From contig NZ_JAEUFG010000004.1 in assembly GCF_018588585.1 (NCBI RefSeq), positions 62,001 to 126,000 of the forward strand: DNA of 64,000 bases, read 5' to 3'. Made by a program: the position numbers and the translations under genes. This stretch comes from Bacillus sp. SM2101 (GTDB lineage Bacteria > Bacillota > Bacilli > Bacillales > SM2101). This document shows, piece by piece, positions 1 to 64,000 of the stretch (positions are counted from its first letter, which is position 1; the number at the start of each line of letters is the position of its first letter). The notes below the pieces were generated by a model. The model had not been told where the DNA came from. It ran no database searches and saw only the letters and a list, made by a program, of their open reading frames with translations.

Positions 1-116
1 TTAAACAATTATCGCAGCATGAGGATATTCTTGGGGAACAACTGGCAAACAATGACACATTTAAGCTAATACCAGCCATGTTTATGTCGGAATTTAATAA
101 GAACAATAAGAACTAG
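1..116 (+). CDS. C-terminal end of an unidentified protein (cut by window start)
   Basis: An open frame enters from the left edge and runs 37 codons to a TAG at 114-116, ending in the residues SEFNKNNKN. It is followed at 136-167 by a perfect hairpin, which supports a real plus-strand gene end. Too little sequence is present to name a family. I infer a gene only from the open frame and the hairpin, so a chance open frame cannot be excluded. Confidence 0.45.
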   Translation, partial: KQLSQHEDILGEQLANNDTFKLIPAMFMSEFNKNNKN

Positions 117-135
117 CTATTTTAAGCCTTCCTTT

Positions 136-167
136 AAATTAGGAGGAGTATCGTCTCCTCCTAATTT
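136..167 (+). terminator. Hairpin terminator after the left-edge gene
   Basis: Perfect 13-bp stem AAATTAGGAGGAG / CTCCTCCTAATTT with a 6-nt loop. There is no strong T run on the plus strand; the T-rich flank on the other strand means it may also stop the minus-strand gene at 222-656. Confidence 0.65.
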
Positions 168-221
168 CACCATAAATATAATAGTACGTTAACTTAATTA
201 TTGTTCATAAGAGTTGGAGTG

Positions 222-656
222 TTAAGCTCGAAAATAATCCCCTCTCCAATTAACAATGTCCTTCTTAATTTGTTTCCTTTTCAAATTTTCTTTTACGGCT
301 TTCTCACAAAGTGTAGGAAATTCTTCGTCGCTAGCAAATCGTAACGCAATAATTTGATCGATTGTCAAATTAGAATCTAATAACCTACCTGTTAACACAT
401 ACGCTCTTAAATTCTCTTCTGTTCGAATGACACGATCTTGTAATTTCAAAATATACTCTCGAACGAGAATAAACGTGATCACTAATCCAACTACCCCTAC
501 TAACATTAATGTTGCAGGCCAAACTGACTCACCATCTGATAAAGCAAACACTAAATTTACAATGACTCCAATTAATGCAGCAAGAATAATTGGTAGACCT
601 ATAAAATGGTATGGTACATGGTAGCGAGTATGGTTTTTGAAATTCTGTTCTTTCAA
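222..656 (-). CDS. DUF6526-like two-helix membrane protein
   Basis: A 144-residue protein with two hydrophobic helices near residues 18-38 and 47-66, followed by a charged cytoplasmic tail. The tail carries the pattern QDRVIRTEENLR, then LTIDQIIALRFASDEE, then KRKQIKKDIVNWR. This layout matches, from memory, the DUF6526 family of small Firmicute membrane proteins; its function is not known. The gene is monocistronic, with a short upstream gap before the minus-strand VOC gene. The family assignment comes from motif recall rather than a search. Confidence 0.75.
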   Translation of the reverse strand: MKEQNFKNHTRYHVPYHFIGLPIILAALIGVIVNLVFALSDGESVWPATLMLVGVVGLVITFILVREYILKLQDRVIRTEENLRAYVLTGRLLDSNLTIDQIIALRFASDEEFPTLCEKAVKENLKRKQIKKDIVNWRGDYFRA

Positions 657-767
657 ATAAAGCGCTCCTTTACTGTTGAAATATTCTATAAATTCAGAAT
701 ATCACAACGGTGACAATAATGGAACAATTTACTAAACTTATCTTAACTGCTAGATAATAATTTGATA

Positions 768-1130
768 CTACCCTTTAAGTAAAAAATCATTACCATCAAG
801 ATCTTTAAACTGAACAAATGTCCCCCATTCCATTTTTTTCGGTTCATCTAAAAACTCTACGCCATTTGTTTTTAACATTTCGTATGTAGCTTGTACATTG
901 TCACACTCAAACACAATGGATGCCTGCTTCTCATTCCAATCTTTCATCATGACCTTCGGATATATTACTAAATGAGATTGCGCACCTTTTGGAGCTACTT
1001 CTAGCCAATTAGCATTTGGTCCCATTGGGAATTCTGCCACTACTTCAAATCCTACTTGTTCTGTCCAAAAGTGTTTTGCTTTTTGCTGATCATCTACATA
1101 CACTGCAACTGTTGCAATCTTATTAATCAT
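768..1130 (-). CDS. VOC-superfamily (glyoxalase/bleomycin-resistance-like) protein
   Basis: A 120-residue single-domain protein with the paired beta-alpha-beta-beta-beta layout of the vicinal oxygen chelate fold. The N-terminal module begins KIATVAVYVDDQQKAKHFWTE and the second half ends GTFVQFKDLDGNDFLL, a typical VOC ending. A glutamate in SIVFECDN could be a metal ligand. Proteins of this size usually act as dimers; members include glyoxalase-like enzymes, dioxygenases and drug-binding proteins, and the substrate cannot be told from sequence. The start has a GGAGG-type site just upstream (TTAGAATC separates it from the ATG). Confidence 0.85.
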   Translation of the reverse strand: MINKIATVAVYVDDQQKAKHFWTEQVGFEVVAEFPMGPNANWLEVAPKGAQSHLVIYPKVMMKDWNEKQASIVFECDNVQATYEMLKTNGVEFLDEPKKMEWGTFVQFKDLDGNDFLLKG

Positions 1131-1194
1131 TGATTCTAACCTCCATTCTTCTTACCTACCACCATTGTAACTTATATGATCAAGATGACAACGG

Positions 1195-1300
1195 TTTTAA
1201 TTTGCTTCTCTTCGTAAGCTTTGCTATTATCTATGGCTATAAGTAAAGTTTTATCGGCGTACTTTTGTAATACCACGAATGCTAGATGCTTACATATTTT
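1195..1300 (-). repeat. Degenerate copy of the 150-bp TIR repeat
   Basis: The stretch contains a recognisable end (CTCTTCGTAAGCTTTGCTATT) and a weak match to the core (ACCACGAATGCTAG) in the orientation opposite to the type copy at 20052-20194. It lies in the 257-bp gap before sspH. This is an old, poorly conserved copy. Confidence 0.35.
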
Positions 1301-1387
1301 ATTTCTTAGACCCCAAAAACCTACTTATGCAAAAAAAGTGGGAATCTCATCATTGAGAGTTCACCACTTTGCGTGAATCCTATTCGT

Positions 1388-1567
1388 TTAAACCTCTTCT
1401 AACTCAGCAATCGGTACAGACCGTTTTTCATGATGATTACCTCTCATATGGACTGTAGCAACATTCCCTTGCTCATCACAACTATCAATCCAAACAGACA
1501 CGCCGTTATAATGAACAGTTATATCATTTGGTGATGAAATGATTTGTTTCGCTCGTTTTATATCCAT
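1388..1567 (-). CDS. sspH: Small acid-soluble spore protein, H type
   Basis: A 59-residue protein starting MDIKRAKQIISSPNDITVHY and continuing NGVSVWID, with an ending of MRGNHHEKRSVPIAELEEV. This closely follows the SspH family, minor acid-soluble proteins made in the forespore under sigma G and packed in the dormant spore core. The length matches the family's usual 59 residues or so. The ATG has a TGGAGGC site 6-7 nt upstream. The gene stands alone with about 280 bp of AT-rich DNA upstream, where its forespore promoter should lie; I could not pick the promoter out with confidence. Confidence 0.93.
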   Translation of the reverse strand: MDIKRAKQIISSPNDITVHYNGVSVWIDSCDEQGNVATVHMRGNHHEKRSVPIAELEEV

Positions 1568-1845
1568 TACTATGCCTCCATCTTTTTAAAAGACTTATTT
1601 TCGTAGAAATTAACGCGTTACAACTAGAAATCATGTCATCTAATTAATATTAAAGTAAAACCATTTCTAGCTGTTTTACTGTCGTAAAAATAATTACAAC
1701 GATTACGAAAAGAGTCTTTTGTAATTTTTACTCCACCAATATCATTACAAAAAAAAGAAAAATTTATGCAAAATTGTCCAAATATCGAACACACTATTAG
1801 CATACATATTATTTTTCTAGACTAAATTTGAAAGGGCGAACAGCA

Positions 1846-2079
1846 ATGAAAATGACAAATGATGAGAAACAAGTGCTAAGCGATACGATTGATCGCTTAA
1901 ATGAAGGGCTTGATTCAATCATTGCTCTATATAACGAATCAGAGACAGACAAGCCAATTCTTGACTTTGAGGATGATGTGATTACCGCTATTGAACAAGC
2001 AAAGGAAAAGTATGGAGACCAAAATATAAATGATCATCTTAATAATATTATGAGAGAAATTCTCTCCATGATGACGTGA
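1846..2079 (+). CDS. mstX: MstX (Mistic), short form, upstream of YugO
   Basis: A 77-residue acidic protein beginning MKMTNDEKQVLSDTIDRLNE and continuing GLDSIIALYNESETDKP. It is clearly alignable, from memory, with the last three quarters of B. subtilis MstX (Mistic), which associates with the membrane and precedes the K+ channel gene yugO. The first helix of the 110-residue B. subtilis form is absent, as in the roughly 84-residue homologues of other bacilli. I chose the ATG at 1846 because AAAGGG lies 9 nt upstream; an in-frame TTG at 1828 lies too close to any site. In B. subtilis mstX and yugO are co-transcribed and affect biofilm formation. Here the gap to yugO is 72 bp. Confidence 0.88.
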   Translation: MKMTNDEKQVLSDTIDRLNEGLDSIIALYNESETDKPILDFEDDVITAIEQAKEKYGDQNINDHLNNIMREILSMMT

Positions 2080-2151
2080 CTCAGCTTCTGAATGAAATAC
2101 TTATAGGCTTCAAAAAATTGAGAGGTGTACTTTTAGATTGGAGGTTAGGCC

Positions 2152-3147
2152 GTGAAAGTTGGTGGGCTATTAGCATCGTACTTACGTTGGCATGTTGTTT
2201 ATAGGATACTATCCATTATTATTATAATGATTATCCTATTCGGTACAATTATTCATTTACTTGAACCAAACCAATTTCCTACAATATTTGATGGAATTTG
2301 GTGGGCAATCATCACTACTTCAACTGTTGGTTACGGTGACTTCGTTCCAGCTTCTACGATTGGAAGGCTGGTCGCTATTATTCTCATCTTAGCTGGGACA
2401 GGCTTTGTTACAACATATTTTGTTACTCTTGCGGCTACAGCAGTTGCTAAGGAGAACGAATTTATGGAGGGAAAAATCTCGTTTAAAGGAGAACATCAAA
2501 TTATTATTATAGGCTGGAATGGTCGTGCGTACGAAACGATCACTCACCTTTCAAAACTTAAGCCAGCGATTGAAATTATCTTAATAGACGAGTCATTAGA
2601 GCACAATCCATTACCAAACAAAAATGTTCATTTTATAAAAGGAAACCCTTCACAGGATGATACTCTAAAAAAAGCAAATGTTAATTCAGCAATTATGGCG
2701 TTAATTACTGCTGATCAAAGCAAGGATGAATTAACTGCAGATATGAATTCTATCCTAACACTTTTAGCAATCAAGGGGTTGAATTGTAACATATATAGTA
2801 TTGTTGAAATCTTAACATCACATCACGTGAACAACGCTGAACGTGCAGGTGCAGATGAGATAGTCGAAACGACCAAGTTATCAAGTTATGTAATGGTTAA
2901 TAGTCTACTATCACATGGTATGGCCCACACATTACTCAAAATGCTCGATCATTTAAAAGGCAGTAAAATCATGTACATACAAACGACAACAGACCTAATT
3001 AATCAAACATTCCGTGATGTTAGCCACAGTTTACTTTGCAAACGTATTTTATTAATAGGAGTCAAAAGAGGAGATGAATCTTATGTCAATCCCTCTCACT
3101 CTTTTCTAATTAAGGCACAAGACGAACTGTTAGTCATAATGGATTAG
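2152..3147 (+). CDS. yugO: YugO-type potassium channel with RCK domain
   Basis: A 331-residue two-helix K+ channel. Helix M1 spans about residues 17-37, the selectivity filter TVGYGD is at 58-63, and helix M2 is at about 71-93. A cytoplasmic TrkA-N/RCK nucleotide-binding domain follows, with its Rossmann loop GWNGRA at 121-126 and an acidic DES after the second strand. The C-terminal region holds the remaining RCK sequence. The start is GTG with GGAGG 7 nt upstream. It follows mstX directly, as in B. subtilis, where YugO-mediated K+ efflux takes part in biofilm electrical signalling. The stop codon overlaps that of convergent yugN by 4 nt, so no shared terminator fits between them. Confidence 0.95.
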   Translation: MKVGGLLASYLRWHVVYRILSIIIIMIILFGTIIHLLEPNQFPTIFDGIWWAIITTSTVGYGDFVPASTIGRLVAIILILAGTGFVTTYFVTLAATAVAKENEFMEGKISFKGEHQIIIIGWNGRAYETITHLSKLKPAIEIILIDESLEHNPLPNKNVHFIKGNPSQDDTLKKANVNSAIMALITADQSKDELTADMNSILTLLAIKGLNCNIYSIVEILTSHHVNNAERAGADEIVETTKLSSYVMVNSLLSHGMAHTLLKMLDHLKGSKIMYIQTTTDLINQTFRDVSHSLLCKRILLIGVKRGDESYVNPSHSFLIKAQDELLVIMD

Positions 3148-3548
3148 TGAAGTAACCTCTCTTCTAAATCTTTAATGAGGGACTTCCCCATATCTACATA
3201 TTTCGTTGGGACAGTTGCATCAGGATCTTCTGGCTCTGAAAACTGATTAAATGAAGCATTCACATTTCCAACATGTACGTTATCATCTAAACCAACTTGG
3301 TATTTATGTGTCAATAAGAATGGGGTACCAAGTTCAACGGTTGCTCCTTCTGAATCTAATTGACCATCGACAGCTTCAAAAGGAATACGAAGAAAATGAT
3401 AGCCGACCTCGTTGGCAATTTTATAATCAAATGAGCCATGATCATAATCCCAATTTCCACCAATAACATAACCTAAAGGTTTTAGCTCTTGTTCCAACTT
3501 AAATAATTTAAAAGTTGTACCCGTTATCTTTGATGATAATTCAATCAT
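3144..3548 (-). CDS. yugN: YugN-like family protein
   Basis: A 134-residue soluble protein of the YugN-like family. The sequence GYVIGGNWDYDHGSFDYKI near residues 27-45 and FLRIPFEAVDG near 53-63 match the family's conserved region. The function is unknown; the family is conserved next to yugO and pgi in bacilli. It is transcribed towards yugO and the two genes end in each other (4-nt overlap of stop codons). A promoter would have to lie in the 359-bp gap to its right, which also contains a TIR repeat copy. Confidence 0.88.
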   Translation of the reverse strand: MIELSSKITGTTFKLFKLEQELKPLGYVIGGNWDYDHGSFDYKIANEVGYHFLRIPFEAVDGQLDSEGATVELGTPFLLTHKYQVGLDDNVHVGNVNASFNQFSEPEDPDATVPTKYVDMGKSLIKDLEERLLH

Positions 3549-3649
3549 TTTGTAACACGTCCTTTAGCTTTTGCTGTTTTCTATTAGCTTGTTGCTTTTT
3601 ATGACTAGATGACAACCCCCATAGCTGTTATCACGTTCGTTGTCACTAT

Positions 3650-3791
3650 CCTTACTTAGAAAAACTTATCATAGCTTGTTTAAAATGATGTAACTGAATT
3701 AAATAATATGTTGCTGTAATTGCAATAGCAATAAAGTTCACGAATTGGTGCCTTAGTAATAATAGCAACAACATTGTCAAAAAGAGCCTTA
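3650..3791 (+). repeat. TIR repeat, plus orientation
   Basis: The right end is well preserved, with TTAGTAATAATAGCAACA followed by TTGTCAAAAAGAGCCTT. The left part (AACTTATCATAGC and on) is diverged. It fills most of the gap between yugN and pgi. Nothing else was seen in this gap apart from the pgi terminator. Confidence 0.6.
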
Positions 3792-3849
3792 CTCTTGTAT
3801 TAGGTTAACCATCTATATATCATTCATCCATATGTATAATTGAACAAAA

Positions 3850-3882
3850 ATAAAAAAGCTTGAGGAAAATCCCCTCAAGCTT
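3850..3882 (-). terminator. pgi terminator
   Basis: A stem of 10 bp, AAGCTTGAGG / CCTCAAGCTT (3856-3865 and 3873-3882). On the minus strand it is followed by TTTTTTATTTTTG. It sits about 25 nt after the pgi stop codon and is a canonical intrinsic terminator. Confidence 0.92.
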
Positions 3883-3907
3883 CATTCATAATTATTACAT
3901 TAATTCA

Positions 3908-5260
3908 TTAGTCATTAAGTCGCTTTTCTAGCTCAGCCTTCTTCTCTTCGAAACCAGGCTTCCCTAATAGTGCAAACATGTTTACTTTGTAAGCTTCAAC
4001 ACCTGGTTGATCAAATGGATTTACACCTAATAAATATCCACTCATGGCGCAAGCTTTTTCAAAGAAGTATACTAAATAACCGAATGAATACTCATTAAGC
4101 TCTGGAATTGAAACAGTTAAATTTGGTACTCCCCCATCTGTGTGAGCAAGCATGGTACCTTCAAATGCCTTTTTATTAACGAAATCGACTGTTTTACCAG
4201 CAAGGTAGTTTAAGCCATCTAAATCACTACTTGCCTCTTCAATCGTTAATTCATGACGAGGTTTCTCCACATGAAGAATCGTTTCAAATAAATCACGACG
4301 ACCTTCTTGGACATATTGTCCTAATGAATGTAAATCAGTAGAGAAGTTTGCTGATGAAGGGAAAATACCTTTTTGATCCTTCCCTTCACTTTCACCAAAC
4401 AACTGCTTCCACCATTCAGCAAAGTATTGAAGCGATGGTTCATAATTTATTAACATTTCTATCGTTTTACCTTTATTGTAAAGTACATTCCGAACAACTG
4501 CATATTGATAAGCACCGTTTTCTTCTAACTCTGAGTTAGAAAATTCGTTGCTAGCATCTTGAGCTCCTCGCATCATTTCTTCAATATTAGCACCACTAAC
4601 TGCGATTGGTAATAATCCAACAGCAGTGAGTACTGAATAGCGCCCACCTACATCATCAGGAATGATAAATGATTCATATCCTTCTTCAGTAGCCAGAGTT
4701 TTCAATGCACCTTTAGCTTGATCGGTGGTAGCATAAATTCTTTTTCTTGCCTCGTCAATTCCATATTTTTCTTCAAGCATTTTTCGGAAAATACGGAAAG
4801 CAATAGCTGGCTCAGTTGTCGTACCAGATTTTGAAATGACATTAATAGAGAAATCTTTGCCCTCTAATACGTCCATCACATCTTTCATATACGACGAGCT
4901 AATATTATTACCTACAAAAATAATTTGTGGTGTAGTTCTTTGCTCTTTTGATAGCGATGAATAGAACGAATGATTTAACATATCAATGGCAGCTCGTGCA
5001 CCTAAATATGATCCACCAATTCCGATGACTAACAATATTTCAGAATCACCTTTAATTTTTTCTGCGCTTTTTTGAATGCGTGAGAATTCCTCTTTATTAT
5101 AATCTGTAGGTAAATCAACCCACCCTAAAAAATCATTTCCTGCACCAGTTTTTTCATGCAAAGAATGATGAGCTACTTTTACCGCATCACGTAAATATGT
5201 AATTTCATGTTCTGAAAAAAACGATAATGCTTTTGAATAATCAAACTTAATATATGACAT
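3908..5260 (-). CDS. pgi: Glucose-6-phosphate isomerase
   Basis: A 450-residue enzyme that interconverts glucose 6-phosphate and fructose 6-phosphate in glycolysis and gluconeogenesis. Both family signatures are visible: [17 protein letters not shown] in the middle and [18 protein letters not shown] near the C terminus; the phosphate loop region GGSYLGARA is near residue 80. The ATG of [10 protein letters not shown] was chosen because GGAGG lies 8 nt upstream; an in-frame TTG five codons earlier overlaps that site. The length equals that of B. subtilis Pgi. The gene is flanked by a strong terminator downstream and the 124-bp repeat array upstream. Confidence 0.98.
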
Positions 5261-5384
5261 CTTGTTAACCTCCAAACTGAATAATAAATCTTTATAAATA
5301 CCACTTTAGCGAAAGGCTGTGAGTAAATCAAGAACACCACCCTTATGTAAGCGTCTCCAAAATAAAATATTTTATGACAATATA

Positions 5385-6106
5385 GAAAAGTGGAGCCGAC
5401 TGTTTAACCTCGACAAGCGTTGGAACATTTTCAACTGAAGACGCTTTTTGTCTTCTGATGAAAATGTGAAACGTCTCGAGAGGTTAGGAGGCGGAGCTAG
5501 ACAATATAGAAAAGCGGAAGGTGCCTGTTTATCGGTGACAAGCATAAGACGATTCGGCTAGAAGGTTTGGACTTTACCTTGACGTATTGGCTTATGACCT
5601 CGAGCCGATGGTACCTGAAGCTGGAGAAAAAGAAAAGCGAAAGTGCCTTGTTTATCCCCGACAAGCGCTGGAAGCATTTCACTTGAAGTCGCTTTTTGAC
5701 TTCATGAGAAATGGTGAAGCGACTCGAGGGGATAGGCACTGTAGCTAGACAACTAGAAAAGCGAAAGTGCCTTGTTTATCCCCGACAAGCACTGGAGCCT
5801 TTTCACTTGAAGGCGCTTTTTGCCTTCGGGTGAAATGGTGAAGCGACTCGAGGGGATAGGAGCTGAAGCTGGATAACTAGAAAAGCCGAGCCGACTGTTC
5901 AACCTCGACAGCGTTAGAACATTTTCAACTGAAGACGCTTTTGGTCTTCGGGTGAAATGGTGAAGCGACTCGAGGGGATAGGAGCTGAAGCTGGATAACT
6001 AGAAAAGCCGAGCCGACTGTTCAACCTCGACAGCGTTAGAACATTTTCAACTGAAGACGCTTTTGGTCTTCTGGTGAAAGGACGAAGGTGCTGAAGCTAG
6101 ATAAAC
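5385..6106. repeat. Array of six 124-bp structured repeat units
   Basis: Six head-to-tail units begin near 5385, 5509, 5632, 5756, 5880 and 6002 (spacing 122-124 bp; the last is truncated). Each starts GAAAAGC, carries CGACAAGC, a central hairpin around GAAGGCGC...GCCTTC, then CTCGAG, and ends GAAGCTGGA or AGCTAGACA. Whole units fold into one long near-palindrome. Units differ in stem sequence while keeping pairing: AACCTC/GAGGTT in unit 1, ATCGG/CCGAT in unit 2, ATCCCC/GGGGAT in units 3 and 4. Units 5 and 6 look chimeric, with a unit-1-type left half and, in unit 5, a unit-4-type right half. The array occupies the 983-bp gap between pgi and the next gene, and no gene is credible inside it. 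Confidence 0.92.
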
Positions 6107-6243
6107 GCAAATAATATGTTAATCACTCGTTTTGTTATAAGGGATTAAGTGCGTTAACTTTACAAATAGTAAGCGAAGGCACCTCATTCTCCTTATATTA
6201 AGCTAAATGAGTTTGTCTAAAATTAGTAAAACCCTTTCACCAT

Positions 6244-6513
6244 CTATTCTTCTAATTGCTTCTCTTTTTTATTAAAACGGCTCATAATTATAAAAATCAG
6301 CCAACATATGATTACGATAATACCCGATAACATTCCTGTACCTAATATCACCCATCCACCAACTATTGTTAGAAAGAATAAATGAATTGCAAGTACAATA
6401 TTTGCAATAATTAGAGGGTAGGTTAATCTTCTTCTCGTTTCAATATTATCCGCAATGAAATACAAACCAAGAACAAAAAGAATAATTGGCAGTGCATAAA
6501 TGACAAACTCCAT
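6244..6513 (-). CDS. Small three-helix membrane protein, unknown function
   Basis: An 89-residue protein starting MEFVIYALPIILFVLGLYF, with three predicted membrane helices (about residues 4-20, 32-52 and 57-79) and a short charged tail ending KKEKQLEE. The ATG was chosen because TAGGAGG lies 7 nt upstream; a longer in-frame reading to the right has no ribosome site. I do not recognise the family. In B. subtilis the membrane protein YugM occupies a comparable place near pgi, but I see no convincing sequence match and do not use the name. Confidence 0.7.
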   Translation of the reverse strand: MEFVIYALPIILFVLGLYFIADNIETRRRLTYPLIIANIVLAIHLFFLTIVGGWVILGTGMLSGIIVIICWLIFIIMSRFNKKEKQLEE

Positions 6514-6774
6514 ATTTTTTCCTCCTAACACTAATGAGTATTTGTTAAAAAATTTACAGCTATTTTTATAACAGTAAACTGAGCTCTTACGATAGTTATT
6601 GTTTAAAGAAGAAAAGGTTTCAAATGCTCTAGTTGTATACATGTTTATGTCTTTTCCAACATTTAATGAGAGGAAAGCTCATTATAATACTCTCACCAAT
6701 ATTACAATTACTTCATCAAATAATACTAGATAAAAAAGCTCAAATTCACATAGATGCATAAGGATCGTACAAAA

Positions 6775-6932
6775 GTAACGACTTTTTTTGAAACTTGTTT
6801 TTTACCTATCTTTTAGTAACTGATATTTATAATATGATTGCTATAATCTCTAGAGAAGAAAAGATGCCACGAACGTTAGCAACATACGTGGGCTAATATC
6901 TAAGACGAATAGCAATAATTAATGCGAATACA
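6775..6932 (-). repeat. TIR repeat, minus orientation
   Basis: The intact core GAAAAGATGCCACGAAC is at about 6858-6874, followed by the left-end sequence in reverse complement (GACGAATAGCAATAATTAAT, then GCGAATAC). The distal end is diverged. It overlaps the 3' end of the small ORF at 6893-6991. Confidence 0.75.
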
Positions 6933-6991
6933 ACCAATAGTAAAAGACCAATTACAATCGTAATTGGTCTATACTTATTTATGCTACTCAT
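6893..6991 (-). CDS. Possible 32-residue single-helix membrane peptide
   Basis: An open frame reads MSSINKYRPITIVIGLLL and continues LVVFALIIAIRLRY. It has a positively charged N terminus, one hydrophobic helix and a basic end, which is typical of small membrane proteins. It lies 18 nt downstream of yugJ on the same strand. Against it: the ribosome site is poor (AGTTAGC), the C-terminal codons come from a TIR repeat copy, and its codons 8-15 coincide with a hairpin that could be the yugJ terminator. I regard it as a candidate only. Confidence 0.3.
   Translation of the reverse strand: MSSINKYRPITIVIGLLLLVVFALIIAIRLRY
6945..6970 (-). terminator. Hairpin downstream of yugJ
   Basis: An 11-bp perfect stem AGACCAATTAC / GTAATTGGTCT with a 4-nt loop. 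On the minus strand it is followed by TTTACT. It lies about 40 nt after the yugJ stop and is a plausible but weak intrinsic terminator. Confidence 0.55.
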
Positions 6992-7009
6992 TATTTTTAG
7001 CTAACTATT

Positions 7010-8173
7010 TTATAGTGACATTTTTAAAATGGTTAGTACATTCTCTTTGTTTAGCTTTTTAAAATTACCAAAATCACCATAAACAACAGTTTTTTCAGCC
7101 ATTACTTCAAGGTTCGAATCATCAATGTCATAATCCGCAAGTCGTGAAGGTGCGCCAATACTTGACCAGAATGCACTAAGTTTATCAATGCCTTCCAATG
7201 CGATTTCACGATCACTCTTACCTTCTGGATTTACTTCAAATACTCTTATCGCTAATTGTTTAAATCTACCTACATTTTCATCAAGGACATGTCTCATCCA
7301 GTTTGGAAATAAAATCGCTAAACCGCCTGCATGTGGAATATCGTATACAGCTGATACAGCGTGCTCAATATTATGAGTTGCCCAATCTCCACGATAACCC
7401 ATGCTTAACATACCATTTAAGGCAATCGTACCATTGTATAATATCGTTTCTCTATGCTCGTAGCTCTCTAAGTCTTCAAGCAGTTTCGGAGCTGTATCGA
7501 TGACAGTTTTTAGTACTGCTTCACACATTTGATCTTGCAAAGGTGTATTTGAAACGTTATGAAAATATTGCTCAAATACATGACTCATCATATCAACCAT
7601 ACCATAAATTGTTTGATCTCTAGGTACTGAAAATGTATTGGTCGGATCAAGAATGGAGAATTTAGGGAATACTAAAGGACTTCCCCAGCCATATTTTTCT
7701 TGAGTTTCCCAATTTGTTATTACAGAACCTGCGTTCATTTCTGACCCAGTTGCAGCAAGTGTTAACACAGTTCCTAATGGTAATGCAGCTTCAGGAACTG
7801 CTTTTCTACTCATAAAATCCCATACATCTCCATCATATTTCGCACCAGCAGCAATAGCCTTTGAACAATCAATTACACTGCCGCCACCTACAGCTAATAT
7901 AAATTCAATACCTTCATTCTTACAAATCTCCACACCTTTTCTTACTGTTGATAAACGTGGATTCGGTTCAACTCCTGCTAATTCAACAAACTCAGCATCA
8001 ATTTCCGAGAAAATTGCTGTAACTTTTTCATAAATACCGTTGCGCTTAATACTTCCCCCACCATAAACGAGCAGTACTTTTTTTCCATATTGAGGTATTT
8101 CTGTTTTCAATTGTTCTAATTGATCTTTACCAAAAATTAGTTTTGTTGGATTAAAAAACGTGAAATTATTCAT
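7010..8173 (-). CDS. yugJ: Iron-dependent alcohol (butanol-type) dehydrogenase YugJ
   Basis: A 387-residue group III (Fe-type) NAD(P)H-dependent alcohol dehydrogenase. The N-terminal half carries the nucleotide-binding GGGSVID motif near residue 93. The C-terminal helical half carries the metal ligands in [12 protein letters not shown] (Asp and His) and in [20 protein letters not shown] (two His). The length equals B. subtilis YugJ. I chose the ATG of [15 protein letters not shown], which has AAGGAAGGA upstream. It probably reduces aldehydes in fermentative growth; the true substrate is unknown. The 776-bp upstream gap is filled largely by TIR repeats. Confidence 0.95.
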
Positions 8174-8356
8174 AACATCCTTCCTTTCACTAACATTATG
8201 ATTTAAGGAATACAAAATCGCAAGCTCCCTGCTCAGTCCAAGACAAGACTAATCGCCCGAGCATTTCCAGAAATAAAGTGAAAGGTTTTCACTCTAAAAT
8301 AAGCTTGTCACCTTCTGATATGTGAATTGACCCCTACAGTTATACTTATCTTTTTA

Positions 8357-8830
8357 TAAAGCTCTATTCATAAACTTTGCTGCTATTGTTATTAGTTAAG
8401 GCTCTTTTCGTATATTTTGTTGCTTATATTATTAATTTAGGACAATAAAATAAGATATTCGGTATCATCGTATAAATTAGAAAAGAAAAGATGCCACGAA
8501 CTAGCATGAAATACGTGTTTATATTCTATGTACGAAAAACAACTATTGGTTTGAAAACGAAGTTGAAAAAGGCTCTTTTCGTTTACTTGTTGCTTATATG
8601 ATTAATTTAGGACAATAAAATATGGGTATCATCGTATAAATTAGAAAAGAAAAGATGCCACGAACTAGCTTGAAATACGTGTTTAATTTCTATGTACGAA
8701 AAGCAACTATTAGTTGAGAACGAAGTTGAAAAAGGCTCTTTTCGTATATTTTGTTGCTTGTATTATTAAATTAGAACAACAAAATAAAACATAAGATGGC
8801 ATCGTATAGAGAAAAATAAAAGATGCCAAC
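8357..8830 (-). repeat. Tandem array of TIR repeats
   Basis: A partial copy from 8357 and three nearly full copies begin at 8398, 8569 and 8732 (periods 171 and 163 bp). Each opens AAGGCTCTTTTCGTATATTT or a close variant, then TGTTGCTT. The first two full copies carry the core GAAAAGATGCCACGAACTAG; the third has the variant GATGCCAACGACAC. Copies 1 and 2 end with TACGAAAA(A/G)CAACTATT and GAAGTTGAAAAAGG, where the next copy starts. It occupies most of the gap between yugJ and yuzA. The remaining part (8174-8356) holds nothing I recognise. Confidence 0.88.
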
Positions 8831-8949
8831 GACACCTGTATATCCAATACAAGTGCAAACAGTCAAATAAAAAAATTAAAGATCATGAATATTTTTCCTT
8901 ATATATGCCAAAATATATATTAATTAAGATAAAAAGGAGGCAACATATT

Positions 8950-9183
8950 ATGGGTACTATGCAACGAATCGCACTTGTTTTTACTATTATTGGGGCTATA
9001 AATTGGGGGCTAATTGGATTTTTTCAATTCGACTTAGTTGGAGCAATCTTTAATGGACAAGGTTCCGCTCTTTCAAGAATTATTTTTGGTATCGTTGGAA
9101 TTGCAGGCCTCATTAATTTAGGGATATTATTCAAGCCTACTGAGGAATTTGGAACAAGTACCGAGCCTAGAACGACTAGATGA
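8950..9183 (+). CDS. yuzA: YuzA, DUF378 small membrane protein
   Basis: A 77-residue protein with two hydrophobic helices. It begins MGTMQRIALVFTIIGAINWG, followed by LIGFFQFDLVGAIF and then IIFGIVGIAGLINLGILF. The GAINWGLIGFFQFDLV stretch is the hallmark of DUF378. The function is unknown. The ATG was chosen because AAAGGAGG lies 10-11 nt upstream; an in-frame ATG 15 codons earlier would add residues from the ribosome-site region. The gene is followed by a very strong terminator and sits between yugJ and yugI as in B. subtilis. Confidence 0.9.
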   Translation: MGTMQRIALVFTIIGAINWGLIGFFQFDLVGAIFNGQGSALSRIIFGIVGIAGLINLGILFKPTEEFGTSTEPRTTR

Positions 9184-9210
9184 TATCACTTATTTCATGA
9201 AACTTATGTT

Positions 9211-9252
9211 AAATCAAAAAATCGCCTTAAAAGGTAGGCGATTTTTTGATTT
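9211..9252 (+). terminator. yuzA terminator
   Basis: A perfect 17-bp stem (9211-9227 with 9236-9252), whose inner part is ATCGCCT / AGGCGAT and whose arms contain A6/T6. It should act in both directions. Confidence 0.92.
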
Positions 9253-9274
9253 GAACTGAGCTGTTTTTATGACT

Positions 9275-9307
9275 AAAGATCCCCACATTAATAACGAGGG
9301 GATCTTT
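9275..9307 (-). terminator. Hairpin downstream of yugI
   Basis: A perfect stem AAAGATCCCC / GGGGATCTTT with a 13-nt loop, about 60 nt after the yugI stop. The T tail on the minus strand is short. Confidence 0.6.
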
Positions 9308-9366
9308 CATCGAATGGATAGAGCTCCCACAAGATTCACTGATGCTCAAGTTTACTTATGTGGGGT

Positions 9367-9765
9367 TTATTTTTTTATTAAATCTTCTCGCTTAGACTGT
9401 TCAATCCATTCTTCAAGTTTCTCTTTTAAAGTATTAAAGCCTTGTTGTTCATCCATTTCCGTTACTGGCATTTGTATTTGACGTTTTTTAGGTTTTTTAG
9501 GTTTTTCAGTTTCAGCAGGTGCCTCTTGCGTCGCACGGATAGATAACCCTATTTTACCTGCTCCCTCATCAATGGATAGAACTTTAACATTAACTTCGTC
9601 TCCAACCTTCACATGGTCATTAATATCTTTGACATATCCGTGAGTAATTTCAGAGATATGAACTAACCCTTGTGTATTTTCATCTAAGGCAACAAACGCT
9701 CCATAAGGTTGAACACCTGTAACTTTACCTACAACAACACTTCCAATTGCAAATTTTTCAGACAT
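9367..9765 (-). CDS. yugI: S1-domain RNA-binding protein YugI (general stress protein 13)
   Basis: A 132-residue protein with one S1/OB-fold RNA-binding domain at residues 5-76. The typical sequence is GSVVVGKVTGVQPYGAFVAL, then GLVHISEITHGYVKDI and VLSIDEGAGKIGLSIRAT. A basic linker KPKKPKKR and a Gln/Glu-rich tail follow. It matches the YugI/GSP13 family, which binds the ribosome or RNA. The start ATG has AGGAG 7 nt upstream. It is transcribed alone, away from the XRE regulator. Confidence 0.93.
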   Translation of the reverse strand: MSEKFAIGSVVVGKVTGVQPYGAFVALDENTQGLVHISEITHGYVKDINDHVKVGDEVNVKVLSIDEGAGKIGLSIRATQEAPAETEKPKKPKKRQIQMPVTEMDEQQGFNTLKEKLEEWIEQSKREDLIKK

Positions 9766-10098
9766 GAAAACACTCCTAAACCGATATTCTTATTTCGTTT
9801 ATACGCAATTAAACATTATATCATAAACAATAAGTTACCTCAAAGCAAATTTTCTATCTATTTTTTTATAATTTGCAAATTGGACTAAAAATATGAGCAT
9901 AACAAAGAAAACCATTTTAGACGTATCCTTCATCAATAACTAATATATTTTGTATATACCTAACAAGTTGAAGCCTTTACACTCCTAAAAAAATCACACC
10001 TACATTTAATCACTAAATATTCATATTTATAGTGATTTTTTTACTTTCAATCATGGTAAAATATTTATAAGAAATGAATGTGCTAGGAGGGAGCTAAA
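9766..10098. other. Divergent intergenic region with an orphan terminator
   Basis: A 333-bp AT-rich gap between divergent yugI and the XRE gene. It contains the hairpin AATCACTA (10008-10015) / TAGTGATT (10030-10037) running into seven T on the plus strand, with no plus-strand gene before it. A TGGTAAAAT extended -10-like sequence near 10053-10061 is suitably placed for the XRE gene. No protein-coding frame with a ribosome site was found before the hairpin. Confidence 0.5.
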
Positions 10099-10458
10099 AT
10101 GGGTACACTCGGATCAAACATTAAAATGTACAGAATGCAAAAAAAGCTAAGCCAGCGGGAATTGGCTATGAAGATTCGTGTCGGTACTGGTACGATTGAG
10201 AAATATGAATCTGGTGCACAACTCCCTGACACCCAAACAATTTTAAAAATATCAACTGTACTAGATATCCCAGCACCAGAACTGTTAGAACAAATTTATC
10301 AAATAAATTCGGGGTTTGACGAAGAAATTGAACACCTTATAAAAGAAGTTGGCACTGAAAAATCAAAGCTCATATTACGTAAAGCAAAAGAATTTAGCGA
10401 GGAAGATTTCTTAAAAGTGATGCAAATGCTTTATGATATAAAATATGAACAGAAATAA
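10099..10458 (+). CDS. XRE-family helix-turn-helix regulator
   Basis: A 119-residue protein with an N-terminal lambda-repressor-like HTH (residues 6-60). The sequence LGSNIKMYRMQKKLSQREL, then AMKIRVGTGTIEKYESG and PDTQTILKISTVLDI, shows the five-helix pattern. The C-terminal half is acidic and helical and may dimerise or bind an effector. The start has AGGAGGGAG upstream. The gene is monocistronic and has its own terminator. Target genes are not evident; regulators of this shape in bacilli often control themselves. Confidence 0.9.
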   Translation: MGTLGSNIKMYRMQKKLSQRELAMKIRVGTGTIEKYESGAQLPDTQTILKISTVLDIPAPELLEQIYQINSGFDEEIEHLIKEVGTEKSKLILRKAKEFSEEDFLKVMQMLYDIKYEQK

Positions 10459-10527
10459 CAAAATGACGATAGATTTTAACCGCACTTGAACACATACTAC
10501 GATTATTATCTTACACAAAATATATTC

Positions 10528-10556
10528 AGACAAAACCATAATGGTTTTGTCTTTTT
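10528..10556 (+). terminator. XRE gene terminator
   Basis: A perfect inverted repeat AGACAAAACCAT / ATGGTTTTGTCT followed by TTTTATTA. Confidence 0.9.
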
Positions 10557-10640
10557 ATTACGCTCTATTGGCAACCTTTGTTGTTATTTAATACCTTAAT
10601 ATCAAATTAGGAAAACAACGATTGATAAGAAACAACTTTC
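10557..10640 (-). repeat. Degenerate TIR repeat remnant
   Basis: A short stretch contains CGCTCTATTGGCAACCTTTG then TTGTTATT, and an opposite end AAAACAACGATTGATAAGAA. It looks like an internally deleted or decayed copy in minus orientation. Confidence 0.35.
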
Positions 10641-10666
10641 TAATAATGGCTATGCAGCCAGCCAAG

Positions 10667-11833
10667 TTAGCTATTTATAAAGCGATTAATACGTTTGATT
10701 GCTTCTTGCAATTGTTCCATTGATGAAGCATACGAACAACGGATATGCCCTTCTCCGCTCTCACCAAACACATCTCCAGGTACAACAGCGACCTTTTCTT
10801 GTATCAATAATTTTTCAGCAAATTGTTCAGAGGTCAACCCAGTACTTTTTATGGAAGGAAATGCATAAAATGCTCCCCCTGGTAGATGGCAATCGAGACC
10901 GATATCGACTAATGATTGCACAAAGTAGTTACGACGACGTCTATAGCTTTTTTTCATTCCATCAACATCCTGACGTCCATTTTTTAATGCTTCAATCGCA
11001 CCGTATTGAACTGGAGTCGGTGCACACATCATGGAATACTGATGAATTTTGAGCATAGCCTGTAAAAGTTCAGCAGGAGCAGCAACATATCCTAATCGCC
11101 AGCCTGTCATTGCAAAACCTTTAGAAAAACCGTTTATTACAATCGTACGCTCTCTCATGCCATTTACATTTGCTATACTATAGTGCTGCTCATCGTAGGA
11201 AAGTTCAGAATATATTTCATCTGATATAACTACTAAATTGTACTGATCAACAATTTCTGCTATAGCTTCAAGCTCTTCTTTTGTTAACACCGCTCCTGTA
11301 GGATTGTTTGGTGAGCAAATCATAATCGCTTTAGTTTTCTCAGATATCACTTTTTCAATATGCTCTGGCTTTAGCTTAAATTGATCAGTTTCCGTTGTTT
11401 GTATAGCGATTGGTTTACCACCAGCTAATGTAACTAATGGTGCATACGAGACAAAACTCGGTTCAACAACAATCACTTCATCTCCTTGATTAACAATAGC
11501 TCTTAAAGCAAGATCAAGAGCTTGACTTGCTCCAACTGTAACAAGAATCTCTTGATCTGGGTTATACTGGAGCATATATTGGCTCTTTAAATATGATGCT
11601 ATTTCCTGTCTCAGTTCAATTAACCCTGCATTAGCAGTATATGACGTATACCCTTGTTCCAATGATAGTATACACGCCTCACGTATACTCCACCCTGTCA
11701 CAAAATCAGGTTCGCCAACCCCTAATGAAATAACTCCATCCATACTAGCAGCTAGATCAAAAAAACGACGAATCCCAGATGGTTTTACACTTAAAACTGT
11801 ATCTGATAAAAATGATTTTTCTGTATGAATCAT
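10667..11833 (-). CDS. alaT: Alanine-type aminotransferase AlaT (class I/II, PLP)
   Basis: A 388-residue fold-type I aminotransferase. The PLP lysine is K238 in NGFSKGFAMTGWRLGY. The SPNNPTG motif is at residues 174-180 and the SDEIYSEL motif at 204-211. The C-terminal arginine motif GHIRCSYA binds the substrate carboxylate. The order alaR-alaT with a 4-nt overlap matches B. subtilis yugG-yugH, where AlaT makes alanine from pyruvate under control of AlaR. The gene was formerly annotated as a PatA-like aspartate aminotransferase. No separate promoter is visible, so it is translated from the alaR mRNA. Confidence 0.92.
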   Translation of the reverse strand: MIHTEKSFLSDTVLSVKPSGIRRFFDLAASMDGVISLGVGEPDFVTGWSIREACILSLEQGYTSYTANAGLIELRQEIASYLKSQYMLQYNPDQEILVTVGASQALDLALRAIVNQGDEVIVVEPSFVSYAPLVTLAGGKPIAIQTTETDQFKLKPEHIEKVISEKTKAIMICSPNNPTGAVLTKEELEAIAEIVDQYNLVVISDEIYSELSYDEQHYSIANVNGMRERTIVINGFSKGFAMTGWRLGYVAAPAELLQAMLKIHQYSMMCAPTPVQYGAIEALKNGRQDVDGMKKSYRRRRNYFVQSLVDIGLDCHLPGGAFYAFPSIKSTGLTSEQFAEKLLIQEKVAVVPGDVFGESGEGHIRCSYASSMEQLQEAIKRINRFINS

Positions 11834-12330
11834 GGTGACACCACGATACGCTGATCTTTATCATCCTGATCGAACACTGTACCATCATGTTTATATTTTT
11901 TTAACATAAAATGAGTCGTCGTTGAGATTACAGAATCAAGTGTAGACAACTTTTCAGAAACAAAGTTGGCGACCTCTGGCATTGATCGACCTTCAATGAC
12001 GACTGATAAATCATACGCTCCACTCATTAAATAGACAGATTTCACTTCCGGATAACGATATATACGTTCAGCAACTTCGTCAAAACCAACCCCACGCTTA
12101 GGAGTTACTTTTACGTCGATCATTGCAGTTACATTTTCGAGACCGTTGACTTTATTCCAATCTATCATTGGAACATATTGGACAATAACTTTAGAATTTT
12201 CTAATTTTTTAATACTTGCTTCAACTTCCTCTGTTGACAAAGAAACCATTTTTGCGATTGTTTGCGCAGGTAAACGACAATCAGCTTCTAGAACCTCAAG
12301 AATCTCAATTTCTTTTTGTGATAATTTCAC
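11830..12330 (-). CDS. alaR: Lrp/AsnC-family regulator AlaR
   Basis: A 166-residue Lrp-type regulator with an N-terminal winged HTH (residues 4-52; LPAQTIAKMVSLSTEEVEAS) and a C-terminal RAM/AsnC ligand-binding domain (about 66-145; GAYDLSVVIEGRSMPEVANF). Family members bind an amino acid and form octamers. The overlap with alaT by ATGA shows translational coupling. By analogy with B. subtilis it activates or controls alanine synthesis. The RBS GGAGGAGATATGCGTG directly precedes the ATG region. I infer the ligand is alanine. Confidence 0.92.
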   Translation of the reverse strand: MKLSQKEIEILEVLEADCRLPAQTIAKMVSLSTEEVEASIKKLENSKVIVQYVPMIDWNKVNGLENVTAMIDVKVTPKRGVGFDEVAERIYRYPEVKSVYLMSGAYDLSVVIEGRSMPEVANFVSEKLSTLDSVISTTTHFMLKKYKHDGTVFDQDDKDQRIVVSP

Positions 12331-12407
12331 GCATATCTCCTCCGCTTTTTTACGTATACACTGTTAGAATTTCTTCTGTTAATTTATTTATTATAGCATT
12401 TCGGCAA

Positions 12408-13820
12408 TTAATTCGTTAATACCTGAAATGCAATATGAACTTGAGTACCTTCTCCTACTTTACTGTAAAATGATATATTTCCATTATGGGCTACAACAAT
12501 TTGTTTAACAATCGCTAAGCCGAGGCCGGTTCCTCCATCTTTCCGAGTACGCGCTTTATTTATACGATAAAACCTTTCACCTAATTGATTTAGATGCTTT
12601 TCATCCATTCCTATCCCTGTATCTGAAATGATTAGCTCACATTGATTATTTTTTGCTTTCTTTAACTGAACTGAAATATTACCACCTTTTTCAGTATAAT
12701 GAATAGCATTATCTATAAGGTTATGAATGATTTGTTCAATACGATCTTCATCAGCATAAATAATAATTTCTGGATCCAACATCATGTTAAGTGAAATTTC
12801 ACTTTCAAGCAAAATTGGTTCGTAAATTGCTAACGATTCTTCAATTAATTGTGAAAATACTAGTGGTACCTTTGTTAAGTTGTACACACTACTCTCTAGC
12901 TTTGATAAGTCAAGTAAATCATGCACGAGTCGTTGCATTCGAGCAGCCTCACGATGAATCAATTTAAGGTATCGCTGTACATCCTCCTGTTTTTTTACGA
13001 CGCCATCGACAATTGCTTCACTATAACCTTTTACATAACTAATAGGTGTGCGTAACTCATGGGAAACATTGGCTAGAAATTCTTTCTTACGCTCATCCTC
13101 TTTTGCAATAGCACATGCCATATCGTTAAAAGCTTGTGCAAGCTTACCGATTTCGTCATTTGTTGTAATTTCTACTCGTTCTGTATAATTCCCCTTAGAC
13201 ATGTGTTGGGCAGCTTGCTCAAGTTGCTTGAGCGGCTTAATCAGTTTTGTAATAATTTTCCTTCCAATGAGAATGGATAAAATGACAAATAAAATAGCAA
13301 CTGGAATCCATAAGTTAGTAATATCATTGATCATATCAGTAATATTCGCTAAAGGGGTATATAAATAAACAATGCCTTCTAGTCTATTTCCATCTAATAG
13401 AGGAATGATAACACCTAAAATTTGATGTCCCATTTTTTGTTCATATCCTATTTTGGATATGTGTTCACCTCTTAATAGTCGCTCTCTATCTTCTTCATCA
13501 ATATAAGATTCATAATCAATATCAAACGGTAGACACGCACTTAATTCTCGAGGGTTTGTTATTAGCAACACTTCCGGCTCAGACATTTGGTTGTACCAAT
13601 TAATTTGGTCAATAAATTGGTCTGTTATTTCTCCACCATTATAATTAGTCGCAAGTTGAGAGCCTTCTTCTTGAAGCGTTTTTCTTACATTTTCAACATA
13701 GTATTTTTCATAAAAATAATTTGATAATATATATGAAAAAAAAATTGTCCCAATAATGGCGAGACTAATAGTAATCCAAATTTTATGTGCTAACGTCAAA
13801 TTCCTGATCATTGTAAACAT
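12408..13820 (-). CDS. Membrane sensor histidine kinase (HAMP-HisKA-HATPase)
   Basis: A 470-residue kinase. Helix 1 is at about residues 13-33, an extracytoplasmic domain of about 130 residues follows, helix 2 is at about 166-187, and a HAMP is at about 188-240. The phosphoacceptor is H254 in VSHELRTP. The ATP-binding N box (NLIDNAIHYT), G1 (SDTGIGM) and G2 (DGGTGLGLAIV) are intact. The gene is last in an operon with its response regulator (4-nt gap) and a beta-propeller lipoprotein. The GAGGTG site before the first ATG supports this start. The stimulus is unknown; the lipoprotein is a plausible accessory sensor, which is inference. Confidence 0.93.
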   Translation of the reverse strand: MFTMIRNLTLAHKIWITISLAIIGTIFFSYILSNYFYEKYYVENVRKTLQEEGSQLATNYNGGEITDQFIDQINWYNQMSEPEVLLITNPRELSACLPFDIDYESYIDEEDRERLLRGEHISKIGYEQKMGHQILGVIIPLLDGNRLEGIVYLYTPLANITDMINDITNLWIPVAILFVILSILIGRKIITKLIKPLKQLEQAAQHMSKGNYTERVEITTNDEIGKLAQAFNDMACAIAKEDERKKEFLANVSHELRTPISYVKGYSEAIVDGVVKKQEDVQRYLKLIHREAARMQRLVHDLLDLSKLESSVYNLTKVPLVFSQLIEESLAIYEPILLESEISLNMMLDPEIIIYADEDRIEQIIHNLIDNAIHYTEKGGNISVQLKKAKNNQCELIISDTGIGMDEKHLNQLGERFYRINKARTRKDGGTGLGLAIVKQIVVAHNGNISFYSKVGEGTQVHIAFQVLTN

Positions 13821-13824
13821 CTTT

Positions 13825-14511
13825 TCACACCTCTAACTTATAACCGATACCCCATACAGTTCTAATCGAATCTCCAAACTCACCCAACTTTATTCTAAGC
13901 GTTTTAATATGTGTATCGACTGTTCTTACACCACCCTTATAATCAAAGCCCCAAACCCCTTCTAATAATTGCTCTCTACTCAATGCTTGACCTAGATGTT
14001 TACAAAAGAATAACAATAAATCAAACTCTTTAAGTGTTAACCCAATAGAGCTACCATTTATGCGCACTTTGCGACCTTTTTCGTTAATTTCTAATGAGCC
14101 AAATTTAACAAATAAACCCTCTTCATTATGCATGCCTTGATTTGTTCTACGTAAAACTGCATCAATTCGAGCAATTAATTCACTTGGACTAAAGGGCTTT
14201 ACAATATAATCATCCGCCCCCATTTTCAAACCGTATACACGATCCCACTCTTCACCTCTAGCAGTTAAAAAGATAATCGGTATGTTGGAGGTTTGACGTA
14301 GCTTCTCGCAAAATGTAAAGCCATCGATATCAGGCATCATTACATCAAGAATGATGATATCAATATTAGTCTTATCGAGTATGTTAAATGCCTCATTACC
14401 ATCAGATGCATGGTATGTTTCAAAATTATCGCGCTCAACATACATTTGAATAAGGTTTCTCATATCCTCTTCATCATCAACGATCATTACTTTCTTCTTC
14501 TCAGTCATCAT
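13825..14511 (-). CDS. OmpR/PhoB-type response regulator
   Basis: A 228-residue regulator with a receiver domain at residues 7-120. D56 in IIILDVMMPDIDG is the phosphoacceptor, D12/D13 form the acidic pocket, and K106 or so lies in YIVKPF. A winged-helix DNA-binding domain occupies about 135-228, with the typical LTLKEFDLLLFF and RTVDTHIKTLRIKL. It overlaps the upstream lipoprotein gene by 4 nt and lies 4 nt before the kinase gene, so the three are one translation-coupled unit. It resembles YkoG/ResD-like regulators, but no specific orthologue is claimed. Confidence 0.94.
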   Translation of the reverse strand: MMTEKKKVMIVDDEEDMRNLIQMYVERDNFETYHASDGNEAFNILDKTNIDIIILDVMMPDIDGFTFCEKLRQTSNIPIIFLTARGEEWDRVYGLKMGADDYIVKPFSPSELIARIDAVLRRTNQGMHNEEGLFVKFGSLEINEKGRKVRINGSSIGLTLKEFDLLLFFCKHLGQALSREQLLEGVWGFDYKGGVRTVDTHIKTLRIKLGEFGDSIRTVWGIGYKLEV

Positions 14512-15494
14512 CGTTCACCTTCTCTTTTAATTAATTGAAATGGCCCTTTGCCTACTTTGATAGTGCTTGTTATTTCCATTGTTTTTTGGTCAATAACATA
14601 CACCTCATCACTATCATAGCTGGTAATATAAAGCTCATCATTCATTGCAACCATTTCAACAGGATTCACACCTACATTTATTGCTGATATCTCTTCATAT
14701 GTACTTGGATTGAATTTGCGAATCATGCTTGATCCATGACTGAGGACAAAAATCCCCTCTTTTGTTTCTGAGAAAAATATTGGCATTGTTGGAGCTGCAA
14801 TTTCCTCCTTCAGTTTTCCTGATTCTAGTGAAAACACGCTAATATTCGTCTCAATTTTATTTGCATTACCATGCCCCCCTAGCCACAATTCTTTTTCCGC
14901 TTCTCGTAATAGTCCTCCAGTAGGCAAAGGATTTATGTTAAACGTATCGATAACCACATTATGAATAGCATCTATGACGGATAAACTTGTATCATCTATA
15001 TTAACGACATATATTCTTTCTCCATCATTTGATTCAAACATACTAAATGGACGCTTCCCAATTTTTATTTCATTAAGCTCCTCACCAGTTAGAGAAAATT
15101 TTCGGATAGAATTTCTATTTTGGTCAACAAGATAAATACTGTTTTTATCAGAGGAAAGAATTCCATTTACAATTCCTGTTCCAGTTTTCCAAGGGGTTAA
15201 TTCTTTCCCTGTGGATAATTCATACAAATAAGCACTTTCTTCATTCTTCCCATATAACATTAGTGTATCTTGATCAGGGAACATCAGCCCTCCTGTAACT
15301 GCTCTATTTATTTCCCAAGACTCAGTCTGTTCCTTATTAGAAATATCTATAAAAGATAGACTTGCATCCTTTATATTTACCGATAGTACAGATGATTGAT
15401 GAGGGTTAATTGGCTTAAATTGTTGTGTGTTACTGCATCCTACAAGTAAAATGATTAGCATAACAGTAAGCATCAATAATTTTCGTTGAAACAT
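14508..15494 (-). CDS. YVTN/YncE-like beta-propeller lipoprotein
   Basis: A 328-residue exported lipoprotein. The signal peptide MFQRKLLMLTVMLIILLVGC ends in a lipobox (LVGC). The mature protein has repeated blades such as KRPFSMFESNDGERIYVVN, then INVGVNPVEMVAMNDELYIT and YDSDEVYVIDQKTMEITST, typical of YVTN/YncE-type 7-bladed propellers. The ATG chosen has AGGAG 8 nt upstream; an in-frame start ten codons earlier lacks one. It is the first gene of the operon with the response regulator and kinase. A surface propeller joined to a two-component system suggests a ligand- or polymer-binding accessory, but this is inference. Confidence 0.9.
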   Translation of the reverse strand: MFQRKLLMLTVMLIILLVGCSNTQQFKPINPHQSSVLSVNIKDASLSFIDISNKEQTESWEINRAVTGGLMFPDQDTLMLYGKNEESAYLYELSTGKELTPWKTGTGIVNGILSSDKNSIYLVDQNRNSIRKFSLTGEELNEIKIGKRPFSMFESNDGERIYVVNIDDTSLSVIDAIHNVVIDTFNINPLPTGGLLREAEKELWLGGHGNANKIETNISVFSLESGKLKEEIAAPTMPIFFSETKEGIFVLSHGSSMIRKFNPSTYEEISAINVGVNPVEMVAMNDELYITSYDSDEVYVIDQKTMEITSTIKVGKGPFQLIKREGER

Positions 15495-15777
15495 ATTTTT
15501 CACTCCTATATAGGGTTCAAACAATGAATCTTAGTTTGTATAATGAGTTATAGGTGGAATCTGTCAATCAGTCAAATAAGAATCCAACCTGCTATGTTCA
15601 AATATACTTAAGCTAATAGTTGTTCTTGCAATCATTATACATTTAAATTGTGTTCAAACAGTGAAGTTCATCTGCTATTGTTTAAGCAAATGGTTCTTAG
15701 TTCAACAACTAATTGACTTAATCAAGATGATTCGTATGCCTTTGAACCGGTGTATAAATATTTACATACTCTAAAAG

Positions 15778-15926
15778 CAATGTTGTTGCTCGTACTAAGA
15801 AATTAAACACGCACACAACTAGCGTTCGTGGCATCTTTTCATCTTTACAACGATGACTAACATATAAAACCACTTTTTATGGTGCTAATTTAAAACAATA
15901 GCAAAGAGTTTACAAAAAGAGCCTTT
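15778..15926 (+). repeat. TIR repeat, plus orientation
   Basis: This copy has the left-end TGTTGTTGCTCGTACTAAG, the core in reverse complement (GCGTTCGTGGCATCTTTTC) and the right end AGAGTTTACAAAAAGAGCCTT. It lies in the 472-bp gap between the divergent lipoprotein operon and the aminotransferase gene. Promoters for both should lie in the remainder (15500-15777), where I could not choose one with confidence. Confidence 0.85.
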
Positions 15927-15966
15927 TTAAAAAGAAGTATACTAAAAAGAGGTAGGTGTGAAGAGC

Positions 15967-17133
15967 ATGGATAATCATTTTTTTGATCAAGTCACTGATC
16001 GGAGACATTCAAATTCTATTAAGTGGGATGGTACTAAACGTGTTTTTGGTGTAGATGATGTGTTGCCAATGTGGGTTGCAGATATGGATTTCAAGGCACC
16101 CCCACAAGTATTAAAAGCAATACAGTCTAGAGTAGAGCACGGTATTTTTGGCTACTCAGAACCACCTCTATCAACGAAAAAAGCTATTCAAAAATGGGTA
16201 AACAATAGGCATCATTGGAATATCCGAGATAGCTGGATAATTTACTCGTCAGGTATTGTACCCGCATTGGCAACTGCCATAGAAGCGTACACAAAACCTG
16301 GGGATAAGGTTTTGATGCAAACACCAGTCTATCCACCGTTCTTTGACCTAGTCATAAAAAATAACCGAATTCCAGTCTATCATTCTTTTGATTTAGACGA
16401 TGGCAAATTCGAAATTAACTTTGACAAACTAGAACAATTAATTGATAAACAAACAAAATTGTTCTTTCTATGCAATCCTCACAACCCTGGTGGAAAAGTT
16501 TGGACTAAAGGTGAGCTAACAAAACTTGGTGAAATATGCTCATTACATAACATTACCATTATCTCAGATGAAATTCATTCAGATATTATTTTAGCAGGCA
16601 CCCATATTCCAATTGCATCAATTGATGAAAAGTTTGCTCAGCGAACTATTACTTGTATCGCACCAAGTAAAACATTTAACCTTGCGGGTCTTCAAACAGC
16701 TGCTATTATTACACCTAATACTCAGCTAAGATTAGCTTTTCAAAAAGTACAACAAAGGCAAGGGTTTTATACAGTAAATGCACTGGGCATGGTTGCTATG
16801 GAAGCAGCCTATCATTATGGAGAAGTTTGGCTAGAGAGCTTGATTGCATACTTGAAGGAAAATATTATGATTGTTGATCGTTATCTCAAACAACATCTAC
16901 CTAGCCTAAAAATGATTAAGCCCGATGCTTCATATTTGATCTGGATAGATTGCCGTAATCTACACATGACAGATGAACAACTTAAGAGAGAATTATTAGT
17001 AGAAGGTAAACTAGCTTTGGAACCAGGCAGTAAGTTTGGTATTGCTGGTAATGGATTTGTTAGAATGAACATTGGTTGCCCAAAACAAACTTTATATGAT
17101 GGATTAAATAGACTAAAGAAAGCACTAGGATAA
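15967..17133 (+). CDS. MalY/PatB-family aminotransferase (cystathionine beta-lyase type)
   Basis: A 388-residue PLP enzyme of the MalY/PatB branch. Hallmarks are LPMWVADMDF near residues 33-42, FLCNPHNPGG, SDEIHSDI, and the PLP-lysine motif APSKTFNLAGLQ. PatB of B. subtilis is a C-S lyase acting on cystathionine, and E. coli MalY has the same activity; aminotransferase side activity is possible. I chose the ATG with AGGTG 8 nt upstream over an in-frame GTG three codons earlier. The gene is monocistronic, with a hairpin after it. No S-box or T-box leader is visible. Confidence 0.9.
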   Translation: MDNHFFDQVTDRRHSNSIKWDGTKRVFGVDDVLPMWVADMDFKAPPQVLKAIQSRVEHGIFGYSEPPLSTKKAIQKWVNNRHHWNIRDSWIIYSSGIVPALATAIEAYTKPGDKVLMQTPVYPPFFDLVIKNNRIPVYHSFDLDDGKFEINFDKLEQLIDKQTKLFFLCNPHNPGGKVWTKGELTKLGEICSLHNITIISDEIHSDIILAGTHIPIASIDEKFAQRTITCIAPSKTFNLAGLQTAAIITPNTQLRLAFQKVQQRQGFYTVNALGMVAMEAAYHYGEVWLESLIAYLKENIMIVDRYLKQHLPSLKMIKPDASYLIWIDCRNLHMTDEQLKRELLVEGKLALEPGSKFGIAGNGFVRMNIGCPKQTLYDGLNRLKKALG

Positions 17134-17193
17134 GTAACAAACATTTATAAAATCCTTTAATTTTACAAGCAATTATTTCATGTATTTCTTTTA

Positions 17194-17225
17194 AAATCAG
17201 GTGGGGTAAATTCTCCACCTGATTT
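17194..17225 (+). terminator. Hairpin after the MalY/PatB gene
   Basis: An 11-bp stem AAATCAGGTGG / CCACCTGATTT with a 10-nt loop and no strong T tail. The same arm sequence recurs at 29615-29644 with a different loop. Confidence 0.65.
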
Positions 17226-17406
17226 ACATATCAACATTTATTAATGACTTTTTTGTCTCATTTTGTTCCCTAAATCACTAAGTAACAAGTATGTAAAAAC
17301 TAAGTGTTCACGGCACCTTTGCTTCCTTATCTACTTACTGTGGTCATTTAATCACACTAGCAATTTTATAATATAACACTAAACAGCAATCTTAGTTATC
17401 ATCCAT

Positions 17407-17988
17407 TTATTCCTCTTCCTTCTCTTCTTTATCTTTTTCATTTTTATCAGATGTTTCTTCACCTTTGCTTTGCTCTTTAGAAATAACCCCACAAGCAATT
17501 CTTTCACCTGCATCCCCTGCTGGCTGACTCATTCCATCATCCTTATCTTGATGAATAACGAGCGCTGTACCTTCCATAGTAAGTAATGAATTTTTATCTT
17601 CTTTTAACGTAACTTCTGGGGCAGTAATATCTACTTTTACATTTCCATCATCTTTAACGGTAATATTGGGTAAGTCTCCTGCATGTGGGCCTTCAGGCTG
17701 TAACAGACCATGGTCTTTATCTTCTGGATTAAAATGATTACCCGCTGACTTAAAATCTGGAGGTTCACATTTACCAGTTTCATGTATATGTATTGCATGC
17801 TCGCCTTCAGGTAAGCCCTCTAAATCAAGCTCTATTTTTACACCTTTGCTTTGCTCTGAAAATTTTGCTGTTCCAAGTGAATCTCCATCAGCATTATACA
17901 TTTCTACATCTACCTTTGTTGGGTTTTCTTCTGTACAACCTATCGTCAAAACAGAAATAAATAACAAAGGAAATAGTACTTTATACAT
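17407..17988 (-). CDS. sodC: Cu/Zn superoxide dismutase lipoprotein
   Basis: A 193-residue exported lipoprotein (lipobox LTIGC, C18). The SOD fold shows all seven metal ligands: H67 and H69 (HAIHIH), bridging H85 (GNHFNP), H93, H102 and D105 (DHG, PHAGD), and H146 (LVIHQD). The disulfide pair would be C74 and C166 (GERIACGVI). An acidic Lys/Glu-rich tail follows. The B. subtilis homologue YojM is known to lack two copper ligands; this protein keeps them, so it may be an active superoxide dismutase at the cell surface. The start ATG has GGAGG 5 nt upstream. An upstream in-frame start would extend before the signal peptide. Confidence 0.93.
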
Positions 17989-18046
17989 TGTTACCTCCAA
18001 AAACACATTTTTCTTATATATTTCCCGCTATCCATTCCAAATATAC

Positions 18047-18170
18047 AAAGGCTTATTGCGTAATTTTCTTGCTTTTGTAGCTAAATTAGAAAAGCTACTA
18101 ATGGATTTATTCCGCTGACATCATCGTTAGAATAGAAAAGATGCCACATGAGCTTAGTTTAAACATTTTT
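18047..18170 (-). repeat. TIR repeat, minus orientation, partial
   Basis: The end AAAGGCTTATTGCGTAATTT and a core variant GAAAAGATGCCACATGAGC are recognisable. The distal end is missing. Confidence 0.6.
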
Positions 18171-18208
18171 TTGGATAGTACAAAAAAATAAGGCGATAAC
18201 AGCCTATA

Positions 18209-18240
18209 CAAAAAAAACCTACTGAAATTTACTCAGTAGG
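18209..18240 (-). terminator. Terminator overlapping the end of the small membrane gene
   Basis: A stem CCTACTGA / TCAGTAGG with a 7-nt loop, followed on the minus strand by eight T. Part of the stem lies in the last codons of the gene at 18229-18429, so the coding end and the terminator overlap. Confidence 0.88.
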
Positions 18241-18429
18241 GTCTTTAATTTGGTGTTTCTCCTCTAATATTTTTGCTCTTTGTTCCTCACGTGCTGAAAC
18301 TTTTTTAAATATAACGAATGTGACAAAAGCACCGATGGCAAATATAACAAAGGTTAACACTGCCGGTATATACTCCGTTTTATCTTCAGGGAAATACAAA
18401 AACAAATATAAAATAGCGAGTATTTTCAT
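18229..18429 (-). CDS. Small membrane protein downstream of the cyclophilin gene
   Basis: A 66-residue protein starting MKILAILYLFLYFPEDKTEY, with a second hydrophobic stretch IPAVLTFVIFAIGAFVTFVIF and a charged tail EEQRAKILEEKHQIKDPTE. It begins 18 nt after the cyclophilin gene on the same strand and ends in a terminator, so it is almost certainly the second gene of that operon. The ribosome site GGAAAGGG is acceptable. No family recognised. Confidence 0.7.
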   Translation of the reverse strand: MKILAILYLFLYFPEDKTEYIPAVLTFVIFAIGAFVTFVIFKKVSAREEQRAKILEEKHQIKDPTE

Positions 18430-18447
18430 CTACACAACCCTTTCCAG

Positions 18448-19206
18448 CTACTCAATCACGCTAATTGATTCGATAATTACCGGTTCAATTGGTTTATCAT
18501 TCTCTCCAACTTCAACGTTAGCAATTGCATCGACAATATCCATTCCTTCTATTACTTGTCCAAAAACAGTATGTTTAAAATCTAAATGTGGGGTTCCACC
18601 ATTTTCAACATAGTATGCGATTATTTCTTTAGGAAAACCTGCTTTTTCCAATTCCGCTTCAAACCCAGAAGTAAGATTCTTATTTTGAACGATAAAAAAT
18701 TGACTACCATTCGTATTTGGTCCACTGTTTGCCATTGATAGTGCTCCTCTAATATTAAAAAGCTGACGTGAAAATTCATCTTCAAAAGGTTGACCGTAAA
18801 TACTCTCTCCGCCATACCCATTCCCTTCTGGGTCGCCACCTTGAATCATAAAATCATTAATAACTCGATGGAATGTTACTCCATCATAATAGCCATTTTC
18901 ACTATGTGTAAGGAAATTTTCAACTGTCTTTGGCGCCATCTCTGGAAATAGCTTGATTGTAATTATACCCATTGTTGTTTTCATTTCTACAACTGGAAAA
19001 TTTGTAGTCTCATCCGATAATTGAGGATACTCAACCTGATCCTCAGTTTCTTCTTCGTTGTTTTCTTCTTGTTGTTCATCATTTTCCTCATCGACTTGTT
19101 CTTGTTGTACTTGATCTGATGAAGTATTTTCCTCCTTCACTTCCGCAGTGCCACAGGCAGCAAGTATGAAAAATAGACTTGATATCATAACAATCATTTT
19201 TTTCAT
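18448..19206 (-). CDS. Cyclophilin-type peptidyl-prolyl isomerase lipoprotein
   Basis: A 252-residue exported lipoprotein. The signal peptide ends FILAACG (lipobox, Cys18). An acidic Glu/Gln-rich linker at about residues 28-60 precedes a cyclophilin domain (about 70-250). Diagnostic segments are [39 protein letters not shown] then FFIVQ, and [13 protein letters not shown]. It catalyses cis-trans isomerisation of prolyl bonds, here probably in proteins folding outside the membrane. It differs from the cytoplasmic PpiB of B. subtilis by the lipoprotein leader and linker. It forms an operon with the small membrane gene downstream. Confidence 0.92.
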
Positions 19207-19329
19207 GGTTTTAGTCTCCCTCTTTTTTTATATCAACTATTATCATATAAAAAAAGCAAGTCCACCACCAGTAAAAACTAATCTTTTGTCAAGATGCACT
19301 TTTTACTTCATAATTAAAATTAAATATGA

Positions 19330-19460
19330 AAGCTCTTTTCGTATACTTTGTTGCTATATTATTTGAATGATGTTGGTTATCTAAGTATGTCATCATTTTT
19401 ACGATGATTAAATGCTACATAAGCTAACCTTGATAAACTAGAAACAATGCGAAAACAGCA
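19330..19460 (-). repeat. TIR repeat, minus orientation
   Basis: Ends AAGCTCTTTTCGTATACTTT then GTTGCTAT, and GAAACAATGCGAAAACAGCA, are both clear. The core is poorly conserved. It ends about 15 bp upstream of the kapB ribosome site, so any kapB promoter lies in or next to the repeat. Confidence 0.78.
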
Positions 19461-19486
19461 AATATAAATGAATGGAGGAATCAGTT

Positions 19487-19870
19487 TTGACACAAAATCA
19501 CTTCCAAACCGGCGACATTGTTACGGCGATATATAAGACTGGGAAATATGTTGGAGAAATTACTAACATTCGGGAAAATCATTATTTAGTCAAGATTAAA
19601 GCTGTTATTATCCACCCAATGCAAGGGGATCTACATAATCCTAAACAAATTAACGTCCCATTGTTTCATGAACGTCGCGCGTTAGCCTTTGGTGAACAAG
19701 CAAATATCCCCAAGAAGATGGTAAAGCAATATAACGGTAACATCCTAGACTATGAAAAATCTTTACGCACAGCTCTTGAGCTTATGAAAGAACAACTGCA
19801 AGAAGACAACAGTGCATGGGCACTTCAAAGTATTGATAACTTATTAAATCTAGAAAAAGAATATTTTTAA
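19487..19870 (+). CDS. kapB: KapB, kinase-B pathway activator
   Basis: A 127-residue protein. The signature run YKTGKYVGEITNIRENHYLV, then VKIKAVIIHPMQGDLHNPKQ, then VPLFHERRALAFGEQ and NIPKKMVK, matches KapB closely. In B. subtilis KapB is needed for KinB-dependent entry into sporulation. I chose the TTG at 19487 because GGAGG lies 8 nt upstream and the N terminus then matches the B. subtilis length; the ATG at 19472 overlaps the ribosome site. Neither kinB nor kapD is adjacent here; yuxJ follows, as it does further along in B. subtilis. Confidence 0.92.
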   Translation: MTQNHFQTGDIVTAIYKTGKYVGEITNIRENHYLVKIKAVIIHPMQGDLHNPKQINVPLFHERRALAFGEQANIPKKMVKQYNGNILDYEKSLRTALELMKEQLQEDNSAWALQSIDNLLNLEKEYF

Positions 19871-20051
19871 AAAGGGTCTGTCACCACGGTTATTTTACAG
19901 CTAAAGAATGTTACAAATACCATTTGTAACCATGTGCCAATATTAACATAAATAACACCCGGTTATGCTTTAATCATAGTTAACATGAGTACCCTAGATA
20001 ACCTCTAACCTTAAGAGTCCATTAATTTCTTTTAAGCATCTTTCTTTTAAA

Positions 20052-20194
20052 AAGGCTGTTTTCGCATTGATTGTTGCTTTTCGTTCAAAGGTATAGGCAC
20101 GTATACACCTAGCGTTCGTGGCATTAGCTCTCATAAAACTCATCATACTGTCGAATTTTAGTGAAAATAACAACAAAGTTTACGAAAAGAGCCT
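20052..20194 (+). repeat. TIR repeat, plus orientation (type copy)
   Basis: The best-preserved copy, 143 bp. The left end is AAGGCTGTTTTCGCATTGAT then TGTTGCTTTTCGT. The core in reverse complement is AGCGTTCGTGGCAT. The right end is AACAACAAAGTTTACGAAAA then GAGCCT. The two ends are imperfect inverted repeats over about 36 bp. It lies in the 437-bp gap between kapB and yuxJ; nothing else is recognisable there apart from the yuxJ promoter area with a TATAAT at about 20273. Confidence 0.92.
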
Positions 20195-20316
20195 AAAAAT
20201 AGCTAAATATAAGCAATTTTCCGTCAACTTAGCGATCGTATTAAATGATTTCTTTCTGTAGCTTTCTCATATATAATATGTTGATAACAATATCTTACAT
20301 CTAAGAGGTGTTTGTC

Positions 20317-21531
20317 ATTTCAATTAAAAATAGAAATCTACTAATCATGTGGTTTGCAAACTTTTTTGTTGCTGCAAGTGCCACAATGATCATGCCATTC
20401 TTATCCCTTTTCATTGAAACGATGGGGGATTTTTCTGCTGACTATGTACAACGTTGGGCTGGTTTTGTATTTGGAATAACTTTTTTAACTGCTTTTTTTA
20501 TGTCTCCCATATGGGGAAGGTTCGGAGATAAACATGGTCATAAAAAGGTTCTGTTAATATCGGGGTCAGGAATTGCGCTATGTACTCTATTAATAGCATT
20601 TGTTCAAAGTGTTGAGCAACTTTTTACTTTACGTCTTTTGATGGGCGTAGTGACAGGCTTTATCCCCACCTCCTTAGCTCTTATATCTGCACAAACTCCA
20701 AAAGAAGAAGCAGGTAAGACTTTAGGCACATTACAAATGGGTACTGTTTCAGGTGGGCTCTTCGGTCCTTTGTTAGGTGGTTTATTAGCTGATTCAGTGG
20801 GCTTCCAATATACTTTCATTCTTACATCAGCTGGTATATTACTAGCTACGATCGTCGTTTTACTTGGAATTAAAGAAGTTAGACAAAGTAAGAAGAAAGA
20901 TAAACAACAAACATACTCTAGAAAAGAGGTACTTACCCATATCTTACACCAGCCAATACTCATTACCATTCTCTTAGTAACTACGTTGATCCAAATTGCG
21001 AATTTCAGTGTTCAGCCTTTGCTAGCATTATACGTCATTGACCTTACCAATGGATCAAATATAGCATTTTTGGCAGGTATGGCTTTTTCTGCAACGGGCT
21101 TCGGCAACTTACTAGCAACAAGACAGTGGGGTAATTTAGGTGATAAAATTGGTCATGAAAAAGTACTTGTCCTTCTGCTAGTATTTTCTTCTATTACGTT
21201 TATTCCTCAAGGATTTGCACATTCATTTTGGCAGCTTGTTGTTGCTAGATTCATTTTCGGTATAGCAGTAGGTGGTTTAATCCCCTGTACAACTGCATAT
21301 ATCCGTCAAGTTGCACCAGTTGCTATGCAAGGTGAAGTACTCGGATACAATGTTAGTTTTCGGTTTTTAGGTAATGTCATCGGACCAATGATGGGTGGCG
21401 TGTTATCTGGTTATTTTGGCATATCTTCTGTATTTTTTACTACTTCAGTATTATTTTTACTTGCTGCATTTATACTGTGGGGAGCTATTCATTATGTAAA
21501 TAGACACTCCGAAAAGGCTCACTATTCATAG
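20317..21531 (+). CDS. yuxJ: YuxJ-like MFS multidrug exporter
   Basis: A roughly 404-residue 12-helix major facilitator protein of the DHA1 type. The loop 2-3 motif A reads GRFGDKHGHKKVLL, and the half-repeat copy reads WGNLGDKIGHEKVLVL; motif C is seen as GLFGPLLGGLLAD. It follows kapB as yuxJ follows the kapB region in B. subtilis. The start is odd: GAGGTG is at 20305-20310 and the only correctly spaced in-frame codon is ATT at 20317. GTG at 20308 overlaps the ribosome site, and the next ATG would cut helix 1. Confidence 0.88.
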   Translation: MSIKNRNLLIMWFANFFVAASATMIMPFLSLFIETMGDFSADYVQRWAGFVFGITFLTAFFMSPIWGRFGDKHGHKKVLLISGSGIALCTLLIAFVQSVEQLFTLRLLMGVVTGFIPTSLALISAQTPKEEAGKTLGTLQMGTVSGGLFGPLLGGLLADSVGFQYTFILTSAGILLATIVVLLGIKEVRQSKKKDKQQTYSRKEVLTHILHQPILITILLVTTLIQIANFSVQPLLALYVIDLTNGSNIAFLAGMAFSATGFGNLLATRQWGNLGDKIGHEKVLVLLLVFSSITFIPQGFAHSFWQLVVARFIFGIAVGGLIPCTTAYIRQVAPVAMQGEVLGYNVSFRFLGNVIGPMMGGVLSGYFGISSVFFTTSVLFLLAAFILWGAIHYVNRHSEKAHYS

Positions 21532-21554
21532 TGAATAGATTAGTTTTTTTCAAA

Positions 21555-21715
21555 ATGCTGTTTTTGCATTAATTTGATTGCTGCTTTTCATCTATAGATA
21601 TTAGCACGTATACAATCACATTCGTGGCATCTTTTTCTACATTTAATATTAAAGAGTTCTCATAATAATGTTCATTTTTAGGAAAAATAGTAACAAAGGT
21701 GACGAAAAGAGCCTT
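21555..21715 (+). repeat. TIR repeat, plus orientation
   Basis: Left end ATGCTGTTTTTGCATTAATT then TGATTGCTGCTTTTCA, core CATTCGTGGCATCTTTTT, right end AACAAAGGTGACGAAAAGAG then CCTT. It is located just after yuxJ in the 358-bp gap. Confidence 0.88.
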
Positions 21716-21745
21716 AAGAAAAAAAAATATGTTCATAAATGAACC

Positions 21746-21826
21746 AGGCTAATAGCCTACTTTCTTCCTATATAAAGAGAGGTTATTAGCCTAAAAAAAA
21801 ACAAAGAATAAATTTATTCTTTGTTT
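21746..21826 (+). promoter_or_regulatory. Two adjacent inverted repeats before the zinc-ribbon gene
   Basis: First, AGGCTAATAGCCT (21746-21758) pairs with AGGTTATTAGCCT (21780-21792) except for one G-T wobble. Second, AAACAAAGAATAAA / TTTATTCTTTGTTT at 21799-21826 is a perfect 28-bp palindrome without a loop. They end about 60 nt before the next gene. They may be the yuxJ terminator, an operator, or both. Confidence 0.45.
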
Positions 21827-21889
21827 GAGTCTAACAGTAAAAACACATATAATGTTCTTTAGAGAACTGAGGACATAAGGAGGAAAGTT

Positions 21890-22324
21890 ATGAAAAACGT
21901 TGTCATTCATAAAATGGTGAAGTTTATTTTAACCGAAGGACACCTTAAGGGCTACTGGGATAAACATGGTCATGATTTAGATTTTGGTTCTTTAACGAAT
22001 GAGCAACTCGTAAGCTTGGCGAAAAAAGTTTTGAATAATGCCTCTCATAGTCAACTTGAGCAACATGTTGTTGGCCGTGGCTGGCGGACGGAAGATGAAA
22101 CAGTTGGAAAGCTTTTACTGGAAGATAATTCAGAAAAAGATGAACATATTGAAGTGATTGATACATCCGTCTCTGGCTCTAAATCAAAAAAACTACTAAT
22201 CGACAGATTGTTAAAAGTCGATTGTGAGAAAGGCGACTTTTCTTTTTTTGTCGAAGACTTAAATATTGATGTAACAGCACTTGTATGTCCAAAATGTGGT
22301 GGAAAAGTTATCGCTGACAACTAG
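21890..22324 (+). CDS. Unknown protein with C-terminal CPKCGGK zinc-ribbon motif
   Basis: A 144-residue soluble protein that I do not recognise. The N-terminal part is helical (MKNVVIHKMVKFILTEGHLK, then TNEQLVSLAKKVLNNASHSQ); the middle is acidic; the end reads ALVCPKCGGKVIADN, half of a zinc ribbon. The start has AAGGAGG 7 nt upstream. It lies 34 nt before an ArsB/NhaD-type transporter gene on the same strand, so the two form an operon. A regulatory or assembly role for the transporter is possible but unsupported. Confidence 0.75.
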   Translation: MKNVVIHKMVKFILTEGHLKGYWDKHGHDLDFGSLTNEQLVSLAKKVLNNASHSQLEQHVVGRGWRTEDETVGKLLLEDNSEKDEHIEVIDTSVSGSKSKKLLIDRLLKVDCEKGDFSFFVEDLNIDVTALVCPKCGGKVIADN

Positions 22325-22358
22325 AAGCTACAGATAAATATTAGAGGAGTGAATATCA

Positions 22359-23687
22359 TTGTATGAAGCAGTAACAACGGGAGTAAGTGACTTCCAATAT
22401 TTTGCAGCTATTGCGATATTTCTAATATCGTATGCATTTATCATTACAGAAAAAATTAACCGTGCTGTCATCGCCCTTTTAGGTGCTGGATTAATGATCT
22501 TCTTAGGCATTGTTGATTTAGAAGCAGCTTATGAGCACCATATTGAATGGGAAACTATTACCTTATTAATTGGTATGATGATTCTTGTTTCTATTACGAG
22601 TCAATCAGGAGTTTTCCAATATGTTGCCATTAAAACGGCAAAACTAGCTAAAGGGAAGCCGATGAATATCCTACTTGCGCTTTCGCTGTTGACTGCAGTA
22701 GGCTCAGCATTTTTAGATAATGTAACGACAGTATTACTAATCGTACCTGTTACATTTTCTATTACACGAATTTTGAAAGTAAATCCAGTTCCTTTTTTAA
22801 TTTCAGAAATCATCTTTTCGAATATCGGTGGTACTGCAACACTTGTTGGTGACCCTCCGAACATTATGATTGGTTCAGCAAACTCACATTTAACGTTTAA
22901 TATGTTTTTAGTTAATTTAGCTCCAATCGTGCTTGTAATTATGGCTGTTACTTTTGTTATTATCTACTTTATCTATCGAAAACAAATGAAGGCAGACCCA
23001 GCTCTTATTGATAAATTAATGAACTTAAACGAAAAAGATTACATAAAAGACACTGTTTTAATGAAAAAATCATTATCAGTGCTTCTTTTAACAATCTTAG
23101 GTTTCTTTGTACTTCATAGTATCTTCCATATTCCTGCGGCAGTTATTGCAATGGCAGGAGCAACATTGTTAATGCTAATTGGTGTGAAAGAGCATGATTT
23201 AGAAGAAGTGTTTGCATCTGTTGAATGGGTAACAATCTTCTTCTTCGTAGGTTTGTTTACATTAGTAGGTGGACTTATTGATATTGGTTTAATTGGAAGC
23301 TTAGCTGAAAAAGCACTAGAGGTAACAGGTGGAGATATTGGTACAGCATCTCTTTTAATACTTTGGGTATCAGGTGTTGCTTCTGCAACAATTGATAACA
23401 TTCCTTTTGTTGCTACGATGATTCCATTAATTCAAGATATGGCAGTTGGAATGGGCTTAACTCCAGCTTCACCGGAAATAGATGTATTATGGTGGTCACT
23501 CGCTCTTGGTGCTTGTTTAGGTGGAAATGGTACACTTATTGGAGCATCTGCAAACGTGATTGTAGCTGGTATGGCATCTAGAGAAGGTAAAGGATTTAGC
23601 TATATTGAATTCTTAAAAATTGGTGCACCGATTACAATCGTTTCACTTATCATCGCACATGCATATGTTTGGTTGAGATTTTTATAA
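22359..23687 (+). CDS. ArsB/NhaD-type ion transporter (IT superfamily)
   Basis: A 442-residue membrane protein with about 11-12 helices arranged as two repeats. Conserved motifs are FLDNVTTVLLIVPVTF then GGTATLVGDPPNIMIGSANS in the first half, and ATIDNIPFVATMIPL then GGNGTLIGASANVIVAG in the second. These are typical of the ArsB/NhaD and SLC13-like ion transporter superfamily. The transported ion (Na+/H+, arsenite or a carboxylate) cannot be decided. The start is TTG with GAGGAG 9 nt upstream. No arsR or arsC is nearby, which makes arsenite less likely. Confidence 0.9.
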   Translation: MYEAVTTGVSDFQYFAAIAIFLISYAFIITEKINRAVIALLGAGLMIFLGIVDLEAAYEHHIEWETITLLIGMMILVSITSQSGVFQYVAIKTAKLAKGKPMNILLALSLLTAVGSAFLDNVTTVLLIVPVTFSITRILKVNPVPFLISEIIFSNIGGTATLVGDPPNIMIGSANSHLTFNMFLVNLAPIVLVIMAVTFVIIYFIYRKQMKADPALIDKLMNLNEKDYIKDTVLMKKSLSVLLLTILGFFVLHSIFHIPAAVIAMAGATLLMLIGVKEHDLEEVFASVEWVTIFFFVGLFTLVGGLIDIGLIGSLAEKALEVTGGDIGTASLLILWVSGVASATIDNIPFVATMIPLIQDMAVGMGLTPASPEIDVLWWSLALGACLGGNGTLIGASANVIVAGMASREGKGFSYIEFLKIGAPITIVSLIIAHAYVWLRFL

Positions 23688-23704
23688 TATCTAAAAGCCT
23701 TTTT

Positions 23705-23748
23705 AAGAGGAGATTGGTCACTTATTATTGATCAATTTCCTCTTTTTA
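23705..23748 (+). terminator. Transporter operon terminator
   Basis: A long stem AAGAGGAGATTGGTCA / TGATCAATTTCCTCTT with two mismatches, followed by TTTATT. Confidence 0.85.
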
Positions 23749-23768
23749 TTGCGTTGGGGGTAATCATA

Positions 23769-24310
23769 AAGCTTTGTTGCTATTGTTAGTAATTAGTAAA
23801 CTAGTTAAGACACATATCACACAACAGTCATCGTTTTAAAGAAGAAAAGATGCCGCGAACTCGCATTACATACCGTATTTTTGCTTAATACGAACAACTA
23901 CAATTAGTTCGAAAACAGGTTTAGCTAAGGCTCTTTTCTTATACTTTTTGCTATTGTTATTAAATTTAAACAAGTGCTTAGATGTATTAAGCTATGTCGT
24001 CTTACAAGAAAGAAAAGATGCCACGAACTCGCATTATATATCGTATTTAATTACTTAGTACGAACAACTACAATTAGTTCGGGAACAGGTTTAGCTAAGG
24101 CTCTTTTCTTATATTTTTTGCTATTGTAATTAAATTTAAATAGGTGCTTAGCTATATTAAGCTATATTAAGCTATGTCGTCTTACAAGAAAGAAAAGATG
24201 CCACGAACTCGCATTATTTACCGTATTTAATTACTTAGTACGAACAACTACAATTAGTTCGAGAACAGGTATAGCTAAGGCTCTTTTCTTATACTTTGTT
24301 GATATCTAAG
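23769..24310 (-). repeat. Tandem array of TIR repeats
   Basis: Copies begin at about 23769 (partial left part), 23927, 24097 and 24277 (only the first end), with periods of 170 and 180 bp. The extra 10 bp in the third copy is a duplicated AGCTATATTA. Every full copy has GAAAAGATGCC(A/G)CGAACTCGCATT and ends TACGAACAACTACAATTAGT then TCG, ACAGGT(T/A)TAGCTAAGG. The two full copies at 23927 and 24097 are nearly identical. It fills the gap between the transporter and cssR; 24311-24460 holds nothing I recognise. Confidence 0.9.
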
Positions 24311-24577
24311 CTAAATTAAAGCAGCTAGATGGTTATTTTTTATACAATGTAACACCTCAACAACACCAAATGATTACGCTTTATCACAACGAAAGAATAC
24401 AGTGAAAACACACTTCATTTGTAGCATCACATAATTTCCCACAATTCCTTGATAATTCTTTGACAATATTGCCTATAATATAAAATATAAGTAATGTCTA
24501 AGCCCACAATGTCACGATTGAAAAGGAGGTTAGCCCTTTTCTTAACACCTAAGAAAAAGTTATAATGAAAATACCTT

Positions 24578-24603
24578 AAGGGGCGTAAATACATACGCCT
24601 CTT
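24578..24603 (+). promoter_or_regulatory. Leader hairpin upstream of cssR
   Basis: A 10-bp stem AAGGGGCGTA / TACGCCTCTT with one G-T pair and a 6-nt loop ends 36 nt before the cssR start. Upstream, TTGACA near 24463 and TATAAT/TAAAAT near 24475-24485 could be promoter elements, but their spacing is not ideal. Confidence 0.35.
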
Positions 24604-24639
24604 ATGGTTGTGAAGACATATATGAGGAGGCTTTTTCCA

Positions 24640-25311
24640 TTGAGTTATTCAATATATCTAGTTGAGGATGAAATGAATTTAAACCAAATATTAACAACGT
24701 ATTTACAAAATGAGGGGTGGCATGTAACATCGTTTCATACAGGACTTGACGCTAAGAACTCAATTAAAGAGCAGCCAAACCTATGGATTTTAGATATAAT
24801 GCTCCCTGATATAGATGGCTATGAATTAATTAAAGCCATTAAAGAGCATGATGAGCAAACACCGGTTATTTTTATTTCAGCTCGTGATGAGGATCTAGAC
24901 CGTATCATCGGTTTGGAATTAGGAAGCGATGATTACTTAGCTAAACCGTTTTTACCAAAGGAGTTAGTTATCCGCACAAAAAAGCTATTAACTAGAGTTT
25001 ATGGCAAGCAAACAGTCCATAATGCCATTCATTATGGAAATTATGTGATTAACGAAGAAAAGCGAACCGTACACATAGAGAATGAAGAGGTTGTACTATC
25101 ATCAAAGGAATTTGATTTATTATTATTGTTCGTTAAAAACATAGGCCAAGCATTTTCCCGTGAACAGGTTCTTGATTATATTTGGGGGAGTGATTACTTC
25201 GGTTCAGACAGAGTTGTTGATGATTTAGTACGGAGAGTTCGTAAAAAGGTTACAGAATTGCGTGTAGAAACATTATATGGCTTCGGATATCGAACGGTTG
25301 AATCAACATGA
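24640..25311 (+). CDS. cssR: CssR, secretion-stress response regulator
   Basis: A 223-residue OmpR-family regulator beginning (TTG) MSYSIYLVEDEMNLNQILTT and carrying D52 in LWILDIMLPDIDGYE. The segment FISARDEDLDRIIGLELGSD then DYLAKPFLPKEL and the C-terminal VVDDLVRRVRKK then VETLYGFGYR follow CssR very closely. CssRS senses misfolded secreted proteins and induces htrA and htrB in B. subtilis. The TTG start is chosen because AGGAGG lies 9 nt upstream; the in-frame ATG at 24604 lies within the leader. It overlaps cssS by 4 nt. No htr gene is adjacent in this window. Confidence 0.92.
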   Translation: MSYSIYLVEDEMNLNQILTTYLQNEGWHVTSFHTGLDAKNSIKEQPNLWILDIMLPDIDGYELIKAIKEHDEQTPVIFISARDEDLDRIIGLELGSDDYLAKPFLPKELVIRTKKLLTRVYGKQTVHNAIHYGNYVINEEKRTVHIENEEVVLSSKEFDLLLLFVKNIGQAFSREQVLDYIWGSDYFGSDRVVDDLVRRVRKKVTELRVETLYGFGYRTVEST

Positions 25312-26663
25312 AAAATTGGCCCCTGTCAATTCAAATTTCTATTGTATTTGCTGGATTAATCATTTTTATCGGAGTGACATTAGTTACATTTATTCCTAAC
25401 ACATTAAACTCTTTTTTTACAAACGAAATTTTCACGACAATTGAAAACTCACAGCTACAGATGACCAATGATTATACACCTTCAGAAAACTCACTTGAAC
25501 AACAACAAAGTGAACAAAATGCGCGCTCCGTAAACCACGTTGTGTTAGATTTTAAGGGGAACATTGTAGAAAACGCTATCCTTCCAAAACAAACATTAGC
25601 CAACATGTACATTAATGCTCGGAGACAAAAGGAAGGAACTGCTCGTTATGAAACCCTTGTTCAAGGACAGACAATCTATTACACGATTAGTAAAATACAG
25701 ATATTGCGACAACCAAGGGTTGTTGAACAAGGTTTTATTATTTCTTTTATGTGGGATTCATACCGTAAAGAGCTAGTGCACACACTATTTTCTCGGTTAG
25801 TACAGTTAATGTTATTCGTCTTAATTGGTGGACTCTTATTAGCATTTTTGTTTGCAAAATGGGTATCAAAACCTATTGTTCAAATGAAAGAGCATGTACA
25901 TCATATTGCAAACAGACAGTGGGATGAACCAATGGTTGTTGAACGACGAGATGAAATAGGAGTTTTATCTCAATCGATAGAAAAAATGAGAGTACAGCTA
26001 AAAGAGCAGGATACAGCGCAACAAACCATGCTTCAACACGTATCTCACGATTTAAAAACACCTGTGATGGTCATACGAAGCTTTGCTCAAGCAATTCGTG
26101 ACGGAATTTATCCAAATGGTACGATAGAACAAACTGCTGAAACGATTGAAAACGAATCGAAAAGATTGGAAACAAAAATCAAGGACTTACTGTATCTTAC
26201 TAAGCTCAATTATCTCGCCCAGCAGCAAACTATGGATGAAACATTTAACGTAAAAGAGATCATTGAAGAGGTTTATTCGCAATTCCAGCTTCAACGTTCA
26301 GATATTCAATTTGAACTATCTCTTTTAAGCATTACGATAACTGGTGATCGTGAGCAATGGAGAATAGCCTTTGAAAATATTATTGATAATGCCTTAAGAT
26401 ATGTGAACAATATAATCAAAATTACTATGAATAGAGAATATGGACAAATAATTATTTCAATTTGGAACGATGGACCCACTATTCCAGATGATGAGATCGA
26501 AGACTTATTTAAGCCCTATACAAAAGGTAAGCAAGGAAATTTTGGCCTTGGGTTGACCATTGTAAAACGAATCGTAGATATACACAATGCAGAGATTACT
26601 GTCTTTAATAGAAATCATGGTGTGGAGTTTTTATTTCGAATTCCTCTATCGAAAAATGAATAA
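25308..26663 (+). CDS. cssS: CssS, secretion-stress sensor kinase
   Basis: A 451-residue sensor kinase, the same length as B. subtilis CssS. Helix 1 is at residues 8-29, the extracytoplasmic sensor at about 30-162, helix 2 at 165-184, and HAMP at about 185-236. The phosphoacceptor is H247 in HVSHDLKTPVMVIRSF. The N box reads IDNALRYVNN and the G2 region reads GNFGLGLTIVKRI. The start ATG overlaps the cssR stop (4 nt), giving coupled translation. It presumably responds to misfolded or overloaded export at the membrane-wall interface, as in B. subtilis. Confidence 0.92.
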   Translation: MKNWPLSIQISIVFAGLIIFIGVTLVTFIPNTLNSFFTNEIFTTIENSQLQMTNDYTPSENSLEQQQSEQNARSVNHVVLDFKGNIVENAILPKQTLANMYINARRQKEGTARYETLVQGQTIYYTISKIQILRQPRVVEQGFIISFMWDSYRKELVHTLFSRLVQLMLFVLIGGLLLAFLFAKWVSKPIVQMKEHVHHIANRQWDEPMVVERRDEIGVLSQSIEKMRVQLKEQDTAQQTMLQHVSHDLKTPVMVIRSFAQAIRDGIYPNGTIEQTAETIENESKRLETKIKDLLYLTKLNYLAQQQTMDETFNVKEIIEEVYSQFQLQRSDIQFELSLLSITITGDREQWRIAFENIIDNALRYVNNIIKITMNREYGQIIISIWNDGPTIPDDEIEDLFKPYTKGKQGNFGLGLTIVKRIVDIHNAEITVFNRNHGVEFLFRIPLSKNE

Positions 26664-26664
26664 G

Positions 26665-26751
26665 TTATTTTTTTCGCAATAACACCACTGCAAATAACAG
26701 ATAAAATAAAAGAAATATAAGGACTGGGATAACTACCTTAAGTTCCACCAT
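26665..26751 (-). CDS. Candidate 28-residue single-helix membrane peptide
   Basis: An open frame reads MVELKVVIPVLIFLLFYL and continues LFAVVLLRKK: one long hydrophobic helix and a basic RKK end. The ribosome site AAGGAG is 6-7 nt before the ATG, stronger than expected by chance. It ends 1 bp from the cssS stop on the opposite strand, so any transcript would be antisense to the cssS tail. No family is recognised. The combination of a good start, a membrane helix and a positive C terminus makes it a fair candidate for a real small protein. Confidence 0.5.
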   Translation of the reverse strand: MVELKVVIPVLIFLLFYLLFAVVLLRKK

Positions 26752-27062
26752 TATAACTCTCCTTATCACTTTGTATGAGGGACCACACCCTTAGTTTAAC
26801 AAACAGTATTAAGGAGAGTATAAACCATTTGTAAGAATATTATTAAGATGGTTAATTTTTGTCTCGTCCTCCATTCCTAATATATATGTCGTAAGTTTCC
26901 TTCCTTAAAAACAATGACAACTATACAATCTAGAAATTTAAGTAAATAACAACAGAACCTCATACATCTTCTCGAAAAAACAAAATTCGCAATATTTGAC
27001 ATTTTTCTTCGTTTAAAATATAATAAATTCTGGGAATATATTTTTTCCGAGGAGATCGATAT
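26752..27062. other. Gap between the small ORF and the GGDEF-EAL gene
   Basis: 311 bp of AT-rich DNA. It must carry the promoters of two divergent genes. A GAGGAG ribosome site at 27050-27055 belongs to the GGDEF-EAL gene. No repeat copy or hairpin is evident. Confidence 0.5.
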
Positions 27063-29585
27063 ATGACAATGAATAAATTTAACATTCATTTAAACAAAGA
27101 AGAACAACAATTCTCTGTTTTTACTTTTATCGCTTCTGTTATTTTTATGATAGCAGTGTTTTTTTTTAATAATACCCATGTCATCTCTGAACAATTTTAC
27201 TTTCCTATTTATATTATTGTCGGATTTATTTGTATAGCAGTTACCACTACTATCTCAACACAAAACGGATTTATTCCTCCCTCAAAAATGTCACGGCGAC
27301 AATTATACATAAGTACTACTTTTTGGACTCTCTCATTATTAAATCTATTTAGACTCTTGTCTTATGATGGAATGCCTCAGTTTATAGTCACCCATTCCAT
27401 AGAAACTTCTGCATGGTTCTGGATAATCATCCAAGTGTTATTAGCTTCATCATTATTTGTTATTTATTATTCTAATGATTTAGTACTGATCACACCTAAA
27501 AAGTGGATTATTTATAGTATTTCTACACTAGTATCAATTATCTTATTTATGTCACTTTCTAAATGGGCTATTCATTTTCCTAAGTTATACGACATGAATG
27601 GTGGCATAACACCGATACATAGACTTTTAACATACTTTGTATGCTTGTTCTATTTTGCAACTATTGTTATACTCCACAAACGTTACCGATCTGTTAAGAT
27701 GTATTCATATTTAATAATCATAAACGCACTAATCTTATTTATACTGGGTCAATTGTTGGTCATTTTTTCGCAATATCACCATGATTTCATAACCCTTCTT
27801 GGACACATATATTTTCTTATCGGAACTCTTTTCATGTTGAAAGGAATATACCTTACAACAATAGCAGGGCCAATGAATCAACAGCGAAGAGTAGAAAAGG
27901 CACTCTATACAAATGAAAAAAAATTATCCGTTATTGTTGAAACAATTCCAAGTTCAATTATTATTGTAAATCGAGAGGGCGACCTTACATTTATAAACCC
28001 TGCCTTTGAAAACTTAATTGGTTTAAAAAAAGAAGATATTCTACAAAAAAACGTAGCTGATCCTTTTTGGAAAATATCCAAACTAGATGGTACACCCATC
28101 CTTAGTAGTCAATTTATTTATGAACCCATATTAGCAACCAAAACTGCTATTATGAATAAACACTGCTTTCTTGAACATAGTGATGGTCATAAACTAGTTC
28201 TTTCTGTTAATGCTGCTCCTATATTTGATGACAATCAAGAAATTACGAATATTATATATTCACTAAATGATATTACTGCTTATTGGAAAGCCCAAAACAA
28301 GATTAATGAACTTGCTTTTTACGATGAATTGACACACCTACCCAACCGACAATTATTTATTAATAAAGTCAGTCAAGCAATAAAGAATCAGTTACTCGGC
28401 AAGAATATTGTCATATTGTATATAAATTTAGATCGCTTCGAAAACGTAAATCATTCGCTTGGACATGATTTAGGTGATTTGTTTTTACAAACGATTGCCA
28501 AAAGGCTTAATTCATTAACAAATGATCAAATTTCGGTTGCAAAGGTTAGTGCTGCTTTTGCAGTCTTGATTGAGGACATTCATGAACAACATGCAGATCA
28601 ATATGCACAAGATATATTATCAACAATCCAAGAACCAATTGTAGCCAAAGGCTTCACCTTCCATATTACAGCTAGTATTGGTATCTCAATATATCCAAAA
28701 CATGGAACAGATGTAGACACTCTTATAAAAAATGCTAGTACTGCACTATACAAGGCAAAAGAGGTTGGGAATACATATAAGACTTTTGATCAAGAAATGA
28801 CGAAAGAGGCATATGAACAGATCATGATCGAAAGTGAATTAAGAACTGCTATTGAAAAAAATGAATTAACATTGCATTATCAGCCTCAAATTAATGTTCT
28901 ATCTGGAGAAATAGTTGGTGTAGAAGCATTGATACGATGGGTTCATCCACAAAAAGGGTACATATCTCCTGCAACTTTCATTCCTATTGCTGAAAAGACA
29001 GGATTAATCGTACCTTTAGGACAATGGGTATTAGAAACAACTTGCCAACAACTGAAAAAATGGCATAACAAAGGATTTAATACATTAAAGGCATCGGTTA
29101 ATTTGTCAATGCGCCAATTTTTTCAACATAATCTAAGGGACACAGTTCAACATGCTTTAATTAAGTCACAGCTTGACCCACATTTCCTAGAACTAGAAGT
29201 AACAGAAAGTGTAACAATTGATATAGATAGAGCACTTAATGTACTTGATGATTTAAAAAAAATCGGGGTTCAAATCGCAATTGATGATTTCGGAACAGGT
29301 TATAGTTCTCTTAGTCATATAAAAAATTTTCCAGTAGATAAATTAAAAATTGATAAATCTTTTATATGTGATATAACAAATAACCCGAAGGATGCTGCTA
29401 TTGTCTCTAGTATTACAACAATGGCCCAACAGTTAAACCTTAAGGTCATAGCAGAAGGCGTTGAAACTGAGGAACAAGTAAAATACTTAAATAAATTACG
29501 ATGCCATACAATTCAAGGTTATTACTATAGTAAACCTATAACAGCAGAGTCTTTTGAAGATTTGCTAAAACCTAAAGTATCATAA
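27063..29585 (+). CDS. Membrane PAS-GGDEF-EAL cyclic-di-GMP protein
   Basis: An 840-residue protein. An N-terminal membrane sensor of about 8 helices (residues 15-265) is followed by a PAS domain (about 280-400), a GGDEF domain (about 410-575) and an EAL domain (about 585-835). The GGDEF active site is replaced by VSAAF (in KVSAAFAVLIED), so cyclase activity is unlikely. The EAL domain keeps VEALIRW, ESVTIDIDRA, DDFGTGYSSL and AEGVET, the metal and catalytic motifs of c-di-GMP phosphodiesterases. I infer that it lowers c-di-GMP in response to a membrane or PAS signal. It is monocistronic with a shared terminator downstream. Confidence 0.93.
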   Translation: MTMNKFNIHLNKEEQQFSVFTFIASVIFMIAVFFFNNTHVISEQFYFPIYIIVGFICIAVTTTISTQNGFIPPSKMSRRQLYISTTFWTLSLLNLFRLLSYDGMPQFIVTHSIETSAWFWIIIQVLLASSLFVIYYSNDLVLITPKKWIIYSISTLVSIILFMSLSKWAIHFPKLYDMNGGITPIHRLLTYFVCLFYFATIVILHKRYRSVKMYSYLIIINALILFILGQLLVIFSQYHHDFITLLGHIYFLIGTLFMLKGIYLTTIAGPMNQQRRVEKALYTNEKKLSVIVETIPSSIIIVNREGDLTFINPAFENLIGLKKEDILQKNVADPFWKISKLDGTPILSSQFIYEPILATKTAIMNKHCFLEHSDGHKLVLSVNAAPIFDDNQEITNIIYSLNDITAYWKAQNKINELAFYDELTHLPNRQLFINKVSQAIKNQLLGKNIVILYINLDRFENVNHSLGHDLGDLFLQTIAKRLNSLTNDQISVAKVSAAFAVLIEDIHEQHADQYAQDILSTIQEPIVAKGFTFHITASIGISIYPKHGTDVDTLIKNASTALYKAKEVGNTYKTFDQEMTKEAYEQIMIESELRTAIEKNELTLHYQPQINVLSGEIVGVEALIRWVHPQKGYISPATFIPIAEKTGLIVPLGQWVLETTCQQLKKWHNKGFNTLKASVNLSMRQFFQHNLRDTVQHALIKSQLDPHFLELEVTESVTIDIDRALNVLDDLKKIGVQIAIDDFGTGYSSLSHIKNFPVDKLKIDKSFICDITNNPKDAAIVSSITTMAQQLNLKVIAEGVETEEQVKYLNKLRCHTIQGYYYSKPITAESFEDLLKPKVS

Positions 29586-29614
29586 GTGAACTGAAGAAAA
29601 CTTGAATAGTAGTA

Positions 29615-29644
29615 AATCAGGTGGGAAGCCTACTCCACCTGATT
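29615..29644. terminator. Bidirectional terminator between convergent genes
   Basis: A 10-bp stem AATCAGGTGG / CCACCTGATT with a 10-nt loop, then GAAAAATC. The arms are identical to those of the hairpin at 17194-17225. Confidence 0.75.
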
Positions 29645-29650
29645 GAAAAA

Positions 29651-30769
29651 TCAATCAAAAAAAATCTGCTTCCTTATCTCTTCAATCTCAAGTTTCCAAG
29701 GATCAATAAATGAGTTTCTTGTAACATAGAAATGTATAATTTTTTGAACCGCCCCTAAGTCTTCTCCATAATATTCAATTTTTAGAGGAATGTCTACAAC
29801 AAGAGATCCAGTGCTGTTTTCAGAAGGTATGGGTGATGTTCGGGCAATCCCTTCTAATGAATTAAATTTGTTGAAATAGTCCTCTGCAACCATTCTTTTA
29901 TCTCCTATTATACTTGCTGAAAATATATGTAAGTCGCGTTGGTTGACACTAAACAAAAAAGAATCAATTAGCTCCATTGGAGATATAGATAAAAAATATT
30001 CACCAGTGATGCCTGCTGCTTTTCGAACCATTAATTGATGAGAGAAATCTTCACTTCTTGATGAATGGGTTGTACTAGATTTGAAATGTATACAAAAGTG
30101 CCCGGGGAATCCATTGATTAAAGCACCACTTCCGTGAGGCATACCATGCATTGAAGCAGCAATTTTCTGATGATCAGCCATAATAATGATTGCACGTCTA
30201 TTCCAGCTCCACTTCCCATTAAATATTTGTTTCATGATTTTGGTATCCTCTTTTGTAATTGGCTGGACGTCAGCATGCTTACTTCCTGCTCTTCGTTGAC
30301 CATTGAAGGATAAACCTGTTTCAATATCAATAATTTTAAACGTACTATACTTTGGAATTATCTCATTAACTTGTTCCCAGGGGATGATCGTACCATAGTG
30401 CTGAGCTTTAAGTTTTTGTTGTATATCTTTAAGTTGTGAAACTAACTTACTTGGAATATTCCACTTTTTTTGTTGTTTAATATTGTAAAGTTGCCAGTTG
30501 CTATTTACATAAAACTTTTGGTTCACTCCATTACTTTTTATTACGACAAAAGTATCTGTTAACGGCATATGCTCTGTTGTATGCACACCTTTACTGTCTT
30601 TTAACTTTGAAATAATTTCCTTTGATTTTATCGTCATTTTACTTTCGTAAAGAGATGTTGGTGAGGATTTCACAATAATTGTTACTGTATGATTTTGCTT
30701 GGCCGCAGCAATTGAACTTGACATTCCAAAACTAATAAATAATATTACAAAGAAAATTGTTAATCTCAT
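29651..30769 (-). CDS. Secreted protein of unknown function with a conserved His/Cys module
   Basis: A 372-residue exported protein with signal peptide MRLTIFFVILFISFGMSSSI cleaved near AAAKQ. The middle (about residues 145-255) holds a striking conserved-looking block: NGQRRAGSKHADVQPITKED, then WSWNRRAIIIM, ASMHGMPHGSGALI, GFPGHFCIHFKSS and a later HQLMVRKAAG. The paired His residues and the Cys in GHFCIHF recall a thiol active site such as that of L,D-transpeptidases, but the order differs and I do not claim the family. The C-terminal part has a beta-rich appearance. It is monocistronic and starts with a weak AGGGAAGAG site. Confidence 0.8.
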   Translation of the reverse strand: MRLTIFFVILFISFGMSSSIAAAKQNHTVTIIVKSSPTSLYESKMTIKSKEIISKLKDSKGVHTTEHMPLTDTFVVIKSNGVNQKFYVNSNWQLYNIKQQKKWNIPSKLVSQLKDIQQKLKAQHYGTIIPWEQVNEIIPKYSTFKIIDIETGLSFNGQRRAGSKHADVQPITKEDTKIMKQIFNGKWSWNRRAIIIMADHQKIAASMHGMPHGSGALINGFPGHFCIHFKSSTTHSSRSEDFSHQLMVRKAAGITGEYFLSISPMELIDSFLFSVNQRDLHIFSASIIGDKRMVAEDYFNKFNSLEGIARTSPIPSENSTGSLVVDIPLKIEYYGEDLGAVQKIIHFYVTRNSFIDPWKLEIEEIRKQIFFD

Positions 30770-30856
30770 GCTCTTCCCTCTTCAAATATTAATATGTATA
30801 CCCAATTATTATTTACAAGAACATGACTGATACTCATAGTAAAACTTGGTCACTCG

Positions 30857-30892
30857 AAAAAAGCTTGTAGAACTTTCGCTCTACAAGCTTTT
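30857..30892 (-). terminator. Terminator for the pepA transcript
   Basis: A 13-bp stem AAAAGCTTGTAGA / TCTACAAGCTTTT with an 8-nt loop; the minus strand continues with TTCG after six T. It lies about 250 nt past the pepA stop, beyond the TIR repeat, so the repeat would be in the pepA 3' UTR. Confidence 0.85.
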
Positions 30893-30947
30893 AATTACTT
30901 CCTCATTCGTACCCTATACTGTAATTGCTGTTTCAATTCTTTGCTAC

Positions 30948-31084
30948 ATGCTGTTTTCGTATTAATTGTTGTTTTTCGTACTAGTTAATAAACACGGATA
31001 CAACTAAAGCTTCGTATCATCTTTTCTTCTAAAAAATGATGATACATTTTTTGTAAATAACAACAAAGGTTACGAAAGAAGCTT
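30948..31084 (+). repeat. TIR repeat, plus orientation
   Basis: Left end ATGCTGTTTTCGTATTAATT then GTTGTTTTTCGTACTAG, core-like CTTCGTATCATCTTTTC, right end AACAACAAAGGTTACGAAAG. It sits between the pepA stop and its terminator. Confidence 0.85.
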
Positions 31085-31148
31085 GCGAAAAACAATCACA
31101 AAATATTTGATTTAGTAACAGTAGCGATGAAGCTTGGGCATCAAACCT

Positions 31149-32654
31149 TTAGTCATTACTGTCACTAAATCGTTCAACAAATGTTGCTAGTGTTCTTACC
31201 ATTACTCCTGTAGGACCTGCAGGACCTAATTCATGTTGAGACCTAGTTGTTGCAGTTCCAGCAATATCAAGATGAACCCAAGGTGTATCCTCTGCAAATT
31301 CACCAATGAACGTTCCTGCCATAATGGCATGACCTTCCCGCCCAGGTGAGTTATTTAAATCTGCCATTTTACTATTACGTACTCTTTCTTTGTCTTTTTC
31401 TGTAATTGGTAAACGCCAAATTGGTTCGCTAGCTTCATAAGACGCTTCAAGTAGCTTTTCAAACAGCGGTTCATTATTTGTCATTGCACCTGTCATATCT
31501 TCGCCTAAAGCAACGATAACACCACCAGTTAATGTAGCAACATCAATAAGGTAATTAGCTCCGTGCTGCTTTGCATATGTTATTCCATCTGCCAACGCTA
31601 ATCTACCTTCTGCATCTGTATTTAGTACTTCAATAGTCTTCCCACTCATTGCAGTAATGACATCATCAGGTTTCAGTGCGTTACCACTAATCATGTTGTC
31701 AGTTGATGGTATAACAGCAACTACATTTTGATCTGGACGTAACTCTCCAATCACTTCCATAGCACCAAGTACAGATGCTGCCCCACCCATATCTGATTTC
31801 ATACCTACAATTCCATTTTTAGGTTTAATTGAGTAACCACCTGTATCAAAAGTTATACCTTTCCCGATTAAGCCAATCACGTTTTCCCATTTCTCTTGTG
31901 CTTGATATTTTAGTACAATCATTTTAGGTGGTTCAACAGAGCCTTGATTTACCGCAAGAAATGCGCCCATACCTAATTTTTCCATATCTTCTTTTTCTAA
32001 AATCTCATACTCAAATTCATACCTTTTTGCTAGTTCAATAGCATAATTTGCCATATCAGTTGCAGTTAGCATATTTCCAGGTAAATTTACAAGTGTGCGT
32101 GCAGAGTTTGTACCTTTTCCATATGCATATCCAACTGCCAGACTAGCCTCAATTTCCTTAATATCATGTTCGCTGTATACTGTTATATGTGTTATTTCTT
32201 TTTTAGGTTCATTCGCCTTTTGTTTATAGTTAGCAAATTGATATGTAGCTAGTGGTAACGCTTCACCTATGGCATGTGATGTATCAAATACATCGATATT
32301 TTTTGTTGCAAACGAATCTACTGCAATTGCGACCTCTTCAAATTTCTCATTTCTTAGTTGTTTAAATAATTTACCAAAAGCTTGTTGAGCAATCTCAAAT
32401 GTAAGTTGTTCTTCTTTTCCTAAGCCAACGAAATAAAAACGCTTTATAGGTGATTTTCCTAGTGTATGTACTTTTGAAATAACCTTCTTCTTTGCTGAAA
32501 TATCCCCATCCTTTAACATGTTAGTAATTTGACCTTCCAGAACAGTGTCAACCTCAGCAGCTAAGCCACTCAACTGTTTATTTTTCTCAAATAAACCGAT
32601 GACAATGACTTCACATGATTGAGTAAAATCTAAATCATTTTTCACAATAAACAT
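31149..32654 (-). CDS. pepA: Leucyl aminopeptidase (M17)
   Basis: A 501-residue cytosolic aminopeptidase corresponding to B. subtilis YuiE. The two-metal site is seen in [16 protein letters not shown], then GMKSDMGGA, and the M17 signature [13 protein letters not shown]. The N-terminal half is the variable oligomerisation domain. It removes N-terminal residues, preferably Leu, in peptide turnover. I chose the ATG of [12 protein letters not shown], with GGAGGTG 7 nt upstream. It is followed by a long 3' region with a TIR repeat and then a strong terminator. The DUF309 gene lies 59 bp upstream on the same strand and may be co-transcribed. Confidence 0.96.
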
Positions 32655-32713
32655 TGTAATACACCTCCACATATATGATAACGAATAAATTTACAAAAAG
32701 AAAACATTTCAAA

Positions 32714-33103
32714 TTATTCTTCTCGTTCCTCATTTAAGTATAATAATAATGTAGGTAGTTTAGGCAAACCATCAATGTGTTCGAAAGAAACCCGATCCAC
32801 ATCTTGTGGTATAATAATAAGGCATTTTTCAATAAATTCATTGACTTCTTCCAAATTAATACCCCAATAAGATGGACGGTATTTCTGAATATATTGATGC
32901 CCTGCTCTCATCATTAAACGTGCGCCTTCTACATTTCCATAGCCATAATGATAAAGCGCTACTGTCATTTGAAGAAGTCCTTTTAAAAAGTAATTATGCT
33001 TTTCAGTCATCCATATTTCTTCAAGAAGGTCATGACATGTGTAATAATCTCCTTCATTAAATTTAATAAAAAATTGATAGTATTCTAATGGATAATTGGC
33101 CAA
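32714..33103 (-). CDS. DUF309 family protein
   Basis: A 129-residue helical protein. The DUF309 hallmark YTCHDLLEEIWMTE is at about residues 21-34, with the following FLKGLLQMTVALYHYGYGN. The His and Glu pattern suggests a metal-binding four-helix fold. Function unknown. It resembles B. subtilis YpuF in family only. The start has TTTGGAGGTAAAATACTTT upstream of the ATG, with a long spacing. It is probably co-transcribed with pepA. Confidence 0.88.
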   Translation of the reverse strand: MANYPLEYYQFFIKFNEGDYYTCHDLLEEIWMTEKHNYFLKGLLQMTVALYHYGYGNVEGARLMMRAGHQYIQKYRPSYWGINLEEVNEFIEKCLIIIPQDVDRVSFEHIDGLPKLPTLLLYLNEEREE

Positions 33104-33267
33104 AGTATTTTACCTCCAAAAAGCGTAAGCGCTCGCACTTCTAAATGGGTGAGCACTTTAGCTAGATCTTTTAAGGTATCCCTTGGGGATGAATGGTGAA
33201 ACTGGACATTTAGAAAAGCGTATCATATTCTTTTAATTATATCAGCAAGAAAGGGCGTTTTAGTCAA

Positions 33268-33747
33268 ATGGAATTAATGTCAAATTTTCCTTTATGGTCT
33301 GCATTACTTGCAATCTTCTTTGCACAATTTGTCAAAGTTCCAATTCAGTTTTTTGCTACTAAAAAAATTGATTGGTCATTACTAACTAGTACAGGAGGAA
33401 TGCCCAGCTCTCATTCGGCTGCTGTAACAGCATTAACGACAGGCATTGCTATAGAAGAGGGGTTTGGTTCACCTATATTTGCACTATCGACTGTATTTGC
33501 AATTATCGTTATGTTTGATGCAACTGGTGTCAGACGCCACGCCGGTGAACAAGCAACTGTGTTAAATCAACTAGTGTCAGACTTCAATAAATTCGTTGGA
33601 GAAGCAAAATTATGGCCTAAAAAACCTCAAGAAGAAAAGCGTAAGGAGTTGAAAGAATTATTAGGTCACCAGCCTATTGAAGTGTTCTTTGGTGGCTTAA
33701 CTGGAATTTTTTTAACGCTCCTTTTACAATATTTGATTAGCATGTAA
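33268..33747 (+). CDS. yuiD: YuiD, divergent PAP2-related (DUF212) membrane protein
   Basis: A 159-residue membrane protein of the DUF212 family. The phosphatase-like motif GGMPSSHSAAVTAL is at about residues 47-60, and VRRHAGEQA at about 90-98. The remaining PAP2 motifs are short or absent, so it is a divergent relative of acid phosphatase/haloperoxidase proteins. Helices are at the N terminus, the middle and the C-terminal end. It keeps its usual B. subtilis position next to pepA (yuiE) and yuiC. The ribosome site AAAGGG is 12 nt away, which is long. Confidence 0.9.
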   Translation: MELMSNFPLWSALLAIFFAQFVKVPIQFFATKKIDWSLLTSTGGMPSSHSAAVTALTTGIAIEEGFGSPIFALSTVFAIIVMFDATGVRRHAGEQATVLNQLVSDFNKFVGEAKLWPKKPQEEKRKELKELLGHQPIEVFFGGLTGIFLTLLLQYLISM

Positions 33748-33750
33748 AAA

Positions 33751-33780
33751 ATGGTGACTCAATAATTTATGAGTCACCAT
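33751..33780 (-). terminator. Hairpin between convergent yuiD and yuiC
   Basis: A perfect 11-bp stem ATGGTGACTCA / TGAGTCACCAT with an 8-nt loop; the minus strand continues with six T. It probably serves both genes but best fits the minus strand. Confidence 0.8.
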
Positions 33781-33926
33781 CACCTTTATGTTAGGCTAAT
33801 TATATTGATTATTATTTTTTGTATAACCAAATCAATTTGTACAAAACTAAAATTCATGGTCCCATGGCATACGTTTAAAACTACCTCTTGCTGTTCTAAC
33901 AACAAAACTTTTGAAAAAAACTTATA

Positions 33927-34640
33927 TTAATTTTTTGAGTTTATATATTGTTGTCTAAACACTTGCATAGATTCATTTTCATTTAAGACCGTTAAATCTT
34001 GCTCAGTAAGCTTACCTGATCCTCGCTCAATAATATAAACTTCAACAGTTTTTTTACCCCATTCTTCATACACTTCTTCAACAGTTTCGTAGTACAAATC
34101 AATTTTATTACCTTTAATGGCACCGCCTTTATCCGCAACAACACCATACCCATAATCCGGGATAAATAAAATTGTTCCAATTGGAAAAACTCTAAGGTCT
34201 GCAGCTACAGTTGAATATAAATCTCTTTTCACCTTCACCCCAGAGTATGTAATACCATATTGTGGATGACTTGGTGTTTTTCCAGTTGACTCAAAGCCTG
34301 CAGTATATCCTGTTGCTGTCACCTTCATTGAAGGATATTTACTCCAGTCAAGATCCTCAAGACTTAGTTCCGCATTTACCTCTTCACTTGATGAAATTTC
34401 AGTTGGATTTACAGCAATTCTGTTTAACAATTTTGAAGGTAAACTTATGTCCCTCTGTAAATAATTATATTCCGGTAAAAACTCTTCCTGTACTAAAGTA
34501 GATTTATGATAGTTATTTTGCACCCAACCGATAATTGACTTAGCCTCAACACCGGAAAATGACTGAAAAGTAACAAATAACGCAGCAACCAACAGCATAG
34601 TCATTACTGCTCTTCTAGTAATAGTTCTTAGTAAACTCAT
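33927..34640 (-). CDS. yuiC: YuiC, secreted 3D-domain muralytic protein
   Basis: A 237-residue exported protein. The signal segment [20 protein letters not shown] is followed by a short Ser/Glu-rich linker and a C-terminal 3D domain (about residues 105-205). The three conserved Asp are seen in [24 protein letters not shown] and NKIDLYY. 3D-domain proteins resemble MltA-type lytic transglycosylases; B. subtilis YuiC is a stationary-phase muralytic enzyme of this type. An RBS of AGGAGTG precedes the start. The leader contains a long imperfect inverted repeat (CTCTCACGAAT / ATTCATGAGAG). Confidence 0.9.
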
Positions 34641-34837
34641 TTTTTATTTTTCACTCCTCTCACGAATCTATTACTTTCCAAAAAGAGAAAGAAATATTCA
34701 TGAGAGAGGAAAAATTATTGTAACTATAGCATATCGATTGAAATTTGATTGACGATGTCACTTAGTTAAAACAATGAAATTATCACGTTATTGTTGAGAT
34801 ATTCGATATGTGAAAATAACAAAAATTAACAACAAAA

Positions 34838-34862
34838 AAAAGACCTCAAAATTTTGAGATCT
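34838..34862 (-). terminator. yuiB terminator
   Basis: A near-perfect palindrome AGATCTCAAAATTTTGAGGT then CT, followed on the minus strand by eight T. It abuts the yuiB stop codon. Confidence 0.9.
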
Positions 34863-34866
34863 CCAT

Positions 34867-35190
34867 TTAGAACATTTGGTAACCTTTTGCCCGTAATATT
34901 TTTATTGTAATTCCTGAGCAAATAGCACCAATTAAACCGCTAGCTAATATGATAACATCAGCTGGAGCTAACGATATAAAATTTTCATATAAATCTGTAA
35001 ATGATGCACTTGGTTCAGTAAAATAATCTATAAATCTGACCTTGTCAATAATTAGTATAAAAATAAGTGGGCTAATAATTGCCATAATCCAAGTCATTCG
35101 TAAAACCATATTTAGAAGGAATCCAATTCCAAAGAATAAAATAAAAAATAACAGTATTGAAATGATTAAAACCGGTACACTCATTTCCAT
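34867..35190 (-). CDS. yuiB: YuiB, small membrane protein
   Basis: A 107-residue integral membrane protein beginning MEMSVPVLIISILLFFILFF, with about three helices (residues 5-25, 31-50, 76-97). It matches YuiB by position (yuiC-yuiB-yuiA) and by overall type. Function unknown. The ATG of MEMS has GGAGG 8 nt upstream; an in-frame GTG overlaps the site. The leader just before the ribosome site can form TACCATCATT / AATGGTGGTA (35206-35234). Confidence 0.85.
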   Translation of the reverse strand: MEMSVPVLIISILLFFILFFGIGFLLNMVLRMTWIMAIISPLIFILIIDKVRFIDYFTEPSASFTDLYENFISLAPADVIILASGLIGAICSGITIKILRAKGYQMF

Positions 35191-35360
35191 CCTACTCACC
35201 TCCAGCTACCACCATTAAGTGTACTGAATGATGGTATAGGGGTCAAGTACAAAACTACTTTACAATAAGCTTTCATTCAAACTATGAAGATTAAAGTACC
35301 ATTATAATGTGAACGTATTAATCTGTTTATTCATTTTACTGTCGTGTAATGTTCATTGTT

Positions 35361-35480
35361 CTATTTCTTGCCACTACCACCACAGTTAGTACATGTTTCT
35401 GATCCACCTAATAATAGTTGAATATAACCTTTGCCAGAGCAATATGGGCATTCTTTTTTGTCTGTTGAAATAGCTTCCAT
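35361..35480 (-). CDS. yuiA: YuiA, small double zinc-knuckle protein
   Basis: A 39-residue protein with two CxxCxGxG motifs, CPYCSGKG and CTNCGGSG, separated by YIQLLLGGSET. The motif is that of DnaJ-type zinc fingers, so one zinc atom is expected. It matches B. subtilis YuiA by motif and place. The ATG has GGAGGGTG 6 nt upstream. Its role is unknown; the motif suggests protein binding or redox control. Confidence 0.9.
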   Translation of the reverse strand: MEAISTDKKECPYCSGKGYIQLLLGGSETCTNCGGSGKK

Positions 35481-35704
35481 TAATAACACCCTCCATTAAG
35501 TTTTTATTTTAATTTAAATTTTCTGATAATATTACCAACAATTTTATAATAAGGAAAGGTACGTTATTGACGAAAAAGTACTTATGTAAGCGATTACAAA
35601 GGTCTTATACAACTGTATCCTTCTTTAATCACACTTTTTCAAATAATTAAAGATGGCTAAAGTACGTCGATGAGAAAAATAAGAGAAATTTATACGATCA
35701 GAAC

Positions 35705-36187
35705 TTAAAGAAACAATTTATATTTTGTATAACCAAATTGACTACCAGGGTTTATGTCGTCATACATCTTTCTGTTTTGCAATTCCTTTTGTGAAAAACG
35801 GATGAGTAATATTGATGAATCTGGATCTTTCACTAAGTCATCAGGTGAGATAAATGCTGCGTCATACAACTCTTTTTCTTGAATAACGATTTCCTCACTC
35901 TGAGCTTTTAATGAGAACAACACCATATTATCACTTATGTCATTACTTATAACACCTGTTCTCAAGCCAATCATTCCTTCTATTTCGCAAGCAATTCCCG
36001 TTTCTTCATAAACCTCTCGCAAAATAGCTTCATCTAATGTTTCATTATGTTCTACAAATCCAGCAGGAAAGGACCATTTATTTTTGAGTCCACCGTATTT
36101 CTTCTTAACAACTAGCCATTCCCCATTACTTGATGTCACTACACCTGCAACTGCTAGCCATACTTTACCTCTATCTTCTCTCCCCAT
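35705..36187 (-). CDS. Nudix hydrolase
   Basis: A 160-residue protein with the Nudix box G-x5-E-x7-REVYEETGI, here at about residues 42-64, in AGFVEHNETLDEAILREVYE then ETG. The N-terminal GKVWLAVAGVV and KWSFPAGF are typical of nucleotide-derivative pyrophosphatases. The box is complete, so it should be active with Mg2+ or Mn2+. The substrate is unknown. It is transcribed alone between yuiA and yumB, an insertion compared with B. subtilis. Confidence 0.93.
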   Translation of the reverse strand: MGREDRGKVWLAVAGVVTSSNGEWLVVKKKYGGLKNKWSFPAGFVEHNETLDEAILREVYEETGIACEIEGMIGLRTGVISNDISDNMVLFSLKAQSEEIVIQEKELYDAAFISPDDLVKDPDSSILLIRFSQKELQNRKMYDDINPGSQFGYTKYKLFL

Positions 36188-36285
36188 ATTTATACAACTC
36201 CCATGTTATTTATCGTCTTACTATACAAACCACATGCATGTATCTTATCGGACGCAAATATTAATTTTACATACTCTTTGTAATT

Positions 36286-36326
36286 TTAGGTAATGATGGT
36301 AATAAGTTCACCAAAAGAACCTAAAA
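36286..36326 (+). repeat. TIR repeat, right-end fragment
   Basis: TTTTAGGTAATGATGGTAAT and AAGTTCACCAAAAGAACCT match the right end of the family. The left part is not recognisable. Confidence 0.5.
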
Positions 36327-36367
36327 AAAGCAATAGCACAAGTTTTATGCAATTGCTTTTTTTAGGT

Positions 36368-36428
36368 TTAGCTATTTTCGCATAGATTGTTGCTTTTAGT
36401 TAGTAGCACATTATACGAAAAGAGCCTT
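36368..36428 (+). repeat. Internally deleted TIR repeat (ends only, about 61 bp)
   Basis: The left end TTAGCTATTTTCGCATAGAT then TGTTGCTTTTAGTTAGTA is joined almost directly to the right end CATTATACGAAAAGAGCC. The core and middle are absent. It lies 4 bp from the yumB stop codon. Confidence 0.8.
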
Positions 36429-36432
36429 ATGT

Positions 36433-37656
36433 TTAAAATATATTAAATTTTCCTTTTTTCATTACTAATGACGGTCCGCCTACTAAAAATAGCGCGCGAT
36501 TATCTACCATTTTTTTCATAAATGAAGCTTTTGAGCCTGTGATTTTCTTACCGAATACAACACCAATGGCATCATCTTCACCCAATGAACATACTGTTCC
36601 TTTTATATCTGGTTTAAATTGTTCTAATTCTCCTTGTTCTCTTACGAGGACAGCTAAATTTTTCGCACATGTTTCTCCTTGTTGCATTGCAATTTGGGCT
36701 GTCGGTGGATATGGTCGATTAATTTCTTCGTTTATCATTAATGAACAATCACCTACGATAAATACATCATCATGTCCAGGAGCACGTAAATCAGCTTCTA
36801 CCTTTACTCGACCACGCATTGATTCAAAGCCTGAATTTTCAACGATACTATTTCCACGAACACCCGCTGCCCATACAACAGTTTCTGACTTAATTTCTTC
36901 TACTTCGTCGCCTTTTGCAACAATAATACCTTCTGTTGTACATTCTTTTATAGCAGTACCTATTTTAAATTCTACACCTTTACGTTCTAAATGACCTACC
37001 GCATATTCAACTAACTCTGGATCAAATCCTGGTAATACAGTTGGTGCTGCTTCTACACATATAATACGTGGTTTATGTTCATCAATATCATATTCACGAC
37101 ATAACTCAGGTATACGATTTGCTAGTTCTCCAACAAACTCAATACCGGTGAAGCCAGCTCCCCCTACAACGATCGTTAAACGTTCATCACGATCTTCACT
37201 GTCATTATTATAGTTAGCAAATTGATATTCAATATGTTCTCTTATTCGACGAGCAGCATTTATATTTGCAATTGAAAAAGCATGCTCTTTTAAGCCTTTA
37301 ATACCGAAAGTTTCAGACTCAAATCCTAATCCGACAACCAAATAATCATAAGTTATTTCATTATTCTCAAGTACAACCAACTTCTCTTCACGCTTAATTT
37401 CTACAACTGTATCTTGGATAAAGTTAACTTTTCTGTTATCTATTACATTATTAATTGGATAACGTACACGATCATGATGTAATGTACCAGCCGATGCCTC
37501 ATGTAACCACGTACTTTCATAGTGATAGCTATTTTTATTTATTAACGTAATTTCAGCTTCATTAACTCCTAAATATTTTTGGAGACGAACTGTTGTCATT
37601 AATCCACCATAACCTGCACCTAATATAACTATTTTTGGTTTTCTCAACCGTATCAC
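36433..37656 (-). CDS. yumB: Type II NADH dehydrogenase YumB
   Basis: A roughly 407-residue FAD enzyme of the NDH-2 family. The N-terminal FAD-binding loop is [14 protein letters not shown], the NADH-binding loop is [17 protein letters not shown], and the FAD ribityl motif is [13 protein letters not shown]-terminal amphipathic part would dock it to the membrane, where it passes electrons from NADH to menaquinone. The start is uncertain: AGGTG precedes a GTG (37656) by 3 nt and a TTG (37647) by 12 nt. It is divergent from yumC, as in B. subtilis. Confidence 0.94.
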
Positions 37657-38151
37657 ATCCACCTTTAATAAATTATATTGCGGTTATACTTATCATTCAC
37701 CGCTATGAGATTTTTTATCGTTTTTTCTTTATGAAAAGCTTGGTATCTACCAATATAGTAATTTTTTCCAAGTTCATGAACAAAGAACAATGTGAATTTC
37801 TTCACTTACTAACTCAAAACACTATCAAAAAATATAGGTATGATAAGGGTTAAATTTGTCACAAAAATTTAACATATTTCCTATATTACATAATATTCTT
37901 TTTATACATGTTTTTCAAGCACAAATTCTACATTTATAAACTTAAGAATATTTAAAAAATAACCTTTTTCTTCAACGTTTCGACAAATTTTACACTTTAG
38001 TCCAATAATGGAGTTTTTTAAACTGTCACAATTTAATAAATCAAAAATTTCTGCATTTATGCTTAAGATATTTTTGAATGCATGTGGTATGATAAATAGT
38101 GCAAAAACAAATATACTATTAAATGTAGCTTCACATATGGGGGGATTTGGT
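37657..38151. other. yumB-yumC divergent control region
   Basis: 495 bp, very AT-rich. An extended -10 sequence TGGTATGAT near 38082-38090 lies about 60 nt before the yumC start. An ATG-initiated frame at 38008 continues into yumC but has no ribosome site and is not used. No repeat copy is present. Confidence 0.45.
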
Positions 38152-39144
38152 TTGAAAGAAGATCAAAAAGTGTATGACATTACCATTATTGGTGGAGGTC
38201 CTTCAGGATTGTTTACGGCTTTCTACGGGGGAATGCGGCAGGCTAGTGTAAAAATTATCGAAAGCCTTCCACAATTAGGTGGACAATTATCAGCACTATA
38301 TCCAGAAAAGTACATTTATGATGTAGCTGGATTCCCGAAAATCCGGGCTCAAGAGCTAATTGATAATCTAAAAGAGCAAATGGAAAAGTTTTCACCAACC
38401 ATTTGTTTAGATCAATCTGTAGACAAGCTAGAGAAGCAAGAAGACGGAATTTTTAAGCTAAAAACAAATAGTGAGATACATTATTCTAAAACAATTATCA
38501 TTACTGCTGGTAATGGTGCGTTTCAGCCTCGTAGAATTGACCTTGAAAAAGCTACAGAATATGAAGGGAAAAACCTTCACTACTTTATAGATGATTTACA
38601 AAAATTCAAAGGTAAAAAAGTAGTCGTGTGTGGTGGAGGAGACTCAGCTGTAGATTGGTCACTAATGTTAGAGCCAATTGCAGAGGAAGTATCCATTATT
38701 CACCGCCGTGATAAATTCCGTGCACATGAACACAGTGTAGAAAATTTAATAAATTCTAAGGTTGACATAAAAACACCTTATGTTCCTGTTGAAATTATTG
38801 GTGATGAAAAGGCTATTAAACAAATTGTCTTAGAGAAAGTTAAAGAAGGAACAAAAGAAGTGATTGATGTAGATGACGTTATTGTTAACTTTGGCTTCGT
38901 TTCATCTCTTGGTCCTATTAAAGAATGGGGGCTTGAAATCGAAAAAAATTCTATCGTTGTAAACTCTAAGCAGGAAACCAATATTCAAGGTATTTATGCT
39001 GCTGGAGATATTTGTACGTATGACGGCAAAGTAAAGCTAATTGCTTCTGGCTTTGGTGAAGCACCTACCGCTGTTAATAACGCAAAGTCATACATTGATC
39101 CAAAAGCAAAGCTACAGCCATTACACAGTTCATCTATGTTCTAA
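38152..39144 (+). CDS. yumC: Ferredoxin/flavodoxin-NADP+ reductase type 2 (YumC)
   Basis: A 330-residue thioredoxin-reductase-like FNR2. The FAD loop is [19 protein letters not shown], the NADPH loop is [12 protein letters not shown] followed by [12 protein letters not shown], and the C-terminal FAD motif is [14 protein letters not shown]. There is no redox CxxC, as expected for FNR2. It moves electrons between NADPH and ferredoxin or flavodoxin and is essential in B. subtilis. The TTG at 38152 was chosen because the N terminus then reads [10 protein letters not shown], like the B. subtilis protein; a G-rich site precedes it. Confidence 0.96.
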
Positions 39145-39218
39145 AATGAACGCTCTTTTCGTTAACTGAAATTTACCAAATAATATACTTTATTAAAATC
39201 AGCGATCATAAAAAACAT

Positions 39219-39257
39219 AACAACCATTTTTCCAATGTAGGAAAGATGGTTGTTTTT
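39219..39257 (+). terminator. yumC terminator
   Basis: Stem AACAACCATTTTTCC / GGAAAGATGGTTGTT with one mismatch, then TTTTT. The last T run runs into the left end of a TIR repeat. Confidence 0.88.
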
Positions 39258-39411
39258 TTAATTATTACTTATCGCACTAAGATTTAAACACGTAAGCATC
39301 TATAGCGATCGTGACATCTTTTCTACTTTGCTAATGATGGGATTTGTAAAAAACTTATCATACTGTCCATTTTTAGTAATAATAGCAACAAAGTTTACGA
39401 AAAAAACCTTT
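39247..39411 (+). repeat. TIR repeat, plus orientation
   Basis: The right end TTAGTAATAATAGCAACAAA then GTTTACGAAAAAAACCTT is nearly perfect, the core reads GCGATCGTGACATCTTTTC, and the left end merges with the yumC terminator. It lies in the 409-bp gap before the haloperoxidase-like gene; the rest of the gap (39412-39553) shows nothing else. Confidence 0.85.
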
Positions 39412-39553
39412 CATAAAGGATAGTCCATTTCTTAATATGAGCAACTACGTTACTGTGCACCTATTAGCCGATTTTATCAATTTATCGCACGATAGACTAA
39501 TGAATCAAACCTCTATGTTTATTATTGAATAGACTAGTAATAAAAGAAAAGAG

Positions 39554-40438
39554 GTGAATTCATTGAACTGTAACTGTCTATTTAATTCTTGTGAATGTAA
39601 ATGTACGTATGAAAGATGGAATGAGATTCCTTATGCTGGAGAAAGTGAGCCTCCTAAAAACCCAGAAGAACCATATGCAGGATCATGGTCAACCTACTAT
39701 ATAAAGCGATGTGGCAATCAGTTTATTACTCTTCCAAATAAAGAACCTATCTATTTCTCTATTAAAAACCCAAACTATATTGATTGGAATGAACAACTAG
39801 AGAAAGTATTAGAAGTAAGAGATAATCTAGATGATCATAAAAAAACTGTAGCGAAATATTGGGGTACAGGTGTTGCGACAAAGCAATGGACACCAATAAT
39901 TGACCGACTCATTGACACATATGGTGTTACAGCCCCTAGAGCTGCTAGAATATTGGGTGCAGTACAAAGTGCTATAAATGATGCATTTGTCATTACTTGG
40001 TTTTATAAATTCTTATGGCTTGTCGCAAGGCCTGATCAGCTAGACCAAGAGTTAGCAACCGTTGTTTGTACACCAAGACACCCTACGTATCCTTCAGGCC
40101 ATGCCGCTGTTGCTGGTTGTGCTGCAGAGTTATTAAAATATTTCTTCCCAGGGGAATCGTTAAGATTAGACGAATTAGCTGAAGAATGTGCCATTTCTCG
40201 ATTATATGGACTCGTTCATTTCCCTATTGACAATGATGAAGGACTAAGCCTTGGTAGACAAATCGGTCAAGTTGTTGTTAACAATCTCAAGAAGGAAGTT
40301 GACTCACAATGTGACCCAATTGATACGCCATATGAGGATAACCTACACGCAGATCTCATGCCACCTCCGTATGAACAAGTCATTCCATTTGATTTCAATA
40401 CTGAGTGCCAATCATTAGTCATACCTGACGATGACTAA
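39554..40438 (+). CDS. Vanadium haloperoxidase/PAP2-like protein with Cys-rich N terminus
   Basis: A 294-residue protein with the three motifs of the vanadium-haloperoxidase/acid-phosphatase fold: K152-x6-R159-P160 (KFLWLVARP), P180-S-G-H183 (PSGHAA), and S215-R216-x5-H222-x3-D226 (SRLYGLVHFPID). All catalytic positions are kept. There is no membrane helix or signal peptide. The N terminus is unusual, with five Cys in the first 17 residues (CNC...C-x-C-x-C), as in spore coat proteins. It starts at TTG with AGAGGTG upstream. A spore-surface phosphatase or peroxidase is plausible, but this is inference. Confidence 0.85.
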   Translation: MNSLNCNCLFNSCECKCTYERWNEIPYAGESEPPKNPEEPYAGSWSTYYIKRCGNQFITLPNKEPIYFSIKNPNYIDWNEQLEKVLEVRDNLDDHKKTVAKYWGTGVATKQWTPIIDRLIDTYGVTAPRAARILGAVQSAINDAFVITWFYKFLWLVARPDQLDQELATVVCTPRHPTYPSGHAAVAGCAAELLKYFFPGESLRLDELAEECAISRLYGLVHFPIDNDEGLSLGRQIGQVVVNNLKKEVDSQCDPIDTPYEDNLHADLMPPPYEQVIPFDFNTECQSLVIPDDD

Positions 40439-40478
40439 TTGAATAACATACAACAATCCACAATACCCCAGTAAAACC

Positions 40479-40508
40479 ACTGTATAGGAGAGCTCCTATA
40501 CAGTTTTT
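40479..40508 (+). terminator. Terminator of the haloperoxidase-like gene
   Basis: A perfect stem ACTGTATAGGAG / CTCCTATACAGT with a 2-nt gap at the tip, then TTTTA. Confidence 0.92.
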
Positions 40509-40518
40509 ATGTAAATAT

Positions 40519-40547
40519 TGTGGATATTGTGAATAAACTGTGGATAA
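40519..40547 (-). promoter_or_regulatory. DnaA-box module A (three boxes)
   Basis: Read on the plus strand: TGTGGATAT (40519), TGTGAATAA (40528), 2 nt, TGTGGATAA (40539). In the DnaA-box sense these are ATATCCACA, TTATTCACA and TTATCCACA; the last is the perfect consensus, the second fits TTATNCACA, and the first differs at the end position only. Spacing is 9, 9 and 11 nt, all in one orientation. Confidence 0.75.
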
Positions 40548-40849
40548 AACTGTTAAAAAGTTAACTCTTTTGATAAATACTAGGCAAAGTAAATGAACTA
40601 AGATGTGACAGATTCATCAAAAGGTTTTACCATCTTAGACTTTATTAATGAATTTTCTATATATTAATAATTTTTATTAATAATTATCTATATTCTTTTT
40701 CCCTTCAAAAAGTTATATTGATGCTGTTTTTGTGCCACTTCAATATCTTTATGTATGAATAATAATGCTATTGATGAGCTTTGAGAATATATTAGTTCCG
40801 TAGAAAGGTTGAATTTCATTATACATTCTCAATATATATTTTTTAAAGC

Positions 40850-40878
40850 TGTGGACATTGTGTGTAAACTGTGGATAA
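40850..40878 (-). promoter_or_regulatory. DnaA-box module B (three boxes)
   Basis: Read on the plus strand: TGTGGACAT (40850), TGTGTGTAA (40859), 2 nt, TGTGGATAA (40870). The third is a perfect DnaA box; the first two are degenerate. The layout and the following AATTGTTAATAACTT-like flank copy module A, 331 bp to its left. Between the modules the DNA is very AT-rich (40548-40849) and has no gene. Confidence 0.65.
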
Positions 40879-40947
40879 AATTGTTAATAACTTCAACCTG
40901 CTAAAGGATAGCGTCGGCAGCTTAGGGTAAATATTTACTTTACCTTT

Positions 40948-41076
40948 TATACAAATGTGTTCACATTAATTATTATTTTTCGTAAATAGAGCTAAATACT
41001 ACTATAAAAATCATATTTCACACCAGTTACCCAAATGTAGGTGATAAAAAGCAGCAAAGTTTACAAAAAGAGCCTT
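40948..41076 (+). repeat. TIR repeat, plus orientation
   Basis: Left end TGTTCACATTAATTATTATT then TTTCGTAAATAG, right end GCAGCAAAGTTTACAAAAAG then AGCCTTT. The core is not recognisable. It ends 100 bp before the glycosyltransferase stop codon. Confidence 0.75.
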
Positions 41077-41176
41077 TAAATAATATCAATATATTCAATG
41101 AGAACAAAAGAGTGTAGTAAATACCTTTCTCTACACTCCAAGGATGAATTTTTTTTTTGTGGTTAAGAGTTACTTA

Positions 41177-42886
41177 TTACACTGATAGTTTATTAATTTG
41201 ATAAATGTATTCAGGATACGATACTGCATCTCCTAAAACGGACATATTCCAAGTAGCTGTTTCATTTGAATTTTTGTTCTCAAGAAGTTTTTTTAGAAAA
41301 TATATTTCAGAGAAGTGCGTATCTTGAAATGAATGGTTTCTTAATTTCTTTTTTGCTTCAAATCTCCTTTGAAGGCGGTATAAACATAATAACATCCAAC
41401 GAAAGTATATTGCTTGAAGCTGGGGATCCTTCGTTTCATCATATAGCGAAGTAAAGTCCTTTAATGCTTCTTCAAACTCTCTTTCAATAAAAGGACGATA
41501 CCCTTTATGATTGACAAATATTTCATTATTATCGGATTGAACTGGACTATAGCAAATATCTTCAACATGATTTTGTATATTTTTATGGTATGCGACGACT
41601 TCCCAACGAGCAATTTTTAAGGAGCTATCAATTTCGTATACGACTGGAACTTTTATTACAGATGCTTTTGTTATATTTAATAGTTTAAGAAATTTAATGT
41701 AATCGCTTGGATTAATAAATGCATCTTCTGAAATTCCTATGTTCCAATCTTCCTCTGTATGTTGTCGCTTTACTTTAAATGATGCAACCTTCTTATAATA
41801 ATCATAAATTTCATCTATAGTCACATGCCATTTAAATTGCTTGGCGGTAGAAAGTCCATTCGTTATAAGTAAATCAACTAATTCATCGTCATCTAGCACT
41901 TTTTTGATTTTACTAGTTAAGTCTATCGGATCCCTAATTCTACATACTAGAACATTCTCTCGGTCAATAGCATATTCTAGTACGCCATCATTTTCCGTCG
42001 TAACGACAGGACAACCACAAGACATGGCTTCTAATGGTGGAAGAGAAAAGCTTTCATAATGAGACGCAGATACATATAATCTCGCACCTCTATATAAATC
42101 TGCGATTGTACTTTGACTAGGTTGAACGAAGGCTTTTGTAACCTTATTTCTCATGTCGTTTGACGGCTCCTCAGGCGTTATCCAAAACAACGATATATCG
42201 TATTCTTGTTGAATGACTTGATACGCTTCAATAATTTCACGTATACCTTTAAAAGAGGCAGATTCTGCACCCACCATTAGCATATACCGCTTCTCTGATT
42301 TGAATGAAGAACTTCCATCGTAAAAGATGCTTTCATCTATTGCGTTATGAATGACACTTGCTTCTCGACCATAGTTTTTATTAATTAATTTAGCTGCATT
42401 TTTCGATACTGTATATATAAATGTTGGCAGTTCATATTGACGTTTAATAAATACCTTTAACGCGTCATTCATACTTTCATAATCAAACAAGTGAAAGTCA
42501 CCTTGTTCAAAATAAACAACTGGCGCAATACCTGTGTCTATACAGGATTGAATATGATCCCAGTAGGTTGCAACAATAACATCACAATTTGGTATTCCTT
42601 TTGCTAATTCGATCGTAAATGGAACTTGTATATAGGTAGCATCAATTGGATACCAATGAGGTTTTTCAAAATGTGTCACAATTGTAACTTTAATGCCAAG
42701 GCGTGTTAAACGATTAACATGCTCAAAAATAATTTTTACTCCCCCACTTACAGCTACACTAGACATCACATAAACGATATGAAATGAGTCTTCGGTTTTG
42801 TCCTTTTGGCATAAGACCTGTTTTTCAGACATGTGTTGTTGAGCTAATCGCTTGTTAAATTCTTTTAATTTTAGTTCTTCGTACAT
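41177..42886 (-). CDS. GT4-family glycosyltransferase with C-terminal helical extension
   Basis: A 569-residue protein. A GT-B fold of the GT4 type spans about residues 35-370. The Rossmann start is YVMSSVAVSGGVKIIFEHVN, the donor domain starts MLMVGAESASFKGI, and the EX7E-type nucleotide-sugar site is YESFSLPPLEAMSCGCPVV. The last 150 residues are helical and end in a TPR-like segment. I chose the ATG with AAGGAGG 5 nt upstream; the longer open frame runs into the divergent gene. It faces away from the GT2 gene and sits close to a collagen-like gene, which suggests spore-surface glycan synthesis (inference). Confidence 0.9.
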   Translation of the reverse strand: MYEELKLKEFNKRLAQQHMSEKQVLCQKDKTEDSFHIVYVMSSVAVSGGVKIIFEHVNRLTRLGIKVTIVTHFEKPHWYPIDATYIQVPFTIELAKGIPNCDVIVATYWDHIQSCIDTGIAPVVYFEQGDFHLFDYESMNDALKVFIKRQYELPTFIYTVSKNAAKLINKNYGREASVIHNAIDESIFYDGSSSFKSEKRYMLMVGAESASFKGIREIIEAYQVIQQEYDISLFWITPEEPSNDMRNKVTKAFVQPSQSTIADLYRGARLYVSASHYESFSLPPLEAMSCGCPVVTTENDGVLEYAIDRENVLVCRIRDPIDLTSKIKKVLDDDELVDLLITNGLSTAKQFKWHVTIDEIYDYYKKVASFKVKRQHTEEDWNIGISEDAFINPSDYIKFLKLLNITKASVIKVPVVYEIDSSLKIARWEVVAYHKNIQNHVEDICYSPVQSDNNEIFVNHKGYRPFIEREFEEALKDFTSLYDETKDPQLQAIYFRWMLLCLYRLQRRFEAKKKLRNHSFQDTHFSEIYFLKKLLENKNSNETATWNMSVLGDAVSYPEYIYQINKLSV

Positions 42887-43043
42887 ACTAGCCTCCTTAC
42901 ATATAGTTGATGAAAAATTATATTTCGTATGATCTATCATATTAGTAAAAATGATAAGGGTGTTGTCTTGAGGCTCAAAGATCACGTAAGAATACTGCAA
43001 ACATATTATGTTGTATTGATAAATCAAAACAGGAGGGCGATCT

Positions 43044-44150
43044 GTGGTTACAATCAGTTTATGTATGATCGTTAAAGATGAAGAACAAACACTTGAGAAT
43101 TGTTTAATCAGTGTCAAGGACGCTTGTGAGGAAATCATTATTGTGGACACTGGATCTACAGATAAAACGAAAGAAATCGCTTCAAAATATACAGACAAAA
43201 TCATTGATTATGAATGGATTGATGATTTTGCTGATGCAAGAAACTTTGCTTTTAGCCATGCTACTAAAGAATACATCCTTTGGTTAGATGCAGATGATGT
43301 GGTTCATCAAGAAGATTTAAAAAAATTATTACAGCTTAAACAGACACTTGACGAGTCTATAGATGCTGTATCTATGATCTACAATATCGCCTTTGATGAG
43401 TATGGGAATCCAACGTTTAGTTATAGAAGAAATCGTTTAGTAAAACGAGTAAATCAGTTTAAGTGGTTCGGAGTTGTGCATGAGTATTTATCAGTATCAG
43501 GAAATACTATACAATCAGATATTGCGATCAGTCACCATAAGCATCTAAAGAAGAATGATGTGAGTGAAGGTAGGAATCTAAGAATCTATGAAAACCGTAT
43601 TAAAAAAGGGGAAAACTTTACTCCGAGAGATTTGTATTACTATGCTAATGAGTTAAAAGATCACCAGTTCTACAATAAAGCCATTAGTTATTATGAGGAA
43701 TTTTTAGCTACTGAAGAAGGTTGGATAGAGGATGAAATTAGGGCTTGTCTTAATTTAGCTGACTGTTATATCCACTTTGGAGACAAAGATGAAGAATTGA
43801 ACGCTTTATTAAAATCGTTAAAGTATGACTATCCACGTCCAGAAATTTGCTGTCGTTTAGGGAGCTACTTCATGGAAAAGAATGCTTATGAAACAGCAAC
43901 ATTTTGGTTTCACACAGCTCTTCATAAAAGAGATACAAATACCGACGGATTTCAACAACCTGCATACTCTACTTGGTTTCCTCATTTGCAATTATGTGTA
44001 TGCTATTGGAATTTAGGTGATGTAGATCAGTCTATAAAACATAATAAGGAGGCTGAGAAATACCGTCCGAATGATGAAAGTGTAACATATAATAACAAAT
44101 TCTTTTCAGAATACATGAAGGAAAATACAGCTAAACATATAGATGGATAG
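43044..44150 (+). CDS. GT2-family glycosyltransferase with TPR-like tail
   Basis: A 368-residue protein. The GT2 (GT-A) domain at about residues 1-200 has ISLCMIVKDEEQTLENCL, the VDTGSTDKTKEIA signature and the DADD metal motif in ILWLDADDVV. The rest is TPR-like helices (YNKAISYYEEFLATEEGWIE and HNKEAEKYRPNDESV). The layout resembles SunS/SPBc2-type glycosyltransferases that modify proteins. The start is GTG with CAGGAGGGC 6-7 nt upstream. It lies divergent to the GT4 gene and about 560 bp before the collagen-like gene, its likely substrate (inference). Confidence 0.9.
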   Translation: MVTISLCMIVKDEEQTLENCLISVKDACEEIIIVDTGSTDKTKEIASKYTDKIIDYEWIDDFADARNFAFSHATKEYILWLDADDVVHQEDLKKLLQLKQTLDESIDAVSMIYNIAFDEYGNPTFSYRRNRLVKRVNQFKWFGVVHEYLSVSGNTIQSDIAISHHKHLKKNDVSEGRNLRIYENRIKKGENFTPRDLYYYANELKDHQFYNKAISYYEEFLATEEGWIEDEIRACLNLADCYIHFGDKDEELNALLKSLKYDYPRPEICCRLGSYFMEKNAYETATFWFHTALHKRDTNTDGFQQPAYSTWFPHLQLCVCYWNLGDVDQSIKHNKEAEKYRPNDESVTYNNKFFSEYMKENTAKHIDG

Positions 44151-44243
44151 GCCATTAAACACTATGAGTATTTCACAATTCAAAATTAACCTACAAAATT
44201 CCCCAACATTTGAAGTTGTAATAAATATATAGCCATTCGATAA

Positions 44244-44555
44244 GAGATTATACCTTTATATAGAATCTACATCACTTCCTTCCATATACAATACTGTGGG
44301 GAAGCTTTGTTGCATCAGCACAAATATAATGAAACGTACATTCACTTTTTAAATGCACTAAAGCCCAAAGCTGATTATGTGACACCTATGCAAAACTTAA
44401 AAGCAATAGGTCAAATGATAGGTCTTAATTTACTATATAAATATAGAAATAAATATTACAAGGGTAGCTACCCGGTTAATAGTAATTTTTGTACTAAGAA
44501 AGATGGTGTATATAACTTGTATTCATGGCCTTTGCAATATTCTTTTGTACTGTGA
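44244..44555 (+). pseudogene. C-terminal remnant of a TPR-type glycosyltransferase
   Basis: An open frame from 44244 reads SFHIQYCGEALLHQHKYNET, then YIHFLNALKPKADYVTPMQN, and LKAIGQMIGLN. It has no start codon with a ribosome site and begins just after a stop. The helical repeat pattern resembles the C-terminal part of glycosyltransferases like the preceding gene. I read it as a relic of a second gene truncated by deletion; it may instead be a divergent short gene starting at TTG 44307. Confidence 0.45.
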
Positions 44556-44712
44556 AACAAATTTAAAAACCCCATCAAAAATTATTAGTTAAGTTCTGTT
44601 TATATGCCTTTTTTTAAGTCATGCAAGCCTTTTTAAGTAAGAATATGGATATTACACCCAACCAATTTTATAAAACGAGCATAAATATAAATAGAATAAG
44701 GAGGTGTCAAGA

Positions 44713-45303
44713 ATGTATAATTACGATGAAGATTGCACGTGTAGAGTCGTTCCACAACCAAAACCTGGACCACAAGGACCTCCAGGAAAACCTGGACCAC
44801 AAGGACCAATGGGTGCTACGGGCGCTATGGGTCCCACTGGTGCTACTGGGATGACTGGTGCTACTGGGATGACTGGTGCTACTGGAATGACTGGTGCTAC
44901 TGGGATGGGTCCGACGACGATATTTTTAGGTACAGACCAATCACTCTCCCCTCCATTCCAGAATTTTATAGGGTTAGGTATAACAGGTACTTTTGAACAA
45001 ACTGCTGTAGCTGTACCGCGGGCTGCTACTACTATAGAACTTACATTTAGCGTGAAGCGCGGTAATGTTTTAAACATTAACCAAACGGCAACTGCTAACG
45101 TTTTTATGGATAACATGTGTACCGGTGCCCCTCAACAGCCCCCTCTCGTTTCTGTTCAGATAACTGGTGATGGTAGTACTTGTTGTGCTTCTGCTATGGC
45201 TCCTGTTACTCTTATGGGATGTGAATCTCTATCCGTACAAATTGATATAGGTGCTGGTGGCAACCTAACCAATGGTGTTGCTGCAACTATCACATTGACC
45301 TAA
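44713..45303 (+). CDS. Collagen-like (exosporium-type) surface protein
   Basis: A 196-residue protein. The N-terminal segment [20 protein letters not shown] has two Cys. About 16 Gly-X-Y triplets follow (residues 19-66), first [16 protein letters not shown], then GATGMT repeats. A beta-rich C-terminal domain of about 130 residues ends in [10 protein letters not shown]. Thr in GAT and GMT triplets is the usual site of O-glycosylation in BclA-like spore-surface proteins. The ATG has GGAGGTG 6-7 nt upstream; an upstream GTG overlaps that site. The N terminus is not the BclA/BclB type. The C-terminal domain resembles a BclA-like trimerisation domain only in size. Confidence 0.88.
44839..44909 (+). 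repeat. 18-bp tandem repeat in the collagen-like gene
   Basis: Nearly four copies of GGTGCTACTGGGATGACT, one of them with a single G-to-A change, code for the GATGMT units. It keeps the frame, so copy number may vary between strains. Confidence 0.9.
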
Positions 45304-45315
45304 CTGATTAAAAAA

Positions 45316-45356
45316 GGGCACAATAGGAATTACCATACTCCTATTGTGCTTTCTTT
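45316..45356 (+). terminator. Collagen-like gene terminator
   Basis: An 11-bp stem GCACAATAGGA / TCCTATTGTGC with a 10-nt loop, then TTTCTTT. The 300 bp that follow (45357-45660) hold no supported gene. Confidence 0.9.
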
Positions 45357-45660
45357 AAGTGTTTTTTAATAAATATTGAATTAACAAATTTTATATAGAT
45401 TAATTTTTCCCTCTAAACTGAAAGTATTAAAGCCATGTCTCTTACCCTTATACCGACATTTTCGTTTACGATTAATCCAGTATTAAATAATTCATCAGCC
45501 TTTTCCAAATCCCTATAGAATATAATTGGTACACTCAAAGTTCATTTTAGCCAGTCAATATATAACTTCGCTTTTCATGAGACAACAAAACTCTACGTTG
45601 AACATTTTTTCTTGTATCATTATATTTACTTTCATTATGGTTGCTTCAATGACATAGAAA

Positions 45661-45704
45661 AGGCCTCTTAACGGTTGTAGATACCATTCGCCGTTAAGAA
45701 GCCT
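45661..45704 (-). terminator. yutM terminator
   Basis: A 14-bp stem AGGCCTCTTAACGG / CCGTTAAGAAGCCT with one mismatch and a 16-nt loop. On the minus strand TTTTCT follows. It lies about 90 nt past the yutM stop. Confidence 0.8.
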
Positions 45705-45793
45705 ATTATATTTACAACCATCAATCGTCGTTTTAGGGGTTGTTATTAATACCACAACAAGTAACATCTATAAACCTGATGCTCTTTTATCAA

Positions 45794-46156
45794 CTAACAC
45801 TCCTCAGGTGCACCCTCATTCGTTGCTGTACGGAACGATGAACCACAGCCACAATTCGCAATGGCATTCGGATTATCGATCGTAAAGCCCCCGCCCATTA
45901 AAGATTGTTTGTAATCAATTTTTACTCCCTTTAATATTGGTGCGCTTTCCTCATCAATGACCATTTGAATCCCGTGTTGTTCGAATTGGATGTCACCTTC
46001 TGCTACCTCATGTTCAAAGCCCATGCCATACGATAGTCCACTACATCCACCACCTTGGACTCCGATGCGCAGAAGAGCTCCTTCTTCTTCATTTTCTTTC
46101 TTCATCGCATTGATTTGATGTGCTGCTGATTCAGTTATTTCTAATATATCACTCAT
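45794..46156 (-). CDS. yutM: HesB/IscA-type Fe-S carrier (YutM)
   Basis: A 120-residue A-type iron-sulfur carrier. The three conserved Cys are in GGGCSGLSYGM (near residue 38) and NCGCGSSF (near 103-105). It delivers Fe-S clusters to target proteins. It corresponds to B. subtilis YutM (ErpA-like). The start is ATG with GGAGGG upstream. It lies before dapF in reading order, with 183 bp between the two genes. Together with yutI, yuzD, yuzB and yutJ it forms a conserved Fe-S/redox neighbourhood. Confidence 0.95.
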   Translation of the reverse strand: MSDILEITESAAHQINAMKKENEEEGALLRIGVQGGGCSGLSYGMGFEHEVAEGDIQFEQHGIQMVIDEESAPILKGVKIDYKQSLMGGGFTIDNPNAIANCGCGSSFRTATNEGAPEEC

Positions 46157-46339
46157 TCATCTTCCCTCCAATCTGAGTTATTACTTGTCTAGCTTTGCCT
46201 CATAGCCGTGCAAGTCGATTCAACTTAAAGATGACTATTGTACTTTTATTTCCTTTTAGTATACCTTTCCCGTTTTGGCTATACAAATAATTAGTCCTGT
46301 CATAGCATGGGATTCTAAAGGTAGAAATTGATATATCTT

Positions 46340-47194
46340 CTAGTAGTAATACGTGCCCGTACAAATTGTTTCAGCAGGTCCTGTCATCATGACATTCCCT
46401 TCATTTGTCCATGTGATGCGTAAATCTCCACCTGCTAAATGTACAAGTGTTTCTTTATTACGTATCGTCTTTTCATTTAATACAGATGCGACTACTGCTG
46501 CGCATGCACCTGTTCCACAAGCTTGAGTAATACCTGATCCTCTCTCCCAAACTCGGAAATGAAGTTCGTGATCATTAACGACTTCAACATACTCAACATT
46601 AATTCCTTCTGGGAACCTTGCATCCTTCTCTATTAATGGTCCTTCTGACGTTAATGGAGCCTCATCAATATGTTCAACGTAAAAAATAGCATGTGGGTTC
46701 CCCATAGAGACAAGTGTCACTTCTCGCTCTTCACCAGCAAAAATATTTTTCTCACTTACAACAGCTTCCTTCTCATCACCAACCATAGGAATTTGAGAAC
46801 GTTTTAGTTGTGGTTTGCCCATATCTATCGTTATACTAATGACCTTGCCTTCCTCTTCTTGAATTTGTGCATGTACAACACCTGATAGTGTTTCGATTGG
46901 AAATGCCTTGTCACTCACTATTTTATGTTCGTACACATATTTCGCAACACATCTGAGACCATTTCCGCAGTTTTTCCCTTCTGAACCGTCATTATTAAAA
47001 ATTCTCATTTTCACAGCTGCTACTTCTGACGGACAAATTAAAATCATTCCGTCTGATCCAATTCCTGTATTCACATTAGAAATTTTTATTGCAAGCTCAG
47101 CTAATTGTGATTCTTTAAGATTTTCCTCGAACATATTTACATATATATAATTATTGCCTAGACCATGCATTTTAGTGAAAGTCAGTTGATTCAT
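46340..47194 (-). CDS. dapF: Diaminopimelate epimerase
   Basis: A 284-residue PLP-independent epimerase that converts L,L- to meso-diaminopimelate for lysine and peptidoglycan synthesis. The two catalytic Cys are C76 in [14 protein letters not shown] and the one in [16 protein letters not shown]. The substrate residues NNDGSE and the N-terminal [15 protein letters not shown] are kept. The length is usual for bacilli. It starts at ATG with GGAGGGT upstream. It is monocistronic as far as I can see. Confidence 0.97.
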
Positions 47195-47433
47195 TGCAAC
47201 ATACCCTCCATATATTTTTTCGTTCCGTTAGTCTTCATGTATATTGTACTCATTTTTTGTTCATACTGGAATTATCCCCCGTATGATATCGTCCTTCATA
47301 TTATTTGAAGGACTTCTTTTTGTTTCTTTCGACTCATTATTAGCAGTACTAATTTCATATGTTTTACGATATAATTATATAAATATTATTTTGTGCTTAG
47401 GAAATATAAACTGCTAGTTAGGAAGGAAGCAAC

Positions 47434-48132
47434 ATGAATACTATCCCTCCATTCTATGATTATAAACCTACATGCTTGCTATGTAAAAAAACTTATACTA
47501 CTAAAAAGGTTAGATCACGTTATACGAAGGTTTCTCTTCATGAGTCAGATTTCTGTCCTCAATATAAAAATAAAGAATACGATCCTTCACTTTATTATAT
47601 TTGTGTGTGCCCTCATTGTGGGTTTTCTAGTTCAAATAAGTTTGAAGCGGCTTTCCCGCCTTTAACGATAGAAACGATTGAAAAAAATATTTGTGACAAC
47701 TGGGCAGGTAAAAATTACTGTGGGATTCGGACAAAGAAAGATGCCATTGATACATATAAGTTAGCAATATATAGTGCATTACTTAAGAAAGAAAAACATA
47801 TAACAATTGCTGGGATGTATCTTCGTACAGCTTGGTTATATCGTAAATTAACAAATCAAAAACAAGAACAACGTTTTATGAAGTTAGCACTAGAGGAGTA
47901 TATTCAGTCGTATATGACCCACGACTTTAACTTTACCCAAATGTCTGAAATTCGTATCTTGTATATGATTGGAGAATTGAATCGAAGACTTGGTAACGAT
48001 GAACAAGCTATTCGATATTTTTCAAAAGTTCTTGAACAGCAAAATAACACGATTGAATACGGAATCATTAACATGACGAGAGAAAGTTGGTATGAAATCC
48101 GCCAGGATCGCCAAATGGTCACTCTCGATTAG
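47434..48132 (+). CDS. DUF2225 family protein
   Basis: A 232-residue protein. Two Cys pairs, CLLCKKTY near residue 14 and CVCPHCGFSS near 57, suggest a zinc site. The C-terminal half is TPR-like (LRTAWLYRKLTNQKQEQRFM and NDEQAIRYFSKVLEQ). This matches the DUF2225 family of Firmicutes. The function is unknown. The ATG has AGGAAGGAAGC upstream. Its gene is an insertion between dapF and yuzB relative to B. subtilis and stands alone. Confidence 0.88.
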   Translation: MNTIPPFYDYKPTCLLCKKTYTTKKVRSRYTKVSLHESDFCPQYKNKEYDPSLYYICVCPHCGFSSSNKFEAAFPPLTIETIEKNICDNWAGKNYCGIRTKKDAIDTYKLAIYSALLKKEKHITIAGMYLRTAWLYRKLTNQKQEQRFMKLALEEYIQSYMTHDFNFTQMSEIRILYMIGELNRRLGNDEQAIRYFSKVLEQQNNTIEYGIINMTRESWYEIRQDRQMVTLD

Positions 48133-48244
48133 GACAGTTGTTGTTGGATTATTAATCTTAGAGCATGAAGATTAAAGCAAATTGACCAGATACCTTATCA
48201 ATTTAAGAAAGCTATAGCATGACCAAACATAATAGAAATCAAAA

Positions 48245-48276
48245 AAAGTGCACTAATAAATGAGTGCACTTTGTTT
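48245..48276 (+). terminator. DUF2225 gene terminator
   Basis: A 10-bp stem AAAGTGCACT / AGTGCACTTT with an 8-nt loop, then GTTTATT. Confidence 0.8.
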
Positions 48277-48309
48277 ATTCTGTTACGACATATATTATTT
48301 TTTGTACCA

Positions 48310-48414
48310 AGAATTAAATACGAATTACGAAGCACTTTTCCTTCAATAAAATGACGGCAGTCAAATTAATTTTCAATTTAGAACCATTAGCAACAGAATT
48401 TACGAAAAGAGTCT
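48310..48414 (+). repeat. TIR repeat, plus orientation, shortened
   Basis: The right end AGCAACAGAATTTACGAAAA then GAGTCTC is clear. The left end and core are lost or strongly diverged. It ends 2 bp before the yuzB stop. Confidence 0.6.
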
Positions 48415-48416
48415 CA

Positions 48417-48653
48417 TTAAAACATCGGATTATCCTCTAAATATTGATTTATATTATTTACGAGTTCATCAGCATCTTTTCCTACAACAATCTCTCCGTT
48501 GACAAGTGCAAACAAGGATTGGGCACATTTACCACAATAGCCTAAACATCCATACTCAATGATATCTAAATTTGGATCCTTCTCAAGCCTTTCACGTGCT
48601 TGTTGACCACCATTAGCTAAATTACTAATACAAAATTCAATAATAGGCTTCAT
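48417..48653 (-). CDS. yuzB: YuzB, DUF1450 Cys-rich protein
   Basis: A 78-residue protein with the DUF1450 pattern [10 protein letters not shown], then [20 protein letters not shown]. Four Cys could bind a metal or Fe-S centre. It matches YuzB in length and place, before yutJ. The ATG of MKPIIEFC has GAGAGGTG 6-7 nt upstream; a GTG three codons earlier overlaps that site. Function unknown; the Fe-S neighbourhood suggests a link. Confidence 0.92.
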
Positions 48654-48901
48654 TTTTTTCACCTCTCATCGATTTTATATGCTACTCATTTTTTGCTGTT
48701 TCGTCAACAATATTGCTCAAATTTTGTCAAGAAATATGGAATATTTGTTGTTATTTTGTCGTAATTTAGTTATACTTTTTTATGGTTTCATCATTATTTA
48801 GTTATTAACCATATTAATATGTATAACATTATATATTTTATAGAAAATTTATGAAGTACGTATCGTAATCTCTTACTTTTTTAACAAAGGGGAAGTCAAC
48901 A

Positions 48902-49969
48902 ATGAAAAACCTTGTCATTCTTGGTGGCGGATACGGTGGTATGCGTATCCTTCATCGCCTTTTACCCAACGAACTACCAAATGATGTCCAAGTTACTCTA
49001 GTTGATCGCATTCCATATCATTGTTTAAAAACCGAATACTATGCTCTGGCAGCTGGTACCATTTCAGATACGCATGTACGAGTATCTTTTCCTGAGCACG
49101 ATCGGTTGAACCTCTTATATGGAGAAGTTACGAACATTAATTTGGAAGATAAAACCGTTGAATTTCAAGATCGAGAACCGTTATCTTATGATGATTTAAT
49201 CATTGGTTTAGGCTGTGAAGACAAATATCATGGCGTTCCTGGAGCGCAAGAATATACGTACAGTATTCAAACAATTGATAATTCACGAGACACTTACCAA
49301 AAGCTTAATAACTTACCAGCAGGTTCCACTGTCTCTATTGTAGGTGCAGGACTAAGCGGCGTAGAGTTAGCAAGTGAATTACATGAAAGCCGCGTTGATT
49401 TAAACATCAAACTATTCGATCGTGGAAAACACATTTTATCGATGTTCCCTGAACGTTTAAGTAAGTATGTTGAATCATGGTTTTTAGAACATAACATAGA
49501 GTTAATTAACAATGCTTGTATTACGAAAGTAGAAGAAAATGTCTTATATAATCATGATGAAGGTATCTCAAGTGATGCAATTGTTTGGACAGCAGGCATT
49601 CAGCCAAATAAAGTCGTTCAAGCTTTACCTGCCGAAAAAGATGCACAAGGACGCGTAGTATTAACGAACCAGCATAACATTCCTGAAAATGAAAATGTCT
49701 ATGTAGTTGGTGATTGTGCAAGCCTGCCACACGCACCTAGCGCACAACTCGCTGAAGGGCAAGCTGAACAAATCGTTCAAGTGCTTCTAAAGCGCTGGAA
49801 TAATGAAGAACCACCAAGCGAATTCCCACCAATTAAATTAAAGGGTGTTCTAGGTTCTTTAGGTAAAAAACATGGTTTCGGTTTACTTGCAGATAGACCT
49901 CTCATGGGAAGAGTTCCTCGCCTATTAAAATCAGGAATTCTTTGGATGTATAAAAATCACAGGGGATAA
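48902..49969 (+). CDS. yutJ: YutJ, NADH dehydrogenase-like flavoprotein
   Basis: A 355-residue NDH-2-like flavoprotein. The FAD loop is KNLVILGGGYGGMRIL, the second nucleotide loop is VSIVGAGLSGVELASELHES, and the FAD motif is NVYVVGDCASLPHAPS. It is a paralogue of YumB but shorter at the C terminus, ending LWMYKNHRG. The substrate quinone or other acceptor is unknown. The ATG has AAAGGGGAAG 8 nt upstream. It is divergent from yuzB. Confidence 0.93.
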   Translation: MKNLVILGGGYGGMRILHRLLPNELPNDVQVTLVDRIPYHCLKTEYYALAAGTISDTHVRVSFPEHDRLNLLYGEVTNINLEDKTVEFQDREPLSYDDLIIGLGCEDKYHGVPGAQEYTYSIQTIDNSRDTYQKLNNLPAGSTVSIVGAGLSGVELASELHESRVDLNIKLFDRGKHILSMFPERLSKYVESWFLEHNIELINNACITKVEENVLYNHDEGISSDAIVWTAGIQPNKVVQALPAEKDAQGRVVLTNQHNIPENENVYVVGDCASLPHAPSAQLAEGQAEQIVQVLLKRWNNEEPPSEFPPIKLKGVLGSLGKKHGFGLLADRPLMGRVPRLLKSGILWMYKNHRG

Positions 49970-50055
49970 ACTTGGCCTCTGATTATCATCCAACATACCT
50001 CGAGCTACATTTAGAATGTCACAAGCGGGTTGACCACCCTAGTGCATATCAATAC

Positions 50056-50080
50056 CAGAGGCTTTTGCCTCTGATTTTAA
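50056..50080 (+). terminator. yutJ terminator
   Basis: Stem CAGAGGC / GCCTCTG with TTTT loop, then ATTTTAATAAAA, about 85 nt after the stop. Confidence 0.65.
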
Positions 50081-50150
50081 TAAAACGTCATCAATGGCTG
50101 GCTATAACTATGCCAGGAGATTGACTAAATTACATGGTACATTAAACAAG

Positions 50151-50176
50151 AAAAGACGGGCTGTTACCCGTCTTTT
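50151..50176 (-). terminator. yuzD terminator
   Basis: Stem AAAAGACGGG / CCCGTCTTTT with a 6-nt loop; the minus strand continues CTTGTTT. It lies about 70 nt past the yuzD stop. Confidence 0.8.
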
Positions 50177-50243
50177 AACTGTATTTTTTGCTATTAACCT
50201 TAATAAACGAGCTTTGGATTGCCTTCACTTAGTCATATGCTTG

Positions 50244-50573
50244 TTATCCTTGTTGATAGCCGTATTTCTCCATTTCTTCAAATACAGTTTTTAATTTAGG
50301 GTTCCCTTCACCAACAATATTGTCATTAATAACAACTACTGGATAAAACATATCCTCTTCTATCACTCTAGTAGCGAAGCTCTGTTTGTCCTTCTTTGAA
50401 GGGGGAGCATATATATCAACATATGATATTATAAATGGCTGATTAGGAAATTTTCTCGTTATTGCAGCATCCAACCATTCATATGTTTCTTTCGAAGATG
50501 GTAAGTTTACACAACTAGGACATAATACTTCCGTACCGTATACACAAACTTCTACTTGTTGTAATATAGTCAT
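50244..50573 (-). CDS. yuzD: YuzD, DUF1462 thioredoxin-like protein
   Basis: A 109-residue protein. The N-terminal CPSC motif in VYGTEVLCPSCVNLPSSKET and the later PVVVINDNIVGEGNPKLK give a thioredoxin/glutaredoxin-like outline. It matches YuzD (DUF1462) closely. The start chosen is ATG (50573) with GAGGAG 11 nt upstream; a GTG four codons earlier overlaps that site. It is divergent from yutI, the NifU-like gene, with which it is always linked in bacilli. A redox role with Fe-S proteins is inference. Confidence 0.92.
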   Translation of the reverse strand: MTILQQVEVCVYGTEVLCPSCVNLPSSKETYEWLDAAITRKFPNQPFIISYVDIYAPPSKKDKQSFATRVIEEDMFYPVVVINDNIVGEGNPKLKTVFEEMEKYGYQQG

Positions 50574-50737
50574 AGGGTAAGACACTCCTCTTTTTCAGTG
50601 TTCTTATCTTATTGTACAAGAAAACGATTGCTAACGAAACTTTTTCTGTAACCCAATCGGTAAATATCCAAGTTCGTACGATAGATTTTTTTCATTACAC
50701 TGTTTATAATAGATAATAAGGAAAGGAGTCGATAATC

Positions 50738-50974
50738 TTGGCTGAATTAGCAATGGAAGAACAAGTACAAGAAGTTTTAGATAAACTTCGCCCATTTCTT
50801 TTACGTGACGGAGGAGATTGTGAATTAGTTGACGTAGAAGAAGGTATTGTAAAGTTACGTTTATTAGGTGCATGTGGTAGTTGTCCGAGTTCCACAATTA
50901 CATTAAAAGCAGGTATTGAGCGTGCACTTCTAGAGGAAGTACCAGGTGTAGTAGAAGTAGAACAGGTTTTCTAA
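50738..50974 (+). CDS. yutI: NifU-like (NFU) Fe-S scaffold/carrier YutI
   Basis: A 78-residue single NFU domain. The CxxC motif is CGSCPSS in [20 protein letters not shown]. The N-terminal [20 protein letters not shown] is typical. It carries an Fe-S cluster to targets. It starts at TTG with AAAGGAG 8 nt upstream (an ATG five codons on is possible). It has a strong terminator and its own promoter region with TATAAT near 50707. Confidence 0.95.
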
Positions 50975-51039
50975 CCTGATATAATATGTCATATTGGTCA
51001 TCCACCACTAGTTCACTAGTGCTAGAGCAAGACAATATG

Positions 51040-51078
51040 AAAAGCGAAACCTTCCTGAATGGAGGTTTCGCTTTTTTA
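51040..51078 (+). terminator. yutI terminator
   Basis: Stem AAAAGCGAAACCT / AGGTTTCGCTTTT with an 8-nt loop region, then TTATT. Confidence 0.92.
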
Positions 51079-51081
51079 TTA

Positions 51082-51247
51082 TATTGTTTTTGCATTGATT
51101 TTTTTGTTGTTCATAGTAAAATATAAACACGGAAAATACCTGTGATCTCGTCGCAATTTTTCTTCTATAAGACGATACCATTCGCTTACGACCTCACTGT
51201 GTTGCAATTTTATATAAATAACAACAAAATCTTATGAAAAGAACTTT
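51082..51247 (+). repeat. TIR repeat, plus orientation
   Basis: Left end ATTGTTTTTGCATTGATTTT then TTTGTTGTTCATAGTA, core variant GATCTCGTCGCAATTTTTC, right end AACAACAAAATCTTATGAAA then AGAAC. It fills most of the gap between yutI and thrB (convergent); 51248-51296 may hold the thrB transcript end, but no clear terminator is seen. Confidence 0.8.
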
Positions 51248-51296
51248 TATTTACAGTAGACCGAGCTTTTATGGTCAGTTAATCTTTACAGTATAG

Positions 51297-52223
51297 TCAG
51301 TTCACTTCTTCCTTTTCTTTCGATGTTTGAACTACCGTGCTCCCTTGATTGTCTACAGAAAGAAATTCTATTTTATGTTGAGAAAAGCTGCTTTGTAGGG
51401 ATTTTTGAAGATTTGCACCTTTACCTTTTTCAGCAAAACAAATAATTGTTGGTCCAGCTCCACTTAATGCTGTACCAAAGGCACCGTATCTTCTCGCACA
51501 AGAGCTAATTTCGTCTATGTCAGGAACGAGCTTTGATCGATATGGTTGATGAAAAAGGTCTAGCTCCATCATTTTTCCCGCAAGCGTCCAATTTTTAGTC
51601 AATAAAGAGCTTATTAACACATTACTAATTGAGCTTGCTTCAACAGCCTTTGAGAATGCAAAATCACTTGGAAGGACACTTCTAGCTTCAGCAGTTTTCA
51701 ATTCAAATCCAGGTATCACGACTACAATATCGACATCAAAATCATGTACTGCGATAATGTCAGTTTCATGTTGACGGTGGCTACCAATAATTAACCCTCC
51801 ATAAATGGATGCACCAACATTATCAGGGTGCCCTTCATATAAGCTAGCAAATCTAAGCTTTTCATCATTTGTCATATGCAAATCACATAACACATTCGCT
51901 AGTTCGATTCCTGCAACAATGGCAGCTGCGCTACTACCAAGCCCTCTAGCAAGTGGAATTTCACCAGTAACGTCTACATAGCATGGAGTTAACTCTTTTT
52001 CATGTATATCAGCTACTTTTTGTGCAACTTGAAATATGAGATTATCTTTACCCGTCGGAATATCTCTTAACTCGTCTGTCAGCGAATGAAATAACCATTG
52101 TGTACTTCTCTGTACTTCAAGTGTTAAGTAGCGTGAAACAGCTAAGCCGATAGAATCAAACCCTGGTCCTAAGTTGGACGTACTGCCTGGTACTTTTATC
52201 ACGATCCGTTCATTCATAGTCAC
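51297..52223 (-). CDS. thrB: Homoserine kinase
   Basis: A 308-residue GHMP kinase that phosphorylates homoserine in threonine synthesis. The ATP motif is [16 protein letters not shown] (about residues 88-103); the substrate motif [16 protein letters not shown] is at 10-25; the C-terminal motif is [15 protein letters not shown]. The GTG start overlaps the thrC stop by 4 nt (GTGA) and AAGGAG is 10 nt upstream, so translation is coupled. It is the last gene of hom-thrC-thrB. Confidence 0.97.
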
Positions 52224-53281
52224 GAATGAACAGCTCCTTGAATATGATCAAATACAACTTTCTCGTCATTCGGCAATACAACAGGCTTAATTTCCGTTGA
52301 ATCAATGGCAACATTTGGATCCTTTAAGCCATTCCCAGTCAAAACAGCCACAACTTTGCTTCCTTTGATCATTTCTCCACTCTTTAGTTGTTTTATTACT
52401 CCTGCTATTGAGGCACAAGATGCAGGCTCTGCAAAGATACCTTCACTACGTGCTAACAAACGATATGCTGCTAAAATCTCATCATCTGTTACTTCATCAA
52501 TTTTACCGTTTGATGATTTAGCTGCATCAACTGCATAATCCCAGCTAGCTGGATTTCCGATCCGGATCGCTGTAGCAATAGTTTCTGGGTTTTTAATTAC
52601 TTCACCTCTTACAATCGCAGCTGATCCTTCTGCTTCGAAACCTCTCATTTGTGGTAAACCTGTCTCATGCTTTTCATTGTATTCTTTAAAACCTTTCCAA
52701 TATGCGGTAATATTTCCTGCGTTACCGACAGGGATAGCTAGCACATCAGGGGCAGAACCTAATTGGTCACATATTTCAAATGCTGACGTTTTTTGCCCTT
52801 CTATTCTATATGGATTCACCGAGTTCACTAGCGTAACTGGCGCAATTTCACTAAGCTTACGAACCATTGTTAGCGCATGGTCAAAGTTTCCTTCAATTGC
52901 AAATATCTCTGCCCCATACATGACTGCTTGAGCAAGTTTCCCCATCGCAATTTTCCCATCAGGAATGACAATAATACATCGCATACCAGCACGAGATGCA
53001 TATGCGGCAGCTGCGGCTGAAGTATTTCCAGTGGAAGCACAAATCACTGTGTCACTGCCTTCCTCTTTTGCTTTTGCTACAGCCATTACCATCCCTCGAT
53101 CTTTAAATGAACCAGTTGGATTTGCACCTTCTACTTTGACATATAGGTCAATTCCTAGCTCCTTTGAGAGATTGTCAGCTCGGATTAATGGTGTATTACC
53201 TTCATGTAAACTTAGTAATGGTGTCTTATCAGTAATCGGCAAATAATCCTTGTAATGATGTAATAATCCTTTCCAAGCCAT
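52220..53281 (-). CDS. thrC: Threonine synthase
   Basis: A 353-residue PLP enzyme that turns O-phosphohomoserine into threonine. The PLP lysine is K60 in [11 protein letters not shown]; the phosphate loop is [30 protein letters not shown] binds the cofactor. The length is as in B. subtilis. The start overlaps the hom stop (TAATG) and the end overlaps thrB. No T-box leader is visible before the operon. Confidence 0.97.
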
Positions 53282-54579
53282 TATACATTCTCTCCCTCTA
53301 TGCGATATGAACTTTTCACTTCATATATAACATCTAAATCCCTTAATTGCTGCAAAATTTGCTCATAGTCTTGTAATGAAGCGTGATGTGTCACTAATAC
53401 GATTTCCGCTAAATCACTTTCTTTTAAAGGTAACTGTAATATTTTTTCAAAGCTTACATCTCGTGCTGTAAATAGACCCGTTATTTTCGCAAAAGCTCCA
53501 ACTTGATCCTTCACATGGATACGTAAAAAGTATTTTGAAAGAATTTCTGAAGCCGCTTTAAGTTGCTTATCATATTGTGGAGTAATAAAGCTATTTCCAT
53601 TAATACCAAGTCTCATGTTTTTCATTACTCCAACCAAATCTGAAACTACTGCAGTAGCTGTTGGTAAGCTACCAGCCCCTGGGCCATAAAACATTGTTTC
53701 TCCTACTGCTTCACCATAAACATATACGGCATTGTACTCGTCATTTACTGATGCTAACGGGTGTGACTCCGGAAGTAGCGTCGGTTGGACACTGACTTCA
53801 ACTCGATCACCACTTCTATTCGCCAAACCAACAAGCTTCATTGTATATCCTAATTGCTTACTATATTGAAGATCCTCTTCCGTAATATCTGTTATACCTT
53901 TCACTGAAACGTCTTCTAAATCAATATTCATCGAAAAGCCGAGGGTTGCCAATATTGCCATTTTCCTTGCGGCATCTAATCCTTCAACATCTGCAGTTGG
54001 ATCTGCTTCCGCATACCCCAATTGTTGTGCTTCAGCTAGCACCTCATCATAGGGGCTACCAAATTTATTCATTTTCGTTAAAATAAAGTTTGTTGTCCCA
54101 TTTACAATTCCCATCATTTTAGTTATTCGATCTGAAGCAAGACCGTCTACTAAGCCTCTTAAAATTGGAATTCCGCCTGCAACACTCGCTTCATAGAAAA
54201 TATCACAACCGTTTTCTGCAGCAACTGTTAACAATTCTGATCCATATAACGCCATAAGGTCTTTATTTGCTGTAACAATATTTTTCTTATTTCTGAGTGC
54301 ATCTAAAATATGTGAACGCGTTTCATCTACTCCACCCATTACTTCGATGATAACGTCGATGTCAGGATCATTAATCACATCATCAACATTCGTTGTGAGC
54401 ACAGATGCATCTATCTTAACATCCCTATCTTTATTAACATCTTTTACAACGATTTTCTTAATTTTCACCGGACAGCCGACCTGATGCATAAGACGATCTT
54501 GATGGTTTTCAATAATTTTCACAACACCGGAGCCTACTGTTCCAAGACCTAATAACCCAACTGAAATTGACTGTACCAT
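53281..54579 (-). CDS. hom: Homoserine dehydrogenase
   Basis: A 432-residue enzyme that reduces aspartate semialdehyde to homoserine. It has an N-terminal Rossmann domain ([17 protein letters not shown]), the catalytic part ([56 protein letters not shown]), and a C-terminal ACT domain (about residues 350-425) for feedback control by threonine. The ATG was chosen because GAGGTGGGG lies just upstream; the longer reading would add ten residues. The gene is first of the operon. Its upstream 297 bp contain a TIR repeat and no riboswitch that I can see. Confidence 0.97.
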
Positions 54580-54706
54580 ACTCCCCACCTCGTTCATTGT
54601 TTTCTCCATAGAAACATTTGTTTATATATAAAAGACATTATAGAGAGTATTACATATGATTACAAGCCTTTTTTTAAATGCAAAAATGTAATCGCATACT
54701 TTTATA

Positions 54707-54866
54707 ATGACTGTTTTTTAGTGATTAGTTGTTGTATATCGTACTAAATTATAGACATGTATACAACTTGCCTTTCGGGGTAATCTATATTCTTCAAAGC
54801 ACATGTTAATCCCATAACCTTTAACTAGTTCTTATGATTCAAAATACAGTTTACAAAATGAGCTTA
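54707..54866 (+). repeat. TIR repeat, plus orientation
   Basis: Left end ATGACTGTTTTTTAGTGATT then AGTTGTTGTATATCGTACTA, right end ATACAGTTTACAAAATGAGC then TTA. The core is diverged (CTTGCCTTTCGGGGTAAT). It lies between yutH and hom, so it is in the hom leader or just upstream. Confidence 0.7.
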
Positions 54867-54876
54867 TATAAAAACC

Positions 54877-55887
54877 TCATTTATATAACCATTCCAATTT
54901 CTTTAATGATCCTTGCTGGTTTACGTGAGACAAGTAATCATATACTTCTTTAAGAAAATGCTCATACTGCTTTGTTGTTTGTAAGATGTTATCTAAAGCT
55001 TTTATATTCCTTTCTGCATTTTCTTGTTTATTATTACGATAATATTCTTCAATACAATCGAAATAATGTATCGGAAATAGTAAACGAGCAAACAATATTC
55101 TAATAAAAAAAGGAGATAGTTGCTTGGAGCGTCCATAATGATAAATAAATTGAGGAATTGTTCGGTTGTCAAACTTACCAGCTCTAAAATATTGGTGTCG
55201 CAACCACTCAGCAATATCTCTTGACGGATGATCAAAAACCCAATCTGTAGGAAACCTTACAAGCTGTTGATGTGACCATGTATTTTCTGTAAACCGTTGA
55301 TGACAAACTGTTGCAGAATCTACTGGTTGTGGTTGTTCATCTAATTCTGTATCAACAAGAAATTGAATAGCGTTTTCTGTTATTCCTAAGTAGTATGGAA
55401 ATGAGCATAGAAATTTTTCATCGAAAGCATTTAGATTTTCTGCTCTTACTTTTCTCCCCCAGAATATTTCCATTTGATCAAGCCTTTTTTCCCATAAGTA
55501 TTTCCACTGTCCAATCCTAGCAGTTCTCGTTACTGAATATGGAAACCCACGACCTATATGATGGAATTTGGCAAGTTCCTTTGCTATATGTACATGTTTT
55601 TTGTACGTAAAATTTTTATATTGTAACAAAGCATACCTTTGGTCATTAATAAGGGCAAACAATAATTTACTCTTAGCAGGTACGAACGTTGAAGTGAATT
55701 GGTCTCCTTTTTGAACAAAATACTTACTAAACTGATCAAGTTCCATTATTTCTTCATCTTCAAGATGATCAACACGGACTGCAACATAGGATGTACGGTT
55801 ATTTCTAAGTGAAAGGAAACTACCTGGATTTGAAAAGCTCTCATTCACAGATATTCCAAAAAATTCATCTATTTGCTCTTTGTTCAT
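54877..55887 (-). CDS. yutH: Spore coat-associated protein YutH
   Basis: A 336-residue protein of the CotS/YutH family, which has a degenerate aminoglycoside-phosphotransferase/kinase-like fold. Recognisable parts are GRGFPYSVTRTARIGQWKYL then WEKRLDQMEIFW, the catalytic-loop-like WSHQQLVRFPTDWVFDHPSR and DIAEWLRHQYFRAG. The usual kinase HxDxxxxN is lost. It is a coat or coat-assembly protein made in sporulation. The ATG has AGGAGAAT upstream. In this window it is read before hom, as in B. subtilis. Confidence 0.92.
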   Translation of the reverse strand: MNKEQIDEFFGISVNESFSNPGSFLSLRNNRTSYVAVRVDHLEDEEIMELDQFSKYFVQKGDQFTSTFVPAKSKLLFALINDQRYALLQYKNFTYKKHVHIAKELAKFHHIGRGFPYSVTRTARIGQWKYLWEKRLDQMEIFWGRKVRAENLNAFDEKFLCSFPYYLGITENAIQFLVDTELDEQPQPVDSATVCHQRFTENTWSHQQLVRFPTDWVFDHPSRDIAEWLRHQYFRAGKFDNRTIPQFIYHYGRSKQLSPFFIRILFARLLFPIHYFDCIEEYYRNNKQENAERNIKALDNILQTTKQYEHFLKEVYDYLSHVNQQGSLKKLEWLYK

Positions 55888-56216
55888 TTTATTCTCCTTT
55901 CTTCACCATAATAAAGGCAATCTCATAATGGCTTAACTTAGCTAATTTACTTATATGTATGCTGCTAATTACTTGAATAATCTACAATGCTCCTTTATGA
56001 TATAGAAAACAATCTGGCAAAATTTTTCACATTCTTAACAATGAACTAGTAAAATATAAGAAAAGTGAGAGCTAGAGCCATCGATGAAAACTTCCATAAA
56101 ACATGAAGGTTTCTGTTCGTAAGATATGTATCTCATAGGTAATGTTAAAAAACAACTACATTCCATATGAGACGCTTAAATGTAAGGAAAAAACACTTAG
56201 GAATCAGGTGACTACA
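55888..56216. other. yutH-yutG divergent region
   Basis: 329 bp. An imperfect hairpin GAAAACTTC / GAAGGTTTC lies at 56085-56113. An ATG-initiated frame at 56142 continues into yutG without a good ribosome site. No repeat copy is seen. Confidence 0.4.
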
Positions 56217-56714
56217 ATGGAAATTGAAAGAAGCAACCAAATCGAAGCGAGCGCTAGAGAGCTATTAATTCAAAGAGGTGTTACAATCGATGATATTGCT
56301 GACCTTGTATATTTTTTACAAGTGAAATATCATCCAGATTTAACGAAGGAAGTATGTAAAGATAATATTGAACGTGTTTTATCTAAACGTGAAGTACAAA
56401 ATGCTATATTGACAGGAATTCAATTAGACATTCTTGCAGAAAAAGGCTTACTAGAAGAACCACTTCTTTCAACAATTACTGAAGATGAAGGGTTATATGG
56501 GGTTGACGAAATACTCGCCTTATCAATTGTCAATGTATATGGTTCAATCGGGTTTACTAACTATGGATATATTGACAAAGAAAAACCTGGCATACTTAAA
56601 GATTTAAATGATAAATCCTCAGGGAAATGTCATACATTTTTAGACGATATCGTAGGAGCGATTGCAGCAGCTGCCTCAAGTCGACTTGCCCACAGATTCG
56701 CAAACACAGAGTAA
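56217..56714 (+). CDS. yutG: Phosphatidylglycerophosphatase A-like protein YutG
   Basis: A 165-residue protein of the PgpA family. The characteristic segments are LVYFLQVKYHPDLTKEVCKD, DEGLYGVDEILALSIVNVYG and CHTFLDDIVGAIAAAASSRL. There are no obvious membrane helices, as in B. subtilis YutG. It should dephosphorylate phosphatidylglycerophosphate or a related substrate. I chose the ATG with AGGTG 6 nt upstream; a 25-codon extension is open but unsupported. The gene runs into the second repeat array before the next terminator. Confidence 0.9.
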   Translation: MEIERSNQIEASARELLIQRGVTIDDIADLVYFLQVKYHPDLTKEVCKDNIERVLSKREVQNAILTGIQLDILAEKGLLEEPLLSTITEDEGLYGVDEILALSIVNVYGSIGFTNYGYIDKEKPGILKDLNDKSSGKCHTFLDDIVGAIAAAASSRLAHRFANTE

Positions 56715-56717
56715 GAA

Positions 56718-57321
56718 GAAAAGCGGAAGTGCCTTGAACATCCCCGACAAGCACTGGAGCCATTTCACATGAAGGCGCTTTTTGCCTTCGGGTGAAATGG
56801 TGAAGTGACTCGAGGGGATAGGCACAGGAGCTGGACAAGAAGAAAAGCGGAAGTGCCTTGAACATCCCCGACAAGCACTGGAGCCATTTCACATGAAGGC
56901 GCTTTTTGCCTTCGGGTGAAATGGTGAAGTGACTCGAGGGGATAGGCACAGGAGCTGGACAAGAAGAAAAGCGGAAGTGCCTTGAACATCCCCGACAAGC
57001 ACTGGAGCCATTTCACATGAAGGCGCTTTTTGCCTTCGGGTAAAATGGTGAAGTGACTCGAGGGGATAGGCACAGGAGCTGGACAAGAAAAAAAGCGGAA
57101 GGTGCCCGCTTATCGACGACAAGCATAAGCCAATTCGGCATGAAGGTTGCTTTTTAACCATCTTGACGGATTGGCTTATGACCTCGAGACGATGGCACCT
57201 GTAGCTAGACATGTAGAAAAGCGAATGTGCCTTGAACATCCCAAACAAGCACTGGAGCCATTTCACATAAGGTGCTTTTTGCCTTCGGGTGTATGCTTGC
57301 AATGACCTCGAGAGGCTAGGA
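56718..57321. repeat. Second array of 124-bp structured repeat units
   Basis: Five units begin near 56718, 56842, 56966, 57090 and 57216. Units 1-3 are virtually identical (one change). Unit 4 is of the type seen at 5509-5631. Unit 5 is truncated or rearranged at its right side. Each complete unit pairs GTGCCT/AGGCAC, ATCCCC/GGGGAT, CACT/AGTG, CCATTTCAC/GTGAAATGG and GAAGGC/GCCTTC; unit 4 uses GGTGCC/GGCACC, ATCG/CGAT and CATAAGCCAAT/ATTGGCTTATG instead. Open frames in it on the minus strand are repeat artefacts. It lies between the yutG stop and a plus-strand terminator. Confidence 0.92.
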
Positions 57322-57393
57322 TGCAAACTTGAAATACCTTGCAACGTTAAAGGTTTATGTAAGAAAAAAAACTGTTAAAACGCTTAGAATTGA

Positions 57394-57441
57394 ATGCACG
57401 TCAAATTGTTAAACAGTATCTAACAATTTGACGTGCAGTTT
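57394..57441 (+). terminator. Strong terminator after the repeat array
   Basis: A perfect 17-bp stem TGCACGTCAAATTGTTA / TAACAATTTGACGTGCA with a 9-nt loop, then GTTTTT. The plus-strand direction fits the yutG transcript, which would therefore contain the whole array in its 3' UTR. Confidence 0.9.
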
Positions 57442-57534
57442 TTATGTGCTAAATATATTTTATTACGATGTTAATTAAACATTTTGTTGCGAATTAAACT
57501 TCTTAATGAAAGATGATGCGGTTTTTCCAACATA

Positions 57535-58308
57535 TTAAATAAGTTCCATCCATTCTTCTAAAGTATTGATGACGTGTGTTGGCTGCTGCTTATACCCTTT
57601 TAATAATTCCTTAGTCGTCACACCTGTATGAACTAATAACGTATCCATACCAGCATTCATACCTGCTAGAATATCTGTATCGTAATTATCTCCAACCATC
57701 ACAGTATTTTCTTTAGCCACACCAAGTACTTTAAGGGCTTGGTCTACAATTATTTTTTCTGGTTTACCTATAAAGATTGGATCAACTTGAGTTGAAACAG
57801 TAATAACAGATGTTAGTGAACCGTTACCTGGTAATAACCCTCTCTCTGTTGGGATTGCAATATCACCATTTGTTGAAATAAAAGTTGCTCCATCTCTTAC
57901 AGCAAGACAACCTAATGCAAGTTTCTCATAATTAATACTTCGATCAATCCCTACTACAACAAAATCAGGTTTGTTATCCTTTAATTCAATTCCTTGATCA
58001 GTTAATGCTGTTTGAATACCTTCCTCCCCTATTACGTATGCACTGGCATGCTCTTTTTGTTCTGATATGTAGTTAGCAGTTGCCATACTAGTCGTAAAAA
58101 CCTGCTCTTCTGTAGACGGTATATCAAAATCTCTAAGCTTTTGTGCTACTTGTGCTGGTGTTCGAGAAGAATTATTCGTTACAAATAAATAGGGGATATT
58201 ATTCTTGTATAATTTTTTCACAAAATCACTCGCTGCATCAATTTTATCTTTTCCCCTATACATGGTTCCATCTAAATCAATTAAATAGCCTTCATATTTC
58301 TTTGACAT
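57535..58308 (-). CDS. yutF: HAD-IIA phosphatase YutF (NagD-like)
   Basis: A 257-residue HAD-superfamily phosphatase of subclass IIA. Motif I is YLIDLDGTMYRG (nucleophile Asp), motif II is FVTNNSSRTPAQVA, motif III lies around PEKIIVDQAL, and motif IV is MVGDNYDTDILAG. A C2 cap is inserted between motifs II and III. It matches YutF/NagD-type phosphatases. B. subtilis YutF has been described as a nucleotide or sugar phosphatase; the substrate here is not known. The ATG has GAGAG-type site upstream. Confidence 0.95.
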   Translation of the reverse strand: MSKKYEGYLIDLDGTMYRGKDKIDAASDFVKKLYKNNIPYLFVTNNSSRTPAQVAQKLRDFDIPSTEEQVFTTSMATANYISEQKEHASAYVIGEEGIQTALTDQGIELKDNKPDFVVVGIDRSINYEKLALGCLAVRDGATFISTNGDIAIPTERGLLPGNGSLTSVITVSTQVDPIFIGKPEKIIVDQALKVLGVAKENTVMVGDNYDTDILAGMNAGMDTLLVHTGVTTKELLKGYKQQPTHVINTLEEWMELI

Positions 58309-58389
58309 GTTACACTCTCCTAAATAGTCATTGTGCTTTCTTATCTTATCAAAAAAAACACTTTCTATAAAAAATAGAAAGCGTTTACT

Positions 58390-59034
58390 TTATTTTTTTC
58401 TATTTACTGATGGCTTTTTTACTTCGTAACGACAATAATCATCGCCTTTTGCTAAACAAGAGCATGCAGTCACATCAGTTTTAAGTACATCTTTAAATAG
58501 TTGTAATTCACAAGCACATGCTTGTTCATAGTGCTCAGCAACTTCGGAAATTGGACAATTAAATTCGTTAATGTAAAATACGTCATCGTCTTTTTGTTCA
58601 ATTTCTGCCATATATCCATTTTCATTTTGTATAGAAGCAAGTTCTTTAATTTTTTCCTCAAATGTTTTATTCTTCAATCGATCGTCATATCTTTTCGTCA
58701 ATCGGTCTAATCTATTTTGGAAAAGTTGATGAATCATTTCTTGTCCGCCCATTTTATGAATATCTTCCAGGAACTCTAAGGTAACTGATTTATAATTACG
58801 AGGAAATAGTTCTTCACCTTTAGCTGATAATTGATAGACATGTATAGGTCTTCCAATTGCTTGACGTACAAGTGTAGATTGTATATATAAATCTCTTTCT
58901 AATGTATTTAAGTGTCTTCTAACAGCCATTTCTGTTATTCCAAGCTCATTAGCAAGTTCAATAACAGTCAGACGCTTTTTGAATTTAAGCAGCCTTAAAA
59001 TTTCATCACGAGTTGAAGAGGATTTATTTTGCAT
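58390..59034 (-). CDS. SufR-like helix-turn-helix regulator with C-terminal Cys cluster
   Basis: A 214-residue regulator. An N-terminal winged HTH of the DeoR/ArsR type (residues 8-55; LTVIELANELGITEMAVRRH) is followed by a helical linker and a Cys-rich end: C160, C173, C175, C191, C193 and C201 (FNCPIS, ACACE, ACSCL, YCRYE). This agrees with SufR-type Fe-S cluster-sensing repressors. I infer that it senses Fe-S status and controls genes of cluster assembly or use; the nearby lipA, yutI and yutM are possible but unproven targets. The gene is monocistronic, read towards yutF. Confidence 0.88.
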   Translation of the reverse strand: MQNKSSSTRDEILRLLKFKKRLTVIELANELGITEMAVRRHLNTLERDLYIQSTLVRQAIGRPIHVYQLSAKGEELFPRNYKSVTLEFLEDIHKMGGQEMIHQLFQNRLDRLTKRYDDRLKNKTFEEKIKELASIQNENGYMAEIEQKDDDVFYINEFNCPISEVAEHYEQACACELQLFKDVLKTDVTACSCLAKGDDYCRYEVKKPSVNRKK

Positions 59035-59120
59035 GTACTTTCACCATCCTCTTCTTATTGTATACGATTTTACATGTTATAACAATTAATACGTTGCAAA
59101 CAGCAGGCTACCATAGCATG

Positions 59121-59564
59121 CTATCGTTCACTTCTAAATGCTGATACTGGACCTAATTCATTAGCTAAATAGTTTAGAACAGACGACGAAAATGTTTTAA
59201 TACAGGCTATGTTTTTCTGTACTTCAGCTATTAATTGTTTATGGTTTATATGTAAATAATCATGGACAACCATTTTACGGTAACGAATTATATTTTTAAG
59301 TGCCTCACCATCATCATTTGAAACGACCTTTTCATCAATTAATATATCTATTATATCTTCATAACTTCCTGGATCTCGCATAATGAATCCATCAATGATT
59401 AAATTTCCTACATCTAGCACCGACTCAATCATAATATGTACTATTCGTTCCAATGCTAATTGTTCAATTTGTCCATTGAATGTTTGTTTACTTTCAAATA
59501 ATTGCACATGATTATCTAAAAAGACTAATGTTACTTCTATTTTTTGTCTATCAACAAAATACAT
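59121..59564 (-). CDS. yutE: YutE, DUF86/HepT-like protein
   Basis: A 147-residue helical protein of the DUF86/HepT (HEPN) family. The R-x6-HDY motif is RYRKMVVHDYL at about residues 94-104, the presumed RNase site of HEPN toxins. YutE is a lone chromosomal member without a partner nucleotidyltransferase (MNT) gene next to it. It may act on RNA or have lost activity. The start has AAGGAGACTC upstream of the ATG. Confidence 0.9.
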   Translation of the reverse strand: MYFVDRQKIEVTLVFLDNHVQLFESKQTFNGQIEQLALERIVHIMIESVLDVGNLIIDGFIMRDPGSYEDIIDILIDEKVVSNDDGEALKNIIRYRKMVVHDYLHINHKQLIAEVQKNIACIKTFSSSVLNYLANELGPVSAFRSER

Positions 59565-59672
59565 ATGAGTCTCCTTTCAACTTACAAACTTGCACTTACC
59601 CTTATTCTACCACATCATAAGGTCCGATATTGTTGCTGCTCCCCTCCTAAATGTTCAGATACTCATAAGAAA

Positions 59673-59700
59673 GTTGCGTGGTTGATTCATACGATATAAT
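59673..59700 (+). promoter_or_regulatory. Likely sigma A promoter of the DUF3055 gene
   Basis: A perfect -10 TATAAT at 59695-59700 with TTGCGT about 15 nt upstream as a weak -35. It is 27 nt before the start codon. Confidence 0.5.
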
Positions 59701-59726
59701 ATACTAATAGTAAGGAGGGAGTACAT

Positions 59727-59993
59727 ATGAGTGAACGTTTCTTTTTATATGATGAAACTGCACAAACAACGACAAGATTTGTGAGCTTCATGGGAGAGCA
59801 TCAACGTTTTGATTTGGCAATTATTAAATCAGATAAATATTACGGTAAGCACCTTGTCTTAAACTTACTAAGTAATAAATTTGCTATTATAGGTCAAGAC
59901 GATTTGGATGAACCTGGGTTTCTTGAGGGGGCTTATCAGCTTAGTGAAGAAGACGCACATGAATTGCGCTCATTTTTAGAAGAGATTGTATAA
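59727..59993 (+). CDS. DUF3055 family protein
   Basis: An 88-residue protein starting MSERFFLYDETAQTTTRFVS, then FDLAIIKSDKYYGKHLVLNL and FAIIGQDDLDEPGFLEGAY. It matches the DUF3055 family (SAV0927-type), small Firmicute proteins of unknown function, found near yutE in other bacilli. The ATG has AAGGAGGGAG 6 nt upstream. It is probably followed in the same transcript by the next gene (81-bp gap). Confidence 0.88.
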   Translation: MSERFFLYDETAQTTTRFVSFMGEHQRFDLAIIKSDKYYGKHLVLNLLSNKFAIIGQDDLDEPGFLEGAYQLSEEDAHELRSFLEEIV

Positions 59994-60074
59994 TTCAGTC
60001 TGTTCACTGGGAATAATACCAATAGATCTAACTTTAAGCTGTTGGTATTATTCCAAAAAGTAGGTGTAGCCATC

Positions 60075-60326
60075 ATGAATAATAATAAGAATGAATCTTA
60101 CTCAGATTTTAATAATGTTGAAGCAATGAAAAATTATATAGTTCCAGAACAACTCCCTGAAGGCCCTTATGGCTCACCTCGGGGACAAGAAGAGCAAGTT
60201 GAGAATAAAAGCTCCTCATGGGAGCCAAATCAACGATATTATAGTGCTTTTAACTATGAGGTTAAATCACTACATCATGATATTCCTCGCAAATTTCCTG
60301 GTGCACACCCTCCACATGACAAATAA
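60075..60326 (+). CDS. Small hydrophilic protein, unknown family
   Basis: An 83-residue protein reading MNNNKNESYSDFNNVEAMKN, then YIVPEQLPEGPYGSPRGQEE, and ending IPRKFPGAHPPHDK. It is hydrophilic, rich in Pro and Asn, and without membrane segments. The ATG was chosen because AGGTG lies 8 nt upstream; an ATG 11 codons earlier has none. Such Pro-rich short proteins are common near lipA/yutD in bacilli, but I do not recognise a named family. Confidence 0.7.
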   Translation: MNNNKNESYSDFNNVEAMKNYIVPEQLPEGPYGSPRGQEEQVENKSSSWEPNQRYYSAFNYEVKSLHHDIPRKFPGAHPPHDK

Positions 60327-60429
60327 AGTGCTCATGTGTTATGACAAACCCTTGTCGTAAACTTTGTTTTCTATTTTTACAAATCACAAAGCTAGGTCTT
60401 TTAAACAAGGGTCTTTCAAACTTTGTGCT

Positions 60430-60552
60430 TTTTTACTTACTTTAAGCAACTGATGTGTACGATATGATTTTTATAGCCTTTAAAGGTAAAAGGTGCTAAA
60501 CATGATTAGCCCTTATGACGAAAAGCAACAATTAATGGGAAAACAGCCGTAA
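60430..60552 (-). repeat. TIR repeat, minus orientation
   Basis: The end ACGAAAAGCAACAATTAATG then GGAAAACAGCC is clear; the other end and the core (AAGGTGCTAAACATGATTAG) are diverged. It lies in the 301-bp gap between the hydrophilic protein gene and yutD. Confidence 0.65.
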
Positions 60553-60627
60553 CAAAACAAAAGATATGGCTTAAGGCTAGTTATATGTTGGCCTCTAATA
60601 CGTCATGACAATAGTATTGATACTAGC

Positions 60628-60912
60628 TTACTTTTTTTTATTCTTCACTTTTCGCAAGACAAAATACGCACAGCCAAAATTACAATATTCAAATAAATAC
60701 TCTGAGATTGAACTAATCTTTGTATCAAATGTTGCTTTTTGATTTTGATCTTCAAAAAAGCCTCGTAACCTTAATTGATTATAGCCCCAATCCCCTACTA
60801 TGTAGTCATACTTATTTAAAATATCTGAATATCTTGCTCGGAAATCCTCTTCTTTAAACCCATCTTTTATATTTTCAACTAATTCAAAACAATGGTTATT
60901 AATACAAATCAT
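60628..60912 (-). CDS. yutD: YutD-like DUF1027 protein
   Basis: A 94-residue protein of the YutD-like family. The segment DGFKEEDFRARYSDILNKYD, then YIVGDWGYNQLRLRGFF and FEYCNFGCAYFVLRK, is characteristic. It is conserved next to lipA in Firmicutes and has no known function. The ATG has AGGAGG 7 nt upstream. Confidence 0.92.
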   Translation of the reverse strand: MICINNHCFELVENIKDGFKEEDFRARYSDILNKYDYIVGDWGYNQLRLRGFFEDQNQKATFDTKISSISEYLFEYCNFGCAYFVLRKVKNKKK

Positions 60913-61041
60913 TAAATATACCTCCTACAGAAAAAGAAGTTCTTACCTTATTTTTACCATAAAAATTATAGAATTACCATTCGATTACTCTTATAAAACT
61001 GTTTCAATTGCACAATGTTAGTATATGAGGAGGTGTTTGAA

Positions 61042-61659
61042 TTGAACAAAACGATGATACTGCTAGTCAGCATATCGAGTGCTTTTTATTTAACAGCTTG
61101 TGCAACCAATGCAGGAGAAAAACAAGCACTTTATGAAAGAAACGGTACAACAGTTAATGTTACAGATCGCAACGATTTATATAATGAAACAAACTTGAGA
61201 AACGATAGAGAGCCTACTCGTTATGGATATGTGAGACATCAGAAAAACCCTATACCTGGAAAAGATACATCATATGATCAGATGGCTAAATTAGACAAAG
61301 AACAAGCAGCTGACGTAATTGGAAAGTTATGCACTCAGCTACCGAACGTTTCAGATGTAGCCACACTCGTCACTGATGAAGAAGTATTAATCGCTTATGA
61401 AACTGAATCAGATGATAGAGACTTGATTGCCGAGCAAGTAAAGAGAACTGCAACATCAGTTGTTCCAGGCTACTACGATATTATTGTTGCAGATAATCTA
61501 GAAATAAGCAAAGAAATTGAAAGGTATGGAGCCTTGGATGCATCTAATAGTAGTATCGATAAATCACTTAGAGAAACCATTAAGAAAATGTTGACATATC
61601 CTCAAGGAACAGACTTTAATTCAAACAAATTGAAAGATCAAGACATGATGTCAAAATAA
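61042..61659 (+). CDS. yutC: YhcN/YlaJ-family sporulation lipoprotein YutC
   Basis: A 205-residue lipoprotein. The TTG start gives MNKTMILLVSISSAFYLTAC, a signal with a lipobox LTAC. The YhcN/YlaJ domain (about residues 70-190) carries VIGKLCTQLPNVSDVATLVT and a YDIIVAD stretch. Family members are sporulation-associated, with some in the spore membrane. GAGGAGGTG is 6 nt before the TTG; the upstream ATG at 61015 gives no signal peptide. It is convergent with lipA. Confidence 0.9.
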   Translation: MNKTMILLVSISSAFYLTACATNAGEKQALYERNGTTVNVTDRNDLYNETNLRNDREPTRYGYVRHQKNPIPGKDTSYDQMAKLDKEQAADVIGKLCTQLPNVSDVATLVTDEEVLIAYETESDDRDLIAEQVKRTATSVVPGYYDIIVADNLEISKEIERYGALDASNSSIDKSLRETIKKMLTYPQGTDFNSNKLKDQDMMSK

Positions 61660-61675
61660 AGTTCATTATACACTA

Positions 61676-61699
61676 AAGTCCAGCATTGTAGCTGGACTT
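61676..61699. terminator. Bidirectional hairpin between yutC and lipA
   Basis: A perfect stem AAGTCCAGC / GCTGGACTT with a 6-nt loop, placed 16 nt from each gene end. T tails are weak. Confidence 0.7.
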
Positions 61700-61715
61700 C
61701 TCATTTAGAAAATAT

Positions 61716-62609
61716 TTATGCTTCCTGCGCTTTCTTTGCAGCTGCACTAACTTGTTCATCGGCATGATATGAAGAGCGAACAAGCGGACCAGACTCACAA
61801 TGACTAAAGCCTTTACTTAACGCAATTTCTTTAAATTCAGCAAATTCATCAGGGTGATAATATTTCACAACAGGTAAATGACTCTTAGAAGGTTGTAAAT
61901 ATTGCCCAATTGTAAGAATATCAACTTGATTTTCTCGTAAATCATCCATAGCCTCTATAAGATCTTCCTTCGTTTCACCTAAGCCAATCATAATACTTGA
62001 CTTAGTTGGAATATCTGGCTGCATTTCTTTCGCTCTTCTTAAAAATTCTAAAGAACGCTCATATTTTGCTCTAGCCCTTACTCGATCCGATAATCGCTTA
62101 ACTGTTTCAATGTTATGATTTAATATATCGGGACGTGCATCCATTAATGTTTTCAAATTATCATATTTTCCTCCCATATCGGAAGGGAGCACCTCTATAG
62201 ATGTAAGTGGGCTTTTCCTTCTAATAGCCCGAACAGTTTCTGCAAACACTTCACTTCCACCATCTTTTAAATCATCACGTGCAACAGCTGTAACGACCAC
62301 ATGCTTTAAATTCATTAACTGGACAGAATCAGCAACACGTTCAGGCTCTTGCCAGTCAAGCTCTGTAGGCAAGCCTGTTTTTACTGCACAAAAACGACAC
62401 GCTCTCGTACATATATCTCCTAAAATCATAAATGTCGCCGTTCTTCGCTCAGCCCAACATTCGTGTATATTTGGGCACTTCGCTTCTTCACATACAGTAT
62501 GTAGCTTCTTTTCTCGCATCATTTTTTTAAGGCCTGTATAATTTTCGTTCGTATTTAATTTTATTTTCAGCCATTCCGGTTTACGTTTATATTCCTGTTT
62601 GTTAGCCAA
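61716..62609 (-). CDS. lipA: Lipoyl synthase
   Basis: A 297-residue radical SAM enzyme that inserts sulfur into octanoyl-protein to make lipoyl groups. The radical SAM cluster is CTRACRFC; the auxiliary cluster Cys are in [13 protein letters not shown]; the C-terminal serine motif is [11 protein letters not shown]. It matches B. subtilis LipA (YutB) nearly throughout. The TTG start (62609) aligns with its N terminus and has GGAG 8-9 nt upstream. It has no 5' partner. Confidence 0.97.
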
Positions 62610-62679
62610 TTTTATCAACTCCAATTTATAGCTCTATCCTCTTAATTATATATCCAAACAATGTGTGTATCCAAATTTC

Positions 62680-62801
62680 AAGCTTTTTGCATTGATTATT
62701 GCTTTTTGCACAAAGATACATATCCCACTAGTTCATGACATCTTATCAAATTTCATCAAGCTGTAGTTTACAAATGGGCAACAAAGTAAACTAAAAAGCC
62801 C
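62680..62801 (+). repeat. TIR repeat, plus orientation
   Basis: Left end AAGCTTTTTGCATTGATTAT then TGCTTTTTGCAC, core CTAGTTCATGACATCTTATC, right end CAACAAAGTAAACTAAAAAG then CCC. It lies upstream of lipA on the other strand. Confidence 0.72.
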
Positions 62802-62905
62802 CATCCAATGTTATTTCTTCTGTCACTTTACCACATTTCTCAAGAAACGAACAAGAAAAAAGAATTACCAAGAATTTCTACTCGATTTTTATTATTAAAA
62901 TACTA

Positions 62906-63050
62906 CTTAGCTACAAACTAACATTAAGTAGCTAAGAGAGGGATCAAAGGAGCTTCACCAACAGAATTAACATGAGAAGGCTTAGCTTTAAGCGCTCAAG
63001 TTTGTGCGGTAATGGATATGAGTGATATAGCGAACAAACTCAAATTTTTT
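62906..63050 (+). promoter_or_regulatory. Possible structured leader of lytH
   Basis: The stretch contains CTTAGCTAC (62906) / GTAGCTAAG (62928), a second CTTAGCT (62981) that could compete for the same partner, and AGTTTGT (62999) / ACAAACT (63034) followed by six T at 63045. The last could be an intrinsic terminator before lytH. It matches no riboswitch class I know. The T run ends about 36 nt before the start codon. Confidence 0.35.
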
Positions 63051-63085
63051 CCTCACTTTTTCAACACCTTTAATAGAAGGGAGAA

Positions 63086-64000
63086 ATGAATTTCGTGCAA
63101 CGTATTTCTATGGTATTATTAATCATTTTTGCAATCCTTTTTACTGAAACGTATGTCGTTCATGCTGAGGAAAAAAATGTACAACAAACTTACAATGAAC
63201 GAATGGGACTATACAAGAAATTTGAAGCAGTCACACAAATCCCGTGGTATTATTTAGCAGCTGTTGATCAATATGAACGTAATGTACGACGAATTAGGAG
63301 GGACATTCCTGATGACGAAGGAATTATAGGTGTTTATATTAATTCAGATATGTGGACAGGTCCCTTAAATCCAAACAAAGCTGATCAAGATCTCTATTCC
63401 ATTCAATTATTTGGCGGCATAGGAATGGACGGTGATGGTGATGGTTTAGCTGATCAGCAAAACGGGGAAGATGTTCTATATACCTTTACTCAACACTTTT
63501 TAGCTAGTGGAACAGACCATGAAAGTATTAAAATTGCATTGTGGGATTATTATAAACGTGATATATCTGTTGATGTAATATTAAGTCATGCCAAATTGTA
63601 TCAAACATATGGGAACCTAGATCTTACTCAACACGCATTTCCTGTATCTTTAAATAGTAATTACAGTTATAGAAGTACTTGGGGATACGCTAGGAGTTGG
63701 GGAGGCAGACGAAGCCACGAAGGAACTGATATTTTTGCTAATTATGGAACACCTGTACGCTCTACATGTTATGGAGTTGTTGAAATCAAGGGGTGGAATA
63801 GGCTAGGTGGCTGGAGGATAGGGATCCGTGACATTTCTAACACGTATCATTACTACGCACATTTAAATGGTTTTGCAGATAATATTAAGGTTGGTCAAGT
63901 TGTAGAACCAGGTCAGGTCATCGGCTCTGTCGGTAGCACTGGTTATGGACCACCAGGAACTGCTGGAAAATTCCCTCCTCATTTGCATTATGGAATGTAT
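63086..64000 (+). CDS. lytH: LytH-like M23 metallopeptidase (spore cortex endopeptidase), 3' end outside window
   Basis: The open frame starts MNFVQRISMVLLIIFAILFT, a signal segment, and runs to the window end. The M23/LytM domain is in the last part seen: the zinc motif SHEGTDIFANYGTPV (HxxxD) and the terminal HLHYGM (HxH). A calcium-like DGDGDGLAD stretch occurs near residue 112. LytH of B. subtilis (YunA) is an L-Ala-D-Glu endopeptidase made in the mother cell that trims cortex peptides. The order lipA-lytH matches. The start is uncertain: ATG 63086 has AAGGGAG very near; GTG 63095 has 11-nt spacing. Confidence 0.93.
   Translation, partial: MNFVQRISMVLLIIFAILFTETYVVHAEEKNVQQTYNERMGLYKKFEAVTQIPWYYLAAVDQYERNVRRIRRDIPDDEGIIGVYINSDMWTGPLNPNKADQDLYSIQLFGGIGMDGDGDGLADQQNGEDVLYTFTQHFLASGTDHESIKIALWDYYKRDISVDVILSHAKLYQTYGNLDLTQHAFPVSLNSNYSYRSTWGYARSWGGRRSHEGTDIFANYGTPVRSTCYGVVEIKGWNRLGGWRIGIRDISNTYHYYAHLNGFADNIKVGQVVEPGQVIGSVGSTGYGPPGTAGKFPPHLHYGMY

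Follow-up and report, generated by a model that had tools for sequence, protein, structure and literature searches.

A probable genus-specific cluster of DnaA boxes outside oriC in Bacillus sp. SM2101

We analyzed a 64,000-nt stretch of the Bacillus sp. SM2101 genome (hereafter the window) and found, in a gene-free gap between two converging genes, two modules of three head-to-tail DnaA boxes each. Our reading is that this locus is probably a genus-specific DnaA-box cluster (DBC) of the Bacillus subtilis type lying outside oriC, which would bind DnaA cooperatively and act as a minor sink for the initiator. Judged from the sequence, binding of DnaA at the locus is very likely and titration of DnaA by it is plausible. 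The kind of element is probably one already known, namely the DnaA-box clusters of B. subtilis, of which the locus would be a further, lineage-specific example. Less usual is the fixed triad of boxes, reused behind terminators in one genus and found once in a prophage.

Results

Two modules of three DnaA boxes in one non-coding gap

The original prediction placed two modules with the pattern box-box-2 nt-box at positions 40519 and 40850 of the window, and their coordinates, minus-strand orientation and identical spacing were all confirmed (Table 1), as were the perfect DnaA box in third place of both modules and the second perfect box of module A. The two modules have equal orientation, with box starts at +9 and then +11. 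Boxes 2 and 3 of module A form a "double DnaA box" with a 2-bp gap, according to the spacing rule described for this element (PMC11317965); the Escherichia coli arrangement of two head-to-tail boxes 2–3 bp apart is thus found at boxes 2/3 of both A and B. Module B had been presented as an equal copy. It does show the same pattern and spacing, yet its first two boxes carry 2 and 1 mismatches to TTATNCACA, which makes it clearly weaker than module A. The flanks are similar, as predicted: in the alignment of A and B, 41 of 48 columns match and the likeness extends beyond the boxes, and therefore the two modules look like a local duplication. The random background drawn for these alignments does not serve as a null for every pair, as some draws overlapped the query. 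The proposal that the module was duplicated or is kept by selection agrees with this apparent local duplication, but there is more to it than that, since the triad occurs also at two other loci of the genome.

Table 1. Positions of the locus, its boxes, related DnaA-box clusters and further triad copies. Positions without a prefix are those of the window; C and L prefixes denote contigs and loci; G000, Bacillus sp. SM2101; G001, sister species. Mismatches are to TTATNCACA.
Feature	Position	Strand	Details
PAP2 superfamily protein gene (upstream), 294 aa	39554..40438	+	ends 80 bp before module A
Gap between 3′ ends of PAP2-family and glycosyltransferase genes	40439-41176		738 bp, non-coding
Intrinsic terminator hairpin	40479..40504	+	11 pairs then TTTTT; PAP2 gene 3′ end; -15.1 kcal/mol
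Module A	40519-40547	- (all boxes)	mismatches 1, 0, 0
Module A box 1, ATATCCACA	40519..40527	-	1 mismatch; identical in G001
Module A box 2, TTATTCACA	40528..40536	-	perfect
Module A box 3, TTATCCACA	40539..40547	-	perfect
Spacer between modules	40557..40849		74% identical in G000 vs. G001, indels; no conserved ORF
Module B	40850-40878	- (all boxes)	mismatches 2, 1, 0
Module B box 1, ATGTCCACA	40850..40858	-	2 mismatches; ATATCCACA in G001
Module B box 2, TTACACACA	40859..40867	-	1 mismatch; changed in G001
Module B box 3, TTATCCACA	40870..40878	-	perfect; kept in G001
Extra weak box 3′ of module B, TTATTAACA	40882..40890	-	1 mismatch; kept in G001
Group 1 glycosyltransferase gene (convergent)	41177..43204	-	
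Close pair upstream of dnaA (oriC)	C12:13652		
Close pair upstream of trmE/mnmE	C12:16761		MnmE family model
Close pair upstream of yydA/rlmH	C12:51746		RlmH family model
Close pair upstream of ywlC	C3:196313		threonylcarbamoyladenylate synthase family model
Close pair upstream of yqeG (yqeG/sda region)	C1:376415		YqeG family model
Close pair at present locus	C4:102528		
Close pair inside ORF read by eye as hemD	C6:45222		no match in sister species
gcp/ydiF-type convergent cluster	L113:4287-4457; L114:7803-7973		eight to nine boxes
Triad copy, G000	C4:38191-38219 (L137; L094 about 18191)		prophage
Triad copy, G000	C14:31871-31899 (L139)		3′ of YVTN-repeat gene
Triad copy, G001	C6:38796-38824 (L136)		orthologous to C14 copy

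The terminator of the PAP2 gene lies 14 nt ahead of module A. On the other side of the gap, the true start of the glycosyltransferase gene probably lies further inside its reading frame, because the orthologue in G001 has 570 aa. The locus had been described as lying beside yumC, with no cluster reported there. yumC is indeed not mentioned in the main text of the published map of DnaA binding in B. subtilis (PMC4447404), but "beside yumC" is a loose description, as the direct neighbors are the PAP2 and glycosyltransferase genes.

The locus is situated on contig C4, while dnaA and oriC are on contig C12 of an assembly in 144 contigs, in agreement with the predicted position away from oriC. GC skew is uniformly negative across contig C4, and the locus is therefore within one replichore. 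A plasmid or phage origin of the locus was rejected, as neither a Rep nor a phage gene adjoins it; a search of plasmid and phage collections with the whole gap gave no match. Further along the window, positions 44704-45303 encode a collagen-like protein with GPQGP and GATGMT repeats.

The locus ranks with the conserved DnaA-box clusters of the same genome

The genome-wide search for clusters recommended with the original prediction was performed with a criterion of two strict TTATNCACA boxes at most 30 nt apart. Only seven places in the 5.2-Mb genome were recovered, and the present locus is one of them (Table 1). Besides oriC, the places at trmE, yydA, ywlC and yqeG/sda are orthologues of DnaA-binding regions mapped in B. 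subtilis (PMC4447404), and the site in hemD is probably due to chance. A fifth known cluster, gcp/ydiF, is kept in both species as an eight-box cluster between tsaD (gcp; TIGR03723) and a convergent ABC-F gene, the product of which fits ydiF by position. The summed box score of modules A and B (5 + 4 = 9) falls among the values for the known-type clusters of the genome (5–10). The locus is thus on a par with the conserved clusters of B. subtilis type that this genome contains. GGRDHTTVIHAHEK, the motif that reads DnaA boxes, is present in the DnaA of the host.

Conservation in the sister species and box order outside the genus

Conservation was assessed in one sister genome of the same genus and family, G001, in which the region is about 92% identical, so that the comparison has little depth. 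Both modules are in place there, so that they are not missing from this close relative. Module A with its flanks is identical at 38 of 38 positions, vs. 74% in the spacer, although this is confounded by the terminator and gene end before it, which are 96% identical. For module B the identity is 84%, vs. 89% for the flank 3′ of it. Conservation therefore sets module A apart from the spacer but does not set module B apart from that flank. Elsewhere in the order, 297 genomes lacked the 38-bp module at up to 3 mismatches and 395 lacked the 29-bp triad at up to 1 mismatch. No box cluster was found beside the PAP2 gene at the loci of 56 of its relatives, which are at most 65% identical and of which just one has a yumC homologue near, so that the position is tested only weakly by this comparison.

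A pattern that fixed the spacing only gave eight matches in the 395 other genomes. G143, which belongs to another family, has one of these matches between ywlC and spoIIR (names read by eye), with the sequence TTATGCACA-AC-TTATCCACA-ATATCCACC; the box-box-2 nt-box architecture therefore occurs in a known cluster type of another family. A second match (G265) falls in intergenic DNA rich in boxes. The remaining six come from a single genus (family f11) and were not counted; those inspected lie inside the hisD coding sequence. Five or six DnaA boxes are packed in the hisD coding sequence in several genomes from a genus of this order other than the present one (L156, L158, and L159, near 1439-1582). 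In the viral collection the exact triad pattern was absent; the loose pattern was present in four viral contigs with unrelated flanks.

Triads behind intrinsic terminators

Further copies of the triad were found within the genus (Table 1). The copy on C14 and its orthologue on C6 of G001 are located downstream of a gene whose product contains YVTN-like repeats and was judged by eye to be a beta-propeller; the boxes are intact in both species, and the DNA 3′ of the triad diverges. The copy at C4:38191 lies within a stretch of about 40 kb that is missing from G001. This stretch encodes terminase large and small subunits and an integrase-like ORF, on account of which it is read as a prophage. The terminase has just distant relatives, at about 25% identity, and no triad was seen in the flanks of relatives of the phage protein adjoining the prophage triad.

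Triad A, C4:38191 and C14:31871 each lie 5–14 nt behind a predicted intrinsic terminator, with the same orientation. A count of TGTGGATA at up to 40 nt behind a predicted terminator gave 8 cases in about 816 kb vs. 1.2 expected; six of these eight cases are the three triads counted twice, and the independent evidence therefore amounts to three sites plus two.

This arrangement is the basis of the main rival to our reading, in which DnaA-bound triads behind a terminator would form a transcription roadblock that stops residual read-through out of the PAP2 gene before it runs into the convergent glycosyltransferase gene. The recurrence at three sites is consistent with it, and datA of E. coli offers a precedent, where DnaA binding and a terminator/attenuator jointly limit read-through transcription (PMC10950094). 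Yet module B has no terminator ahead of it, and at C14 the next gene runs in the same direction several hundred base pairs on, so that convergence is not general. Terminators are moreover common in gaps that tolerate such arrays, and most of the other DnaA clusters are located upstream of genes. We consider the roadblock quite unlikely as the explanation of the locus.

The further copies also bear on the idea that a small repeat or mobile element carrying DnaA boxes left the triad behind as a relic, its positions being without function. G000 has four copies of the 29-bp triad, of which one is in a prophage that could have moved it, and the C4:38191 and C14 copies have terminator and triad in common over about 60 bp, which may point to a separate origin of their own. 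The likeness of A and B to these copies is confined to the triad, however, and both species have intact boxes in A and in the C14 copy, which would not be expected of a decaying relic, though the divergence is small. On balance, a relic has only a small chance of being the right account.

A bolder extension of the cluster reading would be that the genus uses the fixed box-box-2 nt-box module behind intrinsic terminators as a standard insulated unit for holding DnaA, and that a temperate phage carries it to draw on or sense the host initiator. At present we regard this as unlikely, if somewhat less so than the roadblock.

Content of the gap and chance expectation

A further alternative is that the gap hides a small RNA or a short gene whose transcription DnaA would control, as at sda. 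In B. subtilis, DnaA represses or activates several genes adjoining its clusters (PMC4447404), and the part of the gap at about 40890-41080 is about 90% identical between the species. Against this, the predicted region of about 740 bp without a gene proved to be 738 bp with no ATG/GTG/TTG ORF longer than 43 aa, and none of its small ORFs is recognizably kept in G001. A search of the gap against Rfam returned no family, and its single sub-threshold microRNA match was dismissed as chance; promoter-like sites are at the level of shuffled sequence (8 vs. 6.4). Both flanking genes end at the gap, and positions 41056-41075 belong to a dispersed repeat. Control of a hidden transcript is in our judgment even less credible than the relic.

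The dispersed repeat contains GCTCTTTTYGTAAACTTT and has one copy inside the gap. We counted 13 copies in about 750 kb, corresponding to about 90 per genome if evenly distributed, and it was seen also in L008 near 8475-9020. It may represent a MITE or an IS end.

To set the box pattern against chance expectation, we simulated 12 genomes of 5.2 Mb each (62 Mb) with an order-3 Markov model built on this genome. When up to 3 mismatches are allowed, the triad pattern has four matches in the real 5.2-Mb genome and none in the 12 simulated ones, and the reversed-pattern control gave none in either G000 or G001. Strict boxes paired closely in the same orientation were expected 0.17 times per simulated genome and found at three places; pairs in opposite orientation were absent from the simulation and present in the real genome at oriC and five further places. 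The locus thus holds several DnaA boxes packed well beyond chance, in an intergenic position outside oriC. Chance matches in AT-rich DNA, a reading to which only the single TTATNCACA boxes of the window lend themselves (4 observed vs. 5.2 expected, i.e., no enrichment), have a virtually nil probability, being refuted by the triad-free simulation, the empty reversed-pattern control and the modules kept in place in the sister species.

Discussion

Proposed role of the locus

As a DnaA-box cluster of the B. subtilis type, the locus would function in the following way. DnaA would bind each module as a head-to-tail array, in which boxes 2 and 3, two base pairs apart, would act as the cooperative "double DnaA box" and box 1 would lengthen the array. 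In E. coli, DnaA mainly binds pairs of boxes 2–3 bp apart (PMC11317965). Occupancy is to be expected for module A and less firmly for module B. About 330 bp separate the two arrays, which are situated in non-coding DNA flanked by converging genes, and the stronger array directly follows a terminator. Together they would probably serve to hold a small pool of DnaA and thereby delay initiation a little, in addition to the conserved clusters at trmE, yydA, ywlC, yqeG/sda and gcp/ydiF. In B. subtilis, deletion of six clusters outside oriC leads to early initiation, strongly only when all six are gone, and one cluster returned at various places partly restores the timing (PMC5295017).

Should DnaA bind here, the lineage would possess at least one cluster in addition to the conserved set of B. 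subtilis type, which would show that the set of initiator sinks is able to expand through short modules. With its strict spacing and its copies behind terminators, the triad is a simple, testable design for cooperative DnaA binding, and the prophage triad raises the question whether phages tap host initiation control. The locus alone is a modest addition to a known phenomenon.

Comparison with known systems

E. coli datA resembles the locus in being a non-coding DnaA-box locus with a terminator next to the boxes (PMC10950094), and it has a negative effect on initiation. It differs in that datA needs IHF and promotes ATP hydrolysis; B. subtilis is without homologues of IHF and Hda (PMC13220808). 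The E. coli double DnaA box has the same two head-to-tail boxes 2 bp apart (PMC11317965), whereas here a third box abuts them with a gap of 0 bp, giving a triad, and both the organism and the DnaA are different.

The likeness to the six B. subtilis DBCs lies in box density and intergenic setting. Orthologues of those at trmE, yydA, ywlC, yqeG/sda and gcp/ydiF are all present in this genome, while the locus itself does not figure in the regions published for B. subtilis, and this genus is the only one in which it was found. From the gcp/ydiF cluster it differs in the number and arrangement of boxes, as 10 sites are listed in B. subtilis vs. three good and three to four weak boxes in two spaced modules here, and in its place at the PAP2 and glycosyltransferase genes, the gcp/ydiF cluster being separately present in this genome. 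In B. subtilis that cluster is a high-affinity region for ATP-DnaA in vitro (PMC4447404), and the present locus shares with it a non-coding position between converging genes, several boxes and a location away from oriC.
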